Of a stretch of 64,000 nt of DNA, positions 1-64,000 are shown piece by piece (within the stretch, counting starts at the first letter, position 1; every line of letters starts with the position of its first letter). The position numbers and the translations under genes were made by a program. Origin of the DNA: Pseudomonas morbosilactucae (GTDB taxonomy: Bacteria > Pseudomonadota > Gammaproteobacteria > Pseudomonadales > Pseudomonadaceae). The DNA lies in assembly GCF_023241715.1 (NCBI RefSeq), contig NZ_JALQCW010000008.1:186001-250000 (forward strand). The letters run 5' to 3'. A model generated the notes under the pieces. The model made no database searches. It was not told the DNA's origin and saw only the letters and a list, made by a program, of their open reading frames with translations.

Positions 1-1239
1 TTCTATGCGCTGGACAAGGTCAGCGATAAATCCCATAAGAAACTCTCCACGATCAATGATGAGATCGAGGGCCTGAGCGCGGAGATTTCATCCAGCAAGC
101 TGACCGCAGCAGAGCAACAAGAACTGTTGGACACCGTTCGTTGTGCCTACACGGCAGCGACTGCACTCAGTCGTTTTTCGGCCATGTACAAGGCCGCCCG
201 GATGGATTCTAAAGCCACCCTGGTAGAACGTTTTCGTCATCACTACGAAGCAGTCTGCGGGCGTCGGGAGCCTGATCGACTGGCTACTTCGCATATGGGG
301 CTGTTTGATAGCTTCATTGTTTCGAGATCGCTGGATGCGAGTGAAAATCACCATCTTGAGTATTTGTTCGTCCTCTTTTCCCAGCAAGTCGACGCAAGGT
401 CAGTGGAGCAGTTCGAGCCCTTGCACCAACTTCTCCTAGTCACCGAAGAGGAGCCCCGGGACACCGTGGCGATCGAACAGGCATTCTCGAAGCTGGAACA
501 GCATCCGGATTACCGGCTGTTTGAGGCCTTTGCGTGGCAGGCACGTGCCGCCTTGGCACTGGAGAATGGCGAAACTGCTCAATCCTTGGGGCTTTATCGG
601 AACGTCCTGCCGTACTCGGAAAAACAGCAACTGGGGCATGTGGGTTTTTATGCCGCGTCTTATGCCATTGCGTTGGAGGTGATGCAGGAAACGCCCTTGC
701 CTTACGGATACCAGAACCCGCTGATCAACTACAGAATTGAGTCGGAGTTGCAGGTCTGTGAGCTGTGCGTGGAGTTCCCTACGGTTTTCACCCCATACAG
801 CAAGCCGCCTGAGTGGCCGGCCCCGGTGCAGGCGGTGTTCTCCTCGATCAGGGAGTTCAACTGGGATATGTTGGAGCTGGCGCGAACCTCCCAGGATATT
901 TATTGCAACCCGTTGAAAAAGCTCAACGGATTCATGGGGGCGTTCTTTAACTCGCTGGCGTCGGGAAGCGATGAGGCCAGGTTCGGCAAGCTGATCTGCA
1001 AAGCCATCAAGGGCAAGGACCGGGGGCGTTCGGTGTTGAGCATGCATAGCGCCACGCCTTATGAGGTCTTGCGCGATGAGCATCTGTATATGCAGACGTT
1101 GTTCGGCAGCCGCAAGCTTTACTTTCGGTTGAATCCCTACTTGCATGCGTATTACCAGTTGCCGGAGGTCCGGAAGAAACTGATCTTGAAAGCCTTGAGC
1201 CCGGATCGTTACCGGGACGATTCGCAGCGGATCCATTGA
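1..1239 (+). CDS. Unknown protein, C-terminal part (5' end outside window)
   Basis: The frame is open from base 1 and ends at TGA 1237-1239, so about 412 residues of a longer protein are present. The first methionine-type codon inside the window (TTG 127) is not a credible start because in-frame coding continues upstream. The visible part is soluble and mostly helical, with no transmembrane segment and no motif I recognise. It has a hydrophilic first 40 residues that could form a coiled coil, and a tyrosine/leucine-rich end. No function is proposed. The next gene lies about 120 bp downstream on the same strand; a short GC-rich inverted repeat at about 1291-1320 separates them but lacks a T-run. 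Confidence 0.7.
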   Translation, partial: FYALDKVSDKSHKKLSTINDEIEGLSAEISSSKLTAAEQQELLDTVRCAYTAATALSRFSAMYKAARMDSKATLVERFRHHYEAVCGRREPDRLATSHMGLFDSFIVSRSLDASENHHLEYLFVLFSQQVDARSVEQFEPLHQLLLVTEEEPRDTVAIEQAFSKLEQHPDYRLFEAFAWQARAALALENGETAQSLGLYRNVLPYSEKQQLGHVGFYAASYAIALEVMQETPLPYGYQNPLINYRIESELQVCELCVEFPTVFTPYSKPPEWPAPVQAVFSSIREFNWDMLELARTSQDIYCNPLKKLNGFMGAFFNSLASGSDEARFGKLICKAIKGKDRGRSVLSMHSATPYEVLRDEHLYMQTLFGSRKLYFRLNPYLHAYYQLPEVRKKLILKALSPDRYRDDSQRIH

Positions 1240-1361
1240 GCATTGTCGGGCAGACGTTCGTGGGGCGCGCCAAGCTTCATCGTTCTGTTACCCCGCTGAC
1301 GTACAACTGTCATCGGGGTAGCGCATGGTGAAACTCCCGTACTCGCATTGGGAGACTCGAA

Positions 1362-1574
1362 ATGGCCCGGCCTTACGAAGAAAGCAACAGCGTTGTAAAA
1401 ACCCGCCGTCAGCAGGAAGACCAGCGTCGCATGGAGTTCCGACGCGCGATTGAACATCGTTGTGAGCTGCGCCAGTTGCAGCAGGAAATCAACGATTACC
1501 CGGAGCTTGAAGCTATCAACTACTGGCAGGCCGCGCCGGCAGCTTCCCGTCGAAACGCTCAACCAACCCGCTGA
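1362..1574 (+). CDS. Small PA3496-family putative envelope integrity protein
   Basis: A 70-residue, strongly charged protein with the stretch TRRQQEDQRRMEFRRAIEH near residues 14-32, followed by an Asp-Tyr-Pro-Glu segment. This pattern resembles a Pseudomonas family of small proteins named after PA3496; that assignment is from memory and the molecular role is unknown. A good ribosome binding site (GGGAGA, 1350-1355) sits before the ATG. It has no signal peptide or membrane helix. The last 59 bases overlap the 3' end of the convergent pycR gene, so both stop codons lie inside the other gene; coding character is weak in that last third. Confidence 0.62.
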   Translation: MARPYEESNSVVKTRRQQEDQRRMEFRRAIEHRCELRQLQQEINDYPELEAINYWQAAPAASRRNAQPTR

Positions 1575-2478
1575 TCTGCACCCGTTCGCTGCGGATAAAC
1601 CCCAGGAACGCATGCGCCACCGGTGACAGGCGTTTAGCCTTGGCCTGCACCAGGCACCAGCTGCGGTACAACGGCAGCTCTTCGACGGGCAACTCGATGA
1701 GTCCCCCCGTCGCCAACTCTAGGTTCAGGGCGTGGCGCGTCAACAAGGCCACGCCCAGACCCGCTCGCACACACTCGCGCTGGGCTTCGGCCGACGACAC
1801 TTCCAGGGTCTGGGTGAAGTGCACGCGTTTTTCCTTGAAGTATTCCTCGCAGGCCAGGCGCGTGCCGGAACCCTGTTCCCGCACCAGCAGGTTGTAGGGT
1901 TCCAGGTCTTGCAGGCGCAGCGGCCCCAAGTGGCACAGCGGGTGGTCCGGCGGGGCCACGGCAACGATCGGGTTGTTGAGGAACGGCAGGAATTCCAGGC
2001 CCATGTCTTGCGGGACCATGGACATGATCACCAAGTCATCGCGGTTGTCGGAAAGACGGCGAATCACCTGGCCGCGGTTGACCACCGTGAGTTGCAGGTT
2101 CACTTCCGGGTGCTGGCGCTTGAACGCGGCGAACAGGTGCGGCACGAAGTACTTGGCGCTCGACTCCACCGCCAGCTTGAGTTGGCCTTGCAGCGATCCC
2201 TGCATGTCCGAGAGCTGCATGTCGAGGTTTTCCAGGCGCCCGAAAATATCCCGGCTGGCCCGTTGCAGGGCTTCGGCGGCCTCGGTCATGTAGAGTTTTT
2301 TGCCGACGTAATCGAACAGTGGCTGGCCGACCAGCTCTTCCAACTGGCGAATCTGCAGGCTGACGGCTGGCTGAGTGAGAGACATTTCCTCGGCCGCTCG
2401 GCTGTAGGAGCGCAAATCGCACACTTCATTGAAAATCTGCAATTGACGCAATGTCATACGCATCAATGACTTACGCAT
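1516..2478 (-). CDS. pycR: LysR-type regulator of pyruvate carboxylase (PycR)
   Basis: A 320-residue LysR-family activator: N-terminal winged helix-turn-helix (about residues 8-65, with AAEEMSLTQPAVSLQIRQLE) and a periplasmic-binding-like effector domain from about 95 to 300. It is divergent from the pyruvate carboxylase genes; in P. aeruginosa the gene in this position (PA5437) is pycR, so control of pycAB is the natural inference. I chose ATG 2478 rather than the upstream frame start at 2499 because AGGA lies 8 nt before it; ATG 2463 and 2457 are also possible. The 3' end overlaps the small gene on the plus strand. An ATAAG-N6-CTTAT dyad in the shared promoter region is a candidate binding site. 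Confidence 0.88.
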   Translation of the reverse strand: MRKSLMRMTLRQLQIFNEVCDLRSYSRAAEEMSLTQPAVSLQIRQLEELVGQPLFDYVGKKLYMTEAAEALQRASRDIFGRLENLDMQLSDMQGSLQGQLKLAVESSAKYFVPHLFAAFKRQHPEVNLQLTVVNRGQVIRRLSDNRDDLVIMSMVPQDMGLEFLPFLNNPIVAVAPPDHPLCHLGPLRLQDLEPYNLLVREQGSGTRLACEEYFKEKRVHFTQTLEVSSAEAQRECVRAGLGVALLTRHALNLELATGGLIELPVEELPLYRSWCLVQAKAKRLSPVAHAFLGFIRSERVQISGLVERFDGKLPARPASS

Positions 2479-2515
2479 TATTTTTATTCCTGCGCCCAAG
2501 GCTCAAGCCGCAACT

Positions 2516-2531
2516 ATAAGTCTTTGCTTAT
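2516..2531. promoter_or_regulatory. Inverted repeat ATAAG-N6-CTTAT, candidate LysR operator
   Basis: In the 190-bp AT-rich spacer between divergent pycR and pycA, the two perfect half-sites ATAAG (2516-2520) and CTTAT (2527-2531) form a 16-bp dyad. LysR-family proteins typically bind such interrupted dyads containing T-N11-A. Placement about 40 bp upstream of pycR and 140 bp upstream of pycA would suit autoregulation plus activation of pycA. Inference only. Confidence 0.45.
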
Positions 2532-2668
2532 GCACGACCAAATAATTATTGATTTTTGTTAATCCCTCGCGGCCGCTAGTGTGGCTGGGCGACTGGCTTG
2601 AAACATTTAGTCATGCGCCGACTCGGTCTAGCGGGTCGTCTGTGCCAACGGCTCAAGGGAACCTCCAA

Positions 2669-4084
<1,416 letters not shown>

Positions 4085-4095
4085 GGAACATTCCA

Positions 4096-5904
4096 ATGTC
4101 TAAGAAAATCTTCGTAACCGACACCATCCTGCGCGACGCCCACCAATCGTTGCTGGCGACCCGCATGCGCACTGACGACATGCTGCCGATCTGCGACAAG
4201 CTCGACAAAGTCGGCTACTGGTCGCTGGAGTGCTGGGGCGGCGCGACCTTCGACGCCTGTGTGCGGTTTCTCAAGGAAGACCCGTGGGAGCGTCTGCGCA
4301 AGCTGCGCGCCGCGTTGCCTAACACGCGCCTGCAAATGCTCCTGCGTGGCCAGAACCTGCTGGGCTACCGTCACTACAGCGACGATGTGGTCCGGGCGTT
4401 TGTGGCCAAGGCGGCGGTCAACGGCATCGACGTGTTCCGTATCTTCGACGCCATGAACGACGTGCGTAACCTGCGGGTGGCCATCGAAGCGGTGAAAGCT
4501 GCCGGTAAGCACGCCCAGGGCACCATCGCCTACACCACCAGCCCAGTGCACACCATCGAGGCCTTCGTGGCCCAGGGCAAGCAGATGGAAGCCATGGGTT
4601 GCGACTCCATCGCGATCAAGGACATGGCCGGCCTGCTGACCCCCTACGCCACCGGCGAGCTGGTCAAGGCGCTGAAAAGCGAGCTGTCGTTGCCGGTGTT
4701 TATCCACTCCCACGACACCGCCGGCCTGGCCGCGATGTGCCAACTCAAGGCCATCGAGAACGGTGCTGACCACATCGACACCGCCATCTCCAGCTTCGCC
4801 TGGGGTACCAGCCATCCGGGCACCGAGTCCATGGTCGCGGCCCTTAAAGGCAGCGAGTTCGACACCGGCCTGGACCTGGAACTGCTGCAAGAGATCGGCC
4901 TGTACTTCTACGCCGTGCGCAAGAAGTACCACCAGTTCGAAAGCGAGTTCACCGCGGTCGACACCCGGGTGCAAGTCAACCAGGTACCGGGCGGGATGAT
5001 TTCCAACCTGGCCAACCAGCTCAAGGAACAGGGCGCCCTGAACCGCATGGGCGAAGTGCTGGCCGAGATCCCGCGGGTGCGCCACGACCTCGGCTACCCG
5101 CCGCTGGTAACCCCGACCTCGCAGATCGTCGGCACCCAGGCGTTCTTCAACGTACTGGCCGGCGAGCGCTACAAGACCATCACCAACGAAGTGAAGCTCT
5201 ACCTGCAAGGCGGCTACGGCAAGGCGCCGGGCGAAGTGGACGTGAAACTGCGGCGCCAGGCCATTGGCAGCGAAGAGGTGATCGACGTTCGTCCGGCCGA
5301 CCTGCTGAAGCCGGAAATGACCAAGCTGCGCGGCGAAATCGGCGCCTTGGCCAAGTCCGAAGAAGACGTGCTGACCTACGCCATGTTCCCGGACATTGGG
5401 CGCAAGTTCCTCGAAGAACGCGAAGCTGGCACCCTGGCGCCTGAAGTGCTGCTGCCGATCCCGGAAGCGGGCGGTGTGAGCAAGCCGGGTGGCGAGGGCG
5501 TACCGACCGAGTTCGTCATCGACGTGCACGGCGAAACCTACCGTGTGGACATCACCGGTGTCGGGGTCAAGGCTGAAGGCAAGCGTCACTTCTACCTGTC
5601 CATCGACGGCATGCCGGAAGAAGTGGTGTTCGAACCGCTCAACGAATTCGTCGGCGGTGGCAGCAGCAAGCGCAAGCAGGCCAGCGAACCGGGCCACGTC
5701 AGCACCACCATGCCGGGCAACATCGTTGATGTGCTGGTCAAGGAAGGCGACGTGGTCAAGGCCGGCCAGGCCGTGCTGATCACCGAAGCCATGAAGATGG
5801 AAACCGAAGTCCAGGCGGTGATTGCGGGCAAGGTCACCGCCATTCACGTGGCCAAGGGCGACCGGGTCAACCCGGGTGAAGTACTGATCGAGATCGAAGG
5901 CTGA
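4096..5904 (+). CDS. pycB: Pyruvate carboxylase subunit B (carboxyltransferase + biotin carrier)
   Basis: A 602-residue protein of the OadA/PycB type. It has an HMG-CoA-lyase-like TIM barrel (about 5-270, with TILRDAHQSLLATR and the metal-site region PVFIHSHDTAG), a conserved carboxylase domain (about 290-490), and a biotinyl domain at the C-terminus with the biotinylation motif EAMKMETE near residue 565. With PycA it makes oxaloacetate from pyruvate. Oxaloacetate decarboxylase alpha subunits look alike, but no membrane beta/gamma subunits are nearby and the partner is a biotin carboxylase, so pyruvate carboxylase is preferred. The start ATG 4096 follows GAGGA. A strong terminator follows. 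Confidence 0.94.
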   Translation: MSKKIFVTDTILRDAHQSLLATRMRTDDMLPICDKLDKVGYWSLECWGGATFDACVRFLKEDPWERLRKLRAALPNTRLQMLLRGQNLLGYRHYSDDVVRAFVAKAAVNGIDVFRIFDAMNDVRNLRVAIEAVKAAGKHAQGTIAYTTSPVHTIEAFVAQGKQMEAMGCDSIAIKDMAGLLTPYATGELVKALKSELSLPVFIHSHDTAGLAAMCQLKAIENGADHIDTAISSFAWGTSHPGTESMVAALKGSEFDTGLDLELLQEIGLYFYAVRKKYHQFESEFTAVDTRVQVNQVPGGMISNLANQLKEQGALNRMGEVLAEIPRVRHDLGYPPLVTPTSQIVGTQAFFNVLAGERYKTITNEVKLYLQGGYGKAPGEVDVKLRRQAIGSEEVIDVRPADLLKPEMTKLRGEIGALAKSEEDVLTYAMFPDIGRKFLEEREAGTLAPEVLLPIPEAGGVSKPGGEGVPTEFVIDVHGETYRVDITGVGVKAEGKRHFYLSIDGMPEEVVFEPLNEFVGGGSSKRKQASEPGHVSTTMPGNIVDVLVKEGDVVKAGQAVLITEAMKMETEVQAVIAGKVTAIHVAKGDRVNPGEVLIEIEG

Positions 5905-5935
5905 TTCCAGGCCTTCATCTGCAACGTTTTACCTC

Positions 5936-5961
5936 GGGGGGCATGTGCCCCCCTTTTTTTT
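5936..5961 (+). terminator. Rho-independent terminator of pycAB
   Basis: A GGGGGGCA/TGCCCCCC hairpin followed by eight T residues, 31 bp after the pycB stop codon. Confidence 0.92.
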
Positions 5962-6000
5962 CGCCTGCATGATTACCGGCAAGCCGGTTGCAGGGGGGGC

Positions 6001-6285
6001 GTGATATCCGCCGAGTAGGGGCGTCGCCAGCAAGAGGTGTGTAGGAGCTGGCTTGCCAGCGATGGCGGCCTGGGATGTGGGTCCAGATTCGAGGACCCCA
6101 TCGCCGGCAAGCCGGCTCCTACAGAGGGCGTGATATCCACCGGGTAGGGGCGTCGCCAGCATGAGGTGCGTAGGAGCTGGCTTGCCAGCGATAGCGGCCT
6201 GGGGTGTGAGTCCGGACTTGAGGGCCTCATCGCCGGCAAGCCGGCTCCTACGGAGGACGTGATATCCACCGGGTAGGGGCGTCGG
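6001..6285. repeat. Tandem 129-bp repeat units carrying REP palindromes
   Basis: Two consecutive copies (6001-6129 and 6130-6258) share the order GTGATATCC, GTAGGGGCGTCGCCAGCA, TAGGAGCTGGCTTGCCAGCG and CATCGCCGGCAAGCCGGC. A third copy starts at 6259 but is cut off after about 27 bp, where it abuts the 3' end of the ABC permease gene. Each unit holds an inverted pair of REP sequences (GTAGGAGCTGGCTTGCC ... GGCAAGCCGGCTCCTAC). Copies differ at scattered positions. The stretch has no gene. Confidence 0.88.
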
Positions 6286-7059
6286 TCACTCGCGCTTGGC
6301 GTAGGCCTTGCCGTAATGGCGTTCCATGCGGGCCTGGATCAGTTCCAGACCGATCGACAACAGCCAGTAGATGATCGCTGCGGTGGTCAGCATCTCGATG
6401 TAGCGGTAGCTGGAGCGACCGTAGGATTGGGCCAGGAACATCACTTCCCAAACCCCCATCACCGAAATCAGCGACGAGTCCTTGAGCATGGAGATGAACT
6501 GGTTGGTGGTCGGTGGGATGATGGTGCGCATGGCTTGGGGCAGGGTCACTTGCCAGAAAATCACGCTGTCGCGCATGCCCAGGGCCAGGGCGGCTTCACG
6601 TTGCCCGTGGGCCACGCCGAGGATGCCGGCGCGGAAGATCTCGCTCAGGTAGGCGCCGTAGTTCAACGACAGGGCAATGATCCCTGCGGTGACGGCACCC
6701 GGCACCACGCCCAATTGCGGCAGGCCGAGGTAGATCAGGAGGATCTGGATCAGCAGCGGCGTGCCGCGGAAGAACGACGCGTAGAAGCTCGCCACGCCGA
6801 AGGCCACGGCGCTTTTCGACAGGCGTCCCAAGGCTGTGATAAAGCCCAGGGCGCATGAGGCAACGATCGAGCACAGGCAGAGGAACAGCGTTAGCGCCGC
6901 CCCCTGGAGGAAGCCGTTGGGCGCCAGGTGCAAGCCGATCAGGTTGGGCAGCTTGTCGAGAATGATCGAGAACTTCAGGTCGAAGCTCAGGAAAAAACTG
7001 GCAAACAGGCCGAACATCACCGCCCAGGTCAGGAACAGCCGGGTGCGGAAACCCAGCAA
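6286..7059 (-). CDS. Polar amino-acid ABC transporter permease (5' end uncertain)
   Basis: A HisM/GlnP-type inner-membrane permease of 257 residues as drawn. It has five to six hydrophobic segments and the EAA loop region EAALALGMRDSVIFWQVTLP (about 150-170) that contacts the ATPase. It lies downstream of its likely binding-protein gene; no ATPase gene is adjacent, so the transporter must share or import one. The start is a problem: the only start codon in frame is TTG 7059 without a Shine-Dalgarno sequence, whereas an ATG at 7121 overlaps the preceding stop codon (ATGA) but is in another frame. A single-base indel near 7060-7080 would join the two. Confidence 0.85.
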   Translation of the reverse strand: MLGFRTRLFLTWAVMFGLFASFFLSFDLKFSIILDKLPNLIGLHLAPNGFLQGAALTLFLCLCSIVASCALGFITALGRLSKSAVAFGVASFYASFFRGTPLLIQILLIYLGLPQLGVVPGAVTAGIIALSLNYGAYLSEIFRAGILGVAHGQREAALALGMRDSVIFWQVTLPQAMRTIIPPTTNQFISMLKDSSLISVMGVWEVMFLAQSYGRSSYRYIEMLTTAAIIYWLLSIGLELIQARMERHYGKAYAKRE

Positions 7060-7117
7060 GCGTTTGATAAACGACTCAGCACCGGTTGCGGTGGCTGAGG
7101 GGGTTGCGAGAGAGAGG

Positions 7118-7939
7118 TCATTTGCTGATGTCGGCGCCGATCCATTTGTCCGACAGTTTGCTCAGGGTGCCGTCTTGTTTCAACTGGGCAAAGACTTCAC
7201 GCACTTTGCTGTTCCACTGGGCGTCGCCTTTCTCGATGGCCACCGAGTTGGGTTCGGCGTACAGCGGTTCGCCCGCGAGCTTGAAGCGTTTGTCCTGATT
7301 CAGGCGCGGTTGTGCGGTCACCAGGTTGGTCAGGATGGCGTCCAGGCGCACGCCGGCGCCCAGGCCCAGGTCTTGGAAAGCCACGTTGTCGGTGTCGTAC
7401 GGGGCGATCTGCACGTTCTCGAACGGGTATTGCAGTTGAGTGTCTTCGGCGCCTTCGATCACCAGGTTCTTGTTCAGATAGCTCTCGTAGCTGGAGGCGC
7501 TGGTCAGGCCGACCTTCTTGTTGCTCAGGTCCTTGGCGCTGTGGATGCGATCGTCCTTGGCGTTGACCACGATCACCGCAGGCGAGGCGTAGTACTCAAC
7601 CGGGAAGTCGAAGACTTCGGCGCGGGCTTTGCTCGGGGTCATGGAGCAGATGCAGATGTCATAACGACCGCTCCAGCGACCGGCGGCAATCACGTCCCAG
7701 GACGGTGTTTCCAGGCGCAGCTTGACCCCGAGTTTTTCCGCCACGGCCTTGGCCACGTCGACGTCGAAGCCGTCCAGTTGGTTCTGGTCATTGAGGAAAG
7801 AGAAGGGTGGGTAGCTTTCCATCAGCACGCCGACCAGTTCTTTTTTCTGCTCGATGCGGTCCAGGGTGGCACCGGCAAAGGCTTGGCCGGAGGCGGCGAT
7901 CAATGTCAGGCCCAGGGCCAGTAGCGGTTTGAGATTCAT
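7118..7939 (-). CDS. Amino-acid ABC transporter periplasmic substrate-binding protein
   Basis: A 273-residue SBP_bac_3 family protein with a signal peptide (about 1-22, ending QAFA-GA) and the usual two-lobe pattern, for example ESYPPFSFLNDQNQLDGFDVD near residues 41-61. This family delivers polar amino acids or opines to HisM-type permeases; the ligand cannot be told from sequence. AGGATC precedes the ATG. The permease follows immediately, so the two form an operon. Confidence 0.88.
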   Translation of the reverse strand: MNLKPLLALGLTLIAASGQAFAGATLDRIEQKKELVGVLMESYPPFSFLNDQNQLDGFDVDVAKAVAEKLGVKLRLETPSWDVIAAGRWSGRYDICICSMTPSKARAEVFDFPVEYYASPAVIVVNAKDDRIHSAKDLSNKKVGLTSASSYESYLNKNLVIEGAEDTQLQYPFENVQIAPYDTDNVAFQDLGLGAGVRLDAILTNLVTAQPRLNQDKRFKLAGEPLYAEPNSVAIEKGDAQWNSKVREVFAQLKQDGTLSKLSDKWIGADISK

Positions 7940-8034
7940 GGGGATCCTGACTGAAAAAAGGTTGTGATTAACCGAATGGAGCGTATTTAATAGTTATAAG
8001 ACCGACTCCGGTAGTGAGTTATTTTTATAAGCAT

Positions 8035-8949
8035 ATGAGTAAAAAGCATATGGGCGCAGGCAGCACAGTAATCCTGGATGGCGGCATGGGCCGTGAACTG
8101 CAGCGTCGCGGCGCGCCGTTCCGGCAACCCGAGTGGTCTGCCCTGGCGTTGAGCGAGGCACCGCAGGCGGTTGAGGCGGTGCACGCGGCCTATATCGAAA
8201 GCGGCGCCAACGTCATCACCAGCAACAGCTACGCGGTGGTGCCTTTCCACATTGGTGAAGAACGCTTTGCCGCCGAAGGCCAGGCCCTGGCGGCCTTGGC
8301 TGGCGAGTTGGCCCGTCGCGCCGTGGACGCTTCCGGCAAACCGGTGCGGGTGGCGGGCTCGTTGCCGCCGCTGTTCGGTTCCTACCGTCCCGACCTGTTC
8401 CAGGCCGAGCGGGTCAGCGAACTGCTGACACCACTGGTCAAGGGCCTGGCGCCCCATGTCGACCTGTGGCTGGCGGAAACCCAGAGCTCCATCGTCGAGG
8501 CGCGGGCGATTCGTGCCGGTCTGCCCCAGGACGGCAAGCCGTTCTGGCTGTCCTTCACCCTCAAGGATGAAGACACCGACGAAGTGCCGCGTCTGCGTTC
8601 CGGCGAGCCGGTGGCCGAAGCGGCTGCCGTGGCGGCCGAGTTGGGTGTGGAAACCCTGCTGTTCAACTGCAGCCAGCCAGAAGTGATCGGCGCCGCCGTG
8701 GACGCGGCCCGTGAGACCTTCGAACGCCTGGGCGTGCAGATCAACATTGGCGTGTACGCCAACGCCTTCCCGCCGCAACCCGAGGATGCTACCGCCAACG
8801 ACGGCCTGTGCCCGTTGCGCGAAGACCTGGACCCACCTGGCTACCTGCAATGGGCGGCGGACTGGAACCAGCGCGGCGCCAGCCACATTGGTGGCTGCTG
8901 CGGCATTGGCCCGGAGCATATTGCGGTGTTGGCGCAGAAGCTCGGCTAA
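8035..8949 (+). CDS. mmuM: Homocysteine S-methyltransferase family protein
   Basis: A 304-residue protein of the MmuM/BHMT family: N-terminal VILDGGMGRELQRRG, a NCSQPEV segment (the first zinc cysteine) and the C-terminal zinc motif IGGCCGIGPEH near the end. The family transfers a methyl group from S-methylmethionine or a similar donor to homocysteine, making methionine in the cytosol. Three starts are possible: GTG 8014, ATG 8035 and ATG 8050, none with a clear ribosome binding site; I prefer ATG 8035. It is divergent from the ABC binding-protein gene, so a shared promoter region (7940-8034) may link amino-acid uptake and methyl metabolism. The symbol is a family-level name. Confidence 0.82.
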   Translation: MSKKHMGAGSTVILDGGMGRELQRRGAPFRQPEWSALALSEAPQAVEAVHAAYIESGANVITSNSYAVVPFHIGEERFAAEGQALAALAGELARRAVDASGKPVRVAGSLPPLFGSYRPDLFQAERVSELLTPLVKGLAPHVDLWLAETQSSIVEARAIRAGLPQDGKPFWLSFTLKDEDTDEVPRLRSGEPVAEAAAVAAELGVETLLFNCSQPEVIGAAVDAARETFERLGVQINIGVYANAFPPQPEDATANDGLCPLREDLDPPGYLQWAADWNQRGASHIGGCCGIGPEHIAVLAQKLG

Positions 8950-8961
8950 GCCCTTCGCTGG

Positions 8962-8991
8962 CCAAGGCAACGCCGCCTTGCGTTGCCTTGG
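8962..8991. terminator. Bidirectional hairpin between convergent genes
   Basis: A perfect 12-bp stem, CCAAGGCAACGC and GCGTTGCCTTGG, with a 6-nt loop, placed between the convergent mmuM and GNAT genes. There is no T-run on either side, so termination is likely but not certain. Confidence 0.6.
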
Positions 8992-9012
8992 TCGGTCATA
9001 CCGCTGTTCGGT

Positions 9013-9681
9013 CTAGCCCCGGCATTGCGCCAGGGTTTGGATCTGCCCCGAACCGCTCTGGTTCTCATCGCTCAGCCACTGTTCGAAACCCTTGGCAATC
9101 GCCGGCCATTCCGAGTCCAGGATCGAGTACCAGGCCGTGTCACGGTTCTGGCCCTTGACCACCATGTGTTGGCGAAACACCCCTTCAAAACTGAACCCCA
9201 GGCGTTCCGCGGCATAGCGCGAGCGGGCGTTGTCGTTGTTGCACTTCCACTCCAGGCGCCGGTAACCCATGGCGAAGGATTCCTTGGCCAGCAGATAGAC
9301 CGCCTCGGTGCTTTTCGGCGAGCGCTGCATGGGCGCGCCGAAGGTCACATGGCCAATCTCGATACGCCCTTGGGCGGCGACGATGGACATCAGGCTGAGC
9401 ATGCCCTGGACCTCACCGCTGGTCTGGTCGACCACGCAGAAAAAGTACGGGTCGCTGTTGGCCGCGTGGTTGGCCAGCCAGGCATCGAACGGGGCGCGCT
9501 CGAACGGGCCATAGGGCAGGTAGTCCCACAACTTGGGGTCGGCGCCGGGGCCTTCGAGGGCTTGCCACAGGCCGTCGCCGTGGCGCGCCGGGTCCAGTTT
9601 TTCCAGGCGGATAAAGCGCCCTTGCAGCAGGGTGGCCGAAGGCAGCGGGGCACCTTTCCAATCGGCGAGTGACGTCGACAT
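9013..9681 (-). CDS. GNAT N-acetyltransferase, RimJ/RimL type
   Basis: A 222-residue acetyltransferase of the RimJ/RimL-like Acetyltransf_3 group. The core includes GRIEIGHVTFGAPMQRSPKS (about 105-124) and YRRLEWKCNNDNARSRYAAE (about 140-160), typical acetyl-CoA binding and helix segments. Such proteins N-acetylate protein N-termini or small amines; the substrate is unknown. I set the start at ATG 9681 because GGAG precedes it; the frame is open for 37 codons upstream, but that stretch overlaps the next gene. It lies 17 bp downstream of another GNAT gene, and the two are probably co-transcribed with the PaiB-like gene. Confidence 0.85.
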   Translation of the reverse strand: MSTSLADWKGAPLPSATLLQGRFIRLEKLDPARHGDGLWQALEGPGADPKLWDYLPYGPFERAPFDAWLANHAANSDPYFFCVVDQTSGEVQGMLSLMSIVAAQGRIEIGHVTFGAPMQRSPKSTEAVYLLAKESFAMGYRRLEWKCNNDNARSRYAAERLGFSFEGVFRQHMVVKGQNRDTAWYSILDSEWPAIAKGFEQWLSDENQSGSGQIQTLAQCRG

Positions 9682-9698
9682 ATTGCTCTCCTTGAGCC

Positions 9699-10145
9699 TT
9701 AAAGGCCTTTGCGAAACTGGATGAAGCCCGGGCGCTCGGCAATGCGCTCGTAGAGCTGGATGGCCGTGGCATTGGTTTCGTGGGTCAGCCAATGGACCTT
9801 GCAGCAGCCATCGGCCTTGGCCTGGGCGTAGACGAATTCGATCAGTTGCCGGCCCACACCGGTGCCCCGTTGCTCAGGGGCCACCAGCAGGTCCTGCAGG
9901 TAGCAGGAGTTCTCGATGCTCCAGTTCGAGCGATGGTAGATGAAATGCACCAGGCCCACCGCTTGTTCGCCATCCCAGGCCAGGGCGGCGTGGGTCGGCT
10001 CGCTGGCATCGAGCAAGCGCTGCCAGGTGCTTTGGGTGACGGCCTCGGGCAGCTCGGTATTGTAGAAGCGCAAGTAGGCCTGCCACAGCGGCAGCCAGGC
10101 GGCGTGATCAGCAGGGGTGACGGGGCGGATCTGAATCTGGCTCAT
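9699..10145 (-). CDS. GNAT family N-acetyltransferase
   Basis: A compact 148-residue GNAT protein. The acetyl-CoA pyrophosphate loop EQRGTGVGRQLIEFV (about 92-106) and the late segment WLTHETNATAIQLYE (about 118-132) are diagnostic. The substrate is unknown; the downstream neighbour is another GNAT gene and the upstream one a PaiB-like flavoprotein, 9 bp away. In Bacillus, paiA (GNAT) and paiB are paired in a polyamine-related locus, so a PaiA-like polyamine role is a reasonable but unproven guess. A good AAGGAA site precedes ATG 10145. Confidence 0.85.
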   Translation of the reverse strand: MSQIQIRPVTPADHAAWLPLWQAYLRFYNTELPEAVTQSTWQRLLDASEPTHAALAWDGEQAVGLVHFIYHRSNWSIENSCYLQDLLVAPEQRGTGVGRQLIEFVYAQAKADGCCKVHWLTHETNATAIQLYERIAERPGFIQFRKGL

Positions 10146-10154
10146 GCAAGTTCC

Positions 10155-10778
10155 TTAGCGCATCAGGTGGGAAAGTTGTTGGTCACGGGGATCGGTGCTG
10201 GCGGCCAGGCCCTCGCGCACCCCGGCCATGTCAGCCGGGTTGCGGTTCTGGCTGAGTTTGCGTTTGCCTTCCAGGCGCTGGATCGGCAATGCGAAACCGA
10301 CGATGGCCTTGAGCATGCCGTCGATGTAGTCGGCGGGGGCATCGCTGACCTGCCAGGGCTGGGCACGCCCGGCTTCGTGGCGGTCGGTCAGGCCGCTGAC
10401 CAACGCCAGCAGCCGCGGAGCATCGCTGAACACCTCGGGGTTGCCGTAGGCATGCACCGCCACGTAATTCCAGGTGGGCACCACTTTGCCGTGCTCCGCC
10501 TTGCTCGGGTAAAAGCCCGGGCTGACGTAGGCCTCCGCACCGGCAAAAATCACCAACGCCTCGGCGCCGCTGGCCAATTCCTGGCACTGCGGGTTGGCCC
10601 GGGCCAGGTGCCCGTAGAGGGTGCCATTCGGGCCCTGTTCAGGGCGCAGCAGCAGGGGCAAGTGGCTGGCTTGCAGGCCCAGCGCGCCATGGGTCACCAG
10701 GGTTGCGAGGCGGGTTTCGCTGATCAGTTGTTGCAACGTGGACAGATCGTCCTCGGCAAAGGCGCGGGGTAGGTACAT
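10155..10778 (-). CDS. PaiB-like FMN-binding negative regulator
   Basis: A 207-residue protein of the FMN_bind_2/PaiB family. The hallmark YVSPGFYPSKAEHGKVVPTW (about residues 85-104) and the C-terminal KRKLSQNR are visible. Family members have a flavin-reductase-like split barrel; in Bacillus, PaiB is described as a negative regulator of sporulation and degradative enzymes, but the biochemical role is not settled. AAGGAT precedes the ATG. It heads a three-gene unit with two GNAT genes and is divergent from the MocR regulator (gap about 100 bp), which is the most likely controller. Confidence 0.88.
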   Translation of the reverse strand: MYLPRAFAEDDLSTLQQLISETRLATLVTHGALGLQASHLPLLLRPEQGPNGTLYGHLARANPQCQELASGAEALVIFAGAEAYVSPGFYPSKAEHGKVVPTWNYVAVHAYGNPEVFSDAPRLLALVSGLTDRHEAGRAQPWQVSDAPADYIDGMLKAIVGFALPIQRLEGKRKLSQNRNPADMAGVREGLAASTDPRDQQLSHLMR

Positions 10779-10881
10779 GGAAAATATCCTTGGCGAATGG
10801 CTGCATCCTAGGCAGGCTAATGGTCTGTTGTAAGAGCCATCTAGGGTCTATTTCATAGGTCCAATCATCCAGGTTCCCGCC

Positions 10882-12432
10882 ATGCACAGCCCATCGCTTC
10901 CGTTGTCTTTCAACCCGGCCGGTATCGAACTCGACCGGCGTCAGGGGCTTAGTCGCCAGCTGTACCAGGCCCTGCGTTTGCGGGTGCTGGACGGGCGCCT
11001 GGCCAGCGGTACGCGGCTGCCGGCCAGCCGCGACCTGGCCGCCGCCCTGGGGATTTCCCGCAATAGCGTGGTGCGGGCCTACGACCAGTTGTACGCCGAA
11101 GGCTTTATCGAAGGCCGCGTCGGTGACGGCACCTATGTGGCCCAATTGCCGGAAACCCGCCTGCCGATCAAAAAACTATCCACAAAAGTATCCACAGGGT
11201 TTTCAACAGGCTTACCCACAGGTTTATCCACAAAATCGACGAATTTACCTGGGGTTACATCCAGTAAAGTTATCCACAGCGGCGCTTTGCAGCGTGTGGA
11301 ACAGCACCAATTGAGCCTGCCGCCCAGTGGTCCGCCACGGGCTTTTCGCGTGGGTATTCCAGCCTTCGACCTGTTCCCGTTCGAGGTCTGGGCCAAGCTG
11401 AACGCGGCTTTCTGGCGCAAACCCGACCTGCGCCAGTTGTGCTACGGCGACTCTGCCGGGGACAGCCGCTTGCGCGGCATGATCGCGGCGTATTTGCGCA
11501 GCTCGCGGGGGCTGCAATGCAGCGCTGAACAAATTGTGATCACCAGTGGCGCGCAGCAGGGCATTAGCCTTTGTGCACAGCTGCTGGTGGAGCCCGGCGA
11601 CGCCGTGGCTGTGGAAAACCCCGGCTACCGCGCGGCCGGTCATGCGTTCGCGATTGCCGGGGCGCAATTGCGTGGCGTGGCGGTGGACCAGGAGGGTATC
11701 GACTGTCAGGCGCTGAACCGCCTGGAGCACTGTCGCCTGGCCTACGTCACGCCGTCCCACCAGTACCCCACCGGGGTCATCATGAGCCTGGCCCGGCGCC
11801 TGGAGCTGCTGGCCTGGGCCGAGCGCACCCAGGGCTGGATCGTCGAGGACGACTACGACGGCGAGTACCGTTACAGCGGTGCGCCCCTGGCGCCGTTGGC
11901 CGCGCTGGATCGCCAGGGGCGGGTGATTTACGTCGGCACCTTCGGCAAGGTGGCGTTCCCGGCCCTGCGCCTGGGTTACCTGGTGCTGCCGCCGGGACTG
12001 GTGCAGGCCTTTGCCCAGCGTCGGGCAGTGGATGTACGGCATTCGGAAGTCAGCACCCAAGTGGTGATGGCCGAATTCATGGCCGCCGGGCATTTTCAGC
12101 GGCACATCCGCCGCATGCGGCGGGCGGCGCTGAGCCGACGCAATACCTTGCTGGCCGGTTGGCCTGTGGATATCCCTGGCGTGGGCGCATTGCCGACGGT
12201 GGCGGCGGGGTTGCACCTGACCATCCCGGTGGCCAGCCTGGCCCGTGAGCAAGCCTTGGTGGCCCAGGCGGCCGAGGTCGACGTGGAAATCAGTGGCCTC
12301 AGCCGCTACTGGTTGCCGGATTCGGAGTTGCCCGTGGATCAGCGAGCGGGGCTGGTGCTGGGTTTTGCCGCCGTGCCCGAAGCCGACATCCAGTCCGCCC
12401 TGGCCCGCCTGCGCAACGCCTGGACCCGGTAG
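10882..12432 (+). CDS. MocR/PdxR-type transcriptional regulator with aminotransferase domain
   Basis: A 516-residue fusion of a GntR winged helix (about 20-95, ASRDLAAALGISRNSVVRAY) with a class-I aminotransferase-like domain (about 150-510). The latter includes TPSHQYPTG, EDDYDGEYRYSG and the PLP-lysine region GTFGKVAFPALRLGY (about 353-367; the usual Ser before Lys is Gly here). MocR proteins bind pyridoxal phosphate and commonly control vitamin B6, GABA or taurine genes next to them; here the divergent paiB-GNAT unit is the likely target. The linker (about 95-125) is unusual: four-residue repeats (LSTK, VSTG, FSTG, LPTG, LSTK) encoded by 12-bp DNA repeats that match DnaA boxes. Confidence 0.88.
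   Translation: MHSPSLPLSFNPAGIELDRRQGLSRQLYQALRLRVLDGRLASGTRLPASRDLAAALGISRNSVVRAYDQLYAEGFIEGRVGDGTYVAQLPETRLPIKKLSTKVSTGFSTGLPTGLSTKSTNLPGVTSSKVIHSGALQRVEQHQLSLPPSGPPRAFRVGIPAFDLFPFEVWAKLNAAFWRKPDLRQLCYGDSAGDSRLRGMIAAYLRSSRGLQCSAEQIVITSGAQQGISLCAQLLVEPGDAVAVENPGYRAAGHAFAIAGAQLRGVAVDQEGIDCQALNRLEHCRLAYVTPSHQYPTGVIMSLARRLELLAWAERTQGWIVEDDYDGEYRYSGAPLAPLAALDRQGRVIYVGTFGKVAFPALRLGYLVLPPGLVQAFAQRRAVDVRHSEVSTQVVMAEFMAAGHFQRHIRRMRRAALSRRNTLLAGWPVDIPGVGALPTVAAGLHLTIPVASLAREQALVAQAAEVDVEISGLSRYWLPDSELPVDQRAGLVLGFAAVPEADIQSALARLRNAWTR
11176..11278 (+). repeat. Array of 12-bp direct repeats resembling DnaA boxes, inside the MocR gene
   Basis: Nine-base sequences close to the DnaA-box consensus TTATCCACA start at 11176 (CTATCCACA), 11188 (GTATCCACA), 11200 (TTTTCAACA), 11212 (TTACCCACA) and 11224 (TTATCCACA). 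Spacing is exactly 12 bp and all have the same orientation. A sixth perfect box lies at 11270-11278. Two are perfect, three have one mismatch and one has two. They sit in the coding region of the inter-domain linker. Confidence 0.8.
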
Positions 12433-12478
12433 ACGCTGGCTTGCCGGCGATAAGGCCCGTGGGTTTGCGGCGGGCTCA

Positions 12479-12499
12479 GGGCCGCTCTTGCAGCGGCCC
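12479..12499. terminator. Hairpin between convergent genes
   Basis: An 8-bp stem GGGCCGCT/AGCGGCCC with a 5-nt loop lies in the 84-bp space between the MocR gene and the convergent PotF-like gene. No T-run; termination role presumed from position. Confidence 0.45.
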
Positions 12500-12516
12500 A
12501 CCAACCAATGGGGCGA

Positions 12517-13617
12517 TCAGGTTCCGGATTTGATTTTGGTCCAGGCTCGGGTCCGCGCGCGTTCGGCGTCGCGGGGCAGGGGTTGCAGGGTGTAGAGGGT
12601 GCCCATCGCCGCTTCGGTGGGGTACAGGTTGGGGTTATTGCGGATCGCCGGGTCGACCAGCTCGGTGGCGTCCTTGTTCGGGTTCGGGTAGCCGACAAAG
12701 TCGCTGACCGGGGCAATCACCTGGGGTTGCAGCAGGTAATTGATGAAGGTGTAGGCATCTTCCGGGTTCTTCGCGCCTTTGGGGATCGCCAGCATGTCGA
12801 ACCAGATCGGCGCGCCTTCCTTGGGCAGGCGCATGTCCACGGTCACGCCGTTCTTGGCTTCCTTGGCGCGGTTGGCGGCCTGGGAGAAGCTCCCCGAGTA
12901 ACCCACCGCCACGCAGATGTCGCCATTGGCGATGTCTGCCATGTACTTGGAGGAGTGGAAGTAGGTGATGTACGGCCGGACTTTCATCAACAGCGCTTCA
13001 GCCTTGGCGTAGTCCGCCGGCTTTTTGCTGTTGGGGTCCAGGCCCAGGTGCTGCAAGGCCAGGGGCAGGATTTCTGACGGCGAGTCGAGCAGGGCCACGC
13101 CGCACTGCTTGAGCTTGCTGATGTTCTCTTCCTTGAAAATCAGGTCCCAGCTGTCCACCGGTGCCTTGTCGCCGAGGGCGGCCTTGACCTTGTCCGGGTT
13201 GAAGCCGATCAGGATGGTCCCGTACATGTAGGGCACGGCGAACTTGTTGCCCGGGTCGTTGGCCTCGATCAGCTTCATCAGCTTGGGATCGAGGTGGTTC
13301 CAGTTGGGCAGCTTGCTGCGGTCCAGGGGCTGGAACACCCCGGCCTCGATCTGCTTGGCCAGGAATACGTTGGACGGCACCACCACGTCGTAGCCGGAGT
13401 TACCGGTCAGCAGCTTGGCTTCCAGGGCTTCGTTGGTGTCGAAGATGTCGTACACCAGCTTGGTCTGGGTGTTCTGGGCCTTGAAGTCGTCCAGGGCCTT
13501 GGGGGTGATGTAGTCGAACCAGTTGTAGACCCGCAGGGTGCGTTCTTCAGCGTGCGCGGCGCCACCGACAAAGGTGGCGCAGAGGGCTGGGACGATCAGG
13601 CGTTGGAATCGTTTCAT
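12517..13617 (-). CDS. Polyamine ABC transporter periplasmic binding protein (PotF/SpuD-like)
   Basis: A 366-residue PotD/PotF-family binding protein with a signal peptide (about 1-23, GGAAHA-EE), the opening segment LRVYNWFDYITPKALDDF, and the interior signatures GYDVVVPSN and VAVGYSGSF. The family binds putrescine, spermidine or related polyamines in the periplasm. It lies 12 bp downstream of an acetylpolyamine amidohydrolase gene, as I recall for PA1410/PA1409 in P. aeruginosa, so acetylated polyamines are a plausible ligand. No permease or ATPase gene is adjacent. GAGGGA precedes the ATG. Confidence 0.87.
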   Translation of the reverse strand: MKRFQRLIVPALCATFVGGAAHAEERTLRVYNWFDYITPKALDDFKAQNTQTKLVYDIFDTNEALEAKLLTGNSGYDVVVPSNVFLAKQIEAGVFQPLDRSKLPNWNHLDPKLMKLIEANDPGNKFAVPYMYGTILIGFNPDKVKAALGDKAPVDSWDLIFKEENISKLKQCGVALLDSPSEILPLALQHLGLDPNSKKPADYAKAEALLMKVRPYITYFHSSKYMADIANGDICVAVGYSGSFSQAANRAKEAKNGVTVDMRLPKEGAPIWFDMLAIPKGAKNPEDAYTFINYLLQPQVIAPVSDFVGYPNPNKDATELVDPAIRNNPNLYPTEAAMGTLYTLQPLPRDAERARTRAWTKIKSGT

Positions 13618-13629
13618 GCTGCTATTCCC

Positions 13630-14661
13630 TCATTGGGCGCGTTGAAAACCTTCGAGAACGTTCACGGCGTTGATGCCGATTTCTTCTACCGCGTAACCGC
13701 CTTCCATAACGAACAGCGTCGGCTTGCCGAGGGCCGCGATGCGTTCGCCCATGGCCAGGTAGTCCGGGCTGTCGAGCTTGAACTGGGAGATCGGATCGTC
13801 CTTGAAGGTGTCCACACCCAGGGACACGACAATGATGTCGGCGCCGTAGCGGGCGATCTCTGCGCAAGCCTCTTCCAGGGCTGCGCTCCATACATCCCAG
13901 CCGCTGCCGGCGGCCAGAGGGTAGTTGAAGTTGAAACCTTCGCCCGGGCCTTCGCCGAGCTCGTCCGCGTAGCCGAGGAAGAACGGGAACTCCGCTTCCG
14001 GGTGGCCGTGTATCGAGGTGAACAGCACGTCGCTGCGCTCATAGAAAATCGACTGGGTGCCATTGCCGTGGTGGTAGTCGACGTCAAGGATCGCGACCTT
14101 ACCGTGGCCTTGGTCGAGAAAGGCCTGGGCGGCGATGGCGGCGTTGTTCAGGTAACAGTAGCCGCCCATCAAGTCGCTGGCGGCGTGGTGTCCCGGTGGT
14201 CGGCACAGGGCAAACGCGCTGTGGGCGCCGGCCTGGATCGCGGCCTGGGCGGTGAGCGCTACTTGCGCCGCGCTGTAGGCCGCTTGCCAGGTGCCGGCGG
14301 TGATCGGTGCGCCGCCGTCGAAACTGTAATAGCCCAGTTGCCCGTGCAGGTTGCTGGGGAGTACCCGGCGCAACGTGCGGGCCGGCCAGGTGAAGGGCAG
14401 CAGGTCGCCGTCGATGCCTTGGGCGGCCCAGCGGTCCCAGGCGCCCTTGAAGAAGTCCAGGTAAGCGCGGCTGTGGATACGCTCGATGGGACCCAGGCCG
14501 AAGTCCTTGGGCGCCTCCACCGGGCCCAGTTGGCGGGCTTGCACGCGGCTCAACACATGGTCGGCGCGGGAGGGCATTTCAAAGCAGGGCATGAGCTGGC
14601 CGTCGATCAATTCGCAGCGGCCATGGTGCAGGTGGTGATCGTCCGAGTAGATCGTCAGCAT
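13630..14661 (-). CDS. aphA: Acetylpolyamine amidohydrolase (histone deacetylase family)
   Basis: A 343-residue class II-like deacetylase. The catalytic features are visible: RPPGHHA (tandem histidines, about 155-161) and VDYHHGNGT (zinc Asp/His, about 195-203); the late GVDTFKDDP carries the second zinc aspartate. Pseudomonas enzymes of this size (AphA/AphB) deacetylate acetylputrescine and acetylcadaverine, allowing growth on acetylpolyamines. The neighbouring PotF-like binding protein supports that role. GGAGAA precedes ATG 14661. Related amidohydrolases in the same family act on other acyl amides, so the exact substrate is inferred. Confidence 0.85.
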   Translation of the reverse strand: MLTIYSDDHHLHHGRCELIDGQLMPCFEMPSRADHVLSRVQARQLGPVEAPKDFGLGPIERIHSRAYLDFFKGAWDRWAAQGIDGDLLPFTWPARTLRRVLPSNLHGQLGYYSFDGGAPITAGTWQAAYSAAQVALTAQAAIQAGAHSAFALCRPPGHHAASDLMGGYCYLNNAAIAAQAFLDQGHGKVAILDVDYHHGNGTQSIFYERSDVLFTSIHGHPEAEFPFFLGYADELGEGPGEGFNFNYPLAAGSGWDVWSAALEEACAEIARYGADIIVVSLGVDTFKDDPISQFKLDSPDYLAMGERIAALGKPTLFVMEGGYAVEEIGINAVNVLEGFQRAQ

Positions 14662-14794
14662 TTCTTGTTCTCCGCAGGCTGATTCGGTGGGTCACAGTCT
14701 TGCGGGGCGCGGGGTTTCGGAGAACGGCAGGAAAGGCCAAAAGGGGATCGATATGGCCAAAGTGTTTGACCGAAATTCGCCCCCTAAAGAGGCG

Positions 14795-14817
14795 TGGCGC
14801 CCCATTGCGGGGCGCCA
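14795..14817 (-). terminator. Hairpin after the ankyrin-protein gene
   Basis: A strong stem TGGCGCCCC/GGGGCGCCA with a 5-nt loop sits 7 bp downstream of the stop codon of the minus-strand ankyrin gene. It is followed on that strand by CACGCCTCTTT, only a weak T-tract. The remaining spacer up to aphA (14662-14794) shows no gene. Confidence 0.6.
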
Positions 14818-14823
14818 GCGGTG

Positions 14824-16737
14824 TCAGCTCGCGGCGGGCTGGGGAGCCAGGCGTTGCAGGACCTGGAGCATGTCGTCGCGTTTTTTCCGGGCGATGATCT
14901 CCAGCAGCAGGGCCCGGCCCTTCTTCTCGCAGTGCTGGCCAACATTCGGATCGGCGCCCTTTTCCAGGAGCAGGGTGAACATGTCCAGGGTTTCCTGCCG
15001 GCTGACGATGGGGGCGCCCTGATCCGGGGAAATCTTGTCGGCGACGAACATCAGCAGGCTCTGACCCAAGGGCTCGTTATAGCAGGTGCCACGGCCATAG
15101 CTCAGGTTGAGGTCGGCCCCAGCCTCGATCAGGAGCCTCATGGCAGCGTAGTTGTTGCCCCAGAACGCCCGGTACAGCGCGGTTTCACCGTCATTCAGGG
15201 TGCGCAGGTCGAGCTTCTGCGGGTGCTGCAGCAGCCAGGTGAAGCCTTCGAGATTGCGCTGTTGTTCGGCCAGAATCATCAGCGGCGTCATGCCTTGGCT
15301 GTCTTGCTCGTCGATGGCCACGCCAGCGTCCAGCAGGAACTTCAGGCGCACGCCTTGGCGAAGGTCAGGGCTGTCTCGCAGGTCGCGGCGCATGGCCAAT
15401 ATGGCCAGGGTGCTGTAGTTGTAATGGCCGCGGGTCTGGGCGCCGTTGTCCAGCAGCAGTTGGGCGATCGCCAGGTGCGGGGCCTCCAGCGCGTGCAACA
15501 GGGCGCTGCGCCCATCGAAGGCCATGACCTCGCCACTCACGCCACTGGCCAGCAAGCGCCGCACTTCGCTTTCGTCACCGGCATCCACCGCTGCCACCAG
15601 CGGCCAGAAGCCCTGGCACGCCTGCGGGTTGGCGGCGCTCAGGCCCAGGCGCTGGAGCACCCTGGGCGGAATGCTCATCTGGCGTTTCAGGCGCAGGCCG
15701 CAGTACACCCGGTAACCCTCGATGGCCCGGCCCTGGTGGAGTTTATCCTGTGGTCGTTGCTCGAACTGGGCCCAGTCCAGGTCCGCCAGGTTGAGGTACG
15801 TCGGCATGCGCCCGGGGTCGCGGCGCAGCACTTCCGCCAGCCAGGGACGGGCGGTTTTCAGTTGGCCGGCTTCGGTGGTCCAGTAGGCAATGTCGTTGAG
15901 CAGCCCGGGGTACTCGCTGCGGTCCGGGGCGAGGGTGCGGTAGTCATGCACGGCGAAGAAGTCCTCGACCTGGAGGATGCCCGGCCCTTTGTCCTTGGCC
16001 TTGCGCAATTGCTCGTGCAGTGCACGGAACTGTTTCCAGGTGGCCTCTTCCGCGGCCGGTGCCGAGTATGCATTGAAGGTGATCGGGCCTTTGCCACTGG
16101 TGAAGGGCCGGAACCATTGAGGAAAGTGCTGCAAGGCCAGCAGCCACTGTTGCTCGATCTCGGCGTTGACGGGCTGCAGCGGGGTGAAGCTCAAGTCCGT
16201 CATGTCCCGGCGATGACTGATGGCCAGCAGCGGGTGTTGCGGGTCGCGCTGGTCAATCAGCAGATAACGCTGGTTGAGTTGCCATTCCGAAGGGCTTCGG
16301 CAGTCGAAGCTCAGGGGCGTCAGGCTGATCCCATCCACCAGTTCATTAGTGGGCGGCCAGTTATCCGAGACCTGGATCGACTCGCCCGGTGACACGCAGG
16401 CGCGCAACTCCTCGGGGCTGAACAGCGGTATCGGCGCTGATTTGTAGATCCGCTGCTGGTACCCACGGTCCTGGTAGGCGTTGAGGTAGAACAGCCCGCG
16501 GTACTGGCTGAGCACGATCCGCGCCGCCGGCTGTGCCAGGCCGGGCAGGGGGAACGGCTTGATCTGCAGGGTGGCGGTTTCCGGCTCGTCCATGACGAAG
16601 TCGCTGGACATGTCCCACCACTTCATCTTGGCCAAGTCGAAGGCCTGGGCGGCGGGTACGACGGCGAGCATCAGCAGTGCCAGGCCGATTCGGCGCAAGC
16701 GCGTGGGGCTGGCGATGGCGCCTGTGGAGAGGTTCAA
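14824..16737 (-). CDS. Secreted ankyrin-repeat protein of unknown role
   Basis: A 637-residue protein. It has a signal peptide (about 10-33, ending PAAQA-FD), a central helical region of about 340 residues without recognised motifs (one stretch near 280-320 resembles a TPR pair), and ankyrin repeats from about 385 to the end. These include FDGRSALLHALEAPHLAIAQ, DSQGMTPLMILAE, DGETALYRAFWGNNYAAMRL and ETLDMFTLLLEKGADPNVG. Ankyrin repeats mediate protein binding; in the periplasm they can serve as immunity or scaffold proteins, but nothing here tells which. The start codon is TTG, chosen because AAGGGA lies 7 nt upstream and the signal peptide follows. Probably monocistronic. Confidence 0.75.
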   Translation of the reverse strand: MNLSTGAIASPTRLRRIGLALLMLAVVPAAQAFDLAKMKWWDMSSDFVMDEPETATLQIKPFPLPGLAQPAARIVLSQYRGLFYLNAYQDRGYQQRIYKSAPIPLFSPEELRACVSPGESIQVSDNWPPTNELVDGISLTPLSFDCRSPSEWQLNQRYLLIDQRDPQHPLLAISHRRDMTDLSFTPLQPVNAEIEQQWLLALQHFPQWFRPFTSGKGPITFNAYSAPAAEEATWKQFRALHEQLRKAKDKGPGILQVEDFFAVHDYRTLAPDRSEYPGLLNDIAYWTTEAGQLKTARPWLAEVLRRDPGRMPTYLNLADLDWAQFEQRPQDKLHQGRAIEGYRVYCGLRLKRQMSIPPRVLQRLGLSAANPQACQGFWPLVAAVDAGDESEVRRLLASGVSGEVMAFDGRSALLHALEAPHLAIAQLLLDNGAQTRGHYNYSTLAILAMRRDLRDSPDLRQGVRLKFLLDAGVAIDEQDSQGMTPLMILAEQQRNLEGFTWLLQHPQKLDLRTLNDGETALYRAFWGNNYAAMRLLIEAGADLNLSYGRGTCYNEPLGQSLLMFVADKISPDQGAPIVSRQETLDMFTLLLEKGADPNVGQHCEKKGRALLLEIIARKKRDDMLQVLQRLAPQPAAS

Positions 16738-16807
16738 GATTGCAGTCCCTTGCCGGTAGAAAGGTCGGCAATGTAATGCAATCGGGCGCTTTATGCCGGG
16801 GTTTGTG

Positions 16808-17800
16808 TCAGGGCCGGAACTGGCTGGGCGCCACGCCGCTCCAGCGGATAAAGGCGTGGCGGAAGCTCGCGGTTTCGCTGAAACCCAGGGCCTCGGCGAT
16901 CCGGTAGATCGGCATCTGGTCTTCGCAGAGCATCTGTTTGGCCTGCTCGAAACGCAGCTCGTCGAGCAGTTCCTGATAGCTGCAGCCCAGGTCCTTGAGA
17001 TGCCGGCGCAGGGTGCGGGCCGAACAGTTCATCTGTTCCGCCAGCCCCTCAAGCCCTGGTGCGGCGTCCAGCTGCGCGGCCAGCAGTTGGCGGATGCGCC
17101 CGAGCCAGGCCTGGCGCCCGGTGAACTCGGTGTTCTGCTTGCGGCAGCGCTCGGCCATGGCCTGGTGGGTAATGGCGTCGGCCAGGGGCAGGGGCTGGTC
17201 GAGCCAGCGCGGGTCGAAGGCAAAGGCGTTGCTGCTGGCGTTAAACTGCAACGGGCAGTCGAAGCGTTCGCCGTAGCGTTGTTGGTAGTCCGGGGCGGGG
17301 TACTCGAAGCGGGCGCCCAGCAGCGGCAGCGGATGGCCCAGCAGGTCATCGCAGATGACCTTCAATGAGGCCAGGCAGAACTCGGTATTGAAGGCGGCCA
17401 GGGCCGGGCACTCGCGATAATCGGCGGCGGTGAGCCAGATACGCGGCCCGTCGCTTTCCAGGCTGAGCTCGAAAAGTGTTCCCATCAGCGCCGGATAACG
17501 CAGCGCCAGGCGCAAAGCGTCACCTAAGGTGGCACTGGTCAGCAGGGCGTAGCCGAGCATGCCGTAGGACGAAACGTGCATGCGCCGGCCCAGTTCCAGG
17601 CCGATGTCCCGTTGCAGGGCAACCGCGTTGGCACACACCAGCATTTCCTGGCTGGTGGTGATGCGGGTGTCGGCGCGGCTCAGGTCTGCGGCGTTGATAC
17701 CGCTGCCGGCCAGCAACGCTTCACTGGGTAGGCCCTGGTCCTTGAAGGTGTTGAGCACCAGGGAAACGGCATTGAGGGTGGTGAGGTGCGAGTGCAGCAT
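16808..17800 (-). CDS. AraC-family transcriptional regulator
   Basis: A 330-residue regulator with an N-terminal Arabinose_bd-type effector domain (about 20-205) and a C-terminal AraC double helix-turn-helix (about 230-328; RTLRRHLKDLGCSYQELLDE and YRIAEALGFSETASFRHAF). Proteins of this architecture in Pseudomonas (OruR-like and many others) activate nearby catabolic genes. Its divergent neighbour encodes a small secreted protein across a 198-bp spacer and is a possible target; the effector is unknown. The start ATG 17800 has a modest GGAA site. Confidence 0.85.
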   Translation of the reverse strand: MLHSHLTTLNAVSLVLNTFKDQGLPSEALLAGSGINAADLSRADTRITTSQEMLVCANAVALQRDIGLELGRRMHVSSYGMLGYALLTSATLGDALRLALRYPALMGTLFELSLESDGPRIWLTAADYRECPALAAFNTEFCLASLKVICDDLLGHPLPLLGARFEYPAPDYQQRYGERFDCPLQFNASSNAFAFDPRWLDQPLPLADAITHQAMAERCRKQNTEFTGRQAWLGRIRQLLAAQLDAAPGLEGLAEQMNCSARTLRRHLKDLGCSYQELLDELRFEQAKQMLCEDQMPIYRIAEALGFSETASFRHAFIRWSGVAPSQFRP

Positions 17801-17998
17801 GCGCAGATTCCAGCCTGGGTAAGGCCGGTAAGCGGAGCAAGTTGCATGCCGCCCGCGATCAGACCTGCGGTTCGCCGGCCAGCGGCATGCCGCATTCCGG
17901 GCGCTGTGTGGCTAGTGACTTGGCGCTTTGATTGGTGCAACCTGCCTGCCATTCACCGCCTGAGGTGGTGGTGTAGCAACCCCGATAAAGGACTATGT

Positions 17999-18544
17999 AT
18001 GACCCTCACTCCTGCGCGTTCCCTGCTTCTGGTGTCCGGCTTGCTCCTGAGTTCGCTGTGCCTGGCCGAGGCTGAGCCAAGCAGCGAAAGCACCATCAAG
18101 GATTCTGCCAAGTCAGCCGTCTCGTCAGCCATTTCGGCAGGCAAGAACCTCTTGGGCGGCGTCAGCGAAGGCGTGCTCGATGGTCGCCAATCGGCGCAAG
18201 GCGTCGACGGTGCCTCGATCATTTCCTCCCGTGAGCAAATGAAAGGCCGCGTCGACGTCCAGGTATTGAAGACCGAAGCCGCCGGCGACAGCTTCAACGT
18301 TACCCTGGGTTTCAAGAACAGCAGCGACAGCCAGTTGCGGCTGATCAACCTCAAGCAGGCCGGCGCCCTGCTGGCGATCGACCAGGACGGTTACGCCAAC
18401 AACCTGACGGTCAGCCTCGACAACCCGGACGAAGTCACCATCCCGGCCAAGGCGGCAGTGCGGCAGAAGTTCGTGTTTGAAGGGCCGATCGAGAGCTCGA
18501 GTTCGGTGCGGGTCTGGGGCCAGGATTACTCGGTCAAAAAGTAA
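17999..18544 (+). CDS. Secreted protein of unknown function
   Basis: A 181-residue protein with a clear signal peptide (about 1-23, LLLSSLCLAEA). A serine/alanine-rich helix (about 28-65) follows, then a beta-rich domain of about 110 residues that looks like an immunoglobulin-type fold (LGFKNSSDSQLRLINLKQ; IPAKAAVRQKFVFEG). I recognise no named family. The start ATG 17999 is preceded by AAAGGA; an ATG at 17995 is out of frame. It is divergent from the AraC gene and convergent with the asparaginase gene. Confidence 0.7.
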   Translation: MTLTPARSLLLVSGLLLSSLCLAEAEPSSESTIKDSAKSAVSSAISAGKNLLGGVSEGVLDGRQSAQGVDGASIISSREQMKGRVDVQVLKTEAAGDSFNVTLGFKNSSDSQLRLINLKQAGALLAIDQDGYANNLTVSLDNPDEVTIPAKAAVRQKFVFEGPIESSSSVRVWGQDYSVKK

Positions 18545-18616
18545 CCGGACAGCCACCCTCTGCTCGTCGTCGAGCCGGCGGCTACCGCAGCAGCTACCGG
18601 CTCCCGAGCGCGAGCT

Positions 18617-19621
18617 TCAGCTCAATTCGCCACACAGATCGAGTTCGACCAGGCGCCGCACTTCGGCGGTTTCCAGGCCGGCACCGAGCAAGGCATTGAG
18701 CTTGCCGAAGGCTGCTTCGCGGGTCATGCCGCCACCGGACAACACACCCACGCCGCGCAGGCGGCTGCCGGCTTCGTAGATGTCCAGCTCCACGCCGCCT
18801 TCATGGCACTGAGTGACCGCAACCACTACCACGCCCAGGTCGCGGGCGCGTTGTAGGCTGGCCAGGAATGCCGGGTTGTCGCTGGGGCCCGTGCCGCTGC
18901 CGAAGCATTCCAGCACCAGGGCCTGGATGCCGCTGTCGAGCACGCCATCGAGCAGCTCGGCGCCGATACCGGGGAACAACGGCAGCACGCCGACCTTGGC
19001 CAATTGCTTGGCCTGGCGATAATCCAGGGCCGCCGGAATAGCTTCGGCCTTGGTGCCGCCGCCCTGGCGTTGCAAGGCGGCAAACGGGTGCCGGCCAAAG
19101 CTGCGGATTTTCGCGCAGCGGGTCGGTGCCAGCAGCTCGCCGTGGAAGTACAGCTGCACGCCGGGCGCCAAGCCTTGACCCAGGGCCACCAGGGCGCCGC
19201 TGAGGTTTTCCCAGGCGTCGCTGTCCGGCACGCCGGCCGGCAGCATGGAGCCGGTGAACAGCACCCGCGCCTTGAGGCCCAGCAACTGGAAGCTCATGGC
19301 CGCCGCGCTGTAGGCCAGGGTGTCGGTGCCGTGGAGGATCAGCACGCTGTCGCAGCCCTGCACATCCACCGCATCGACCACGGCTTCGCGCAGGCGCTGC
19401 CAGTAGTCGGGGGTCATGTTGGCGCTGTCGATCAGCGGCGCCATCTCGCGAAAGCGCCAGTTGGGCACCACCAGCTCAGGCTGGCTGTGCAGGTACTCGC
19501 GCATCCGGGCTTCGAAGCCGGACGCCGGGGCCAGGCCGTTGGCGCTGGCTTGCATGCCGATGGTGCCACCGGTGTAGAGCACCATGACGTTCTGCGCGGC
19601 GGGGAAAGTTGTGGGGTTCAT
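18617..19621 (-). CDS. ansA: Type I (cytosolic) L-asparaginase
   Basis: A 334-residue asparaginase. The two threonine catalytic motifs are visible: VLYTGGTIGMQ (about 14-24) and ILHGTDTLAYSAAAMSF (about 94-110), plus the lid and dimer regions. It hydrolyses asparagine to aspartate and ammonia. There is no signal peptide, and the active-site spacing matches AnsA-type cytosolic enzymes. AGGAGA precedes the ATG. It lies about 97 bp downstream of an Na+/alanine-type symporter gene on the same strand, so uptake and breakdown of a small neutral amino acid are probably coupled. Confidence 0.88.
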   Translation of the reverse strand: MNPTTFPAAQNVMVLYTGGTIGMQASANGLAPASGFEARMREYLHSQPELVVPNWRFREMAPLIDSANMTPDYWQRLREAVVDAVDVQGCDSVLILHGTDTLAYSAAAMSFQLLGLKARVLFTGSMLPAGVPDSDAWENLSGALVALGQGLAPGVQLYFHGELLAPTRCAKIRSFGRHPFAALQRQGGGTKAEAIPAALDYRQAKQLAKVGVLPLFPGIGAELLDGVLDSGIQALVLECFGSGTGPSDNPAFLASLQRARDLGVVVVAVTQCHEGGVELDIYEAGSRLRGVGVLSGGGMTREAAFGKLNALLGAGLETAEVRRLVELDLCGELS

Positions 19622-19717
19622 TGGCCATTCTCCTGGGCGATGACAGCGTGCGCCGCAGCATGCCTGCGGGCGTACGCCGTGTCACGTCGGGCGGCGCGGG
19701 GCCGCCCGGTTCTGCAC

Positions 19718-21169
19718 TCAGCGTTGCGCTGGGCTGGCGTTGGCCGGGGCCGCTTGGGCCGCGGTAGCTGGGGTCTGCGGGTTGGCAGGCCAGGCTTTGG
19801 TGTCCAGGTCCAGGTCGGCGAACTTGCTGGAATCGAACACTGGGGTCTTGATCCCGGCAGCGCGCTGGTCGTCGTAGTCACGCAGGATGCGCATGGCGAC
19901 CTTGAACAGCAGGAACAGGGCGATCAGGTTGACGAACGCCAGCAGGGTCATGGTGATGTCGGCAAAGGCGAACACCGTGCCCAAGTCCTCGATCGCGCCC
20001 CAGAAGATCAGCACCAGCACCAGGGTGCGGTACAGGAGCAACGCGTTGCGGTTCTCGCCAAGCAGGAAGCGCAGGTTGTTCTCGCCCAGGTAGTAGTTGT
20101 AGAGGATCGAGGTGAACACGAACAACGCCAGGGCCACCGAGATGAACATCCGGCCCCATTCGCCGACCACGGCTGCCAGGGAGTTCTGGGTCAGGGCGAT
20201 GCCGTCACCTTCGAAGCCCGGGGTGTAGAAGCCCGACAGCAGGATCAGCAGCGCGGTGCAGGTGCAGATCACGAAGGTGTCGAGGAACACGCTGAACGCC
20301 TGTACCACGCCCTGTGCCACCGGGTGCTCGACCGAGGCCACCGCGGCCACGTTCGGCGCACTGCCCAGGCCGGCTTCGTTGGCGAATACGCCTCGTTTCA
20401 CGCCCATGATGATGGCGCTGCCCACCAGGCCACCGAAGGCTTGGTCCAGGCCGAAGGCGCTCTTGACGATGGTTGCCAGCATGGCCGGCACATGGTCGAA
20501 CTGCAGGACGATGACGTAGAGGGTCACGCCGATGTAGACCAGGGTCTTCACCGGTACCAGCAGGTCAGCGACCTTGGCGATGCGCTTGATGCCACCGACA
20601 AATACCAGGCCCAGCAGCACGGCCAGGGCCAGGCCGGTGTAGGTCGTGTTGAGGTCGAAGGCGTTTTTCAGCGAGTGGGTCACAGCGTGGGATTGCAGGC
20701 CGTTGAAGGCGAAACCGAAGGTCACCAGCAACAGGAAGGCCATGATCATGCCCAACCAGCGTTTCTGCAGGCCGTGCTGAATGTAGTACGACGGGCCGCC
20801 ACGGTATTGCCCTTCAGAGTCGCAGCGCTTGTAGAGCTGGCCCAGGGAGCATTCGAAGAAGCTGCTGGACATGCCCACCAGCGCGGTGACCCACATCCAG
20901 AACACGGCGCCAGGGCCGCCCAGGGTAACGGCGATGCCGACGCCTGCGATGTTGCCCGCACCGACGCGGCCGGCGAGGCTGAGCATCAGGGCCTGGAACG
21001 AACTGAGTTGGCCGGCGCTGCTTTTCAGGCTGTCGCGGAACACCGCGAACATATGGAAGAAGTGGCGCAATTGAACGAAACGCGAGCGGATCGTGAAGTA
21101 GCTACCGAGCCCGACAATGAGCACGATCAGTACTTTCCCTGAGAGGAAGTCGTTGATGACTTCGAGCAT
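19718..21169 (-). CDS. Sodium:alanine (AGCS family) symporter
   Basis: A 483-residue membrane protein with about 10-11 hydrophobic helices and AGCS-family signatures: GRVGAGNIAGVGIAVTLGGP (about 68-87) and GVFANEAGLGSAPNVAA (about 261-277). The family brings alanine, glycine or similar amino acids into the cell with sodium. The C-terminus ends in an Ala/Pro/Thr-rich tail of about 30 residues. GAGGAA precedes ATG 21169. The downstream neighbour is an asparaginase gene; the 408-bp upstream region up to 21577 has no gene I can support and must hold the promoters and the end of the Rieske operon. Confidence 0.88.
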   Translation of the reverse strand: MLEVINDFLSGKVLIVLIVGLGSYFTIRSRFVQLRHFFHMFAVFRDSLKSSAGQLSSFQALMLSLAGRVGAGNIAGVGIAVTLGGPGAVFWMWVTALVGMSSSFFECSLGQLYKRCDSEGQYRGGPSYYIQHGLQKRWLGMIMAFLLLVTFGFAFNGLQSHAVTHSLKNAFDLNTTYTGLALAVLLGLVFVGGIKRIAKVADLLVPVKTLVYIGVTLYVIVLQFDHVPAMLATIVKSAFGLDQAFGGLVGSAIIMGVKRGVFANEAGLGSAPNVAAVASVEHPVAQGVVQAFSVFLDTFVICTCTALLILLSGFYTPGFEGDGIALTQNSLAAVVGEWGRMFISVALALFVFTSILYNYYLGENNLRFLLGENRNALLLYRTLVLVLIFWGAIEDLGTVFAFADITMTLLAFVNLIALFLLFKVAMRILRDYDDQRAAGIKTPVFDSSKFADLDLDTKAWPANPQTPATAAQAAPANASPAQR

Positions 21170-21577
21170 GGAGTATTCCTCGCTGTTTTTTGTAAAGGCA
21201 AATGCTGGCCCGTTTGAAATATCTCGTTACATGGTCTTTTGCGGGCAGCAAAATCCATGGGGCGAGCTTTCGTCCCGGTTCCATATCGCGGGTTGTTATT
21301 AGTTCGGCTTTCGCATGTGGCTGGGCCTCGTGACCGAAGGCTGTGCATGCGAAGAGGGGGCGCACTATACCGGTGCGCGCGCCCGCCGTCTGCATGTTGC
21401 GCATTTGGCCGAGGAACGGCAGGGGCCGCGAGGGCTGAATCGGTTCTTGTCAGCGCCCCAACCCCCCGCAAAAAAACCACCCAAAACGCCCCCGCGCGCA
21501 CCCCTTGCATACGCCCAGGCGCCTACACATTCCGCGATGAGGCCTGCAAGACCAACATCCTCTGTGGGGGCTGGCCC

Positions 21578-22594
21578 CTACAGCCAGAAGGCGTCGTGCC
21601 GTTCCTGGAAATCGCGCAACTCTCCGTGTTCCAGCAACTGGCGGATCCAGGGCCCGAGCAAATCCTGCGGGCTGTCCTGGGGTGTGTCTCGACGCCAAGG
21701 GGCTGGGACGTCGGCAAAACGCTGCTGATTGGCGCTGAGTTTTTCCAGAATCTGCCGGTCCTGCCGCAGGATCACCTGGAACAGCGGCTGCAGCAGGCTG
21801 CGTTTGAGCCAGGCCGGGGCGCGGTGGCGGGCGGTGGCGATGCGCGCGAACAGGCGCAAGTGGCCATCAGCGGCCGGGGTGAGCCAGGCGCTGACCAACA
21901 AATTCAGGCGGCCCTGGCGGTCGCGGTATTCGATTTCTGCCAACCCCGGCAGGCGGAAGCGCCCCATGCTGACGCCGCGTTCTCCTTCGAACAGGCGGGA
22001 AATCAGTCCGGACTGGGTGCCTTCTTCGCTGTATTGCGCTTCGACGCCATCCTCCAACCGATGCACCCAGGTCCGAATGTGCTGGCGTTTGCGGTCGTGG
22101 CGAATCCACCCGGCATGGACGAAATGGGTATGGAAACCATCGAGAAAATTCTCCGCGGCATCCTGCAGCGAGCAGCGCACCTGGCTCTGAATCCAGAAGG
22201 TATCCAGGGCCTGGCGTTGTTCGGCAGGGGCCACCGGAGCGATCGTCGGGCGCTCGGGCGCCAGGCTGACCCACACCAGCCCTTGGGCTTCGCAACTGTG
22301 CAAGGGTTGCAGCAAGGCCTGGCTGCAGCGCTGCTGTTGCTGGCCCGGCAGGTGGGCGCAACGGCCCTGGGCGTCCAGGCGCCAGCCGTGGTACGGGCAT
22401 TCGATCTGCCCATCGCGCACCCGCCCGGCACTCAGCGGCGCGAAGCGATGGGGGCAACGGTCCGGCAGCGCTGCCGGCACGCCCTCGGCGTCGCGAAAGA
22501 TCACCAGTGGCACGCCCTGCAGGGTGCAGCCCAGCGGCTGGCGTTGCAGTTCGCGGCTCAGGGCCACGGGCCACCAGGCAAGGTTGGGTTTCAC
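21578..22594 (-). CDS. Rieske non-heme iron oxygenase
   Basis: A 338-residue ring-hydroxylase-type oxygenase. The N-terminal Rieske domain has CPHR (Cys47/His49) and CPYHGW (Cys66/His69). The C-terminal catalytic domain has ENFLDGFHTHFVHAG (about 140-155), with the Asp/His iron ligands. Enzymes of this VanA-like group hydroxylate, demethylate or desaturate small molecules, taking electrons from a separate reductase that is not encoded here. The start GTG 22594 overlaps the upstream stop codon (GTGA), implying translational coupling; the frame is open much further upstream but only as antisense-like sequence inside the preceding gene. It is the last gene of the seven-gene biosynthetic operon and likely a tailoring step. 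Confidence 0.86.
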   Translation of the reverse strand: MKPNLAWWPVALSRELQRQPLGCTLQGVPLVIFRDAEGVPAALPDRCPHRFAPLSAGRVRDGQIECPYHGWRLDAQGRCAHLPGQQQQRCSQALLQPLHSCEAQGLVWVSLAPERPTIAPVAPAEQRQALDTFWIQSQVRCSLQDAAENFLDGFHTHFVHAGWIRHDRKRQHIRTWVHRLEDGVEAQYSEEGTQSGLISRLFEGERGVSMGRFRLPGLAEIEYRDRQGRLNLLVSAWLTPAADGHLRLFARIATARHRAPAWLKRSLLQPLFQVILRQDRQILEKLSANQQRFADVPAPWRRDTPQDSPQDLLGPWIRQLLEHGELRDFQERHDAFWL

Positions 22595-23721
22595 AGTTTG
22601 AGCCTCCTCATCAGGGGCACTCCGATCCGCGTCAGCAGCAAGCTCAGCAACTGCCACACCAGGCGTCGGCCGCGGGACAGATGCGCCACGTGGACCAGGC
22701 TGTATTCGATCTCCGGCTGGCCGCCGCGCAGGCGTTTGAAGCCTGCGGCGCCGGAACTGAAGTTGAGGACTTGGCGCCGCTCCACCGCCTCCTGCAGGCA
22801 CAGCCGGGTCAGTTGTCGATACAGGCCGGCACGCTGGGGCAGGGCGGTGTCGTAGCCTACGATCGGCGTGCTGATCAGGGCGCTGTTGGCGAACCAGCCA
22901 AGGGCGCCGTCGATGCGCCCTTCGGGGCTGCGCAGGGCGCGCATTTCCAGCCAGCCTTCGGCCTGGCCGCGCTGCATCCATTGGGCGCTGTAGTGGGGGT
23001 TCAGGGTGCTGTATTTATCCAGGTACAGCAGGTTGTAGAGCTGCTCGATGCGCTGGAAGTCGGCCGCCTGCAGCTGTTCGCCGTGCACCAGGCTATAGGG
23101 GCTGCGGCGCAGCAGGGTGGCGTCGAGGCGGGTGTTGTGGTGGCGCAGGAAGGCCGCCCGCTCACCCTCGCGACCGTCGAACAGGTAGACCTGGCGGCTG
23201 GGGATGGCCAGGTAGCCCAGGGCTTGCAGGCGCTGGCGCAGCCCCGGGTTGCTGAAGTCGTTGAGCGAGCGAAAGCCGAAACCGTGATCGGGGAAGTCTC
23301 GCTTGAGCAGCTCGGTGATCGCCGGCAGGTCATCACCCGTCCAGTCGGGCGGGTAGAGGTTGGTCGACAGCAGCCAGTTATTGACCTGCACCAACCGGTC
23401 GACCTTGGCCGCTCGCAGCAGGCGGTCGACGCCTTGGGTCAGCAGCTTCAGCGGCCAGGTCAGCCAGGGCCGCTGCAGGCGTTTGAGCTCTTCCCGGGCG
23501 TAGCCGCTGTAGGCCGTCAGGGGCGAGACCACGTAGCAGTTGTCCGCCGGCTCGTTGCCATCGGTGATGCTGACCGGAAACTGCTGGCTGCCGGTGTCGA
23601 GTAGCGCCAGGCCGGTGCTGAGGTTGCCGATCAGCGTCGCGCCGGCGCAGGTCTGCACGTAACGCCGCGCCGGGCTGTCGTCAGGCAGTGCGGCCAGTTG
23701 TTCGGGGCGCAGCAGCTTCAT
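22591..23721 (-). CDS. GNAT-like acyltransferase, cluster gene
   Basis: A 376-residue protein whose second half resembles the GNAT/FemAB-like fold used for aminoacyl or acyl transfer. Visible features are the DIGALGW-like segment RIDGALGWFANSALISTPIV and, near 335-350, NFSSGAAGFKRLRGG, a pattern typical of FemAB-related acetyltransferases. The start ATG 23721 overlaps the ATP-grasp stop codon (ATGA). The substrate is unknown; within the operon it could acylate an amine on the product. No signal peptide or membrane helix, though the last 25 residues are hydrophobic and basic and could associate with the membrane. Confidence 0.72.
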   Translation of the reverse strand: MKLLRPEQLAALPDDSPARRYVQTCAGATLIGNLSTGLALLDTGSQQFPVSITDGNEPADNCYVVSPLTAYSGYAREELKRLQRPWLTWPLKLLTQGVDRLLRAAKVDRLVQVNNWLLSTNLYPPDWTGDDLPAITELLKRDFPDHGFGFRSLNDFSNPGLRQRLQALGYLAIPSRQVYLFDGREGERAAFLRHHNTRLDATLLRRSPYSLVHGEQLQAADFQRIEQLYNLLYLDKYSTLNPHYSAQWMQRGQAEGWLEMRALRSPEGRIDGALGWFANSALISTPIVGYDTALPQRAGLYRQLTRLCLQEAVERRQVLNFSSGAAGFKRLRGGQPEIEYSLVHVAHLSRGRRLVWQLLSLLLTRIGVPLMRRLKL

Positions 23722-24872
23722 GGTCGGGGGCTGTCCAGGCATTGGCCGTTCCACTCGATGTCGGCGGTGGAGGCGGCGAGCAAGCCGCAGCGACGGGTCA
23801 GGGCGCGGCCGATGATTTCCGCCAGGCTCAACACCTGGGCGGTCAGGGGGCCGCGATCGGCGCCCTGGACGATCACGTCCCGGGCGCGCCGGTAGTCGTG
23901 CCAGAACGCGCCGCTCAAGGCCCGTTGTGGGGCGGCCAGAAGCAGCATGGCCAGGGCGATCATCCGCGGTTCATGGGTCGCCTCCAGCGGCTCGGTCGCG
24001 ACAGTGCCGAGCGCCGCCACCAACGGTGAGCGCTGGTCGTCGAACAAGTGCACGCCGCTGGTGGCCCTGGGGTTGCATTCCAGGACCTGGAAGCGGCCCT
24101 GCCCATCCTCGATAAAGTCGAAGCCCACCTGCCCGGTGTAGCCGGTGGCGCGACCGAACTGCTCAATAAAGGCGCGGATGGGCGCGGGCGCGCAGCTGTT
24201 GAAGTAAATCCCGGAGCCGCGCCCGACCCGGTAGCGCGGCTGGTAGCAGCTATGGGCCCGCAACTGGCCGTCCACCAGCACGCTGAAACTGCAGTATTCC
24301 TGCCCGGCGACAAAGCGCTGGGCGACCCAGGGCGCGCTGGCCGTGGGCCGGACCTTGGCCAGTTGCGCAGCACTGGGGCGGATCAGGGTCTGGGAGGCGA
24401 AGCGTGAATACGCCGGCTTGAACACCAGTTGCTCACGCTCGGCGACAAGGGCCTGCACGTCTGTGGCGTCGTGCAGCAGTTGGGTGGGCGGCGCGGCCAC
24501 GTCCCAGCCTTGAGTCATGGCGGCGAACTGGCCCTTGTGATGCAGGCGATGCAGCAAATCGAAGGGGCTGGTGAACACCCGGCACAGCGGGCTCAGGCGT
24601 TCCAGGCCGTGAGCCAGGTAGAACACTTCTTCGCAGGTGGGCAGCAGCAAGTCGATGGCCTGTTGGCGGATCACCGTGGCCAGGGCTTCGATCCAGGCGT
24701 CGGGGTCTTGCCTGGGCTCGGGCAAGCGCACGAACTGCTCGGCCGAGCGGCTGAAGCGGCTCAAGGGGTGGGCCAGGGAATCGGCCACGGTGACGCTCCA
24801 GCCGGCGTGCTCGAAGGCTCGCGCCCACTCCAGGCAGGCCGGCGCGCGGGCGCCAAGAATCAGTACACGCAT
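23718..24872 (-). CDS. ATP-grasp ligase, cluster gene
   Basis: A 384-residue ATP-grasp enzyme. It has an N-terminal Rossmann-like part (RVLILGARAPACLEWARAFE), a central ATP-binding domain (LVFKPAYSRFASQ near 148-160) and the C-terminal metal/ATP motif GFDFIEDGQGRFQVLECNPR (about 249-268), followed by ATSGVHLF. Such ligases join a carboxylate to an amine or thiol through an acyl phosphate; the substrate is unknown. The 5' end overlaps the adenylating enzyme by 13 bp and the 3' end overlaps the GNAT-like gene by 4 bp. Confidence 0.82.
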   Translation of the reverse strand: MRVLILGARAPACLEWARAFEHAGWSVTVADSLAHPLSRFSRSAEQFVRLPEPRQDPDAWIEALATVIRQQAIDLLLPTCEEVFYLAHGLERLSPLCRVFTSPFDLLHRLHHKGQFAAMTQGWDVAAPPTQLLHDATDVQALVAEREQLVFKPAYSRFASQTLIRPSAAQLAKVRPTASAPWVAQRFVAGQEYCSFSVLVDGQLRAHSCYQPRYRVGRGSGIYFNSCAPAPIRAFIEQFGRATGYTGQVGFDFIEDGQGRFQVLECNPRATSGVHLFDDQRSPLVAALGTVATEPLEATHEPRMIALAMLLLAAPQRALSGAFWHDYRRARDVIVQGADRGPLTAQVLSLAEIIGRALTRRCGLLAASTADIEWNGQCLDSPRP

Positions 24873-26218
24873 GGCAGTCCCTCGGGGGCTTGAAGCATCT
24901 GTAGGCGACGGCGTTTGGCCTGGGGCGGCGATGGCTGCCAGTGGCCGAAGCTCAAGGTCGGGGCCTGCAAGCCTTGCTGGGCACAGAGCTCGCCAAGGGC
25001 CGCGCTTAGGCGTTGGCAGAGGTCGGGGTGGTCGCCGGGTGTCAGCAGGTTGACCTGCCAGTGGCGGCCCTGTTGGCGGATTTCGTATTCCTCCAGCGTC
25101 GGCCCCAGCATCAACAGGCAGCGGCGCAGCACGTCGGGATAAAGCGCGGCCAGGTGCCCGCCGTTGAGGCTGGGCAGCCAGAGGACTTCATCGGCGCGAC
25201 CTTCCACGGCAGCAATCGCCCGTTCGGCCCGGCCGCAGGGGCAGGGTGCGCTGGCGACCCGCAGAATGTCGTTGAGGCGATAACGCACGATCAGCTGCGT
25301 GCGCCGGGAAAAGTCGGTGATGATCGGCTGAAAACGGGTCTTCCCGGCGTCCAGCCATTGGGGCTCGATGTGCAGGTGGCTCTCGTTGAGGTGCAAGGTT
25401 CCGGCTTCGCAGGTGTAGCCGAGAAAGCCCTCGCTGGCCTGGTAGATCTGCTGGGCGTGGAGCCCGAAGGCGCTGTACACCGCCTCGGCATCGGTACTCT
25501 CCAGCACTTCGGCGACCGACAGGATGTGCCGTGGACGAATGCTCAAGTGGCCGGCCAGCGAGGCCTGGGCCAGCCCGCGCAGCACCGTGGCCGGGGCCAC
25601 CAATACATCCGGGTCCTGTTGGTTGAGGCGCTCCAGGGACGCCGGCAAACCGAGGGTCAGGTCGTGAAAGGCGAAGTCGATCCGGCGGCTGGCCAGGGTG
25701 GTGTACAGGCGGCTGTTGGCCCGCAGGAAGAAGGCAATTCGCAGCGGCGCCAGCCACGGGCACAACAGGCGCGGCAGCAACGCCCTGGGTAAAGTGCGCG
25801 CCAGCAGGATGCCGGCCCAGCGCTGGCGCTCCACGCTGCTGACCAGGAACACCCCCTGGGCCCCCGACGTGCCGCTGGACAGGCCGACGGTAATGTCGCC
25901 CAGGGTCGGGCTGAAGTCCCGGGACTGTTCGGCTGCGATGGCCACCGGCAGCACCTGCTCCAGGCTCAGGCCGCGGGTGTTGAAGGCGGCGAAGTCGTTC
26001 ATCAGCGTGGCCTTGTCCATGATCGGCAAGCTCTGCAGGTCACTCGCCCGCAGGTGCCGGAAGCGTTGCCCACGGGGCATGACCTTGGCCATGAAGTGCT
26101 TCAGGCGCCGGGCTTGCCAGGCTTGCAGCCGGTCGCGCCGCTGAAAGCGCAGGGCATAGCGGCTGAGGAGGAAAGAGGCGGCGCTGCGCAAGGTGCCGAT
26201 CAGGCGTTCACTGTTCAT
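24860..26218 (-). CDS. PaaK/F390-synthetase-like adenylate-forming enzyme
   Basis: A 452-residue member of the acyl-adenylating family in the branch related to coenzyme F390 synthetase and phenylacetate-CoA ligase. Visible are the phosphate loop GLSSGTSGAQGVFLV (about 112-126), the adenine-site region QASEGFLGYTCE (about 259-270), the late GRADEVLWLPS and a cysteine pair APCPCGRAE that could bind metal. It presumably activates a carboxylate as an acyl-AMP and passes it to a thiol, amine or hydroxyl; PaaK-type fusion to CoA is one option. It overlaps both neighbours by 11-13 bp, so synthesis is tightly linked with the MBL-fold and ATP-grasp proteins. Confidence 0.82.
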   Translation of the reverse strand: MNSERLIGTLRSAASFLLSRYALRFQRRDRLQAWQARRLKHFMAKVMPRGQRFRHLRASDLQSLPIMDKATLMNDFAAFNTRGLSLEQVLPVAIAAEQSRDFSPTLGDITVGLSSGTSGAQGVFLVSSVERQRWAGILLARTLPRALLPRLLCPWLAPLRIAFFLRANSRLYTTLASRRIDFAFHDLTLGLPASLERLNQQDPDVLVAPATVLRGLAQASLAGHLSIRPRHILSVAEVLESTDAEAVYSAFGLHAQQIYQASEGFLGYTCEAGTLHLNESHLHIEPQWLDAGKTRFQPIITDFSRRTQLIVRYRLNDILRVASAPCPCGRAERAIAAVEGRADEVLWLPSLNGGHLAALYPDVLRRCLLMLGPTLEEYEIRQQGRHWQVNLLTPGDHPDLCQRLSAALGELCAQQGLQAPTLSFGHWQPSPPQAKRRRLQMLQAPEGLPCVY

Positions 26219-27062
26219 CGAGGAAGGCCTGCCAGGCGTGGGTGCAATGGGAGGGCAGTACCGCCACCGCCGGTTCGCGGCGGATTAATTGCCCGAGGTC
26301 GCTGTAGGTGCGCCGGTACTGCCGTTGATCGGCGCTGGCAAACCACAGCGCCGGTGCGGCGGGCAGGCGTTCGGCGCGACAGGCCGGGACTGACCAGCAC
26401 GCGTCGGCCACCAGAAACACCGGCCGGCCCTCGGCGTCGGGGATAAACAGGCCCAGTTGGCCCTCACTGTGCCCCGGCAGCGGCACGCCGATCAGGCTGG
26501 CGTCGCCGAACAGGTCGAGGCCGCGTTCGAACGGCGTCATCCATGCGGGCAGGGCGCAGGCCGGGCTGGCATTGGCCAGGCGCAGGCGGGCGCTGAAGTC
26601 CTCCGGCAGCAATCCGGGCAAATGCCCGCCCAGGGTGGCGCGCCAGCGATGGCCGCGCAGGCTTTCAATGTGTTGATGGTCCGCTTCCAGGGCAATAAAG
26701 GTGGCGCGGGGGAAGTCCCGCAGGCCGGCGATATGGTCGGCGTGGAAGTGGGAAATGATCACGCAACGGATGTCTTCCGGGCCAATGCCCAGGGCATTCA
26801 GTTGGGCGAGCAACTGTTCCGCCACTGGCAACTGGACGGGCACGGCGCTGCGATACAGGCGCTCCGGCAGGGCACGGGTGGCCTGGAAAAAGTGCTCGGC
26901 GTAGCCCGTGTCGTAGAGGATCCAGCCGTGGTCCGGGTGTTGGATCAGGCCGCACAGCGCCGGGAACTGGCGGGGCGCCAGGCGTCCGCCGCGGTCGGCC
27001 ATGCATTCCAGGTGCTGGCACCAGCCGGCCCGCAGGATGTGCACCTGCACGCGACGGCTCAT
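26208..27062 (-). CDS. Metallo-beta-lactamase-fold hydrolase, cluster gene
   Basis: A 284-residue MBL-fold protein. The metal motif is intact as SHFHADHIAG (about 104-113), with further metal-site regions LPGHSEGQLG (about 193-202) and FLVADACW (about 214-221) and a late SHC. It is similar in layout to quorum-lactonase and other small-molecule ester or lactone hydrolases. In this operon it could open a lactone or release a thioester-bound intermediate; that is inference. The start ATG 27062 overlaps the epimerase-like stop codon (ATGA). Confidence 0.84.
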   Translation of the reverse strand: MSRRVQVHILRAGWCQHLECMADRGGRLAPRQFPALCGLIQHPDHGWILYDTGYAEHFFQATRALPERLYRSAVPVQLPVAEQLLAQLNALGIGPEDIRCVIISHFHADHIAGLRDFPRATFIALEADHQHIESLRGHRWRATLGGHLPGLLPEDFSARLRLANASPACALPAWMTPFERGLDLFGDASLIGVPLPGHSEGQLGLFIPDAEGRPVFLVADACWSVPACRAERLPAAPALWFASADQRQYRRTYSDLGQLIRREPAVAVLPSHCTHAWQAFLDEQ

Positions 27063-28066
27063 GCCGGTGGCCTCTGCTGTTCCAGCCACCAGCGGGCGTG
27101 CTGGGCAATGCCCTGGTCTTGGCTGATGACCGGGCGATAGCCCAGTTCGGCGCAGATGGCGCTGATGTCCAGGGTCTGGCTGAACGCCAGGACTCCGGCG
27201 CCGTAACGGGTGATCAGCGGCTCGCCGCCGTTGCCCAGGCGCGCCCGCAGTTCCAGCAATTGCGCCATCCGGTCCACCAGGCGCCAGGGCAATCGCCGGG
27301 TGCGCAGGGGCAGTTCGAAGTGCTTCGCCACCTGATCCAGCAGCGCCTTGAAGCTCAGCGGCGTGCCATTGCTCAGGTTATAGATGCACAGCCGGCGCGG
27401 CAGTGGCCGGGTCAGGGCCAGCCACACGGCCTCCACCAGGTTGTCCACGCAGGTCAGGTCCAGCTGCGCGTTGCCGCCGCGCATCAGCGGAATAGCCCCG
27501 CGCTGCATCACCCGCAGCAGGCGTGGCATCAGGGTCGCGTCCCAGGGGCCGAACACCGCCCTGGGCCGGAGGATCACGCATTGGGCCAGGTCGGCTTCGC
27601 GCAGCAGGGCCTCGGCCTGGGCTTTGCTGCGGGCGTAGTCGTTGACTGGCGGCGGCAGGGGCTGGTCTTCGCGGATGCCCAGGCGGTCGCGGAAGTTGAA
27701 GTACAGGCTGGGGGTGGACAGGTGCACCAGCCGTGGGATGTGGTGTTCCCGGCAGGCGTGGATCACTTCGGCGGTGGAGTCGAGGTTGGCGTGGGCAAAT
27801 GCCTGGGGCGAGCCCCAAGGGGATGACAAGGCCGCGCAGTGCACGATGGCATCGCAGCCTTGGCTGGCGTCGGCCAGCAGGCGTTGCCCTAGCGGGCTGC
27901 CGTGCTCCAGGGGCAACCAGCGCACCGGCGCCGGGCTGTGGGCCATGACCTCGGCGGCGGCCTTGGGGTTGCGCCCGCTGAACTGCACCTCGCAGCCTTC
28001 GCCAGCCAGGCGCCAGACCAGGTGCCGACCGATAAAGCCGGTGCCGCCGGTGACCAGAATCTTCAT
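27059..28066 (-). CDS. NAD(P)-dependent epimerase/dehydratase-family reductase, cluster gene
   Basis: A 335-residue extended short-chain dehydrogenase: GGTGFIGRHLVWRL at the N-terminus binds NAD(P), and the catalytic Ser...YARSK (about 145-149) is intact with HLSTPSLYF before it. The size and position after a KAS III-like gene recall OleD, which reduces beta-keto acids in long-chain olefin and beta-lactone pathways, and 3-beta-HSD-like enzymes. So reduction of a beta-keto acyl product is the favoured role. It overlaps the KAS gene by one base (TGATG) and the MBL gene by four. Confidence 0.84.
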   Translation of the reverse strand: MKILVTGGTGFIGRHLVWRLAGEGCEVQFSGRNPKAAAEVMAHSPAPVRWLPLEHGSPLGQRLLADASQGCDAIVHCAALSSPWGSPQAFAHANLDSTAEVIHACREHHIPRLVHLSTPSLYFNFRDRLGIREDQPLPPPVNDYARSKAQAEALLREADLAQCVILRPRAVFGPWDATLMPRLLRVMQRGAIPLMRGGNAQLDLTCVDNLVEAVWLALTRPLPRRLCIYNLSNGTPLSFKALLDQVAKHFELPLRTRRLPWRLVDRMAQLLELRARLGNGGEPLITRYGAGVLAFSQTLDISAICAELGYRPVISQDQGIAQHARWWLEQQRPPA

Positions 28067-29085
28067 CAGTACTCCAGGACCATGCCGCCGAGGGACAGGC
28101 CCGCGCCCGTGCCGATCAGCATCAGCCGTTGCCCGCGCTGGATGCGCCCGTCACGCACGGCGATGTCCAGGGCGGTGGGCAGGGACGCGGCCACCTGATT
28201 GCCGTGCCGGGCAAAGATATCAATGACCTTCTCCGGGCCCAGGGCCAGGCGTCGGGTCGCGTGCTGCATGGCTTGCTGGCTGGCTTGGTGGGGGATCACC
28301 CAGTCGATCTGTTCGCGGTTCAGCCCGGCCTGGTCCAGCAACTCGTCCATCAGCGTGGGCAGGTGCTTGGCGGCCAGGCGAAACACGCCTTTGCCGTGCA
28401 TGGCAAAGCTGGTCAGGGGTTCGAAGGGCACGTCGATGCGCCGTGGGTGATAGCGCGATCCGCCAGCGGGGATCTGGCACAGCTCGGCGCCTTCGGAATA
28501 GGTTTTCAGGCGAGAGGCGAGGATGGTTGCGCCACCGTCGCCGGCCCCCAGGACCACGGCTGCGGCGCCGTCGCCAAAGATCCCGCTGACTTCCACCTGC
28601 TGCCAGTCCAGGCCGCAGGAGGCGATATCGGCGCACACCAGCAGCACGCGCCGGTAATGCCCGGCCTGGATCGGCCAGGACAGGGTATCCAGGGCGGCGA
28701 TAAAGCCCAGGCAACTGGCGTTGATGTCCATGGCCGGGATGCCGGATTGGCCCAGCCCCAGCTCCCGTTGCAGCAAGGCGGCATTGCACGGCATGCCTTG
28801 GTCCTGGGTGCCGCTGGCGCAGACGATCAGGTCCAGTTGCCCCAGCTCCAACTGTGCCGCCAGCAGCGCCTTGCGGGCCGCGAGGGCGCCCAGGCTGGCG
28901 GCGTTTTCCGTTGGACTGGCGACATGCCGCTGCTGCACACCGCTGATGCGTTCCACGCTGCCGGTTTCCAGGCCGAGCTGGCGGTCCAGCTCGGCACTGG
29001 TGACCACCCGCTGAGGCAGGGCATGGCCGGTGCCGAGGATGGCCAGTGCGCGGGGCTTGGCAGGGGCTGGTTGAGACATGTGCAT
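28066..29085 (-). CDS. KAS III-like beta-ketoacyl synthase, cluster gene
   Basis: A 339-residue FabH/OleA-type condensing enzyme. The Cys-His-Asn triad is present: DINASCLGF (Cys about residue 125), VIPHQAS (His) and RHGNQVAASLP (Asn). The C-terminal IGTGAGLSLGGMVLEY is typical of the family. It would condense an acyl-CoA or acyl-ACP with another acyl unit. It is unlikely to be the housekeeping FabH, because it heads a private operon with no fatty-acid genes. I chose ATG 29085 (ACGGAA upstream); ATG 29079 and TTG 29106 are alternatives. Confidence 0.84.
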   Translation of the reverse strand: MHMSQPAPAKPRALAILGTGHALPQRVVTSAELDRQLGLETGSVERISGVQQRHVASPTENAASLGALAARKALLAAQLELGQLDLIVCASGTQDQGMPCNAALLQRELGLGQSGIPAMDINASCLGFIAALDTLSWPIQAGHYRRVLLVCADIASCGLDWQQVEVSGIFGDGAAAVVLGAGDGGATILASRLKTYSEGAELCQIPAGGSRYHPRRIDVPFEPLTSFAMHGKGVFRLAAKHLPTLMDELLDQAGLNREQIDWVIPHQASQQAMQHATRRLALGPEKVIDIFARHGNQVAASLPTALDIAVRDGRIQRGQRLMLIGTGAGLSLGGMVLEY

Positions 29086-29139
29086 GCAAATTCCGTTTCT
29101 GGGCAATAAGGCGAGGCGGGATAGCGGCGGGGTGATCCG

Positions 29140-29799
29140 TCAGGCGGGCTGAGGCGCTATCGGGCATTTCTCCAGCAGCAGCGCCAGCCCTTGCTGGTAA
29201 GCCTCGGGCTCCATGAGGTCACTGTGTTTGGCAACCATGTACAGCTGTTTTTTGGCCTCCAGTTTGGCGCAGGCCAGGAAATAGAAGTCGGCGTTTTCCT
29301 TGAAACTCACAATCTGGTCCCAGTCCAATCCGCTTTGGGCTCCTTTGCCGTTGATCATGACAAAACCCTGGTCTCCGAGCAGCAGGCGATAGGTGCCCTC
29401 GATGGATTTCAGCACGATGTGCAGTCGGGCCTTGATCAAGCGCTCCTGCGTGCCGCGAAAGTTTTTACGGGGCTTGGCGTAACTGGCACTGACGCCGGCC
29501 CTCAAGCGCGTCAGCCATTGGCCGGAAAAACGCCGCCAGAGCAGGGTCAGGATCAGGGTGTAGACGAGCGCGGCAATGATTTTCCCTGGGGTGATCTGCT
29601 GCGCGGGGAAATACATCGCCAGCGCCCCTGCCACCAGCAGCAGGCTGAACAGCAGCGGACCGAGCAGTTTTTTATGCCAGTGTTCCAGCCAGCGCATCCG
29701 CCGCGCCGTTTTTTCTTCATCCTTGCGCAACTCGAGTTCTAGCTGCTCCGCGAGTTTGAGGGCGGTGTATTCCGGGGTGATGCTGAACTGAAGTTCCAT
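29140..29799 (-). CDS. YcxB-like membrane protein
   Basis: A 219-residue protein with two hydrophobic segments in the first half (about 45-95) separated by a short polar turn, then a soluble C-terminal part containing LKSIEGTYRLLLGDQGFVMI and a downstream Trp-Asp-Gln-Ile segment. This layout matches the YcxB-like C-terminal domain family of unknown function. It lies 54 bp upstream of the KAS III-like gene on the same strand and may be the first gene of that operon, or simply a neighbour. Shine-Dalgarno is weak. Confidence 0.72.
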   Translation of the reverse strand: MELQFSITPEYTALKLAEQLELELRKDEEKTARRMRWLEHWHKKLLGPLLFSLLLVAGALAMYFPAQQITPGKIIAALVYTLILTLLWRRFSGQWLTRLRAGVSASYAKPRKNFRGTQERLIKARLHIVLKSIEGTYRLLLGDQGFVMINGKGAQSGLDWDQIVSFKENADFYFLACAKLEAKKQLYMVAKHSDLMEPEAYQQGLALLLEKCPIAPQPA

Positions 29800-29856
29800 G
29801 GTGATGAGGCTGACGTCCGTATCCGAGCAAGGGCGGCAGTTTACTCGCTCATCCGG

Positions 29857-30498
29857 TTACTGCGGGAACAGCGGGATATTCTCTTGCGCCAGGTTCAGCA
29901 GTGCCTCGTCCAGCTGCGGCTTGTGCCGTTGGTAAGCCTCGCGGCCCAGGCGCAGGTCGGGCTGTTCAAGGGCGTCCGCCAACTCCAGCCATTGCAAGTA
30001 CCTGAACTGGGCAATGGTTGGGGCCAGTTGGAAATGCACGGCGCTGTCAAAACCCTCCCAGTCTTCATAACTGGCCCACTCGTACAGCGTCATGAAGCAG
30101 CGCAGCGCCGGGGCCAGGGCGTCCAGTTGCTCGAGCGCCAGCCAGTAGGCGCGGTGAAGCTGATGCACGGTTTCCACGGCCTGGGCGATCAGGCTGACGG
30201 CATGGCCCGGGTCGCGGTGGTGTTTGCGCAAAATCCGTTGGGTCAGGGTAAAGCGCGCTTCCTCTATAGCAGCCAAGGCGCGGGGTAGGTCGTAGTCGGC
30301 GTGCTGCAAACAGTCCCGGGCCTGTTCAAGCGGCAGCCCGGACTGAGTCACCAGGTGCTGCAGCAACTCGGCCTTGAAACGTTCGGCAGCCTGCTGCGGA
30401 TCGCCCGCGCACTGTTCAAGCAGCACTTGCGCATGGCGCAGGCCCACGGGGACCCAACTGCGTAACTGTTGCAGGGCCTGGATGTGCGTCGGATCCAT
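29857..30498 (-). CDS. Unknown soluble protein
   Basis: A 213-residue, helix-rich, soluble protein with no family I recognise. It opens with a segment that looks like a UBA-type or ligand-binding three-helix bundle (about 3-90, with LRHAQVLLEQCAGDPQQAAE), then a longer helical part with a Trp/Tyr-rich stretch LYEWASYEDWEGFDSAVHFQ (about 143-162). I chose ATG 30498 (GAGG upstream). The frame runs 53 codons further upstream but across a REP element, so that extension is not real. Confidence 0.68.
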   Translation of the reverse strand: MDPTHIQALQQLRSWVPVGLRHAQVLLEQCAGDPQQAAERFKAELLQHLVTQSGLPLEQARDCLQHADYDLPRALAAIEEARFTLTQRILRKHHRDPGHAVSLIAQAVETVHQLHRAYWLALEQLDALAPALRCFMTLYEWASYEDWEGFDSAVHFQLAPTIAQFRYLQWLELADALEQPDLRLGREAYQRHKPQLDEALLNLAQENIPLFPQ

Positions 30499-30584
30499 CG
30501 ACTGAAATGCCTCGGTGTTGGGGGAGGCACGATTATCCACCGTGACGCACGAGTCTGCGCTGCTAAAACGGCCAATGGCTTTTT

Positions 30585-30670
30585 GTAGGAGCCGGCTTGC
30601 CGGCGATGGCGTCGGTTGGGGTGATGAGGAGGGCAGGCCGGGCTTTATCGCTGGCAAGCCAGCTCCTACA
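30585..30670. repeat. Inverted pair of REP elements
   Basis: GTAGGAGCCGGCTTGCCGGCG and its imperfect inverted copy ending GGCAAGCCAGCTCCTAC flank about 40 bp of unrelated sequence, the usual Pseudomonas REP doublet in a spacer. Confidence 0.85.
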
Positions 30671-30704
30671 AAGGCACGCGGTGTTGGGGGGGCGTTTTTT
30701 GGGC

Positions 30705-30739
30705 AAAAAAAAGGGCCTGGAGAGTGATCTCCAGGCCCT
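30705..30739 (-). terminator. Rho-independent terminator of aspA
   Basis: A perfect 12-bp stem, AGGGCCTGGAGA/TCTCCAGGCCCT with a 4-nt loop, followed on the minus strand by eight T residues. It lies about 70 bp after the aspA stop codon. Confidence 0.93.
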
Positions 30740-30808
30740 CAAAAGGTGAGAGGTGTCTAGTCCCTCAGCCTGGTGAGCGTGGCCCTGGGTTGGCAGGGCG
30801 GCGTTGGT

Positions 30809-32233
<1,425 letters not shown>

Positions 32234-32306
32234 GATAGAAATCATCTCGATTAAGGACCCGGTCTGTGCCGGAACGCTGTGAATCCTAGGCTTACGGGAA
32301 AATTTG

Positions 32307-32330
32307 GGCCAATGCTGTTCAGCACTGGCC
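32307..32330. promoter_or_regulatory. 24-bp palindrome between aspA and its divergent LysR gene
   Basis: GGCCA, TGCTG, CAGCA and TGGCC are arranged as a near-perfect dyad (10 of 12 pairs) about 74 bp upstream of the aspA start and 85 bp upstream of the LysR start. A regulator-binding site shared by the two divergent promoters is the simplest reading. Confidence 0.55.
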
Positions 32331-32414
32331 TATGCATAAACGGCATAATGTCCGTGTGACGCCGCTTTGTCGGCGAGCGTGTGACCTAAAATGGTGCGTG
32401 TCTGGGAGGACGTG

Positions 32415-33329
32415 ATGAATCTGGAAAGCAAATGGCTCGAGGACTTCAGTGCCCTGGCCGCCACCCGCAGCTTCTCGCAGGCCGCCGAACGGCGCTTCGT
32501 GACCCAGCCGGCGTTCAGTCGGCGGATCCGCAGCCTGGAGGCCGCCTTGGGCCTGACCTTGGTCAATCGCTCGCGCACGCCGGTCGAGCTGACGGCGGCG
32601 GGGCAGTTGTTTCTGGTGACCGCGCGCACCGTGGTCGAGCAGCTCGGTGAGGTGCTGCGCCACCTGCATCACCTGGAAGGCGGGCAGGGCGAAGTGATGC
32701 AGGTCGCTGCTGCGCATTCCCTGGCGTTGGGGTTCTTCCCACGCTGGATCGCCCAGTTGCGCAACGAAGGCCTGAACATCGCCACGCGGCTGGTGGCGAC
32801 CAACGTCGGCGACGCGGTGCATGCCTTGCGCGAGGGCGGTTGTGACCTGATGCTGGCCTTCTACGACCCGGACGCGGCGCTGCAGATGGACTCGGAAATC
32901 TTCCCGTCCCTGCATTTGGGCCACACTGAAATGCTCCCGGTGTGCGCGGCGGATGCCGACGGCCAACCGTTGTTCGACCTTGAAGGCGAGGCCAGCGTAC
33001 CGTTGCTGGCCTACAGCGCCGGGGCTTTCCTCGGGCGTTCGGTGAACCTGCTGCTGCGCCAGCGCAACCTGCGGTTCACCACGGTGTATGAAACCGCCAT
33101 GGCCGACAGTCTGAAGAGCATGGCCCTGGAAGGACTGGGCATCGCCTGGGTGCCGCAACTGAGCGTGCGCGCCGAGCTGGCTCGGGGCGAGTTGGTGGTG
33201 TGTGGCGGCCCGCAGTGGCATGTGCCCCTGGAGATTCGCCTGTACCGCTGCGCCCTGGTGCGCAAGGCCAATGTGCGGCTGTTGTGGCGCAAGCTGGAGG
33301 GCGGCGCCGCACAAGCCGCGGCCGTGTAG
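32415..33329 (+). CDS. LysR-family regulator, likely of aspA
   Basis: A 304-residue LysR protein: winged helix about 5-63 (FSQAAERRFVTQPAFSRRIR) and a ligand-binding domain with AVHALREGGCDLMLAFYDP and the late KSMALEGLGIAWVPQLSV. The divergent aspA gene is the probable target, and in P. aeruginosa the same pair (PA5428/PA5429, as I recall) is conserved. I placed the start at ATG 32415, which has GGGAGGA upstream; the frame runs eight codons further. The stop codon lies inside the first bases of a REP element. Confidence 0.86.
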   Translation: MNLESKWLEDFSALAATRSFSQAAERRFVTQPAFSRRIRSLEAALGLTLVNRSRTPVELTAAGQLFLVTARTVVEQLGEVLRHLHHLEGGQGEVMQVAAAHSLALGFFPRWIAQLRNEGLNIATRLVATNVGDAVHALREGGCDLMLAFYDPDAALQMDSEIFPSLHLGHTEMLPVCAADADGQPLFDLEGEASVPLLAYSAGAFLGRSVNLLLRQRNLRFTTVYETAMADSLKSMALEGLGIAWVPQLSVRAELARGELVVCGGPQWHVPLEIRLYRCALVRKANVRLLWRKLEGGAAQAAAV

Positions 33330-33409
33330 GAGCCGGCTGTTGGCGAAAGCGTCGGCCGGGAGGAGGGTGATTGCCGGGCTGGTCTCTTCGCTGGCAAGCC
33401 AGCTCCTAC
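33326..33409. repeat. REP element doublet
   Basis: GTAGGAGCCGGCTG at the left and CTGGCAAGCCAGCTCCTAC at the right form a degenerate inverted REP pair just after the LysR stop codon. The left half is damaged. Confidence 0.75.
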
Positions 33410-33561
33410 GAGGGACGGGGGATTGACCTGGGGGTCAATAAAATCGGGGTTTTGCGCCGGAAATACTTTGTTCGACAGATGGTCGGCGAAAGTGCGTTTA
33501 ACCCACCTTTTTCGGTATACTGCGCGGCCTTCGGCCGGTTCGCCCGGCCATATTTCGTATA

Positions 33562-33601
33562 ACAAGCCACGCCGGTCCTCCTGCGTGGCTTGTTGTTTTT
33601 T
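33562..33601 (+). terminator. Terminator-like hairpin in the purE leader
   Basis: A perfect 11-bp stem ACAAGCCACGC/GCGTGGCTTGT with a 10-nt loop, followed by TTGTTTTTT. It ends 39 bp before the purE ATG and no gene precedes it on this strand for over 230 bp. A TATACT hexamer at about 33516-33521 could be the -10 of the leader promoter. It would therefore act as an attenuator or define a short RNA. The loop contains CCTCCT. Confidence 0.75.
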
Positions 33602-33639
33602 GACGCGCCTGCGGGCGCCCAGAGAGAAGAGGCACGACG

Positions 33640-34131
33640 ATGAGTGCACTGGTTGGCGTGATCATGGGCTCCAAGTCCGATTGGTCCACCCTTAGCCACA
33701 CCGCCGATATGCTGGAAAAGCTCGGCATCCCTTATGAGGTGAAAGTGGTCTCTGCCCACCGCACCCCGGATCTGCTGTTCCAGTACGCCGAAGAAGCCGA
33801 GGCCCGTGGCATTGAGGTGATCATCGCCGGTGCCGGTGGCGCGGCTCACCTGCCAGGCATGTGTGCGGCCAAGACCCACCTGCCGGTGCTGGGCGTTCCG
33901 GTGCAGTCGTCGATGCTCTCGGGTGTGGATTCCCTGTTGTCCATCGTGCAGATGCCTGCGGGCATCCCGGTTGCCACTCTGGCCATCGGCAAGGCCGGCG
34001 CGATCAACGCCGCGCTGCTGTCGGCGAGCATCCTGGGCGCCAAGCACCCGCAATTCCACACCGTGCTGAAGAAATTCCGCGCTGAGCAGACAGACAGCGT
34101 GCTGGACAATCCAGACCCACGCGTCGCCTGA
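33640..34131 (+). CDS. purE: 5-(carboxyamino)imidazole ribonucleotide mutase
   Basis: A 163-residue class I PurE with [13 protein letters not shown] at the N-terminus and [11 protein letters not shown] plus [12 protein letters not shown] further on. It rearranges N5-CAIR to CAIR in purine synthesis, with PurK supplying the substrate. purK begins 11 bp after its stop codon. AGAGGC sits upstream of the ATG. A strong hairpin with T-run in the leader suggests transcriptional attenuation. Confidence 0.95.
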
Positions 34132-34142
34132 GGCTTTTGACC

Positions 34143-35228
34143 ATGAAAATCGGTGTAATCGGTGGCGGCCAGCTGGGTCGCATGCTAGCCCTGGCGGGCA
34201 CCCCGCTGGGCATGAATTTCGCTTTCCTGGACCCGGCGCCGGATGCCTGTGCCGCGGCGTTGGGCGAGCACCTGCGGGCCGATTACGGCGATCAGGATCA
34301 CCTGCGCCAGTTGGCCGATGAAGTGGACCTGGTGACCTTCGAATTCGAAAGCGTGCCGGCGGAAACCGTGGCCTTCCTTTCGCAGTTCGTACCGGTCTAC
34401 CCGAGTGCCGAAGCCCTGCGCATCGCCCGCGACCGCTGGTTCGAAAAGAGCATGTTCAAGGACCTGGGGATTCCTACCCCGGCGTTCGCCGACATCCAGT
34501 CCCAGGCTGACCTGGACGCCGCCGTGGCCGCCATCGGCCTGCCGGCTGTGCTGAAAACCCGCACCCTGGGTTATGACGGCAAGGGCCAGAAGGTCCTGCG
34601 CAGCGCCGCCGACGTGACCGGCACCTTTGCCGAACTGGGCAGCGTGCCGTGCCTGCTGGAAGGCTTTGTGCCGTTCACCGGTGAAGTCTCGCTGATTGCC
34701 GTGCGTGCCCGTGACGGTGAAACCCGTTTCTACCCGTTGGTGCACAACACCCACGACAGCGGCATTCTCAAGCTGTCCGTGGCCAGCTCCGAGCACCCGC
34801 TGCAAGCCCTGGCCGAGGACTACTCCAGCCGCGTGCTCAAGCAGCTGGATTACGTCGGCGTCATGGCGTTCGAGTTCTTTGAAGTGGACGGCGGCCTCAA
34901 GGCCAACGAAATCGCTCCGCGGGTGCACAACTCCGGGCACTGGACCACCGAAGGCGCCGAGTGCAGCCAGTTCGAAAACCACCTGCGGGCGGTTGCCGGC
35001 CTGCCACTGGGTTCCACCGCCAAAGTGGGCGAGAGCGCCATGCTCAACTTCATCGGCAGCGTGCCACCGGTGGACAAGGTCATCGCCATCGATGACTGCC
35101 ACCTGCACCACTACGGCAAGGCCTTCAAGGTCGGGCGCAAGGTCGGCCACGCCAACCTGCGCTGTGCCGACAAGGCAACCCTCGAAGCGCAGATCCTCAA
35201 GGTCGAAGCGCTGATCGCCGAGCAATAA
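34143..35228 (+). CDS. purK: N5-carboxyaminoimidazole ribonucleotide synthase
   Basis: A 361-residue ATP-grasp enzyme with KIGVIGGGQLGRMLA at the start, KTRTLGYDGKGQKVLR (about 140-155) and the active-site run NEIAPRVHNSGHWT (about 257-270). It uses ATP and bicarbonate to make N5-CAIR from AIR. I chose ATG 34143, with GAGG 9 nt upstream, over TTG 34137. It forms an operon with purE. A GC-rich inverted repeat at about 35236-35267 without a clear T-run follows. Confidence 0.95.
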   Translation: MKIGVIGGGQLGRMLALAGTPLGMNFAFLDPAPDACAAALGEHLRADYGDQDHLRQLADEVDLVTFEFESVPAETVAFLSQFVPVYPSAEALRIARDRWFEKSMFKDLGIPTPAFADIQSQADLDAAVAAIGLPAVLKTRTLGYDGKGQKVLRSAADVTGTFAELGSVPCLLEGFVPFTGEVSLIAVRARDGETRFYPLVHNTHDSGILKLSVASSEHPLQALAEDYSSRVLKQLDYVGVMAFEFFEVDGGLKANEIAPRVHNSGHWTTEGAECSQFENHLRAVAGLPLGSTAKVGESAMLNFIGSVPPVDKVIAIDDCHLHHYGKAFKVGRKVGHANLRCADKATLEAQILKVEALIAEQ

Positions 35229-35331
35229 AACCCGGGCGACGGCGGAACCTTCAAGGGCCGCCGTTCTCTGATGGCAGGATGCCAAAGTGCTGACTAGGCT
35301 TTGGCGTAACCCCTAATACAGAGGAAAAGCC

Positions 35332-35577
35332 ATGGGAATTATCGGCACCATTTTTATCGGTTTGATCGTGGGTCTGCTGGCGCGCTTCCTCAAGCCAGGG
35401 GATGACAGCATGGGCTGGATCATGACCATCCTGCTGGGTATCGGCGGTTCGCTGGCGGCGACTTACGGCGGCCAGGCCTTGGGTATTTACCAGGCCGGTC
35501 AAGGCGCGGGCTTCATTGGCGCGCTGGTCGGCGCGATCGTCCTGCTGGTGATCTACGGCTTTGTGAAAAAGAGCTGA
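35332..35577 (+). CDS. GlsB/YeaQ/YmgE-family small stress membrane protein
   Basis: An 81-residue membrane protein with three hydrophobic segments and the family pattern GLIVGLLARFLKPGDD, LLGIGGSLAATY and FIGALVGAIVLLVIYG. Members are induced by stress or acid in several bacteria; the mechanism is unknown. AGAGGA precedes the ATG. It probably has its own promoter in the 104 bp after purK. Confidence 0.87.
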   Translation: MGIIGTIFIGLIVGLLARFLKPGDDSMGWIMTILLGIGGSLAATYGGQALGIYQAGQGAGFIGALVGAIVLLVIYGFVKKS

Positions 35578-35664
35578 TTTAGCGACAAAGCCCTCTCTGC
35601 TGCGCAGGCCGGGAGGGCTAGAATGCTCGGCGACTTATCGTCCCTTCCTTGACCGAGCTCCTCC

Positions 35665-36201
35665 ATGCGCCGTCTTTTGTTGACCCTTGTGTTGCTGGGC
35701 AGTGGCCTGGCCCACGCCGCTGAACTCCCGGAAACCGACTGGCTGGAACTGATGCCCAAGTCGGACCAGAAAGCCCTCGAGCAGATGCCGGAAATCGACC
35801 ACAACTCCCCCGAAGCCCAGGGCACCTTTACCGACAAGGGTGGCTTGAAGCAGAGCAAGGGGTTGCCGGCCGTGATGTATTCCACCAAGACCGTGCCGGG
35901 CATGAACGGCAAGGAAATTCGCATTGGCGGGTATCCGGTGCCGTTGGAATCCGACGCCAAGGGCCGCAGCACGCTGTTCTTCCTCGTACCTTACCCAGGC
36001 GCCTGCATCCACGTGCCGCCACCGCCGCCCAACCAACTGGTGCTGGTGCGCTACCCCAAGGGCCTGAAGCTGGACGACATCTACACGCCGCTGTGGGTGA
36101 CTGGCACTTTGAAGATCGAAAAGGTCAGCAACGACCTGGCCGATGCGGCCTATGCGCTGGAGGCGGGCAAGGTGCGGGTGGTCAAGGAATCTGACCTCTG
36201 A
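35665..36201 (+). CDS. Secreted DUF3299 protein
   Basis: A 178-residue exported protein: signal peptide 1-18 (GSGLAHA-AE), then a beta-rich domain with GGYPVPLESDAKGRSTLFFL (about 92-111), PYPGACIHVPPPPPNQ (about 113-128) and VTGTLKIEKV. This cysteine-containing proline-rich pattern matches DUF3299. The role is unknown; homologues occur near ABC transporter or lipoprotein genes. A 63-bp spacer with an imperfect AGCCCTC/GAGGGCT hairpin (about 35588-35620) separates it from the upstream gene. Confidence 0.78.
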   Translation: MRRLLLTLVLLGSGLAHAAELPETDWLELMPKSDQKALEQMPEIDHNSPEAQGTFTDKGGLKQSKGLPAVMYSTKTVPGMNGKEIRIGGYPVPLESDAKGRSTLFFLVPYPGACIHVPPPPPNQLVLVRYPKGLKLDDIYTPLWVTGTLKIEKVSNDLADAAYALEAGKVRVVKESDL

Positions 36202-36235
36202 AGGGCTAGGGGAGGCGGCTTGGGGCGACAGTCGT

Positions 36236-36259
36236 ATCGCCGGCAAGCCGGCTCCTACA
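36236..36259. repeat. Single REP element
   Basis: ATCGCCGGCAAGCCGGCTCCTAC, one REP copy in the short space between convergent genes. Confidence 0.75.
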
Positions 36260-36261
36260 GG

Positions 36262-37161
36262 TCAGAGCGGGGTGCTGGTGATGCTGACGCCCAGGGTATG
36301 GCTGGCGCCGGGGGCCAGGGTGACGATGTCATCCAGGACGTTGGCGGTTTCGATGCACAGCATGCGTTGCCAGCCGTCGTCGGCCATGTCGCTGAACTGC
36401 GCGGCGCGAGCGATCCAGGGGTTCCAGATCACCGCTGAGCGCGAGCCGCGGCTGGTCAGTTGGATCCGCCGTTCCCAGGTCGGGTCGACAATGTTCAACT
36501 GCACCGGGGTATCGAGGTAGATGCGGTCGGTCTCGCCGGCAAACTGCAGGTCGCCCACTTGGGCCACGGTCTTCCAGTCGTCCAGGGTCTCGATGTAGTT
36601 CAGGCCATCCAGCCCTTCTACCCGCACATTGCGCACGTCACTGACCGCGAAATAGCTGTGCAGCGCCTGGCTGATGCTGACGCTGTCCGTGCCTTGGTTA
36701 TGGCTGGTGAGGTTGATGTGCAGTTGTTGATCCAGGCGGATCGACAGGGTCAGGCCAACCTGGTGCGGCCAGCCCGGCAAGCCGCCTTCGGGCATGGGCA
36801 GTACCAGCTCCACCAGCAGGCCATCGTCGTCGCCTTCGATGCCCGCCAGGGTCCACTCGCTGGCGCGAACCAGGCCGTGGGCCGGCGCCGGCTCGTTGCT
36901 CTGGCGCATGGCCTGCACGCTTTGCGGGTTGCGCGCCAGGTTGCCGAACCACGGCCAGCACACCGGCACACCGGCGCGAATGCTTTTGCCCTGCTTGAAC
37001 AGTGCCTCGTCGTTGAGCCAGATCAGCGGCGGTTGCCCGGCCACTTGATAGCTGAGGATGTGTGCTCCTTGCTGGGCCACCAGCAATTCGGCCTGGCCGT
37101 GGCGGATGCGCCAGCAGTTCAGTTCATCCAGTTTCACTGTTTCAACGTGAGGCGTCGGCAT
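36262..37161 (-). CDS. D-hexose-6-phosphate mutarotase (aldose 1-epimerase family)
   Basis: A 299-residue YeaD-like protein with GAHILSYQVAG, GVPVCWPWFG, APAHGLVRASEW and SYFAVSDVRNV, the conserved aldose-epimerase patterns including the catalytic His and Glu regions. The family interconverts alpha and beta anomers of glucose-6-phosphate or similar sugars. It is located between a secreted DUF3299 gene (convergent) and a thioesterase gene (same strand, 71 bp upstream). The ATG follows GAGAAT. Confidence 0.86.
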   Translation of the reverse strand: MPTPHVETVKLDELNCWRIRHGQAELLVAQQGAHILSYQVAGQPPLIWLNDEALFKQGKSIRAGVPVCWPWFGNLARNPQSVQAMRQSNEPAPAHGLVRASEWTLAGIEGDDDGLLVELVLPMPEGGLPGWPHQVGLTLSIRLDQQLHINLTSHNQGTDSVSISQALHSYFAVSDVRNVRVEGLDGLNYIETLDDWKTVAQVGDLQFAGETDRIYLDTPVQLNIVDPTWERRIQLTSRGSRSAVIWNPWIARAAQFSDMADDGWQRMLCIETANVLDDIVTLAPGASHTLGVSITSTPL

Positions 37162-37232
37162 CGTGCAATTCTCGTTCAGGAGCAGGGGCTGCTATGGACC
37201 GCGCAACGGCTGTCAGGTTTAACCTTGGCCGG

Positions 37233-37637
37233 TCAGCGCGCCCGTGGCGGAACCGAACGGGTGCGGCCGCTGCCATCGATGGCGACGAACACGAACACCG
37301 CCTCGGTGACTTTGCGCCACTCGCTGGACAGCGGGTCGTCGCTCCAGACCTCAACCATCATCTGGATCGAGCTGCGGCCGATTTCCAGGGTCTGGGTATA
37401 GAAGGACAATTGTGCGCCTACGGCGACCGGCACCAGGAAGGCCATGCGGTCGATGGCCACGGTCGCTACTCGGCCACCGGCCACGCGGCTGGCCATGGCG
37501 GTGCCGGCGAGGTCCATCTGGGCCACCAGCCAACCGCCGAAAATATCGCCAAAACCGTTGGTTTCACGGGGGAGTGCGGTGATTTGCAGGGCCAGGTCGC
37601 CTTGCGGGATCGGATCTTCTTGTTCGAGCTCTATCAT
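37233..37637 (-). CDS. Hotdog-fold acyl-CoA thioesterase (YciA family)
   Basis: A 134-residue hotdog thioesterase with RETNGFGDIFGGWLVAQMDL near residues 24-43, the active-site helix of YciA-like enzymes, and a VAIDRMAFLVPVAVG strand. It hydrolyses acyl-CoAs, probably of short to medium chain; in many genera YciA acts broadly. Start ATG 37637. The 394-bp region upstream to the transporter gene (37638-38031) contains no gene I can support. Confidence 0.85.
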   Translation of the reverse strand: MIELEQEDPIPQGDLALQITALPRETNGFGDIFGGWLVAQMDLAGTAMASRVAGGRVATVAIDRMAFLVPVAVGAQLSFYTQTLEIGRSSIQMMVEVWSDDPLSSEWRKVTEAVFVFVAIDGSGRTRSVPPRAR

Positions 37638-37922
37638 GCCGAGGGTGCCTCTGACCCGTGACGCTTCATGGGTACTTCAGGTGAATAGCCGTCTTTAGGA
37701 AAAACGATTCAGCCCCGAACATACTACGTTCGTCACGTTCTTTCTAAGGCGCGCTAAAGGGAAACTCTGCGAAACCGGCTGGCTCATTCAGTCGAGGAGG
37801 AGGCACAACAGCGTTTTCGCACAGCAACCCTTGCCAGGAGCGGGTTTGCGCTCCGAGGTTTGCGAGTATATCGGTCGATAGACTCCGCGACGACCGTCCG
37901 GTTCTCATTTTGCTCGTCAATT

Positions 37923-37941
37923 GAGCACATCCATGTGCTTT
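37923..37941 (+). terminator. Small hairpin followed by T-run in the spacer before the MFS gene
   Basis: AGCACA/TGTGCT with a 4-nt loop is followed by five T residues (37936-37940). No gene precedes it on this strand, so it could end a short transcript or act in the leader of the transporter gene. Evidence is thin. Confidence 0.35.
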
Positions 37942-38031
37942 TTCGAACAATTTGCTATCGTGCCGAACCTGCCAGGCCCCAACCAGCGCTGTTGCGGTTT
38001 CCAGATTGACCTATAAGAGAAGCCCCTTGCC

Positions 38032-39330
38032 ATGACCTCTGTGCCCTCGAGTGCCGCGCAGCCTGCGCAACCCGCTCGTCCGTTGACTCGCAACGACTAC
38101 AAAACCCTTTCGCTGTCCGCCCTGGGCGGTGCGCTGGAGTTCTACGATTTCATCATTTTCGTGTTCTTCGCCACCGTGGTCGGCAAGCTGTTCTTCCCGG
38201 CGGACATGCCCGAATGGCTGCGCATGATGCAGACCTTCGGGATCTTTGCCGCCGGTTACCTGGCGCGGCCCCTGGGCGGGATCGTCATGGCCCACTTCGG
38301 CGACCTGCTGGGGCGCAAGAAGATGTTCACCCTGAGCATTTTCATGATGGCGGTGCCGACCCTGATCATGGGCCTGCTGCCGACCTACGCACAGATCGGC
38401 ATGTGGGCACCGATCCTGCTGCTGTTGATGCGGGTGATCCAGGGGGCGGCCATTGGCGGTGAAGTGCCGGGCGCCTGGGTCTTCGTTTCCGAGCACGTAC
38501 CGCAACGCCACATCGGCTACGCCTGCGGCACCCTGACGTCGGGCCTGACCGCCGGCATCCTCCTGGGCTCCCTGGTGGCCACGGCCATCAACAGCATCTA
38601 TACCCCGGTGGAAGTGTCCGACTACGCCTGGCGGATTCCATTCCTGCTGGGCGGTGTGTTCGGCTTGTTCTCGGTCTACCTGCGCCGTTGGCTTCACGAA
38701 ACCCCGGTGTTCGCCGAGTTGCAGCAGCGCAAGGCCCTGGCCGAAGAAGTGCCGCTGCGTGCGGTCTTGCGTGACCATCGTGGGGCGATTGCCATCTCCA
38801 TGCTGCTGACCTGGCTGCTGTCCGCCGGGATCATCGTGGTGATCCTGATGACCCCCACCGTGCTGCAGACCGTCTACAAGTTCCCGGCGGCCACCGCCCT
38901 GGAAGCCAATAGCCTGGCGATTGTCTTTCTTAGCCTGGGCTGCATCGCCTCCGGCGCCCTGGCCGACCGTTTCGGTGCTGGCCGGGTGTTTGTGTTCGGC
39001 AGCGGCCTGCTGCTGGCCACGTCCTGGACCTTCTATCACAGCCTGCTGCAGCACCCCGAGTGGCTGTTCCCGCTCTATGCCCTGACCGGGCTGTTTGTCG
39101 GCACCATCGGCGCCGTGCCCTACGTGATGGTCAAGGCGTTCCCGGCGGTGGTGCGCTTCAGCGGCCTGTCGTTCTCCTACAACCTGGCGTACGCGATCTT
39201 CGGCGGCCTGACGCCGATGGCCGTGACCTGGCTGCTCAAGGAAAGCGCCATGGGCCCGGCCTACTATGTGGCGATCATTTGCAGCCTGGGGATGCTGGTG
39301 GGCCTGTATTTGTGGAAGAAGGGCCGCTGA
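38032..39330 (+). CDS. MFS transporter, metabolite:H+ symporter (MHS) type
   Basis: A 432-residue protein with 12 hydrophobic segments. It has the MHS-family opening SALGGALEFYDFIIFVFFAT, the loop HFGDLLGRKKMFTLSI and the helix GAAIGGEVPGAWVFVSEHVP (about 140-160). Members take up dicarboxylates, proline/betaine or aromatic acids with protons; the substrate is not evident. AGAGAAG precedes ATG 38032. It is followed by a bidirectional hairpin and then the phosphate regulon. Confidence 0.86.
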   Translation: MTSVPSSAAQPAQPARPLTRNDYKTLSLSALGGALEFYDFIIFVFFATVVGKLFFPADMPEWLRMMQTFGIFAAGYLARPLGGIVMAHFGDLLGRKKMFTLSIFMMAVPTLIMGLLPTYAQIGMWAPILLLLMRVIQGAAIGGEVPGAWVFVSEHVPQRHIGYACGTLTSGLTAGILLGSLVATAINSIYTPVEVSDYAWRIPFLLGGVFGLFSVYLRRWLHETPVFAELQQRKALAEEVPLRAVLRDHRGAIAISMLLTWLLSAGIIVVILMTPTVLQTVYKFPAATALEANSLAIVFLSLGCIASGALADRFGAGRVFVFGSGLLLATSWTFYHSLLQHPEWLFPLYALTGLFVGTIGAVPYVMVKAFPAVVRFSGLSFSYNLAYAIFGGLTPMAVTWLLKESAMGPAYYVAIICSLGMLVGLYLWKKGR

Positions 39331-39370
39331 TCCGGTCCCTACAGAGCGGCGCTTGAGCCGTGCTTCAGCG

Positions 39371-39403
39371 AAAGGCCAGCCTCTTCATCGAATGCTGGCC
39401 TTT
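39371..39403. terminator. Bidirectional terminator hairpin
   Basis: AAAGGCCAGC/GCTGGCCTTT, a perfect 10-bp stem with a 13-nt loop, ends the MFS transporter gene just before the PHO box of pstS. Confidence 0.78.
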
Positions 39404-39410
39404 CATCTAA

Positions 39411-39428
39411 TTGTCATATTTCAGACAT
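39411..39428 (+). promoter_or_regulatory. PHO box of pstS
   Basis: TTGTCAT-ATTT-CAGACAT matches the PhoB consensus of two CTGTCAT half-sites separated by four bases, and lies 68 bp upstream of the pstS start. PhoB~P would activate pstS in phosphate limitation. Confidence 0.85.
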
Positions 39429-39495
39429 AGAGTGTTCACATGGCCTACAGATACTTGGCCCCGACTTAACACACCCTATCTGCTAGGAGTAAGGC

Positions 39496-40479
39496 ATGAA
39501 ACTGAAGCGTTTGATGGCGGCAATGACCTTTGTCGCCGCTGGCGTTGCGACTGCCAACGCGGTTGCCGCTGTCGACCCTGCTATCCCGAGCTACACCAAG
39601 ACCACGGGTGTTTCGGGCAACCTGTCCAGCGTCGGTTCCGATACCTTGGCCAACCTGATGACCCTGTGGGCCGAGAACTACAAAAAGGAATACCCGAACG
39701 TCAACATCCAGATCCAGGCTGCCGGCTCCGCCACTGCGCCACCTGCGTTGACTGAAGGCACCTCGAACCTGGGCCCGATGAGCCGCAAGATGAAGGACAC
39801 CGAACTGGCGGCCTTCGAGCAGAAGTACGGTTACAAGCCAACCGCTATCCCGGTGGCCGTGGACGCCCTGGCGGTGTTCGTGCACAAGGACAACCCGATC
39901 CAGCACCTGACCATGGAACAGGTCGATGCGATCTTCTCCTCCACTCGCCTGTGTGGCGCCAAGGCTGAAGCCAAGACCTGGGGCGACCTGGGTGTGACCG
40001 GCGACCTGGCCAACAAGCCTGTGCAACTGTTCGGTCGTAACTCGGTATCCGGCACCTACGGCTACTTCAAGGAAGAAGCCCTGTGCAAAGGCGACTTCAA
40101 GCCTAACGTCAACGAACAACCGGGCTCGGCCTCGGTGGTGCAGTCCATCAGCTCCTCGCTGAACGGCATCGGTTACTCGGGCATCGGTTACAAGACCGCC
40201 AGCGTGAAGACCGTGGCCCTGGCCAAGAAAGGCAGCACTGAGTTCATCGAAGACACCGAAGAAAACGCCCTGAACGGCAAGTACCCGCTGTCGCGCTTCC
40301 TCTACGTTTACATCAACAAAGCCCCGAACAAGCCTCTGGCCCCGCTGGAAGCCGAGTTCGTGAAACTGGTCCTGTCCAAGCAGGGTCAGGAAGTTGTGGT
40401 GAAAGACGGTTACATCCCGCTGCCAGCCAAAGTGGCCGCCAAGGCCCTGGCTGACCTGGGTCTGAAAGAAGGTAACTAA
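39496..40479 (+). CDS. pstS: Periplasmic phosphate-binding protein
   Basis: A 327-residue protein with a signal peptide (about 1-25), [35 protein letters not shown] and [12 protein letters not shown], the phosphate-contact regions of PstS-type proteins. It captures phosphate for the PstCAB transporter. AGGAG precedes the ATG. It is longer in its N-terminal part and rather different from E. coli PstS; it resembles the P. aeruginosa PA5369 type. A PHO box lies upstream, and a palindromic REP-like hairpin follows. Confidence 0.92.
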
Positions 40480-40488
40480 GGCGCTACC

Positions 40489-40514
40489 GTAGGAGCTGGC
40501 TCGCCGGCTCCTAC
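40489..40514. repeat. REP-like palindrome after pstS
   Basis: GTAGGAGCTGGC and GCCGGCTCCTAC form a nearly perfect 12-bp palindrome directly after the pstS stop codon. It could stabilise the 3' end of an abundant pstS message and reduce read-through into pstC. Confidence 0.75.
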
Positions 40515-40572
40515 AACCCCTTTTCTGTCCGCTGCCAGCTTTGCTTCGCGGCGGTTTTGTTGCGTCACTGCA

Positions 40573-40590
40573 TTGTCATCTTTCTGTCAT
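40573..40590 (+). promoter_or_regulatory. PHO box of pstC
   Basis: TTGTCAT-CTTT-CTGTCAT fits the PHO consensus with one mismatch. It ends 22 bp before the pstC ATG, so pstC-pstA-pstB-phoU have a PhoB promoter separate from that of pstS. Confidence 0.88.
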
Positions 40591-40612
40591 ACAGGATCGC
40601 TAGGGTGTGCGC

Positions 40613-42898
40613 ATGAATGATCTGGCCAATTCCCCCATGACTACGACTTCTCCCCCCAAGCGCATTGATTTCAATACGCCTGAGTTGCAACGCAAGCGCC
40701 GTATTCGCGCGCTGAAAGATCGCCTGACCCGTTGGTACGTCCTTGTGGGCGGCCTGGCGGTGTTGGCCGCAATTACCCTGATTTTCTTCTTCCTGGCTTA
40801 CGTCGTCGCGCCGTTGTTCCAGGGTGCCGACCTGACCGCCAAGGACCCGCTGACCCCGGCCTGGATGCAGGACGCCGGCAAGCCGCTGATGTTCTCTCTT
40901 GAAGAGCAGAACCAGGTCGGCATGCGCGTTTCCGACAAGGGCCAGGCGCTGTTCTTCGACATCGATTCGGGCGCCGAGCTGCGCCGCGTCGACTTGCCGA
41001 TCCCGGCCGGTACTCAAGTCACCGCCATCGGCAAGGACCAGCCCGGCAGCCCGCTGGTGGTGGTCGGCCTGTCCAACGGCCAGGCCCTGGTGTTTCGTCA
41101 CACCTATAAAGTGACCTACCCGGATGGCAAGAAAACCATCTCCCCGGCCATTGAATACCCTTACGGCGAAACCCCGATCGTGCTCAACGAGCAGGGCGGT
41201 GCACTGGAGCACGTCAACCTCAACGCCACGGACTCCGCGCTGGTGCTGGCCGGTTCGACCGGTGCCCAGCTGCAGGTGCTGCAACTGACCCGTGAAGAAA
41301 ACATGATGACTGGGGAAGTCACCAGCGAGCAGAAGCGCATCGAGCTGCCGCAGATGACCGAGCCGGTCAAGGCCATGTACGTCGATCCGCGCCAGCAATG
41401 GTTGTATGTGATCAACGGCCGGGCCCAGGCCGACGTGTTCAGCCTGCGCGACAAGAGCCTCAACGGTCGCTACAAACTGCTGGAAGACGCCGACAGCGAA
41501 GTCACCGCCAGCACCCAACTGGTGGGCGGCATCTCGCTGATCATCGGTACGTCCAAGGGTGGCCTGGCCCAGTGGTTCATGGCCCGCGACCCGGACGGCG
41601 AGCTGCGCCTGAAGCAGATCCGCACCTTCCAGATGGGCACCGCACCGGTCATCGAAATCACTGCCGAAGAGCGTCGCAAGGGCTTTGTCGCCCTGGACGC
41701 CGCCGGCAAGCTCGGCGTGTTCCACAGCACCGCCCACCGCACCCTGCTGGTGGATCAGGTGGTGGAAGGCCAGGGCCTGTTCGGCCTGTCGCCACGGGCC
41801 AACCGGGTGATCGTCGAAGCCGGTGGCAAGTTGCAGCCGCTGGTGCTGGACAACCCGCACCCGGAAGTGTCCTGGAGCGCGCTGTGGAGCAAGGTCTGGT
41901 ACGAGAACTACGACGAGCCTAAATACGTCTGGCAATCCACAGCGGCCAACACCGACTTCGAACCCAAGCTGAGCCTGTCGCCCCTGACCTTCGGCACCTT
42001 GAAGGCCGCGTTCTACGCCATGCTCTTGGCGGCGCCCTTGGCGGTGGCGGCAGCGATCTACACCGCTTACTTCATGGCCCCGGGCATGCGCCGCAAGGTC
42101 AAGCCGGTGATCGAGCTGATGGAAGCGATGCCGACGGTGATCCTCGGCTTCTTCGCCGGCCTGTTCCTCGCCCCCTATGTAGAAGGCCACCTGCCGGGCA
42201 TCTTCAGCCTGCTGATGCTGCTGCCAATCGGCATCCTGGTGGCAGGCTTCGCCTTCAGCCGCCTGCCGGAGTCGGTCCGCCTGAAAGTGCCGGACGGTTG
42301 GGAAAGTGCGTTGCTGATCCCGGTGATCCTGTTCGTGGGCTGGCTGTCGCTGTACATGAGCCCGTTCATGGAGAACTGGTTCTTCGGCGGTGACATGCGC
42401 ATGTGGATCTCCCACGACCTGGGCATTACCTACGACCAGCGCAACGCACTGGTGGTCGGCCTGGCCATGGGCTTTGCGGTGATCCCGAACATCTATTCGA
42501 TCGCCGAAGACGCCGTGTTCAGCGTGCCGCGGGGCCTGACCCTGGGTTCCCTGGCCCTGGGCGCTACGCCGTGGCAGACCATGACCCGCGTGGTGATCCT
42601 CACCGCCAGCCCGGGCATCTTCTCGGCCCTGATGATCGGCATGGGCCGCGCCGTCGGCGAAACCATGATCGTGCTGATGGCCACCGGTAACACCCCGGTC
42701 ATGGAAATGAACCTGTTCGAAGGCCTGCGCACCCTGGCCGCCAACGTTGCGGTGGAAATGCCCGAATCGGAAGTCGGCGGCAGCCACTACCGCGTGCTGT
42801 TCCTCTCGGCGCTGGTGCTGCTGTTGTTCACCTTCGTCATGAACACCCTCGCGGAGCTGATCCGTCAGCGTCTGCGCAAGAAATACTCGTCGCTTTAA
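40613..42898 (+). CDS. pstC: Phosphate ABC transporter permease PstC, long form
   Basis: A 761-residue permease, more than twice the length of E. coli PstC (about 320). One N-terminal membrane helix (about 45-72) is followed by a large soluble part, about 75-455, that must lie in the periplasm and looks beta-propeller-like. Then comes the usual permease core (about 465-755) with the EAA loop PRGLTLGSLALGATPWQTMT (about 637-656) and MGRAVGETMIVLMATGNTP. AGGG precedes ATG 40613; GTG 40607 is an alternative. pstA begins 15 bp downstream. Confidence 0.92.
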   Translation: MNDLANSPMTTTSPPKRIDFNTPELQRKRRIRALKDRLTRWYVLVGGLAVLAAITLIFFFLAYVVAPLFQGADLTAKDPLTPAWMQDAGKPLMFSLEEQNQVGMRVSDKGQALFFDIDSGAELRRVDLPIPAGTQVTAIGKDQPGSPLVVVGLSNGQALVFRHTYKVTYPDGKKTISPAIEYPYGETPIVLNEQGGALEHVNLNATDSALVLAGSTGAQLQVLQLTREENMMTGEVTSEQKRIELPQMTEPVKAMYVDPRQQWLYVINGRAQADVFSLRDKSLNGRYKLLEDADSEVTASTQLVGGISLIIGTSKGGLAQWFMARDPDGELRLKQIRTFQMGTAPVIEITAEERRKGFVALDAAGKLGVFHSTAHRTLLVDQVVEGQGLFGLSPRANRVIVEAGGKLQPLVLDNPHPEVSWSALWSKVWYENYDEPKYVWQSTAANTDFEPKLSLSPLTFGTLKAAFYAMLLAAPLAVAAAIYTAYFMAPGMRRKVKPVIELMEAMPTVILGFFAGLFLAPYVEGHLPGIFSLLMLLPIGILVAGFAFSRLPESVRLKVPDGWESALLIPVILFVGWLSLYMSPFMENWFFGGDMRMWISHDLGITYDQRNALVVGLAMGFAVIPNIYSIAEDAVFSVPRGLTLGSLALGATPWQTMTRVVILTASPGIFSALMIGMGRAVGETMIVLMATGNTPVMEMNLFEGLRTLAANVAVEMPESEVGGSHYRVLFLSALVLLLFTFVMNTLAELIRQRLRKKYSSL

Positions 42899-42913
42899 TA
42901 AAGGTAGAAGTCT

Positions 42914-44584
42914 GTGAAACAGAACTCCCTGAAAGGTTGGTTCAAGAGCGGCGCCCCAGGCGTCTGGATCAGCGGTGGCGCGGTGTCCATCGCGGTCATC
43001 ATGACCATTGGCCTGCTGGCGGTGATTGCCGTACGCGGCCTGGGCCACTTCTGGCCCGCCGACCTGGTGCACGCGCAGTACGACATCCCGGGCCAGGCCC
43101 AGCAGTTGGTTGTCGGTGAAGTGGTGCAGAAGGAAGAAGTGCCCCGCGCCCGTCTGAAAAGCGCCGGCTTGCCGGTGCCGGACCAAGGCCCGGAGTTCAT
43201 GACCCGTGAGCTGATCAAGGTCGGCAACCGTGACCTGAACGGCAATGACTTCACCTGGATCGTTGGCGAGTGGCTGACCAACCAGACCACGCCACGCGAG
43301 TTGATGGCCATCGAGCGGCGTGAGTGGGGCAACTTCTACGGCTACCTGGTCAACGTCAAAGAAAGCGGCAAGGTGATTGCCGAAGGCGAAGCGGCCTGGC
43401 CGGAACTGCAGGCGCGCATCCAGCGCGTCAGCCAACTGGCGGCCCAGCTCAAGACCCTGGAAAAAACCGATATCGGCGCGATCAACGCCGGCCTTGAACG
43501 CATCCGTCTGCACAGCCGCAAGCTGGAGCTGGAAGGCAAACTCGACGCCACCGCCCAGGCGGACATGGAAACCGAGCGCGCCGAACTCAATGCCCGTTAT
43601 CAGGACATCGAGGCGCGTCTGAGCGACCTGCACGCCCAGGTCAACCGCGACAGCCTGACGGCCCGCGATGCCAACGGCAAGGAAGTGGTCATCGACCTGG
43701 GCAAGGTGGTGCACGCTTATCAGCCCAACGGCATGAGCACCCTGACCAAGGTCGGTTTCTATTTCAGCAAGGTCTGGGAATTCCTCAGCGACGACCCGCG
43801 TGAAGCCAACACCGAGGGCGGGATCTTCCCAGCGATTTTCGGCACCGTGATGATGACCCTGATCATGGCCATGATCGTCACCCCGTTCGGCGTGCTGGCA
43901 GCGGTCTACCTGCGTGAATATGCGCGCCAGGGCCCCATGACTCGCTTGATCCGCATCGCCGTGAACAACCTGGCGGGGGTTCCGGCCATCGTCTACGGCG
44001 TGTTCGGCCTGGGCTTCTTCGTTTATGTACTCGGTGGTTCCCTGGACCGCATGTTCTTCCCTGAAGCTCTGCCGGCGCCGACCTTCGGCACCCCGGGCCT
44101 GCTCTGGGCGTCCCTGACCCTGGCGCTGCTGGCGGTGCCGGTGGTGATCGTGGCCACCGAGGAAGGCCTGGCGCGGATTCCCCGCACCGTGCGTGAAGGT
44201 TCCCTGGCCCTGGGTGCGACCAAGGCCGAGACCTTGTGGAAAATCGTCCTGCCCATGGCCAGCCCGGCAATGATGACCGGCATGATCCTCGCCGTGGCCC
44301 GCGCCGCCGGTGAAGTGGCGCCGCTGATGCTGGTGGGTGTGGTGAAACTGGCGCCGTCGCTGCCGGTGGACGGCAACTACCCGTACCTGCACCTGGACCA
44401 GAAGATCATGCACCTGGGCTTCCACATCTATGACGTCGGCTTCCAGAGCCCCAACGTCGAGGCCGCGCGGCCGCTGGTGTACGCCACGGCGCTGCTGCTG
44501 GTGCTGGTGATCGCTACGTTGAACCTGTCGGCCGTGTGGATCCGTAACCACCTGCGGGAAAAATACAAAGCGCTGGACAGCTAA
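42914..44584 (+). CDS. pstA: Phosphate ABC transporter permease PstA, long form
   Basis: A 556-residue permease (E. coli PstA is about 296). After one helix (about 20-42) comes a periplasmic insert of about 250 residues including a long charged coiled coil (about 155-235, e.g. ETERAELNARYQDIEARLSD). The permease core (about 295-550) has the EAA loop PRTVREGSLALGATKAETLW (about 421-440). It starts with GTG 42914, and AAGGTAG lies upstream. Paired with the enlarged PstC, this suggests a transporter with a bulky periplasmic assembly. Confidence 0.92.
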   Translation: MKQNSLKGWFKSGAPGVWISGGAVSIAVIMTIGLLAVIAVRGLGHFWPADLVHAQYDIPGQAQQLVVGEVVQKEEVPRARLKSAGLPVPDQGPEFMTRELIKVGNRDLNGNDFTWIVGEWLTNQTTPRELMAIERREWGNFYGYLVNVKESGKVIAEGEAAWPELQARIQRVSQLAAQLKTLEKTDIGAINAGLERIRLHSRKLELEGKLDATAQADMETERAELNARYQDIEARLSDLHAQVNRDSLTARDANGKEVVIDLGKVVHAYQPNGMSTLTKVGFYFSKVWEFLSDDPREANTEGGIFPAIFGTVMMTLIMAMIVTPFGVLAAVYLREYARQGPMTRLIRIAVNNLAGVPAIVYGVFGLGFFVYVLGGSLDRMFFPEALPAPTFGTPGLLWASLTLALLAVPVVIVATEEGLARIPRTVREGSLALGATKAETLWKIVLPMASPAMMTGMILAVARAAGEVAPLMLVGVVKLAPSLPVDGNYPYLHLDQKIMHLGFHIYDVGFQSPNVEAARPLVYATALLLVLVIATLNLSAVWIRNHLREKYKALDS

Positions 44585-44588
44585 TCAA

Positions 44589-44686
44589 TAAGCCACAAGC
44601 GGCAGGCTCCAAGCGGCAAACTACGTGTCGCAAGCCGCTTTTGCCCAAACTTGCGGCTTGCAGCTAGAAGCTTGCAGCTACGAACG
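44589..44686. repeat. Short CAAGC/GCTTG-type repeats between pstA and pstB
   Basis: Repeated fragments such as AAGCGGCA, GCAAGCCGC, GCGGCTTGCAGCT and AAGCTTGCAGCT alternate on both strands. The same kind of sequence occurs after pstB and between phoR and phoB. The fragments are mutually complementary, so the spacer can fold into hairpins. Confidence 0.75.
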
Positions 44687-44696
44687 GAGTGAGACC

Positions 44697-45530
44697 ATGC
44701 AACACGAAACCCACACCCATGGCATCAACATGTCCGCTCTGGGTCGCGACAAGCAGAGTCTGGACCTGGAACAGGAAACCGTGGCCATTGAAGTGCCCGG
44801 CCTGAGCCTGTTCTACGGCGATAAACAAGCGTTGTTCGACGTCAGCATGAACATCCCCAAGCAGCGCGTGACGGCATTTATCGGCCCGTCCGGCTGCGGC
44901 AAGTCCACGTTGCTGCGGACCTTCAACCGCATGAACGACCTGGTGGATGGTTGCCGTGTGGAAGGCGCCATCAACCTCTACGGCAACAACATCTACCGCA
45001 AGGGCGAAGACGTGGCCGAGCTGCGTCGCCGTGTGGGCATGGTGTTCCAGAAGCCCAACCCGTTCCCCAAGACCATTTATGAAAACGTGGTCTACGGCCT
45101 GCGGATCCAGGGCATCAACAAGAAGCGCATCCTTGATGAGGCCGTGGAATGGGCCCTCAAGGGCGCGGCGCTGTGGGATGAGGTCAAGGACCGCCTGCAC
45201 GAATCGGCCCTGGGCCTGTCGGGTGGTCAGCAACAACGTCTGGTGATCGCCCGCACCATCGCGGTGGAGCCGGAAGTGCTGCTGCTGGACGAACCCTGTT
45301 CGGCACTGGACCCGATCTCGACCCTGAAAGTCGAAGAGCTGATCTACGAACTGAAATCCAAATTCACCATCGTCATCGTGACCCACAACATGCAGCAGGC
45401 GGCGCGGGTTTCCGACTACACGGCCTTTATGTACATGGGCAAACTGGTGGAATTCGGCGACACCGATACCCTGTTCACCAACCCGGCGAAAAAGCAGACC
45501 GAAGACTACATCACGGGGCGCTACGGCTAG
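44697..45530 (+). CDS. pstB: Phosphate ABC transporter ATP-binding protein
   Basis: A 277-residue ATPase: Walker [10 protein letters not shown], signature LSGGQQQR, Walker [12 protein letters not shown] and the switch [13 protein letters not shown] are all present. It powers phosphate import with PstCA and, with PhoU, signals phosphate sufficiency to PhoR. GGAG precedes ATG 44697. The frame is open 24 codons upstream, but that stretch falls in the repeat spacer. Confidence 0.95.
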
Positions 45531-45540
45531 TTGAGGCAGT

Positions 45541-45630
45541 TGTAAGCCGCAGGCTTCAAGCGGCAAGTTAAAGCGGTTCAGCGTAACGACACACATTGGC
45601 TTGCAGCTTGTAGCTTGCGGCTTACAGCTT
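45541..45630. repeat. CAAGC/GCTTG-type repeats between pstB and phoU
   Basis: TAAGCCGCAGGCTTCAAGCGGCAAG near the left and TTGGCTTGCAGCTTGTAGCTTGCGGCTTA near the right are inverted relative to each other and resemble the pstA-pstB spacer. Confidence 0.75.
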
Positions 45631-45645
45631 TTGCGGAGCAATCGC

Positions 45646-46407
45646 ATGATTAGTAAAGAAGGCCTTACCCACCACATCTCCGCGCAGTTCAACGCCGAGC
45701 TGGAAGAGGTGCGCAGCCACCTGCTGGCCATGGGCGGGCTGGTGGAGAAACAAGTCAATGACGCGGTTACCGCGCTGATCGAGGCCGACTCCGGCCTGGC
45801 CCAGCAAGTGCGCGAGATCGATGACCAGATCAATCAGATGGAGCGCAACATCGACGAGGAGTGCCTGCGCATTCTTGCCCGTCGCCAGCCGGCGGCCTCT
45901 GACTTGCGCTTGATCATCAGCATTTCCAAGTCGGTGATCGACCTGGAACGCATCGGCGACGAAGCCACCAAGATCGCCCGTCGTGCCATCCAGTTGTGCG
46001 AAGAAGGCGAAGCGCCACGGGGCTACGTCGAAGTGCGCCACATTGGCGATCAGGTGCGCAACATGGTCCGCGATGCCCTGGATGCCTTTGCCCGTTTTGA
46101 CGCCGAGCTGGCGCTGTCCGTGGCCCAGTACGACAAGATCATCGACCGCGAATACAAGACCGCTCTGCGCGAGCTGGCCACCTACATGATGGAAGATCCG
46201 CGCTCGATCTCGCGGGTACTGAGCATTATCTGGGTACTTCGCTCCCTGGAGCGTATTGGCGACCATGCGCGGAACATCTCCGAGCTGGTGATCTACCTGG
46301 TACGCGGCACCGATGTGCGCCATTTGGGCCTCAAGCGCATGAAGGAAGAAGTTGAAGGAACCAGTGCTGAAAGCGCTAATGTTCCGGGCAAAACTGACGA
46401 TAAGTAA
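45646..46407 (+). CDS. phoU: Phosphate signalling protein PhoU
   Basis: A 253-residue PhoU with two three-helix bundles, each carrying the metal-binding signature: DLERIGDEATKIARRA (about 100-115) and SLERIGDHARNISELV (about 201-216). It links PstB activity to PhoR so that the Pho regulon is off when phosphate is plentiful. The start ATG 45646 has GGAG upstream. A strong terminator follows. Confidence 0.94.
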   Translation: MISKEGLTHHISAQFNAELEEVRSHLLAMGGLVEKQVNDAVTALIEADSGLAQQVREIDDQINQMERNIDEECLRILARRQPAASDLRLIISISKSVIDLERIGDEATKIARRAIQLCEEGEAPRGYVEVRHIGDQVRNMVRDALDAFARFDAELALSVAQYDKIIDREYKTALRELATYMMEDPRSISRVLSIIWVLRSLERIGDHARNISELVIYLVRGTDVRHLGLKRMKEEVEGTSAESANVPGKTDDK

Positions 46408-46422
46408 GATTGCCCAAGACGA

Positions 46423-46449
46423 ACGCCCGGCCCTTGGCCGGGCGTTTTT
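46423..46449 (+). terminator. Rho-independent terminator of the pst-phoU operon
   Basis: A perfect 10-bp stem ACGCCCGGCC/GGCCGGGCGT with a 3-nt loop and a run of T, 15 bp after the phoU stop codon. Confidence 0.93.
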
Positions 46450-46571
46450 GTTTGCGGCTTTTCCAGTAAAAAGCAGCACCCGCGAACGAAAAGTCCCGGC
46501 GTGACTGAAGAGTTTTGGCAAAGTGCCATCAGCCAGCGTTATGCTTGCCGGGATTTTTAAAGGGGTGTTGG

Positions 46572-47498
46572 ATGAGCAAGATCAGTGTGTTGGTGGTGGA
46601 CGATGCTTCGTTCATTCGTGACCTGGTGAAGAAGTGCCTGCGTAACTACTTCCCGGGTATCCGGACCGAAGATGCGGTCAACGGTAAAAAGGCCCAGGCG
46701 ATGCTGGCCAAGGAAGCGTTCGACCTGGTGCTGTGCGACTGGGAAATGCCGGAAATGTCCGGTCTCGAACTGCTGACCTGGTGCCGCACCCAGGACGCCC
46801 TGAAAAGCATGCCGTTCGTGATGGTCACCAGCCGTGGCGACAAGGAGAACGTGGTCCAGGCGATTCAGGCCGGTGTCTCCGGCTACGTCAGCAAGCCTTT
46901 CACCAACGAACAGCTGCTGACCAAGGTCAAGCAGGCGCTGAACAAGGTCGGCAAGCTCGATACCCTGATGAACAGCGCGCCCACCCGGATGAACTCGGCG
47001 TTCGGCAACGACTCCCTGAGCGCCCTGACCGGCGGCAAGACCGAAGTGCTGGGCGCCGCCGCCCCTGCGGCCAAGCCGGCCGCACCAGCGGCAGCCGCCC
47101 CCCGTGGTTTGCTCAACAGCCCACCGGTGAAGGCTCCAACGCCAGCGTCGGCGGCATCGGGCGGTCGTGGTCAAGGCCAGTTGCGTCTGCCAAGCGGTAC
47201 CCAGCAATGCGTGATCAAGGCCCTGAGCATCAAGGAAGCCTTGCTGGTGGTGAAGCGCGGTGAAGTGCTGCCTCAGGTGCTGGACAGCGCCGTACTCGAC
47301 CTGGAGCAGGGCGATAACGCCGAGGTGGCCCGTTTGAACGGCTACCTGCATGCGGTGGTGGCCCACGAGCCGAAGCCGGACAGCGATTGGCTGCAACTGA
47401 CCTTCCGTTTTGTCGATCAAGACGCACAGAAGCTCGATTACATTTCGCGCCTGATCGCCCGCGGTACCGCGCAGAAGCACTTCGTCCCGGGCGCTTGA
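46572..47498 (+). CDS. Response regulator with C-terminal PilZ-like domain
   Basis: A 308-residue protein. An N-terminal receiver domain (about 1-125) has VLVVDDASFIRD, the phosphorylation-site strand LVLCDWEMPEMSG and VTSRG...SKPF. A flexible Ala/Pro/Gly-rich linker (about 150-200) leads to a C-terminal PilZ-like domain (about 205-300), the type that binds cyclic-di-GMP, though no classic RxxxR motif is evident at its start. It has no partner kinase here. The position next to the pst-phoU operon is conserved in P. aeruginosa (PA5364, as I recall). GGGG lies 8 nt before ATG 46572. Confidence 0.8.
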   Translation: MSKISVLVVDDASFIRDLVKKCLRNYFPGIRTEDAVNGKKAQAMLAKEAFDLVLCDWEMPEMSGLELLTWCRTQDALKSMPFVMVTSRGDKENVVQAIQAGVSGYVSKPFTNEQLLTKVKQALNKVGKLDTLMNSAPTRMNSAFGNDSLSALTGGKTEVLGAAAPAAKPAAPAAAAPRGLLNSPPVKAPTPASAASGGRGQGQLRLPSGTQQCVIKALSIKEALLVVKRGEVLPQVLDSAVLDLEQGDNAEVARLNGYLHAVVAHEPKPDSDWLQLTFRFVDQDAQKLDYISRLIARGTAQKHFVPGA

Positions 47499-47667
47499 TG
47501 GCGTCTCCGGGCTCCGCCTGGGTGGCGGCTCCCTTGCGTGTGGTCTTGGCTGCACGCCATCTCCCTGATCAACACCTGCACTCGGCCAGCCGCCGGGGCA
47601 GGTGGATCATGAGCCAACGCTCAAAGCCTTCACGTCCGTGCACGGCCTGAACCCGCATCACCGCCCG

Positions 47668-47703
47668 AAACCTGGCGCAACCACTTTCTCGCGCCGGTTT
47701 TTT
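47668..47703 (+). terminator. Terminator after the response-regulator gene
   Basis: AAACC-T-GGCGC pairs with GCGCCGGTTT (one bulge) and is followed by further T residues. The 170 bp between the stop codon and this hairpin, and the 290 bp beyond it, contain no gene I can support. Confidence 0.72.
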
Positions 47704-47862
47704 GCCTGTGGATAAAGTGCCTCAGAGGCCTATTTTTCCGCTTGCTTCAGCGGTTGCCGATGACGCTCCGGATCGCTGCAAGGCCGCTTCAGGCCAAGTG
47801 TTGATGGGCTTAGGCGGTATTGGGTGCTGTGCGTCTGTTGCTGGTTTTTCAGCTTGATTCAT

Positions 47863-47880
47863 ATCTATTTGGATATAGAT
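47863..47880. promoter_or_regulatory. Inverted repeat ATCTAT-N6-ATAGAT upstream of the toxin-antitoxin remnant
   Basis: Perfect 6-bp half-sites in an AT-rich patch 118 bp before the toxin start. HigA-like antitoxins repress their own promoter through such dyads, so this is a candidate operator. Confidence 0.45.
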
Positions 47881-47997
47881 TGAGGCCTGACGCTTTTCGC
47901 CATTCTGTCTTCCAGGCCATGCCTTGAAACAACCCGGGGCACCCTGTCCTGGCGTGTTTGTTTAGCCTGGGTCTGGGTCAGTCACAGGAGACGTTCG

Positions 47998-48187
47998 ATG
48001 ACCAGGCACAAGGATGTGGTGTTTGTCGGGAGCGCGCTCAGTGACCTTCGGGCGTTCCCGTTGGATGCACGCCGCGCCGCAGGTTTTCAGTGGGACGTGT
48101 TGCAGGCCATGCGCAAGACCACGCGCCGCACCGAAATACGGGACATCGAACGGGCTCGCGCCAGACTGCAGGGGATAGGTCCACGCC
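47998..48187 (+). pseudogene. HigB/Gp49-like toxin gene with internal deletion
   Basis: The start KDVVFVGSALSDLRAFPLDA (about 5-24) and RRAAGFQWDVLQ are the N-terminus of a RelE/HigB-type (Gp49-like) toxin of about 110 residues. They join directly to MRKTTRRTEIRDIERARARL, which is that family's C-terminus. The roughly 45 residues between, which should hold the conserved WKPM...VGxGVxEIRI...GxFRVIYV...VLHCF core with catalytic residues, are absent. The frame then runs on through the antitoxin gene to 48549, so the normal stop is also lost. The toxin is presumably dead. GGAGAC precedes the ATG. Confidence 0.7.
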
Positions 48188-48502
48188 ATGACCGAACACA
48201 TCAACACCGATCGTTTCACCCGTGTCTGGGACGCCCTCGAGGCGTCACCCCAGGACGCGGCCAATATGCGCTTGCGGGCCAAGCTGATGCTGGCGCTGGG
48301 CAAAGCCGTCAAGGCCTGGGGCGTCTCCCAGAAGGAGGCGGCCAAGCGTCTGGGCATCAGCCAGCCACGGCTCAACGACGTGCTCAGCGGCAAGATCAAC
48401 AAGTTCTCCCTCGACGCCCTGGTCAACCTGTCCGACGCCGCACAGCTGGGAGTGGATATCAGTATCAGTGGTGTAGATCTGCCGCCTCTGGCCCCGGTTT
48501 GA
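48188..48502 (+). CDS. HigA-like helix-turn-helix antitoxin
   Basis: A 104-residue DNA-binding protein with a helix-turn-helix KAWGVSQKEAAKRLGISQPR (about 42-61), then LNDVLSGKINKFSLDALVNL, as in antitoxins that pair with Gp49-like toxins. It neutralises the toxin and represses the operon. The start ATG 48188 lies inside the end of the toxin remnant. It is intact although its toxin is not, so it may persist as an orphan regulator or as protection against related toxins. Confidence 0.85.
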   Translation: MTEHINTDRFTRVWDALEASPQDAANMRLRAKLMLALGKAVKAWGVSQKEAAKRLGISQPRLNDVLSGKINKFSLDALVNLSDAAQLGVDISISGVDLPPLAPV

Positions 48503-48562
48503 GTGCTGCCCCAGCGTTCGGGCTGCTAGCCTTGCCACAGCTCTTCTGAAGAATTTTGTCCT

Positions 48563-49458
48563 ATGTTCCTGCGCCTGTTGTTGCTCTGTGGTCTGTTGCT
48601 GGCCGCCCCTTGGGTGGCGGCCATGACCATCTACAAAACCACCGATGCCGACGGCGTGGTGTCCTACAGTGATCGGCCCTCGCCGGGGGCCCAGGTGTTC
48701 CTGTTTCAGGACCGTATGGTCGAGCGCCTGGAGCGCAGGTGCACCTGGATATCCAGAAGCGCAACGGCGTGGACAGCGTCTTTGTGCGCAACGACCTGTA
48801 CGCCCCGGTGGAGGTCGAGCTGAGCTTCGCTGGGCTTAGCAATGTCAGTGGCGCTCCCAGGCAACCGGTCCGCCAGGTCCTGGCACCCCGCAGCCGCCAG
48901 CGTCTGGCGCTGCTCAGCGCCACTCAGGCCGGCAAGCCGCTGGTGTACACCCCGAAGTTTCGTTACTCCCTGGGGGACCCTGGCGGCGTGGCTCGGGGCT
49001 ACCGTTATCCGTTGCCCTGGCTGGGCGGGCCCTTTCGCCTGACCCAGGGGCCCAATGGCCCCTACAGCCACTTTGGACCCAAGAGCCGTTATGCCATGGA
49101 CATCGCCATGCCCGAGGGCACGCCGATCATCGCGGCGCGGGGCGGGGTGGTGGTGAAGACCGAGAATGCCCAGAGCGGGCGGGGCGACAACCCGGCAGGC
49201 AATTTCGTCCGGGTGCTGCATGAAGACGGCACCATGGGCGTCTACCTGCATCTCAAGCGTGGTTCGGTGAAGGTTCGCGAAGGCCAGCGTGTGGCAGTGG
49301 GCAGCCCCTTGGGCCTGTCGGGCAATACCGGCAACAGCACCGGGCCGCACCTGCACTTTGTGGTGCAGCGCAATACCGGGTTGGGGCTGGTGTCGATTCC
49401 CTATCAGTTCAACCAGCCACTGGGGGCGTTGCCGAACTTTGCGTTGGGCAAACAATAA
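48563..49458 (+). pseudogene. M23-family peptidase with N-terminal DUF4124, one-base frameshift
   Basis: Two overlapping frames make one protein. The first (48563-48733) encodes a signal peptide and a DUF4124 start, IYKTTDADGVVSYSDRPSPG. The second continues from about 48733 with AQVHLDIQKRNGVDSVFVRN and ends with a LytM/M23 domain: HFGPKSRYAMDIAMPEGTPI, YLHLKRGSVKVREGQ and the zinc motif GPHLHFVVQRN. At 48731-48735 the bases GAGCG should read GAGGCG, so one G is missing. Intact, it would be an exported endopeptidase or an envelope regulator. Either the gene is broken or the assembly has an error. A GTG at 48739 could start a shortened, non-exported protein. Confidence 0.82.
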
Positions 49459-49460
49459 CC

Positions 49461-49490
49461 TTCGCCGGTAGGAGCCGGCGTGCCGGCGAA
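49461..49490. repeat. REP-like palindrome
   Basis: TTCGCCGG...CCGGCGTGCCGGCGAA, one degenerate REP element between convergent genes. Confidence 0.65.
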
Positions 49491-49506
49491 CGGGCCGAAT
49501 GGCCCG

Positions 49507-50847
49507 TCAATCCAGCATCAAGACCTTGGCCAAAACGATTTTCGGGCCCTTCATCTTCTTGATGATGATGCGCAAGCCTTCAACCTCCAGCACTTCTTCC
49601 TCTTCCGGCACCCGTTTCAGGGTTTCGTAGATCAGCCCGGCCAGGGTTTCGGCTTCGATGTGGTCCAGGTCGATGCCCAGCAGGCGCTCTACCTTGAACA
49701 ACGGCGTGTCGCCACGTACCAGGAGCTTGCCCGGCTGGTAGGCGAGGATCCCGCGCTCGGCCTTGCGGTGTTCGTCCTGGATGTCGCCCACCAGCACTTC
49801 CAGCACGTCTTCCATGGTCAGGTAGCCAATGATGTTGCCATCGGCCTCTTCCACCACGGCGAAGTGCGAACCGCCTTTGCGGAACTGCTCCAGCAGTTGC
49901 GACAGCGGCATGTGCCGCGACACGCGTTCCAGCGGGCGGGTCAGTTCGGCCAGGTTGAACGATTCGGGAATATGGTCCAGGGCCGCCAGTTCAAGGAGCA
50001 GGTCCTTGATGTGCAGCAGGCCGACGAACTCGTTGCGCTCGCTGTCGTACACCGGATAGCGGCTGAACTTGTGGCGACGGAACAGGGCGAGGATTTCCTT
50101 GAGCGGCGCGTTGAACTCCAGGCTGATCAAGTCTTCCCGGGAGTTGGCCCAGTCCACCACTTCCAGTTCGCCCATTTCCACGGCCGACGCCAATACGCGC
50201 ATGCCCTGGTCGCTCGGGTCCTGGCCACGGCTGGAGTGAAGGATCAGCTTGAGCTCTTCACGGCTGTAATGGTGCTCGTGGTGCGGGCCGGGTTCACCCT
50301 GGCCAGCGATGCGCAGGATGGTGTTGGCGCTGGCGTTGAGCAGGTAGATGGCCGGGTACATCAGCCAGTAGAACAGGTACAGCGGCACCGCCGTCCACAG
50401 CGACAGCAGCTCGGGTTTGCGGATGGCCCAGGATTTGGGCGCCAGCTCACCGACCACGATGTGCAGGTAGGAAATGATGAAGAAGGCGGTAAAGAACGAC
50501 ACGCCTTTGACCACTTCCGGAGAGTTGACGCCCAGGGCGCTGAGCAGCGGCTCCAGCAGGTGGGCGAAGGCCGGCTCACCGACCCAGCCCAGACCCAGGG
50601 AGGCCAGGGTGATACCCAGCTGGCAGGCGGACAAGTAGGCGTCGAGCTGGCTGTGCACAGTGCGCAGGATCTGTCCGCGCCAGCCGTTCTGATCGGCGAT
50701 GGCCTCGACCCGGGTCGAGCGCAGTTTGACCATGGCGAACTCGGCCGCAACGAAGAAGCCGTTGAGCAGAACCAGGATCAGTGCAAAAAGAATCATGCCG
50801 AAATCGGCGAAGAGTGTAGAGAGGGTAAAGCCTGTGGAAGGGTCCAT
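49507..50847 (-). CDS. CNNM-type transporter/hemolysin-family protein with CBS pair
   Basis: A 446-residue protein. A DUF21/CNNM transmembrane domain with about four helices spans about 15-200 (VLLNGFFVAAEFAMVKLRST at 26-45), two CBS domains span about 210-350 (KFSRYPVYDSERNEFVGLLH), and a CorC/HlyC domain is at the end (LEVEGLRIIIKKMKG). Family members are thought to handle magnesium or cobalt efflux; the annotation hemolysin is historical. It lies between the frameshifted peptidase gene (convergent) and phoR (same strand, 117 bp upstream), and a role in the phosphate regulon is unproven. Confidence 0.85.
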   Translation of the reverse strand: MDPSTGFTLSTLFADFGMILFALILVLLNGFFVAAEFAMVKLRSTRVEAIADQNGWRGQILRTVHSQLDAYLSACQLGITLASLGLGWVGEPAFAHLLEPLLSALGVNSPEVVKGVSFFTAFFIISYLHIVVGELAPKSWAIRKPELLSLWTAVPLYLFYWLMYPAIYLLNASANTILRIAGQGEPGPHHEHHYSREELKLILHSSRGQDPSDQGMRVLASAVEMGELEVVDWANSREDLISLEFNAPLKEILALFRRHKFSRYPVYDSERNEFVGLLHIKDLLLELAALDHIPESFNLAELTRPLERVSRHMPLSQLLEQFRKGGSHFAVVEEADGNIIGYLTMEDVLEVLVGDIQDEHRKAERGILAYQPGKLLVRGDTPLFKVERLLGIDLDHIEAETLAGLIYETLKRVPEEEEVLEVEGLRIIIKKMKGPKIVLAKVLMLD

Positions 50848-50964
50848 GATGGAGTTTTGCGGGTTCCGTGTCGGAGAAAAAGAGGGCCATGCGGTGCCTG
50901 AAGGGCAGGCACAAGCTACGCAATGTAGCGGCTGACACGACGATTGCCTAGGGGCGAATCGCGG

Positions 50965-52293
50965 TCAGCGCTGGTCGGTGATGGCCTCGACGGAGGTTTT
51001 TTTCACCTGGGCCGGAGCGAAGTGGCAGGTGAAGGTGCTGCCGTGGCCCAATACGCTGCTGATTTCCAGGCGTGCCCGGTGGCGCAGCAGCACGTGCTTG
51101 ACGATGGCCAGGCCCAGGCCGGTGCCGCCCGTGGTGGAGTTGCGGCTGGAGTCCACACGGTAGAAGCGCTCGGTAAGGCGCGGCAGGTGTTTGTTGTCGA
51201 TGCCGATCCCCGAGTCCTGCACGCTCAGGTGCGCGCCGTGCTCGTCGCCCCACCAGCGGATGCGGATATTGCCTTCGGCCGGGGTGTATTTCACCGCGTT
51301 GAACACCAGGTTGGAGAAGGCGCTGCGCAGCTCCGCCTCGCTGCCTTTGAGCTGCACCGTGGCATCGGCGTCCAGGCTGATGCGCTGGTTACGGTCGCCG
51401 GACAAGGCCTGGGCGTCGCTCTTGATCGACTTGAGCAGGGCGTCGATGGGCACCGGCTGGTTGTCCGAGGGGTAGTCGGTGGCTTCCAGCTTGGCCAGCA
51501 ACAACAGGTCGTTGAGCAGGGTCTGCATGCGTCCGCCTTGCTGCTGCATTTGCTGCAGGGCACGGCTCCAGCGCGGGTTCACGTCTTCAACGTTGTCCAG
51601 CAGGGTTTCCAGGTAGCCGCAGATCACCGTCAGCGGCGTACGCAGTTCGTGGGACACGTTGGCGATGAAGTCTTTGCGCATCTGTTCCAGCTGGTGGATG
51701 CGGGTCACGTCGCGCACCAGCATCAGGTGTTCGTTGTTGCCGTAGCGGGTGATGTACAGCTGGATGCGCAGGCGGTCGTTGATCGGCGAAGGAATTTCCA
51801 GGGGCTCGGCGTAGCTGTCCTGCTCGAAATATTCCTTGAAGCGCGGATGGCGCACCAGGTTGGTCACGGGCTGGCCGCTGTCTTGCGGAGTCTTGAGGCC
51901 CAGCAGGGTTTCTGCGGCGCGGTTCCACCATTCCAGGTTGCCGTCGCTGTCGAGCATGATTACCGCGTCCTTGAGAGCCGCGGTGGATTCCTGGACCCGG
52001 TCGATCACCGCTTGCAGGCGCCCGCGAACCCGTTGGTCGCGGCGTTGCAGGTGGTAGATGCTGTCGAACACTTCGCCCCACAGGCCGTAGCCATCGGGCG
52101 GTGCTTCATCGGGTTGGTGCTTGCGCAGCCATTCATGCAGGCGCAGCAGTTGTTTCAAGGTCCAGGCCAGGTACAGGCCCAGGCCGATGGCCAGGCTCCA
52201 GCCGTAATAGCCACTGATCAGCCCCACCAGCAGGCAGCCGGTGACCAGCAGGAGCATGTGGCGGATCAGGGTGCTGTGCCAGTTTTGGTTCAA
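50965..52293 (-). CDS. phoR: Phosphate regulon sensor histidine kinase PhoR
   Basis: A 442-residue sensor kinase with two membrane helices near the start (about 10-50), a PAS domain (about 100-200), the phosphoacceptor motif NVSHELRTPLT (about 214-224) and the ATPase domain (NLVFNAVKYTP, DSGIGID, TGLGLAIVKH). It phosphorylates PhoB when phosphate is scarce. It starts with TTG 52293, supported by AAGGA 7 nt upstream; no ATG lies in frame nearby. phoB lies upstream across a 90-bp repeat-bearing spacer, so both are in one operon, phoB first. Confidence 0.93.
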   Translation of the reverse strand: MNQNWHSTLIRHMLLLVTGCLLVGLISGYYGWSLAIGLGLYLAWTLKQLLRLHEWLRKHQPDEAPPDGYGLWGEVFDSIYHLQRRDQRVRGRLQAVIDRVQESTAALKDAVIMLDSDGNLEWWNRAAETLLGLKTPQDSGQPVTNLVRHPRFKEYFEQDSYAEPLEIPSPINDRLRIQLYITRYGNNEHLMLVRDVTRIHQLEQMRKDFIANVSHELRTPLTVICGYLETLLDNVEDVNPRWSRALQQMQQQGGRMQTLLNDLLLLAKLEATDYPSDNQPVPIDALLKSIKSDAQALSGDRNQRISLDADATVQLKGSEAELRSAFSNLVFNAVKYTPAEGNIRIRWWGDEHGAHLSVQDSGIGIDNKHLPRLTERFYRVDSSRNSTTGGTGLGLAIVKHVLLRHRARLEISSVLGHGSTFTCHFAPAQVKKTSVEAITDQR

Positions 52294-52315
52294 GTTGCAT
52301 CCTTCGGAACAGTTT

Positions 52316-52385
52316 CAAGTTTCAAGCTCCAAGCTAAAGCAGTCCCGCTTTTAACTTGCGGCTTGTGGCTGATTGCTTGTAGCTC
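52316..52385. repeat. CAAGC/GCTTG-type repeats between phoB and phoR
   Basis: TTTCAAGTTTCAAGCTCCAAGCT and the inverted ACTTGCGGCTTGTGGCT with GCTTGTAGCT lie in the 90-bp spacer and resemble the two spacers of the pst operon. Confidence 0.7.
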
Positions 52386-53073
52386 AACCTTTGGTTGAAA
52401 ACCGATAACCGGTGCCGCGCACGGTTTGTACCAGATTCTCGTAGGCGTCACCCAGGGCCTTGCGCAGGCGCCGGATGTGCACGTCCACGGTGCGCTCCTC
52501 GACGTACACGTTGCCGCCCCAGACCTGGTCCAGCAATTGGCCACGGGTGTAGGCGCGTTCCTGGTGGGTCATGAAGAACTGCAGCAGACGATACTCGGTG
52601 GGGCCCATCTCGGCCGGTTTGCCGTCGATGGTCACGCGGTGGCTGATGGGGTCCAGCAGCAGGCCGCCGACTTCGATCGGCGCTTCGCCATCGGTCGGGC
52701 CGGCACGGCGCAGTACGGCTTTAAGCCGGGCCACCAGCTCACGGGGGGAAAACGGCTTGGTGATGTAGTCGTCGGCACCGACTTCCAGGCCCTGGATCTT
52801 GTTGTCCTCTTCGCCCTTGGCGGTCAGCATGATGATCGGGATATCCCCGGTCAGCTCATCGCGCTTGAGGCGCCGCGCCAGCTCGATGCCGGAGGTGCCG
52901 GGCAGCATCCAGTCGAGCAGGATCAGGTCCGGCTTGCGGTCGACGATAATGGCGTGGGCCTGCTGGGAGTTCTCGGCCTCCAGGCAGTCATAGCCGGCCA
53001 TTTCCAATGCGACGGCGATCATTTCGCGAATGGGCGCTTCGTCGTCAACGATCAGAATGCTCCTGCCAACCAT
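52384..53073 (-). CDS. phoB: Phosphate regulon response regulator PhoB
   Basis: A 229-residue OmpR/PhoB-class regulator: receiver domain with [14 protein letters not shown] and [14 protein letters not shown] (phospho-Asp about 54), switch [11 protein letters not shown], and a C-terminal winged helix with [20 protein letters not shown] and [12 protein letters not shown]. It activates genes with PHO boxes, including pstS and pstC here. The start ATG 53073 follows AGAGGA. A PHO-box-like sequence overlaps the region just upstream. Confidence 0.95.
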
Positions 53074-53084
53074 GCTTAATCCTC

Positions 53085-53102
53085 TTGTCATTTAACTGTC
53101 TT
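53085..53102 (+). promoter_or_regulatory. PHO-box-like sequence upstream of phoB
   Basis: TTGTCAT-TTAA-CTGTCTT fits the PHO consensus with two mismatches but is oriented away from phoB, 11 bp before its start codon. It points toward the secreted-protein gene at 53224. A weaker site facing phoB lies at about 53127-53144 (CTGTCAC-ACGA-CTGCAAT on the minus strand). PhoB binding here would suit autoregulation. Confidence 0.5.
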
Positions 53103-53223
53103 GCGCCGCATTAGATAACGGAATTATTGCAGTCGTGTGACAGTATTTCCGCCGGGCGGCGTGACGCAGATTCCTCAACTAAGCTTTGAGTCCGAATCCT
53201 GACAACCACAAGAGAAGGTTTCC

Positions 53224-53604
53224 ATGACTCAAATGACGCAATCCTGGAAAGCCCTGCTGGTCGCGGCCGCTCTCGCGCTGCCGTCGCTGGCCTTCGCCGC
53301 CGAACCGGCGATGACCAAGGATGGGATGATGGTCGACCACAAAGGCATGGCCTTGTACACCTTTGCCAAGGACGCCGACGGCAAGTCCATGTGCAACGAC
53401 AAGTGCGCCGCCAACTGGCCGCCGCTGATGGCCGAAGGCAGCGACAAGGCCATGGGCAAATGGACGGTGATCAAGCGCGATGATGGGGCCATGCAGTGGG
53501 CCTACGACGGCAAGCCGCTGTACACCTTCGTGATGGACAAGAAGGTCGGTGACATGACCGGCGACGGCAAGATGGACGGCGCCTGGAAGGTCGCCAAGCC
53601 CTGA
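53224..53604 (+). CDS. Secreted COG4315-type lipoprotein-repeat protein
   Basis: A 126-residue exported protein: signal peptide 1-25 (PSLAFA-AE), then two copies of the Lipoprotein_15 type unit, MMVDHKGMALYTFAKDADGK (about 35-54) and AMQWAYDGKPLYTFVMDKKV (about 89-108), with CNDKCAANWPPL between. The family is periplasmic and of unknown function, often near stress or metal genes. It is divergent from phoB across 150 bp containing PHO-like sequences. Confidence 0.83.
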   Translation: MTQMTQSWKALLVAAALALPSLAFAAEPAMTKDGMMVDHKGMALYTFAKDADGKSMCNDKCAANWPPLMAEGSDKAMGKWTVIKRDDGAMQWAYDGKPLYTFVMDKKVGDMTGDGKMDGAWKVAKP

Positions 53605-53609
53605 TGGTT

Positions 53610-53652
53610 CGCCGGTAAGCCCGCTCCTGGCAGGAGCCGGCTTGCCGGCGTC
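53610..53652. repeat. REP element
   Basis: GGTTCGCCGGTAAGCCCGCTCCTG and AGGAGCCGGCTTGCCGGCG form a degenerate inverted pair between convergent genes; the right part reaches almost to the ubiA stop codon. Confidence 0.7.
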
Positions 53653-53658
53653 ACGTAT

Positions 53659-54549
53659 TCAACGCAAACCGTAGTCCGCCACGATCCCCACGAAAATCGC
53701 CAGCCCCGCCCAGTGGTTATGCAGGAATGCCTTGAAACAGCGCATCCGGTCGCGGTCGCGGGTGTACCAGAACTCCCAGGCAAAACAGCCCGCCGCCGCC
53801 AGCAACCCCAGCTGGAACCAGCCTCCCAGCTCGAACCGCGCGCCTGCCAGCAGCAGGCAGCCCAGGGCCAGCAGTTGCAGGCTGAGGATGATCACCCGGT
53901 CCGCTTCGCCAAACAGAATGGCCGTGGATTTCACCCCGATCTTCAAGTCGTCGTCGCGATCAGTCATGGCGTAGTAAGTGTCGTAACCCACGGTCCACAG
54001 CAGGTTGGCGATGTACAGCAGCCAGGCCGCGGCCGGCAGTTCACCGGTCTCGGCGGTGAACGCCATGGGGATGCCCCAGGAGAACGCCGCCCCCAGCATC
54101 ACTTGGGGGTAATAGGTGTAGCGCTTCATAAACGGGTAGCTGGCCGCCAGTGCCAGGCCGCCGAGGGACAGCCAGATGGTGGTGGCGTTGGTGCACAGCA
54201 CCAGCACGAAGGCGATCAGCATCAGCACGGCGAAGAACACCAGGGCCTCTTTGGAGCCGATCTTGCCGCTCACCAGTGGGCGCTGCTCGGTGCGTTTCAC
54301 ATGGCCGTCGACCTTGCGGTCGGCCCAGTCGTTGATCACGCAACCGCCGGCCCGGGTCAGTATCACGCCGAGCACGAAGATCAGCACGTTGGCCAGGGAG
54401 GGCGATCCCTTGCCGGCAATCCACAGGGCCCAGAGTGTTGGCCAGAGCAGCAGGTAAATGCCGATCGGCTTGTCCATGCGGGTCAGCTGGATAAAGTCCC
54501 AGGCCCGGGGATGCAGGCGATTGAGGGATTTGAGCAGGCTCTGGTACAT
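53659..54549 (-). CDS. ubiA: 4-hydroxybenzoate polyprenyltransferase
   Basis: A 296-residue membrane prenyltransferase with about eight helices and both aspartate motifs: [15 protein letters not shown] (about 72-86) and [20 protein letters not shown] (about 188-207). It attaches the polyprenyl tail to 4-hydroxybenzoate in ubiquinone synthesis. The start ATG 54549 overlaps the ubiC stop by one base; the frame runs 41 codons upstream inside ubiC, which is not real. Operon ubiC-ubiA. Confidence 0.95.
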
Positions 54550-55112
54550 CAGCAGTTCTCCGGATGGCTGGCCGCAGCCGCCCACAAGGTCGGCAAGAAA
54601 ATTTCCGCCACCAGCACGCTCAGGGTGCCGCGGTCGAAGCGCGAGCGGCGACCCCACAGGCCTTCGCCACACACGTCTTCGGGCAACCAGGCGCCAGGGT
54701 AATGGCAGACCTCGATGGGCCGGCGCTGGAAGGCCTGGTCACAGAACAGCAGTTCCCCCAGGGAGCGGCTGCCCAGCTCATCGATATTGAAACCACCGTT
54801 TTCCAGGGCGCTGCGGGCGGCGACGCTGCGGGCAAACACCCAGGGTTCGCCGTGGCCCCGCAGATACACTTCGCGCACCCAGCCCTGGCTGCCCAGCGAT
54901 AACTCCAGGGCGGCACACTCGTCGTCGCGCAGGGTTTGCCAGCCCTCCACCAGCGGCGTGACGCTGAAGTGGTCAGCGGACAGCCGGGACAGGCGCCGGG
55001 TCAACGAACCTTCATCGAACAGCCAGTCGAGGGTTGGCGCATCGGGGCAGGGCGACAGCCGGCTTTGCGGCAGCCAGGCCGGGGCACTGGAGGGGGGCTT
55101 TGAGTGCGGCAC
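54549..55112 (-). CDS. ubiC: Chorismate pyruvate-lyase
   Basis: A 187-residue UbiC with [40 protein letters not shown] (the substrate arginine region, about 78-97) and the late [10 protein letters not shown]. It makes 4-hydroxybenzoate from chorismate, feeding UbiA. The start is GTG 55112, without a strong ribosome binding site. The 206-bp region upstream (55113-55318) has no gene on this strand. Confidence 0.92.
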
Positions 55113-55318
55113 GGTGGGTCATTATTGGCAGCAAAAGAGGCGGCGAGCTTAGCATGTCACCGGCCGATTTTGACTCGCCGGCGCGGGGCTCCGCTGCGAA
55201 CGTGCTTGCATCTGCCGTTACCGATCAGTACAAAACGCCCTGTGCCGGGTGCGCTTTGGCGCGGCATCCAGAGTCGACCCATCGACCGATTCACCGGCAA
55301 CGCCTGAACCCTGAGGAA

Positions 55319-55494
55319 ATGCGTACTGAAAAAAGTGGCAATGTGTGGTCTGCGGCCTGATCTATAACGAAGCCGACGGCTGGCCGGACGACGGCATCCT
55401 GCCCGGCACTCGCTGGGAAGACGTGCCTGAAGACTGGCTCTGCCCGGACTGCGGCGTGGGCAAGATGGATTTCGAGATGATCGAAATCGGCTAA
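55319..55494 (+). CDS. rubA: Rubredoxin, with the 5' end out of frame
   Basis: Bases 55330-55494 encode [20 protein letters not shown] through [18 protein letters not shown], a complete rubredoxin of about 55 residues with both CxxC iron knuckles. But the codon before KKW is TGA (55327-55329), and no start codon lies between it and the first cysteine. The ATG at 55319 (GAGGAA just before) is in the -1-compatible frame: it reads MRTEK over a run of six A residues and joins the rubredoxin frame only after a -1 shift, giving [13 protein letters not shown]. Either one A was lost in the tract (or in the assembly) or slippage at A-AAA-AAG makes the protein. Confidence 0.8.
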
Positions 55495-55535
55495 TCACGG
55501 ATTTTTGATCCTCATACACACCTAAGGAGAAAGGC

Positions 55536-56684
55536 ATGAGCGCACCTGTCGTAATCGTTGGCACCGGGCTGGCCGGCTACAACCTGGCCCGGGAGTTTCG
55601 CAAGCTCGACAGCGAAACCCCGCTGCTGCTGATTACTGCGGATGACGGTCGTTCCTACTCCAAGCCGATGCTCTCCACGGGCTTTGGCAAGAACAAGGAT
55701 GCCGACGGCCTGAGCATGGCCGAGCCGGGCACCATGGCCGAGACCCTCAAGGCCGAGGTGCGCACTCACACGCGCATCACCGGCATCGACCCTGGCCACC
55801 AGCGCCTGTGGATCGGCGAGGAAAGCGTGCCTTATCGCGACCTGATCCTGGCCTGGGGCGCAGAAACCGTGCGTGTGCCGGTGGAAGGCGACGCCTCGGC
55901 GCTGATCTTCCCCATCAACGACCTGGAAGACTACGCCCGCTTTCGCGTAGCTGCGGCCGGCAAGCGCCGGGTGCTGTTGCTGGGCGCCGGCTTGATTGGC
56001 TGCGAGTTCGCCAATGACCTGATCCTCGGCGGTTACGAGGTCGAGTTGGTGGCGCCTTGTGAACAAGTGATGCCGACCCTGCTGCACCCGGCGGCTGCGG
56101 CAGCGGTGCAGGCCGGCCTGGAAAGCCTGGGCGCGCGTTTCCACCTGGGGCCGGTGCTCAATCGCCTGCAGCAGGCTGGCGACGGCCTGGAAGCCCATCT
56201 GTCCGACGGCCAGGTCATCCCCTGCGACCTGGTGGTCTCGGCCATCGGCTTGCGCCCGCGCATCGACCTGGCGGCCGCCGCCGGCCTGGTGGTCAACCGC
56301 GGGGTGGTGGTGGATCGCCACCTGCAAAGCTCCCACGCCAACATCTACGCCCTGGGCGATTGCGCCGAGGTCGATGGCTTGAACCTGCTGTACGTCATGC
56401 CGCTGATGAGCTGCGCCCGCGCCCTGGCGCAGACCCTGGCCGGCACGCCGACCGCGGTCAGCTACGGGCCGATGCCGATCACCGTGAAAACACCGGTCTG
56501 CCCACTGGTGGTCTCACCGCCGCCAAAGGGCCGCGAAGGCGTCTGGACCGCCGAAGGGCAGGGCGCCGACATCAAGGCGCTGTGCCGTGATGCCGACGGT
56601 CACCTACTGGGTTACGCCCTGACAGGTACGGCGGTCATGGAAAAACTGGCCCTGAACAAAGAACTTCCGCCCTTGCTGGCCTAA
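55536..56684 (+). CDS. rubB: Rubredoxin-NAD(+) reductase
   Basis: A 382-residue FAD/NADH-dependent reductase of the AlkT/RubB type with [20 protein letters not shown] at the N-terminus, the NAD site [17 protein letters not shown] (about 147-163) and the late [14 protein letters not shown] (FAD site). It reduces the rubredoxin encoded 41 bp upstream, which in turn donates electrons to alkane hydroxylases or oxygen/peroxide-reducing enzymes. AAGGAG precedes the ATG. Operon with the rubredoxin gene. Confidence 0.92.
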
Positions 56685-56871
56685 ATGGCGGTCGTTCTGT
56701 CGGAATAACCCTGTTTCTTCCCCTACAAAGGTCGTGGGGAGACTGGCGCCACTCTCAAGCGCGTGCCATCCTCACATCCGTCTGCCGCAGACTAGAGCCT
56801 GCGGCGCCTTGGGCGCTGTTCCGGAGAACAGCACGGACATAACAACAAAAAACCGTCAAAGAGGCTTCACT

Positions 56872-57147
56872 ATGCGTAAACCAGAACTCGCCGCCGCCAT
56901 CGCTGAAAAAGCGGATCTGACTAAAGAGCAGGCCAACCGCGTACTCAACGCCGTTCTCGAAGAAATCACCGGTGCCTTGCACCGCAAAGACAGTGTCACC
57001 CTGGTGGGCTTTGGTACCTTCCTGCAGCGCCACCGTGGCGCCCGTACCGGCAAGAACCCGCAAACCGGCGAGCCGGTGAAAATCAAGGCCAGCAACACCG
57101 TTGCCTTCAAGCCTGGCAAGTCCCTGAAAGACAGCGTCAACCCTTAA
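56872..57147 (+). CDS. hupA: HU-family DNA-binding protein
   Basis: A 91-residue HU/IHF protein: MRKPELAAAIAEKADLTKEQ at the start and the signature GFGTFLQRHRGARTGKNPQT (about 47-66) that forms the DNA-binding arms. It bends and compacts DNA. The start ATG 56872 follows GAGG. The frame is open 46 codons upstream, but this has no HU similarity. The family has several paralogues in Pseudomonas; the symbol is approximate. Confidence 0.9.
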   Translation: MRKPELAAAIAEKADLTKEQANRVLNAVLEEITGALHRKDSVTLVGFGTFLQRHRGARTGKNPQTGEPVKIKASNTVAFKPGKSLKDSVNP

Positions 57148-57184
57148 GCATTGCGCTTTCTCCCCAGGGAGAGGGCATGACTGA

Positions 57185-57218
57185 ATGGGCACACCGACTG
57201 GGTCGGGTGCCCATTTTT
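57185..57218 (+). terminator. Rho-independent terminator of hup
   Basis: ATGGGCAC/GTGCCCAT outer stem with an inner ACCGAC/GTCGGGT stem and a run of five T residues, about 38 bp after the stop codon. Confidence 0.88.
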
Positions 57219-57311
57219 CATGCCTGGACGTTGCCCGTCGGGGCCGCTTGCACCGATGCGGCAGCATGGCTAGCATGCGCGATTGCTTGATTCGCGAATC
57301 AAAGGCCAAGG

Positions 57312-57839
57312 ATGACCCGCTCGACTTCTACCTCGCTCCCACGCCCCCTGAAATCCGTGATCCTTCGCCTGCGCGCTTGGCGTGTGCTGCTGTGTGGCGC
57401 CTTGCTGTGCGCCCAGGCCTCGGCATTTGCCGTGGCCGAACGCGGCACCCTGCTCGGGCCGGTGGGTTACCGCGAGGCCCTGCAGTGGTTCCACAGCCAG
57501 AAATACGACAGCCCCGGTTCCTGGCTCTGCGGCTATTCCCTGGCCCGCGAGGACTACAGCGTGGCGCCCAAGGCTCCGCGTCTGCTGGTGGAAGTGGACC
57601 AGCGCTTTCTCTACCTCAAGTCCGCCGGCCAACTGGTGGAACTGACCGGCGCCGCCCAGGGCCCTGGGCGCAGCGAGTACCAGAACGCCAGCGCTCACAT
57701 CCGAGTCACCCTGAACATCCTCAAGCGCAACAATTTCAGCGAGTACCAGGAGTCGCACGATCGCCAGGTACTGGCACGCATCGAGATGAAGGACCAGGTC
57801 GAAACCCTCACCCTCAAGGGGCAGTCATGCGGTACTTGA
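57312..57839 (+). CDS. Unknown secreted protein
   Basis: A 175-residue protein with a basic N-terminus and a hydrophobic signal-like segment (about 24-42, VLLCGALLCAQASA). The mature part is beta-rich with LVEVDQRFLYLKSAGQLVEL (about 91-110) and two cysteines (about 72 and near the end). No family recognised. It overlaps the next secreted-protein gene by 13 bp and lies close to type VI effector genes, so it may be an immunity or accessory protein. Confidence 0.65.
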   Translation: MTRSTSTSLPRPLKSVILRLRAWRVLLCGALLCAQASAFAVAERGTLLGPVGYREALQWFHSQKYDSPGSWLCGYSLAREDYSVAPKAPRLLVEVDQRFLYLKSAGQLVELTGAAQGPGRSEYQNASAHIRVTLNILKRNNFSEYQESHDRQVLARIEMKDQVETLTLKGQSCGT

Positions 57840-58198
57840 ACCTGGCAGGCCTTGGCCTGCTGATTGCCAGCGCGGCCATGCCCGCCCTGGCGGATGAATC
57901 GAACCCGGGCAAGGGCTGCTACGGCTACCTCACCGAACTGGTGCGCAGCAGCGATTTTCCCTACCGCGACTTCACCACCCCGGAGCACCTCAAGCTGTTG
58001 ATCGACCGCGATGAGGGTGACCAGTTGAGCCTGCAGCTGTTCTACGAAACCTCCGGCAGCGGGATCATCGGCTGGGTCCGCTACGATGTGCCACAGCAGG
58101 CATTGTGGAATGTCAGCATCGACCCCGAAGAGCCCCAGGCGCTCAAGTTCGACCCACGTTTTGCCCGGGCCTATGCGTCCTGCCTGGCGTCGCGCTAG
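57827..58198 (+). CDS. Unknown small secreted protein
   Basis: A 123-residue protein: signal peptide 1-22 (AMPALA-DE), then a short mature domain with a cysteine in GKGCYGYLTELVRSSDFPYR (about 28-47) and another near the end (YASCLASR), likely forming a disulfide. AAGGGG precedes ATG 57827; the same frame is open much further upstream but there runs antisense-free through the preceding gene in another phase. No family recognised. Translationally coupled to the gene before it. Confidence 0.65.
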   Translation: MRYLNLAGLGLLIASAAMPALADESNPGKGCYGYLTELVRSSDFPYRDFTTPEHLKLLIDRDEGDQLSLQLFYETSGSGIIGWVRYDVPQQALWNVSIDPEEPQALKFDPRFARAYASCLASR

Positions 58199-58319
58199 GC
58201 CTCGGCCAGTTGTCATTGGCGCTGTGCAGAGTTGCCGAGTGGTTCCTTGATTGTTGCCAGTCATTGCTTGAGAATTTGCCGTCATCCGAATCACCCTTTC
58301 AGCATGGAACGCGAATCTC

Positions 58320-58754
58320 TTGTCCTCCTACCGCATTCAAGAAGCTGATCTCGATATTCCTGACGCCTGGCAGGACCAGAGCATCAATATCTTCAAGCTG
58401 CCCGCCGTCGGTGGCGCCCAGGAAGCCAGTTTTGTCATCAGCCGCGACGCCAGCCAGGGCGATGCAGCCTTCGCCGACTATGTCGCCGGGCAACTGCGCT
58501 CCGCCGAGCAGCAACTGCCGGGCTTCACCCTGATCAAGCGCTGGGACTTCGACATGCACGGCCACGCCTCGGTCCTGCTGGACTACAGCTGGAAACGCGA
58601 AGGTCGCGAGCTGATGCTGCGCCAAGTGTTCATCGAGCGTAAGCCGGCGGTGCTGATCACCACCCTGACCACCACGGTCAATGATCTGGTGCACCACGAA
58701 CCCGCCTGGAAACAGGCCATGCAAAGCCTCAAGCCCCAGCCAGCGGTGGTCTGA
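58320..58754 (+). CDS. eagT6: EagT6-like effector chaperone (DcrB/DUF1795 family)
   Basis: A 144-residue chaperone. Segments such as AQEASFVISRDASQGDAAFA (about 33-52) and LMLRQVFIERKPAVLITTL (about 99-117) closely match, from memory, P. aeruginosa EagT6 (PA0094), which shields the transmembrane segments of effector Tse6 and loads it on VgrG1. It starts with TTG 58320, with GGAA 13 nt upstream. The effector gene follows in 23 bp. Confidence 0.88.
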   Translation: MSSYRIQEADLDIPDAWQDQSINIFKLPAVGGAQEASFVISRDASQGDAAFADYVAGQLRSAEQQLPGFTLIKRWDFDMHGHASVLLDYSWKREGRELMLRQVFIERKPAVLITTLTTTVNDLVHHEPAWKQAMQSLKPQPAVV

Positions 58755-58777
58755 TCCTCCAGGCCGAGTAACGAACC

Positions 58778-60070
58778 ATGGATATGTTGGCAGCAGCCCG
58801 TCTGGGGGATGAGATCGCCCACGGTTTTGGCGTGGCGGCGATGGTGGCGGGGGCTGTTGTCGGTGCCCTGATTGGCGCCGCGGTGGTGGCTGCGACCGTG
58901 GCCACCGGTGGGGTGGCGATCGCCATCATCGCGGGTTCGGTCGCCGCGGGCGGCCTGTCGATGTTCCAGATCGCCAAGGGCCTGAGCACTATCTTCAACC
59001 TGCCCGAACCCAGCACGGGGGTGCTGGTAGAGGGCAGCTTCAATGTCCGCATCAACCTGCGCAACGCCATGCGCGCGGGCCAGGACCATTCGTCCTCGTG
59101 CAGCGGCCTGCCGCTGAACCACCCGATTTGGCCGTTCCCGGTGCTGATCGCCGAGGGCAGCGCTAAGGTCACCATCAACGGCAAGCCGGCCGCACGCCTG
59201 CAAAGCAAGATGGTCTGCGGCGCCCACATCAAGACCGGCAGCGAAAACACCTTCATTGGCGGGCCCACGGTGCAGGTGGCGTTCGTCCTGGATATCGAAG
59301 GCTGGATGCACACCGGGCTGGAGGCGCTGGGGTTGGCGGCGCTCGGCGCCGGGCTGGTGGTGGCGGCCATGGCGGGAGTGGCGGCATTGGCTGGTGCCCT
59401 GGCAGTGGGCGCCGCGGTGTATGGCGGCATGGCCCTGCTGGGGGACCTGGGCGACCGCCTGGGGCCGGGCTATCGCGATTTGCTGCAAGGGGTGGCCGGC
59501 ATGGCCCTACTGGGCTTGGGGCCGAAACTGGCGGCGCGCAAACCGGCGACCGCGGTACCCGAGTTGACCTCGCGGCGTGCCTACCTGAATCAGAAGTTCG
59601 GCCGCTCCGGCGACTTGCACGGCGACATCAATTACCGTGGCAACCGCGAAGTGGCGGCGAACTTCTTCGAGTCCCAGGGCTATTCCAAGGTCGACGCACA
59701 GTCCTACATGAACGGCCTGGATTTCAATCATCCGGTGCGCGTGGAGACCCTGGCCTCCGGCAAGAACCTGTGGCAATACCAGTCCCCCGGGGCGCCGCAG
59801 GGCAACTGGTATACTCTCAGCCCGCGGGTGCAGCCGACCGAGCTGGGGATCAACCCCATGGGCACCAACCGCGCCGCCAACACCATTGAACCCAAGGTTC
59901 TCAATTCCTATGGAACAACCCGCAAGGTGCAGGTCCTGCGCAGCACGGCTGCGCCGACCAACGACTTCTGGTCGGTCAAGGGGCAGTCCTATCCCGCCAA
60001 GGGCGGGGCGCAGCAGTTGTTCTCCAATGACAAAGGCGCCTTCGGCGCGCTCTCTCCCGGTGGACCATGA
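58778..60070 (+). CDS. tse6: Tse6-like PAAR effector with NAD(P)+ glycohydrolase-type tail
   Basis: A 430-residue protein, the same length as P. aeruginosa Tse6. It has a hydrophobic N-terminal hairpin (about 18-65), a PAAR domain (about 70-180, with GSENTFIGGPTVQVAF), a second hydrophobic hairpin (about 180-245) and a toxin domain from about 270. That domain contains SGDLHGDINYRGNREVAANF, FNHPVRVETLASGKNLWQY and DFWSVKGQSYPAKGGAQQLF, and resembles Ntox46, known in Tse6 to hydrolyse NAD+/NADP+. It sits at the spike of the type VI machine. Its immunity gene overlaps the stop codon by 4 bp. Confidence 0.9.
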   Translation: MDMLAAARLGDEIAHGFGVAAMVAGAVVGALIGAAVVAATVATGGVAIAIIAGSVAAGGLSMFQIAKGLSTIFNLPEPSTGVLVEGSFNVRINLRNAMRAGQDHSSSCSGLPLNHPIWPFPVLIAEGSAKVTINGKPAARLQSKMVCGAHIKTGSENTFIGGPTVQVAFVLDIEGWMHTGLEALGLAALGAGLVVAAMAGVAALAGALAVGAAVYGGMALLGDLGDRLGPGYRDLLQGVAGMALLGLGPKLAARKPATAVPELTSRRAYLNQKFGRSGDLHGDINYRGNREVAANFFESQGYSKVDAQSYMNGLDFNHPVRVETLASGKNLWQYQSPGAPQGNWYTLSPRVQPTELGINPMGTNRAANTIEPKVLNSYGTTRKVQVLRSTAAPTNDFWSVKGQSYPAKGGAQQLFSNDKGAFGALSPGGP

Positions 60071-60351
60071 AACCAATCGACTACATTGATCACGCACTGG
60101 CGCTGGTGGCCAAGCGGGCCCTGGTCCTGCCGGGTTACGAAGTCTTCGACCTTCTGCAAAAACAGCTGCAGTACGTTCGCGCGGTACTGCTGGACCGCAG
60201 CCTGGACCGTTCCGGGCTGCACCAGATCAGCATTGGCGCCATTGCCGTGAAGGAGTTCGACGAAACCGACCCGGAGCTGGCCCGGGCGTTGAAAGACGCA
60301 CACTACGTGGCGGTACAGACCGGGCGTGGCTTGAAGGTCGATCTGCCCTGA
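60067..60351 (+). CDS. tsi6: Tsi6-like immunity protein
   Basis: A 94-residue protein whose LLQKQLQYVRAVLLDRSLDR and VKEFDETDPELARALKDAHY segments match, from memory, Tsi6 (PA0092), which blocks the Tse6 active site. ATG 60067 overlaps the tse6 stop codon (ATGA). It must be present in any cell making Tse6, so the module should be intact and functional. Confidence 0.88.
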   Translation: MKPIDYIDHALALVAKRALVLPGYEVFDLLQKQLQYVRAVLLDRSLDRSGLHQISIGAIAVKEFDETDPELARALKDAHYVAVQTGRGLKVDLP

Positions 60352-60359
60352 GGCGCGCC

Positions 60360-60671
60360 ATGCTGTTCAAGGATCTGTTGGTCAACCGCGAGGAAATGTT
60401 CTCGATGGGCATCGAGGAGTCCACCGCACAGTACTACGTCTCCTTTCCGGTCAGCCTCGGCGTGGTGGACTACGAGGAGTACTACGCCATCGATCGCGCG
60501 ACCTTTGAGCGGTTCGAACAGGACCTGCAGGTCGCGCTGGCATTTGTCACCCGCGCCAGTCGGCGTGAGCTGGATCGGTGGCTGATCATCAACCCGGCCA
60601 GCCTTGAGCCCTGTCAGCTGCCGCGCTGCCAATGCAGGTGCTCACCGATCATGACCGTCGACAGGGCCTGA
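60360..60671 (+). CDS. Small protein of unknown function next to tsi6
   Basis: A 103-residue protein starting ATG 60360, 8 bp after the tsi6 stop. The first 80 residues look like a real acidic, soluble protein (EESTAQYYVSFPVSLGVVDY, then ATFERFEQDLQVALAF). The last 20 or so residues are cysteine- and arginine-rich and are read across the 3' end of the convergent gene (58-bp overlap). This suggests that the gene's true end was lost or that it was fused to foreign sequence by rearrangement. No family recognised; a second immunity protein is possible. Confidence 0.6.
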   Translation: MLFKDLLVNREEMFSMGIEESTAQYYVSFPVSLGVVDYEEYYAIDRATFERFEQDLQVALAFVTRASRRELDRWLIINPASLEPCQLPRCQCRCSPIMTVDRA

Positions 60672-61258
60672 TCCGGGTCATAGCCGAGGTCATAGTCGAG
60701 CTGCTTGAACCAACTGGTGGCGAAGGTCGACGCCTTGGCGACGCGCCCGGCTTGCAACTGGTCGACGCGGACGTACCAGTTATTGGGTGGCGTGACGGAC
60801 AGGTAGTAGTTCAGGTTGTCGGCGGTAAAGGTCCAGCACAGGGACATCAGGCGCGACTCCGCCGGTCGTGCTTCATAAATGTGCGCGTTGACGATCAGGG
60901 CCTTGCCATCGAACAGATGGTGATAGCGGACGTTTTCACCGTAGGTGGGCACGTCCTTGTCAAAGCGGCTGATGCTCAGGATCAGTTGTCCGTCGGCATC
61001 GAAACCATAGGCCTGCAGATTCTTCGATTCACGGTTGGCCTTGCTCAGCGACGCCAGGGGTTTTCCCTCCTTACTGACGCTGGGGATCAAGCGTTCAAAG
61101 GGGATGAGCTCCAAGGTCGGGCCAAGGGAATACTCCCAGCGGACCACGGCTTGCTTGATCGACTGATAGTGTTGGTGAACGTGCGGTCCATAAAGCTTGA
61201 ACACCTCGCCGAGGGTGTTGCGCCGGCTTTCAAGCTCCGGGTTGTGCATGACATTCAT
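60614..61258 (-). CDS. Unknown protein downstream of the Rhs module
   Basis: A 214-residue soluble protein. It opens with a helical stretch (about 1-45), then a beta-rich middle with AYGFDADGQLILSISRFDKD (about 82-101) and a C-terminal NWYVRVDQL segment. No family recognised. Base composition is lower in GC than the core genes around it. ATG 61258 has GAGGG upstream; ATG 61249 is an alternative. A terminator at 61321-61345 separates it from the next gene upstream, so it probably has its own promoter. It may be a second immunity-type gene. Confidence 0.6.
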   Translation of the reverse strand: MNVMHNPELESRRNTLGEVFKLYGPHVHQHYQSIKQAVVRWEYSLGPTLELIPFERLIPSVSKEGKPLASLSKANRESKNLQAYGFDADGQLILSISRFDKDVPTYGENVRYHHLFDGKALIVNAHIYEARPAESRLMSLCWTFTADNLNYYLSVTPPNNWYVRVDQLQAGRVAKASTFATSWFKQLDYDLGYDPDQALSTVMIGEHLHWQRGS

Positions 61259-61320
61259 TGGGTTATTTCCCTCAGCTGCCACAGGCAATCGTGCTCCAGC
61301 AGCTCTTTCGCCGTGCACTG

Positions 61321-61345
61321 AAAAAACCGCGACTTTGGCGCGGTT
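61321..61345 (-). terminator. Rho-independent terminator after the candidate immunity gene
   Basis: ACCGCG/CGCGGT hairpin followed on the minus strand by six T residues, about 90 bp after the stop of the gene at 61433-62059. Confidence 0.82.
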
Positions 61346-61432
61346 CTATAAGTGGCTGCAGGCCGTGCTGGCGCTCGTCAGCCGCGCCAGAAAGCGCGGT
61401 CCGGCGATCTGCCCCGGCACTCCGGCAGTTGC

Positions 61433-62059
61433 TCAGTTCAGCGCCGTCAGGAGTTGCTTGTTGAACGACTCTTTCAGTTCCTGGTTGTTGGTGTAGCCCA
61501 GGGTCTGCTCGCTCAGAATCTTCGCCAGCGTTGCGTCGTCCGGTTGGATTGCGTTGGTTTTCAAGGCGATAACGATCAGCGGGACCGGATAGGCGTAATA
61601 CTTTGACCTCTCGATGACATCGCTCACCAGTGCGGGGCTGACATTGAGGAGGTTGTACAGGATAGGCAGGTGAACATCCTGAAGCCGGCGCAGCATCACC
61701 TGGCAGGTATTTTCAATGCCTTGTTCGGTCACGGGCAGCAGTGGACAGCCGTCTTTTTCGCTGACCGTCGACATGCAGTAGACCAGTTTCGGATTGGCCA
61801 GGTTGGATGGGTAGGGCGGGCTTATCCGCTCGATCTCCGCCTGCAGGGCCGGGTGTTCGACAAAGATGATCATTTCGTAGGCGCGGGTGTTGGCCAGGTA
61901 CTCGAAATGCAAGGTCGCCACGGCGCCCGACTCTTTATGGGCAATCACCACTTTGTTCCGGGTGACTTTGACTCCGGGATAAGCCGAGAGCTCGCTCTTC
62001 AAGAATAGCTGGAGTGCCTTTTCGAAGTTGCTGCGCAATTCCTTGGTGTCTGCTTTCAT
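61433..62059 (-). CDS. Candidate immunity protein for the Rhs toxin
   Basis: A 208-residue soluble protein directly downstream of the Rhs gene (15-bp gap), the standard place for an immunity gene. Visible segments are VIAHKESGAVATLHFEYLAN (about 38-57) and the C-terminal LGYTNNQELKESFNKQLLTA. GC is lower than in the core genome. No known family recognised. It would protect the cell and its kin from the nuclease-like tip of the Rhs protein. Confidence 0.68.
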   Translation of the reverse strand: MKADTKELRSNFEKALQLFLKSELSAYPGVKVTRNKVVIAHKESGAVATLHFEYLANTRAYEMIIFVEHPALQAEIERISPPYPSNLANPKLVYCMSTVSEKDGCPLLPVTEQGIENTCQVMLRRLQDVHLPILYNLLNVSPALVSDVIERSKYYAYPVPLIVIALKTNAIQPDDATLAKILSEQTLGYTNNQELKESFNKQLLTALN

Positions 62060-62074
62060 TTCTCGATTACTCGT

Positions 62075-64000
62075 TCAATAGCGAAGAAGCCAGAAGTTGG
62101 CCGGATGCTGTGCGCCATTTCCACCGAACGGTGTGCCTTTGCCGCTTTTGGTCGCAACTTCGAACTGGCCTTGGGTGGCGCCCGACGGTTTGATCAGGCC
62201 GCCGCCCAGGCCACCGTTGGTATTGGCCGGATTGCTCATGTCGAACATCCCCGATCCCTGTTGGTTCTTGGTCAGTTTGCCGCTGCCATTTTTGACTTCG
62301 AACACGTGGTAGTTGCCGGCTTTGTCCTGGGCGATGATATCTGCCCTGATGCGGTAGGACTTCTGAGTGACAGGATGCTTGACCTTCATGGTCAGTTCTT
62401 CAGCTACCACAGTGAAACCGTTTCTCTCGAGGTCGGCCTTGGCCTTTGTAGTGCCCCTTCTGCCGCTGTAGGCCGATTTGCAGATCCAGCCCAGCGGGTC
62501 GATCCAGCCGATCGGGTTGGGAGCATAGTGATAGAGGTTCAAGCCTCCGGCCAGGCCGATAGGGTCCGGCGTGGTGAAGCGCCCGATATCCGGGTCGTAG
62601 AAACGGAACGTGTTGAAGTGCAGCCCGGTCTCGCGGTCCAGGTACTGGCCCTGGAACCTGAGATTCTGCTCCTCGATGTAGTAGGGCTCGCGTATTTCTT
62701 CGATGGTGTTGCCCCAGACCTGATAGCGGGCCTGCCAGACGCTGTGGCCGTCAGGCTCGCAAAGCTGGTGGGGCAGGCCATTCAGGTCGTTGTGGTAGTA
62801 GCGGATCTTCTGCTGCGCGCCGAGGCCATCGACCCGCGCCAGGGGCGCGTGGCCCAGGTCTTCATAGACATAGAGGCTGGTCTGTTGATTACGCTGTTCC
62901 TGCAGCAGCCGCAGGCCATCCCAGATGAATCGGGTTTCACCCAGAAGGTTGCCCTGGCTGTCGTACTCACGCTTGCTGATGCGTCGACCCAGGACGTCGT
63001 AACTCATCCTGACCAGGGTTTCGCCGCTGGCGGTCTGATTGCGCACTTCGATCAAGCGGTGTTCGGCATCGTAGGCAAACCGTTGCACGCCTCGCCGACC
63101 ACTGCGTTTTTCAATCATTCGGCCAAAGGCATCGTAGCGGTAGCGCTTGTCCTGGTAGGTCAGCAACTTGTTGTGCACCACCAGCCCGGCGCCCGCTTTC
63201 GGGCCGTCAAGCAAATTGGCGGCGGCGTCGTAGGCGAAGGTTTCCTTCTGGCCCTGCAGGCCGTCCTGGCTGGCGATGATTCGCCCGGTCGCGTCGTAAT
63301 GGAACAGTTGCCGATATTGCCCGTTGACATGCCGCTCGGCCAGGCCCACCAGGTTATCGCTGTCGTCGTACTCGAGGTGCCGTTCCGGGGCTGTCGGCAG
63401 GGTGTTTGCCAGCAGGCTGGAATGCCGCAGGCGTGCGCGCAGGCGGCCACAACGGTCGTATTCGCTGCGGGTGCTGATCTGACCCTGGGTGCGCAGCACT
63501 TCACGGTGCAGGCGATCACGTTGAAAATCGCTGATTACCTGGCCATCGAGATTGATCTGGTGCAGATGGCCGCTGCCGTAATAGAGCCGATTGAGCCAGC
63601 GCGTGTCCGGTAGCTGGGTCTGAATCAGATTGCCCAGTTCGTCGTATCGGTGTTTCAGGCTGCCGGCCGCTGTGTGTTCTTCGAGTAATTGGCCCAGGGC
63701 GTCGTAGCTGAAACTCACTGCCTGCTGGTTGCCGAGGTTGTCGGTAAAGCTGGCTGCGATCAGTTGGTTCAAGGGATCGTAGGTGTATTGACTGCGCCCA
63801 TCGTCCGTGGTCTTGGCCAGCAGCCGCCCCACGGCATCGCGCTCGAACTTGTGGATGATTGGTGCGATTGGTTGCGCGGGCACGGCGCTCAATCCGGAGC
63901 CATAAGGCGCGGCATGGGCCTGGAGTTCGACGACGTTGTTCAGTGGGTCATAGCCATAGCGCTTGGCACTGCCGTCGAGGTCCTGCTGTTCGCTCAGACG
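62075..64000 (-). CDS. Rhs-family polymorphic toxin, C-terminal part (5' end beyond window)
   Basis: The frame is open to the right edge; about 640 residues are seen. There are many YD repeats (e.g. YDAAANLLD, YDAFGRMIEKRSGRRG), then the Rhs core end LHFNTFRFYDPDIGRFTTPD and the junction GWIDPLGW. The last 136 residues (62075-62485) are the toxin tip, with RIRADIIAQDKAGNYHVFEV and Lys two residues later. This D...ExK pattern is typical of PD-(D/E)XK nucleases. The protein is probably delivered by a type VI system; its N-terminal PAAR or other domain is outside the window. The immunity candidate follows. Confidence 0.85.
   Translation of the reverse strand, partial: RLSEQQDLDGSAKRYGYDPLNNVVELQAHAAPYGSGLSAVPAQPIAPIIHKFERDAVGRLLAKTTDDGRSQYTYDPLNQLIAASFTDNLGNQQAVSFSYDALGQLLEEHTAAGSLKHRYDELGNLIQTQLPDTRWLNRLYYGSGHLHQINLDGQVISDFQRDRLHREVLRTQGQISTRSEYDRCGRLRARLRHSSLLANTLPTAPERHLEYDDSDNLVGLAERHVNGQYRQLFHYDATGRIIASQDGLQGQKETFAYDAAANLLDGPKAGAGLVVHNKLLTYQDKRYRYDAFGRMIEKRSGRRGVQRFAYDAEHRLIEVRNQTASGETLVRMSYDVLGRRISKREYDSQGNLLGETRFIWDGLRLLQEQRNQQTSLYVYEDLGHAPLARVDGLGAQQKIRYYHNDLNGLPHQLCEPDGHSVWQARYQVWGNTIEEIREPYYIEEQNLRFQGQYLDRETGLHFNTFRFYDPDIGRFTTPDPIGLAGGLNLYHYAPNPIGWIDPLGWICKSAYSGRRGTTKAKADLERNGFTVVAEELTMKVKHPVTQKSYRIRADIIAQDKAGNYHVFEVKNGSGKLTKNQQGSGMFDMSNPANTNGGLGGGLIKPSGATQGQFEVATKSGKGTPFGGNGAQHPANFWLLRY

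Follow-up and report, generated by a model that had tools for sequence, protein, structure and literature searches.

The Ole pathway combines a thiolase-superfamily condensing enzyme (OleA), an SDR reductase (OleD) and an adenylating enzyme (OleC). In the myxopyronin and corallopyronin pathways, the chain-fusing ketosynthases MxnB and CorB act on chains supplied by a modular PKS. In the alkylquinolone (PQS) pathway, pqsA, pqsD and pqsE encode an ANL ligase, a KAS III enzyme and an MBL thioesterase (PqsE), and bacterial ceramide synthesis includes the reductase CerR and the acyltransferase bCerS. According to PMC4578411, the condensing enzymes OleA and PpyS use a catalytic inter-subunit Glu as base; PMC5724707 names the structure 3S23 as OleA.

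Here, an operon of Pseudomonas morbosilactucae is compared with these systems. It lies in a window of 64,000 nucleotides (contig NZ_JALQCW010000008.1, positions 186,001 to 250,000) and apparently belongs to an undescribed gene-cluster family.

Results

The operon consists of seven minus-strand genes (Table 1). The initial annotation had described overlaps of 1-13 bp, and this was confirmed when the junctions were read from the sequence: the overlaps were 1 bp between the KAS III and OleD-like reductase genes (at 28066), 4 bp between the reductase and MBL genes (27059-27062), 11 bp between the MBL and F390-related genes (26208-26218), 13 bp between the F390-related and ATP-grasp genes (24860-24872), 4 bp between the ATP-grasp and GNAT genes (23718-23721, with the ATG used by homologues as the GNAT start) and 4 bp between the GNAT and Rieske genes (22591-22594, with the Rieske start codon preceded by AGGAGG). 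The last six genes therefore each begin within the end of their upstream neighbor, as had been stated, at all six junctions. The catalytic motifs were intact in all seven genes, and the genes are under purifying selection, with dN/dS values of 0.13-0.25 for each of them in three comparisons (custom script); the KAS III gene, compared in-frame, had values of 0.13-0.18, similar to the other six. Pfam and NCBIfam searches of the seven genes bore out the reported absence of an NRPS, a PKS module and a carrier protein. The NCBI-family check proposed for each protein was run as well; scores were above the cut-offs of TIGR02304, PRK06849 and PRK09352 and below those of OleD and fabH. At about 7.5 kb, the Pseudomonas operon is compact.

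Table 1. Features of the operon and its flanks (positions within the window)
Feature	Position	Strand	Remarks
KAS III-like condensing enzyme, core gene 1	28066..29085	-	above PRK09352 cut-off; start ATG 29085 or 29079
OleD-like NAD(P)-dependent SDR reductase, core gene 2	27059..28066	-	below OleD model cut-off
MBL-fold hydrolase, AHL-lactonase-like, core gene 3	26208..27062	-	PF00753
F390 synthetase-related/PaaK-like adenylating enzyme, core gene 4	24860..26218	-	TIGR02304
ATP-grasp ligase-like enzyme, tail gene	23718..24872	-	PRK06849; predicted fold
Tandem-GNAT protein, aminoacyl-tRNA-dependent transferase-like, tail gene	22591..23721	-	predicted fold
Rieske non-haem iron oxygenase, tail gene	21578..22594	-	PF00355; GTG start
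YcxB-like protein, upstream	29140..29799	-	PF14317, 20.3 bits, below cut-off of 23.3
AGCS-family (presumed) transporter, flanking, outside operon	19718..21169	-	adjoins aspA in operon-free genomes
Terminator-like hairpin after aspA, upstream of unit	30711..30740	-	13-pair stem, then T run

The operon is accessory. It is inserted between aspA and a transporter gene, presumably of the AGCS family, and these two genes were adjacent in all eight operon-free genomes fetched as a test, which were hand-picked from 40 and contained no F390 match. Within the genus, the TIGR02304 cut-off was passed in 8 of 99 genomes, including the genome studied here; all seven other F390-positive genomes and 12 of 14 ATP-grasp places were fetched. 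Five of 26 plasmid records were also inspected, with an incomplete gene table. The YcxB-like gene had been proposed to head the unit. With 54 nt between its stop and the KAS III start at 29085, the gene adjoins the operon without overlapping it, and its occurrence in 11 of 99 loci scanned (ten of them named, including P. chlororaphis, P. protegens and P. farsensis) marks it as a companion in a single clade. The hairpin downstream of aspA is a consensus match only, given that seven terminator-like sites were found in the window and 6.2 were expected from shuffling, and a sigma-70 scan found no promoter-like site. A phage origin was considered and dropped; a search of 50,697 phage records gave no F390 relative at E 1e-5, and none was confirmed in viral contigs.

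The condensing enzyme scored 262.9 bits against PRK09352 (cut-off 249), narrowly missed PRK07204 (388.7 bits, cut-off 402) and missed the fabH model (246.6 bits, cut-off 292.1). Its triad C123/H264/N294 was invariant in 21 aligned proteins. In a structure-sequence search the closest solved structures were MxnB (4v2p, 334 bits) and CorB (4yuc, 324 bits), followed by FabH at 270 bits; the OleA structures 3s21/3s23 gave 118 bits. The column of the OleA-type Glu (E117 in OleA, E105 in PpyS) was occupied by Met, Leu or Ile in all 21 aligned proteins, by Met in the enzyme of the operon and by Val94 in MxnB/CorB. The enzyme shares with MxnB and CorB the Cys-His-Asn triad, an NASCL(G/S)F stretch and the absence of a Glu base, but the identity is 38-39%, and the operon differs from their pathways in having no modular PKS to supply chains and in carrying a reductase and a ligase downstream. 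FabH has the same triad without a Glu base; two FabH proteins were 34-37% identical to the enzyme, and in a tree they joined MxnB/CorB against most cassette enzymes with a support of 0.85, the adjacent forks being unresolved. We infer that the enzyme may condense two chains head-to-head; because its identity to FabH is near that to MxnB/CorB, a FabH-like malonyl condensation is kept as an alternative.

The closest NCBIfam model of the reductase was OleD, with 167 bits against a cut-off of 580. Residues Y144/K148 were invariant in 21 aligned proteins and the best solved structure was sterol-4-alpha-carboxylate 3-dehydrogenase (6jkg). The initial annotation had likened the locus to OleA, OleD and OleC. 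This likeness holds in that a thiolase-superfamily condensing enzyme, an OleD-like SDR reductase and an adenylating enzyme occur together. It breaks down elsewhere: the condensing enzyme has no counterpart of the OleA Glu and resembles MxnB/CorB more closely, the reductase is far below the OleD cut-off, the ligase is PaaK/F390-like, and the operon has an MBL enzyme, an ATP-grasp enzyme, a tandem GNAT and a Rieske oxygenase in addition. Were the core nevertheless to act as OleA-OleD-OleC, with ring closure by the PaaK-like enzyme and the MBL enzyme as a self-protection or processing lactonase, a beta-lactone would result. The OleD match and the closeness of the MBL enzyme to lactonases fit such a product, but we consider it very improbable in view of the missing Glu, the reductase score, the type of ligase and the absence of an OleB-like alpha/beta hydrolase, for which the seven proteins gave no Pfam match at E 0.01.

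The MBL enzyme matched PF00753 with 56.7 bits (cut-off 22.7), and H105/H107/D109/H110, H198 and D220 were invariant in 21 aligned proteins. Its best solved structures were N-acylhomoserine lactonases; the scores against the AHL-lactonase models AttM (70.9 of 390 bits) and AiiA (41.6 of 375 bits) were below the cut-offs. Because the gene is absent from several actinobacterial loci, the enzyme may be dispensable. A quorum-quenching operon was considered and dropped, since the AHL-lactonase scores fell short and a condensing enzyme would be out of place there.

The adenylating enzyme scored 386.6 bits against TIGR02304 (F390 synthetase-related; cut-off 251.9), and S114/G116/G119, C326-x-C328-G329 and K435 were invariant in nine aligned proteins. 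None of its five NCBIfam matches was an OleC model, a model that NCBIfam may lack. The best solved structures were PaaK-like, phenylacetate-CoA ligase first and AjiA1 second, and this would agree with a pathway of the PQS/alkylquinolone style, in which the PaaK-like enzyme forms an aryl-CoA starter, the KAS III adds malonyl-ACP/CoA, the MBL enzyme acts as a thioesterase like PqsE, and the reductase, Rieske enzyme and ligases complete an aryl-alkyl product. The combination of ANL ligase, KAS III and MBL enzyme encoded by pqsA/D/E recurs here, and PqsD and PqsC were among the structure matches of the condensing enzyme. The PqsD score, however, was 171 bits as against 334 for MxnB, the ligase is about 60-70 bits from PaaK-type structures, which makes these a weak guide to its substrate, and the fatty-acid hydroxylase, desaturase, GT21 and PAP2 tails of related loci indicate alkyl or lipid substrates. 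An aromatic starter is therefore unlikely.

The initial annotation had assigned ligation, acylation and oxidation to the three tail genes; the acylation is probably an aminoacylation, as judged from the tandem-GNAT fold. The ATP-grasp enzyme scored 440.7 bits against PRK06849 (cut-off 406), K152 and E265-C-N267-P-R were invariant in 14 aligned proteins, and its predicted model (pLDDT 90.9) resembled PurD, PurK, PylC and L-amino acid ligase, with biotin carboxylase also near. Three of its relatives (L051, L059 and L064) occur without the cassette. The GNAT protein had no Pfam or NCBIfam match at E 0.01, a homologue from Bacillota barely exceeded the PF13480 cut-off (22.3 of 22 bits), and a profile search against the sequences of solved structures gave three weak and meaningless rows. 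Its predicted model (pLDDT 93.1) aligned best by VIA-align with Sbb17 (Z 16.7, rmsd 3.7, 259 residues aligned), FemX (Z 16.0) and MprF (Z 15.6); the CoA-dependent folds VipF (Z 14.1, rmsd 8.4), MAB_4324 (13.8), MshD (12.6) and N-myristoyltransferase (11.8) interleaved with the lower rows. The top Foldseek row was an unannotated staphylococcal protein. With Sbb17/Sba18, FemX and the MprF domain, the protein shares the tandem-GNAT fold across most of its length (Z about 13-16.7), but the identity is 9-15%, and it is a stand-alone protein without the membrane domain of MprF. Given the resemblance of the model to these aminoacyl-tRNA-dependent transferases, transfer of an amino acid is likelier than that of a simple acyl group. 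The Rieske oxygenase matched PF00355 with 78.1 bits (cut-off 20.3) and VanA_C with 39 bits; C47/H49/C66/H69 and D152/H155/H160 were invariant in 11 aligned proteins, and SxtT and dicamba monooxygenase were the best solved structures.

The conservation of the gene set was followed in related loci. In a set of 18 loci picked by an F390 or ATP-grasp query match, all from within the genus or family and one of them ending at a contig edge, 15 kept the order of the six genes from the reductase to the Rieske oxygenase. For a wider view, 80 named loci were used, the best 80 of 570 relatives retrieved by one peptide pattern, several of them cut by contig ends. A gene was counted when its best match, at any place in the retrieved sequence of at most about 19 kb, had at least 100 bits and covered half the profile, and adjacency was read separately from the gene orders. 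All seven genes were present in 23 of these best 80 loci, and the core quartet of KAS III, OleD-like reductase, MBL enzyme and PaaK/F390-like ligase in 66, a count that leans towards close relatives because of this selection. The quartet occurs in Pseudomonadota, Bacillota, Actinomycetota, Acidobacteriota, Gemmatimonadota and Verrucomicrobiota. These counts support the view that the locus is conserved as a unit that makes an acyl-derived product. Neighbors that vary freely, named as a refutation of such a unit, were not found for the core quartet, but the tail genes are exchanged for others.

Three tails recurred beside the core: ATP-grasp with tandem GNAT and Rieske oxygenase; PAP2 with fatty-acid hydroxylase and desaturase; and two glycosyltransferases. 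PAP2, FA_hydroxylase and FA_desaturase were found in 22, 21 and 20 of the best 80 loci and GT21 and a GT1-type glycosyltransferase in 14 each. The sole NCBIfam match of the hydroxylase was the ornithine lipid hydroxylase OlsE (77 of 475 bits), and the closest model of GT21 was HpnI (109 of 310 bits). Two loci carried two tails, one an ATP-grasp/GNAT/Rieske-type operon followed by PAP2/hydroxylase/desaturase (L092), the other PAP2/hydroxylase/desaturase and glycosyltransferases (L138); none of the three tails was present in 13 of the 82 rows of the locus tree. On this quick tree with long branches the tail labels changed nine times, the minimum being five, which suggests, without proving it, that tails have been exchanged. 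The alternative tails belong to families acting on lipids (PAP2, FA_hydroxylase, FA_desaturase, GT21 and a GT1-type glycosyltransferase). Of these, GT21, PAP2_3, the OlsE-like hydroxylase and the desaturase resemble sphingolipid and ornithine-lipid modifiers, and the operon might accordingly make the head group of a structural membrane lipid, near the bacterial sphingolipid and aminolipid pathways, with the GNAT as an N-acyltransferase; a reductase and an acyltransferase are likewise found in ceramide synthesis. Unlike the ceramide pathway, however, the seven genes include no serine palmitoyltransferase-like or acyl-carrier gene, and the sparse accessory spread (8 of 99 genus genomes, empty site in 8 of 8) also speaks against a structural lipid, which we judge unlikely, slightly more so than an aromatic starter.

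The PAP2/hydroxylase/desaturase version was present in 671 of 5,426 complete E. coli genomes, between narI and the tRNA-Tyr gene/purU, with genes for a KAS III, an SDR, an MBL enzyme, an F390-related protein, PAP2, a sterol desaturase-family protein and a fatty acid desaturase. Its core quartet has the identical order and is 37-45% identical to that of Pseudomonas, and PAP2/hydroxylase/desaturase replaces ATP-grasp/GNAT/Rieske. The product had been called uncharacterised, and in the literature searched no characterised cluster with the same gene set was found, nor was TIGR02304, PRK07204 or PRK06849 named in any paper searched. A search for the PAP2/hydroxylase/desaturase combination returned three plant papers, and among the papers returned for the gene set and its families none named the E. 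coli locus. To our knowledge, the product of the core quartet carries no name.

Discussion

Our preferred reading, which we hold with about even confidence, is that the operon is an accessory pathway for a fatty-acid-derived, lipid-like specialised product, whose scaffold is built by the core and decorated by the tail. The lipid nature of the product is inferred from the neighbors of the core in other species, and the substrates, step order, tRNA donor and product below are proposals. The core quartet would build a lipid-like scaffold. The KAS III would condense an acyl thioester with a partner that is either malonyl-ACP or, as in MxnB/CorB, a beta-ketoacyl or acyl chain, and the OleD-like reductase would convert the resulting beta-ketone to a beta-hydroxyl. 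The MBL enzyme may cleave a thioester or lactone by hydrolysis, and the PaaK-like enzyme may turn the acid into an adenylate or CoA ester. An amino acid or amine would then be attached through an amide bond by the ATP-grasp enzyme. The tandem GNAT would move an aminoacyl group, probably from aminoacyl-tRNA, onto an amine or hydroxyl, and oxidation of the molecule would fall to the Rieske enzyme.

More tentatively, and with some doubt on our part, the core quartet may define an undescribed cross-phylum family of modular lipids or lipid-like metabolites with a chain-fusing scaffold and exchangeable tails. Some tails would add sugars, phosphate or oxidation; that of the Pseudomonas operon would add amino acids through an ATP-grasp enzyme and an aminoacyl-tRNA-dependent transferase. 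Of the complete E. coli genomes, about one in eight would carry a member. If this is true, four linked genes found from Acidobacteriota to E. coli constitute a scaffold pathway, and the tails show how the scaffold is modified. Addition of amino acids to a single lipid scaffold by an ATP-grasp ligase together with a tRNA-dependent transferase would be unusual as a route that needs no NRPS. As the Pseudomonas version is compact enough to be expressed whole, its product is directly testable, and the identity of this product would inform the operon found in 671 of the 5,426 complete E. coli genomes.

Organization of the operon and its flanks

The seven minus-strand genes run from a KAS III-like gene (start 29085 or 29079) to a Rieske oxygenase gene (stop 21578), and successive genes overlap by 1, 4, 11, 13, 4 and 4 bp, which bears out the compact arrangement proposed in the initial annotation (overlaps of 1-13 bp). 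The G+C content of the operon was 0.681 versus 0.643 and 0.626 in its flanks, and the host genome measures 7.23 Mb. A gap of 54 nt separates the end of a YcxB-like gene from the KAS III start at 29085. Farther upstream lie a gene with a TAP_C/UBA-like domain, which is to our knowledge rare in bacteria, and aspA. In all eight other Pseudomonas genomes fetched to test occupancy, aspA and an AGCS transporter gene are adjacent, whereas in the window they are ∼9.6 kb apart. The insertion site varies by species: aspA or the AGCS transporter gene adjoins the operon in three fetched loci (L055, L056 and L057), and neither gene turned up next to it in the remaining ones.

Coordinates of features in the window and in loci fetched from other genomes
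Feature	Location	Remark
Operon with YcxB-like and UBA/TAP_C-like genes	window 21169-30809	from AGCS transporter to aspA
UBA/TAP_C-like gene	window 29857-30657	upstream of YcxB-like gene; upstream in L055 and L056 too
F390 remnant with last three genes, Pseudomonas	L045:9343-12735	
OleD-like gene in two reading frames	L063:5982-6991	
P450-like open frame, Herbiconiux	L114:11493-13766	downstream of core genes
F390-related gene, P. amygdali pMPPla107	L165:8899-10197	
E. coli operon between narI and tRNA-Tyr/purU	L164:6185-13066; L169:4501-11382	

Conservation and distribution

Of 18 loci fetched from the same genus or family, 15 (one of them cut by a contig end) preserve the order of the six genes from the reductase to the Rieske oxygenase, and dN/dS against three other Pseudomonas loci was 0.13-0.25 for all seven genes. 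The genes thus behave as the unit that had been proposed. Judged by the F390 synthetase-related, PaaK-like adenylating enzyme (F390 protein), the closest relative with a species name is Pseudomonas chlororaphis 14D6, at 98% identity. The three exceptions were L045, with an F390 remnant and the last three genes, L051, with a lone ATP-grasp relative, and L052, with a different set of downstream genes. In L045 the ATP-grasp, GNAT and Rieske genes are present, the F390 protein is reduced to its last 39 residues, and no match to the reductase or the MBL hydrolase was found before this remnant; the locus resembles a copy that has undergone deletion or rearrangement. In L063 the OleD-like gene is spread over two reading frames in an otherwise complete cluster, through a true frameshift or a sequencing error.

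The operon is accessory, since 8 of the 99 genomes from the genus had a hit above cut-off to the F390 family TIGR02304, and the ATP-grasp protein matched in 14 of 398 family genomes (E 1e-10) and 8 of 398 phylum genomes (E 1e-30), the own genome being counted each time. Five of the seven other phylum matches lay amid genes of the operon's set; two (L059, L064) did not.

Core enzymes

The KAS III triad Cys123-His264-Asn294 was invariant among 21 aligned proteins. Against solved structures the KAS III profile scored 333.8 bits for MxnB and 323.8 for CorB, at most 269.9 for FabH and 118 for OleA (3s21/3s23). The window protein is only 38-39% identical to MxnB and CorB versus 34-37% to two FabH proteins, and a tree leaves their order unresolved. 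As described in two reports, MxnB and CorB fuse a pair of acyl chains head to head and lack the Glu that PpyS and OleA use for this reaction (PMC4578411; PMC5724707). The operon's KAS III family likewise has no Glu, carrying Met, Leu or Ile at that column, which suggests that the enzyme condenses on carbon that is already activated (beta-keto or malonyl). The OleA/OleD logic invoked earlier therefore holds in part: the reductase is nearest to the OleD model, but the KAS III lacks the OleA Glu and matches MxnB and CorB above OleA.

In the reductase, Tyr144, Lys148 and the nucleotide-binding loop are conserved, and sterol-4-alpha-carboxylate 3-dehydrogenase is nearest among structures. The metal ligands of the MBL hydrolase are conserved and its closest structures are lactonases; a beta-lactone product is one rival reading of the pathway. 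In nine aligned F390 proteins the ANL loop, a Cys-x-Cys-Gly motif and a C-terminal Lys are conserved, with PaaK-like ligases as the closest structures. Another rival is an aryl-starter pathway in the manner of PQS synthesis.

Tail enzymes

The predicted ATP-grasp model (pLDDT 90.9) matched the CPSase-like ATP-grasp protein 2pn1 best (Z 25.6, rmsd 2.6, 277 aligned), with PurD, PurK, PylC and biotin carboxylase within a few Z units; Foldseek also returned L-amino acid ligases. Acid-amine ligation is the reaction of many of these structural relatives. The GNAT-like protein was modelled (pLDDT 93.1) as a tandem GNAT. It resembled Sbb17, an aminoacyl-tRNA-dependent peptide synthase (Z 16.7, rmsd 3.7, 259 aligned residues; rank 2 in Foldseek behind an unannotated staphylococcal protein), tied with FemX (Z 16.0) and followed by MprF and related domains (Z 13-15.6). 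CoA-dependent tandem GNATs were interleaved with the lower aminoacyl-tRNA-type matches at larger rmsd (in brackets): VipF 14.1 (8.4), MAB_4324 13.8 (6.6) and MshD 12.6 (6.4). The GNAT-like assignment made initially was recovered; amino-acid transfer is a better guess than the acylation step first suggested, though not proven. Both metal sites are present in the Rieske enzyme, which is similar to SxtT and dicamba monooxygenase. The seven operon genes include no evident reductase partner for it.

Alternative tails around the core

A genome-wide search that used the F390 alignment as query yielded 570 relatives. Among the best 80 of them, 66 had the full quartet of F390 protein, KAS III, OleD-like reductase and MBL hydrolase inside the fetched stretch, and 23 had all seven genes. 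The remaining loci were without one or more members, partly owing to contig ends, and MBL was absent from several actinobacterial loci. In the same 80, one alternative tail comprised a PAP2 phosphatase-family protein (22), a fatty-acid hydroxylase (21) and a fatty-acid desaturase (20), and another comprised GT21 and GT1-type glycosyltransferases (14 each), often accompanied by a small protein that matched no Pfam family (11). The seven-gene operon is followed by the PAP2/hydroxylase/desaturase tail in a gammaproteobacterial metagenome-assembled genome (L092), and Citrobacter gillenii (L138) combines the PAP2 tail with glycosyltransferases. Two Bacillota and Succinimonas (L110, L130, L131) carry the ATP-grasp gene in second place, with no Rieske gene seen. 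On a quick F390-protein tree of 82 rows, 13 of them without any of the three tails, the tail labels changed 9 times against a minimum of 5, with long branches and some unsure placements. In Herbiconiux an open frame resembling a cytochrome P450 by eye may be a further oxidizing tail.

F390 relatives occurred in 26 of 72,556 plasmid records, and gene content was taken from five of the 26. A Paraburkholderia plasmid carried the quartet with ATP-grasp and GNAT genes, a Shinella plasmid all seven genes with the ATP-grasp gene reversed, and a Pontibacillus plasmid KAS III, ATP-grasp, reductase, MBL and F390 genes; no gene of the set was listed near the F390-related gene of the P. amygdali megaplasmid. 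The E. coli record NZ_CP141085.1 (L164), filed as a plasmid, has narGHJI, purU, rssAB, galU and hns aboard and looks like a piece of chromosome.

At least 80% of the E. coli seven-gene operon was present in 671 of 5,426 complete E. coli genomes. It joins the same quartet, whose proteins share 37-45% identity with those of the window, to PAP2, sterol desaturase-family and fatty acid desaturase genes, and in strain JJ2434 is flanked by narI and by a tRNA-Tyr gene with purU.

Proposed pathway

In the most likely scheme, the core quartet would join acyl units, reduce the product, hydrolyse it and re-activate it. The ATP-grasp enzyme would then attach an amino acid, the tandem GNAT a second one from aminoacyl-tRNA, and the Rieske enzyme would oxidize the product. 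The product is probably lipid-like, the main argument being that lipid-type tails adjoin the same core in other species; a membrane-lipid pathway is a further rival. The literature search, which did not extend to the E. coli operon, returned no cluster with this gene set, in agreement with the initial annotation, which named no characterized product. Each enzyme of the operon belongs to a known superfamily; the stronger claim would be that core and tails together form a new modular lipid family.
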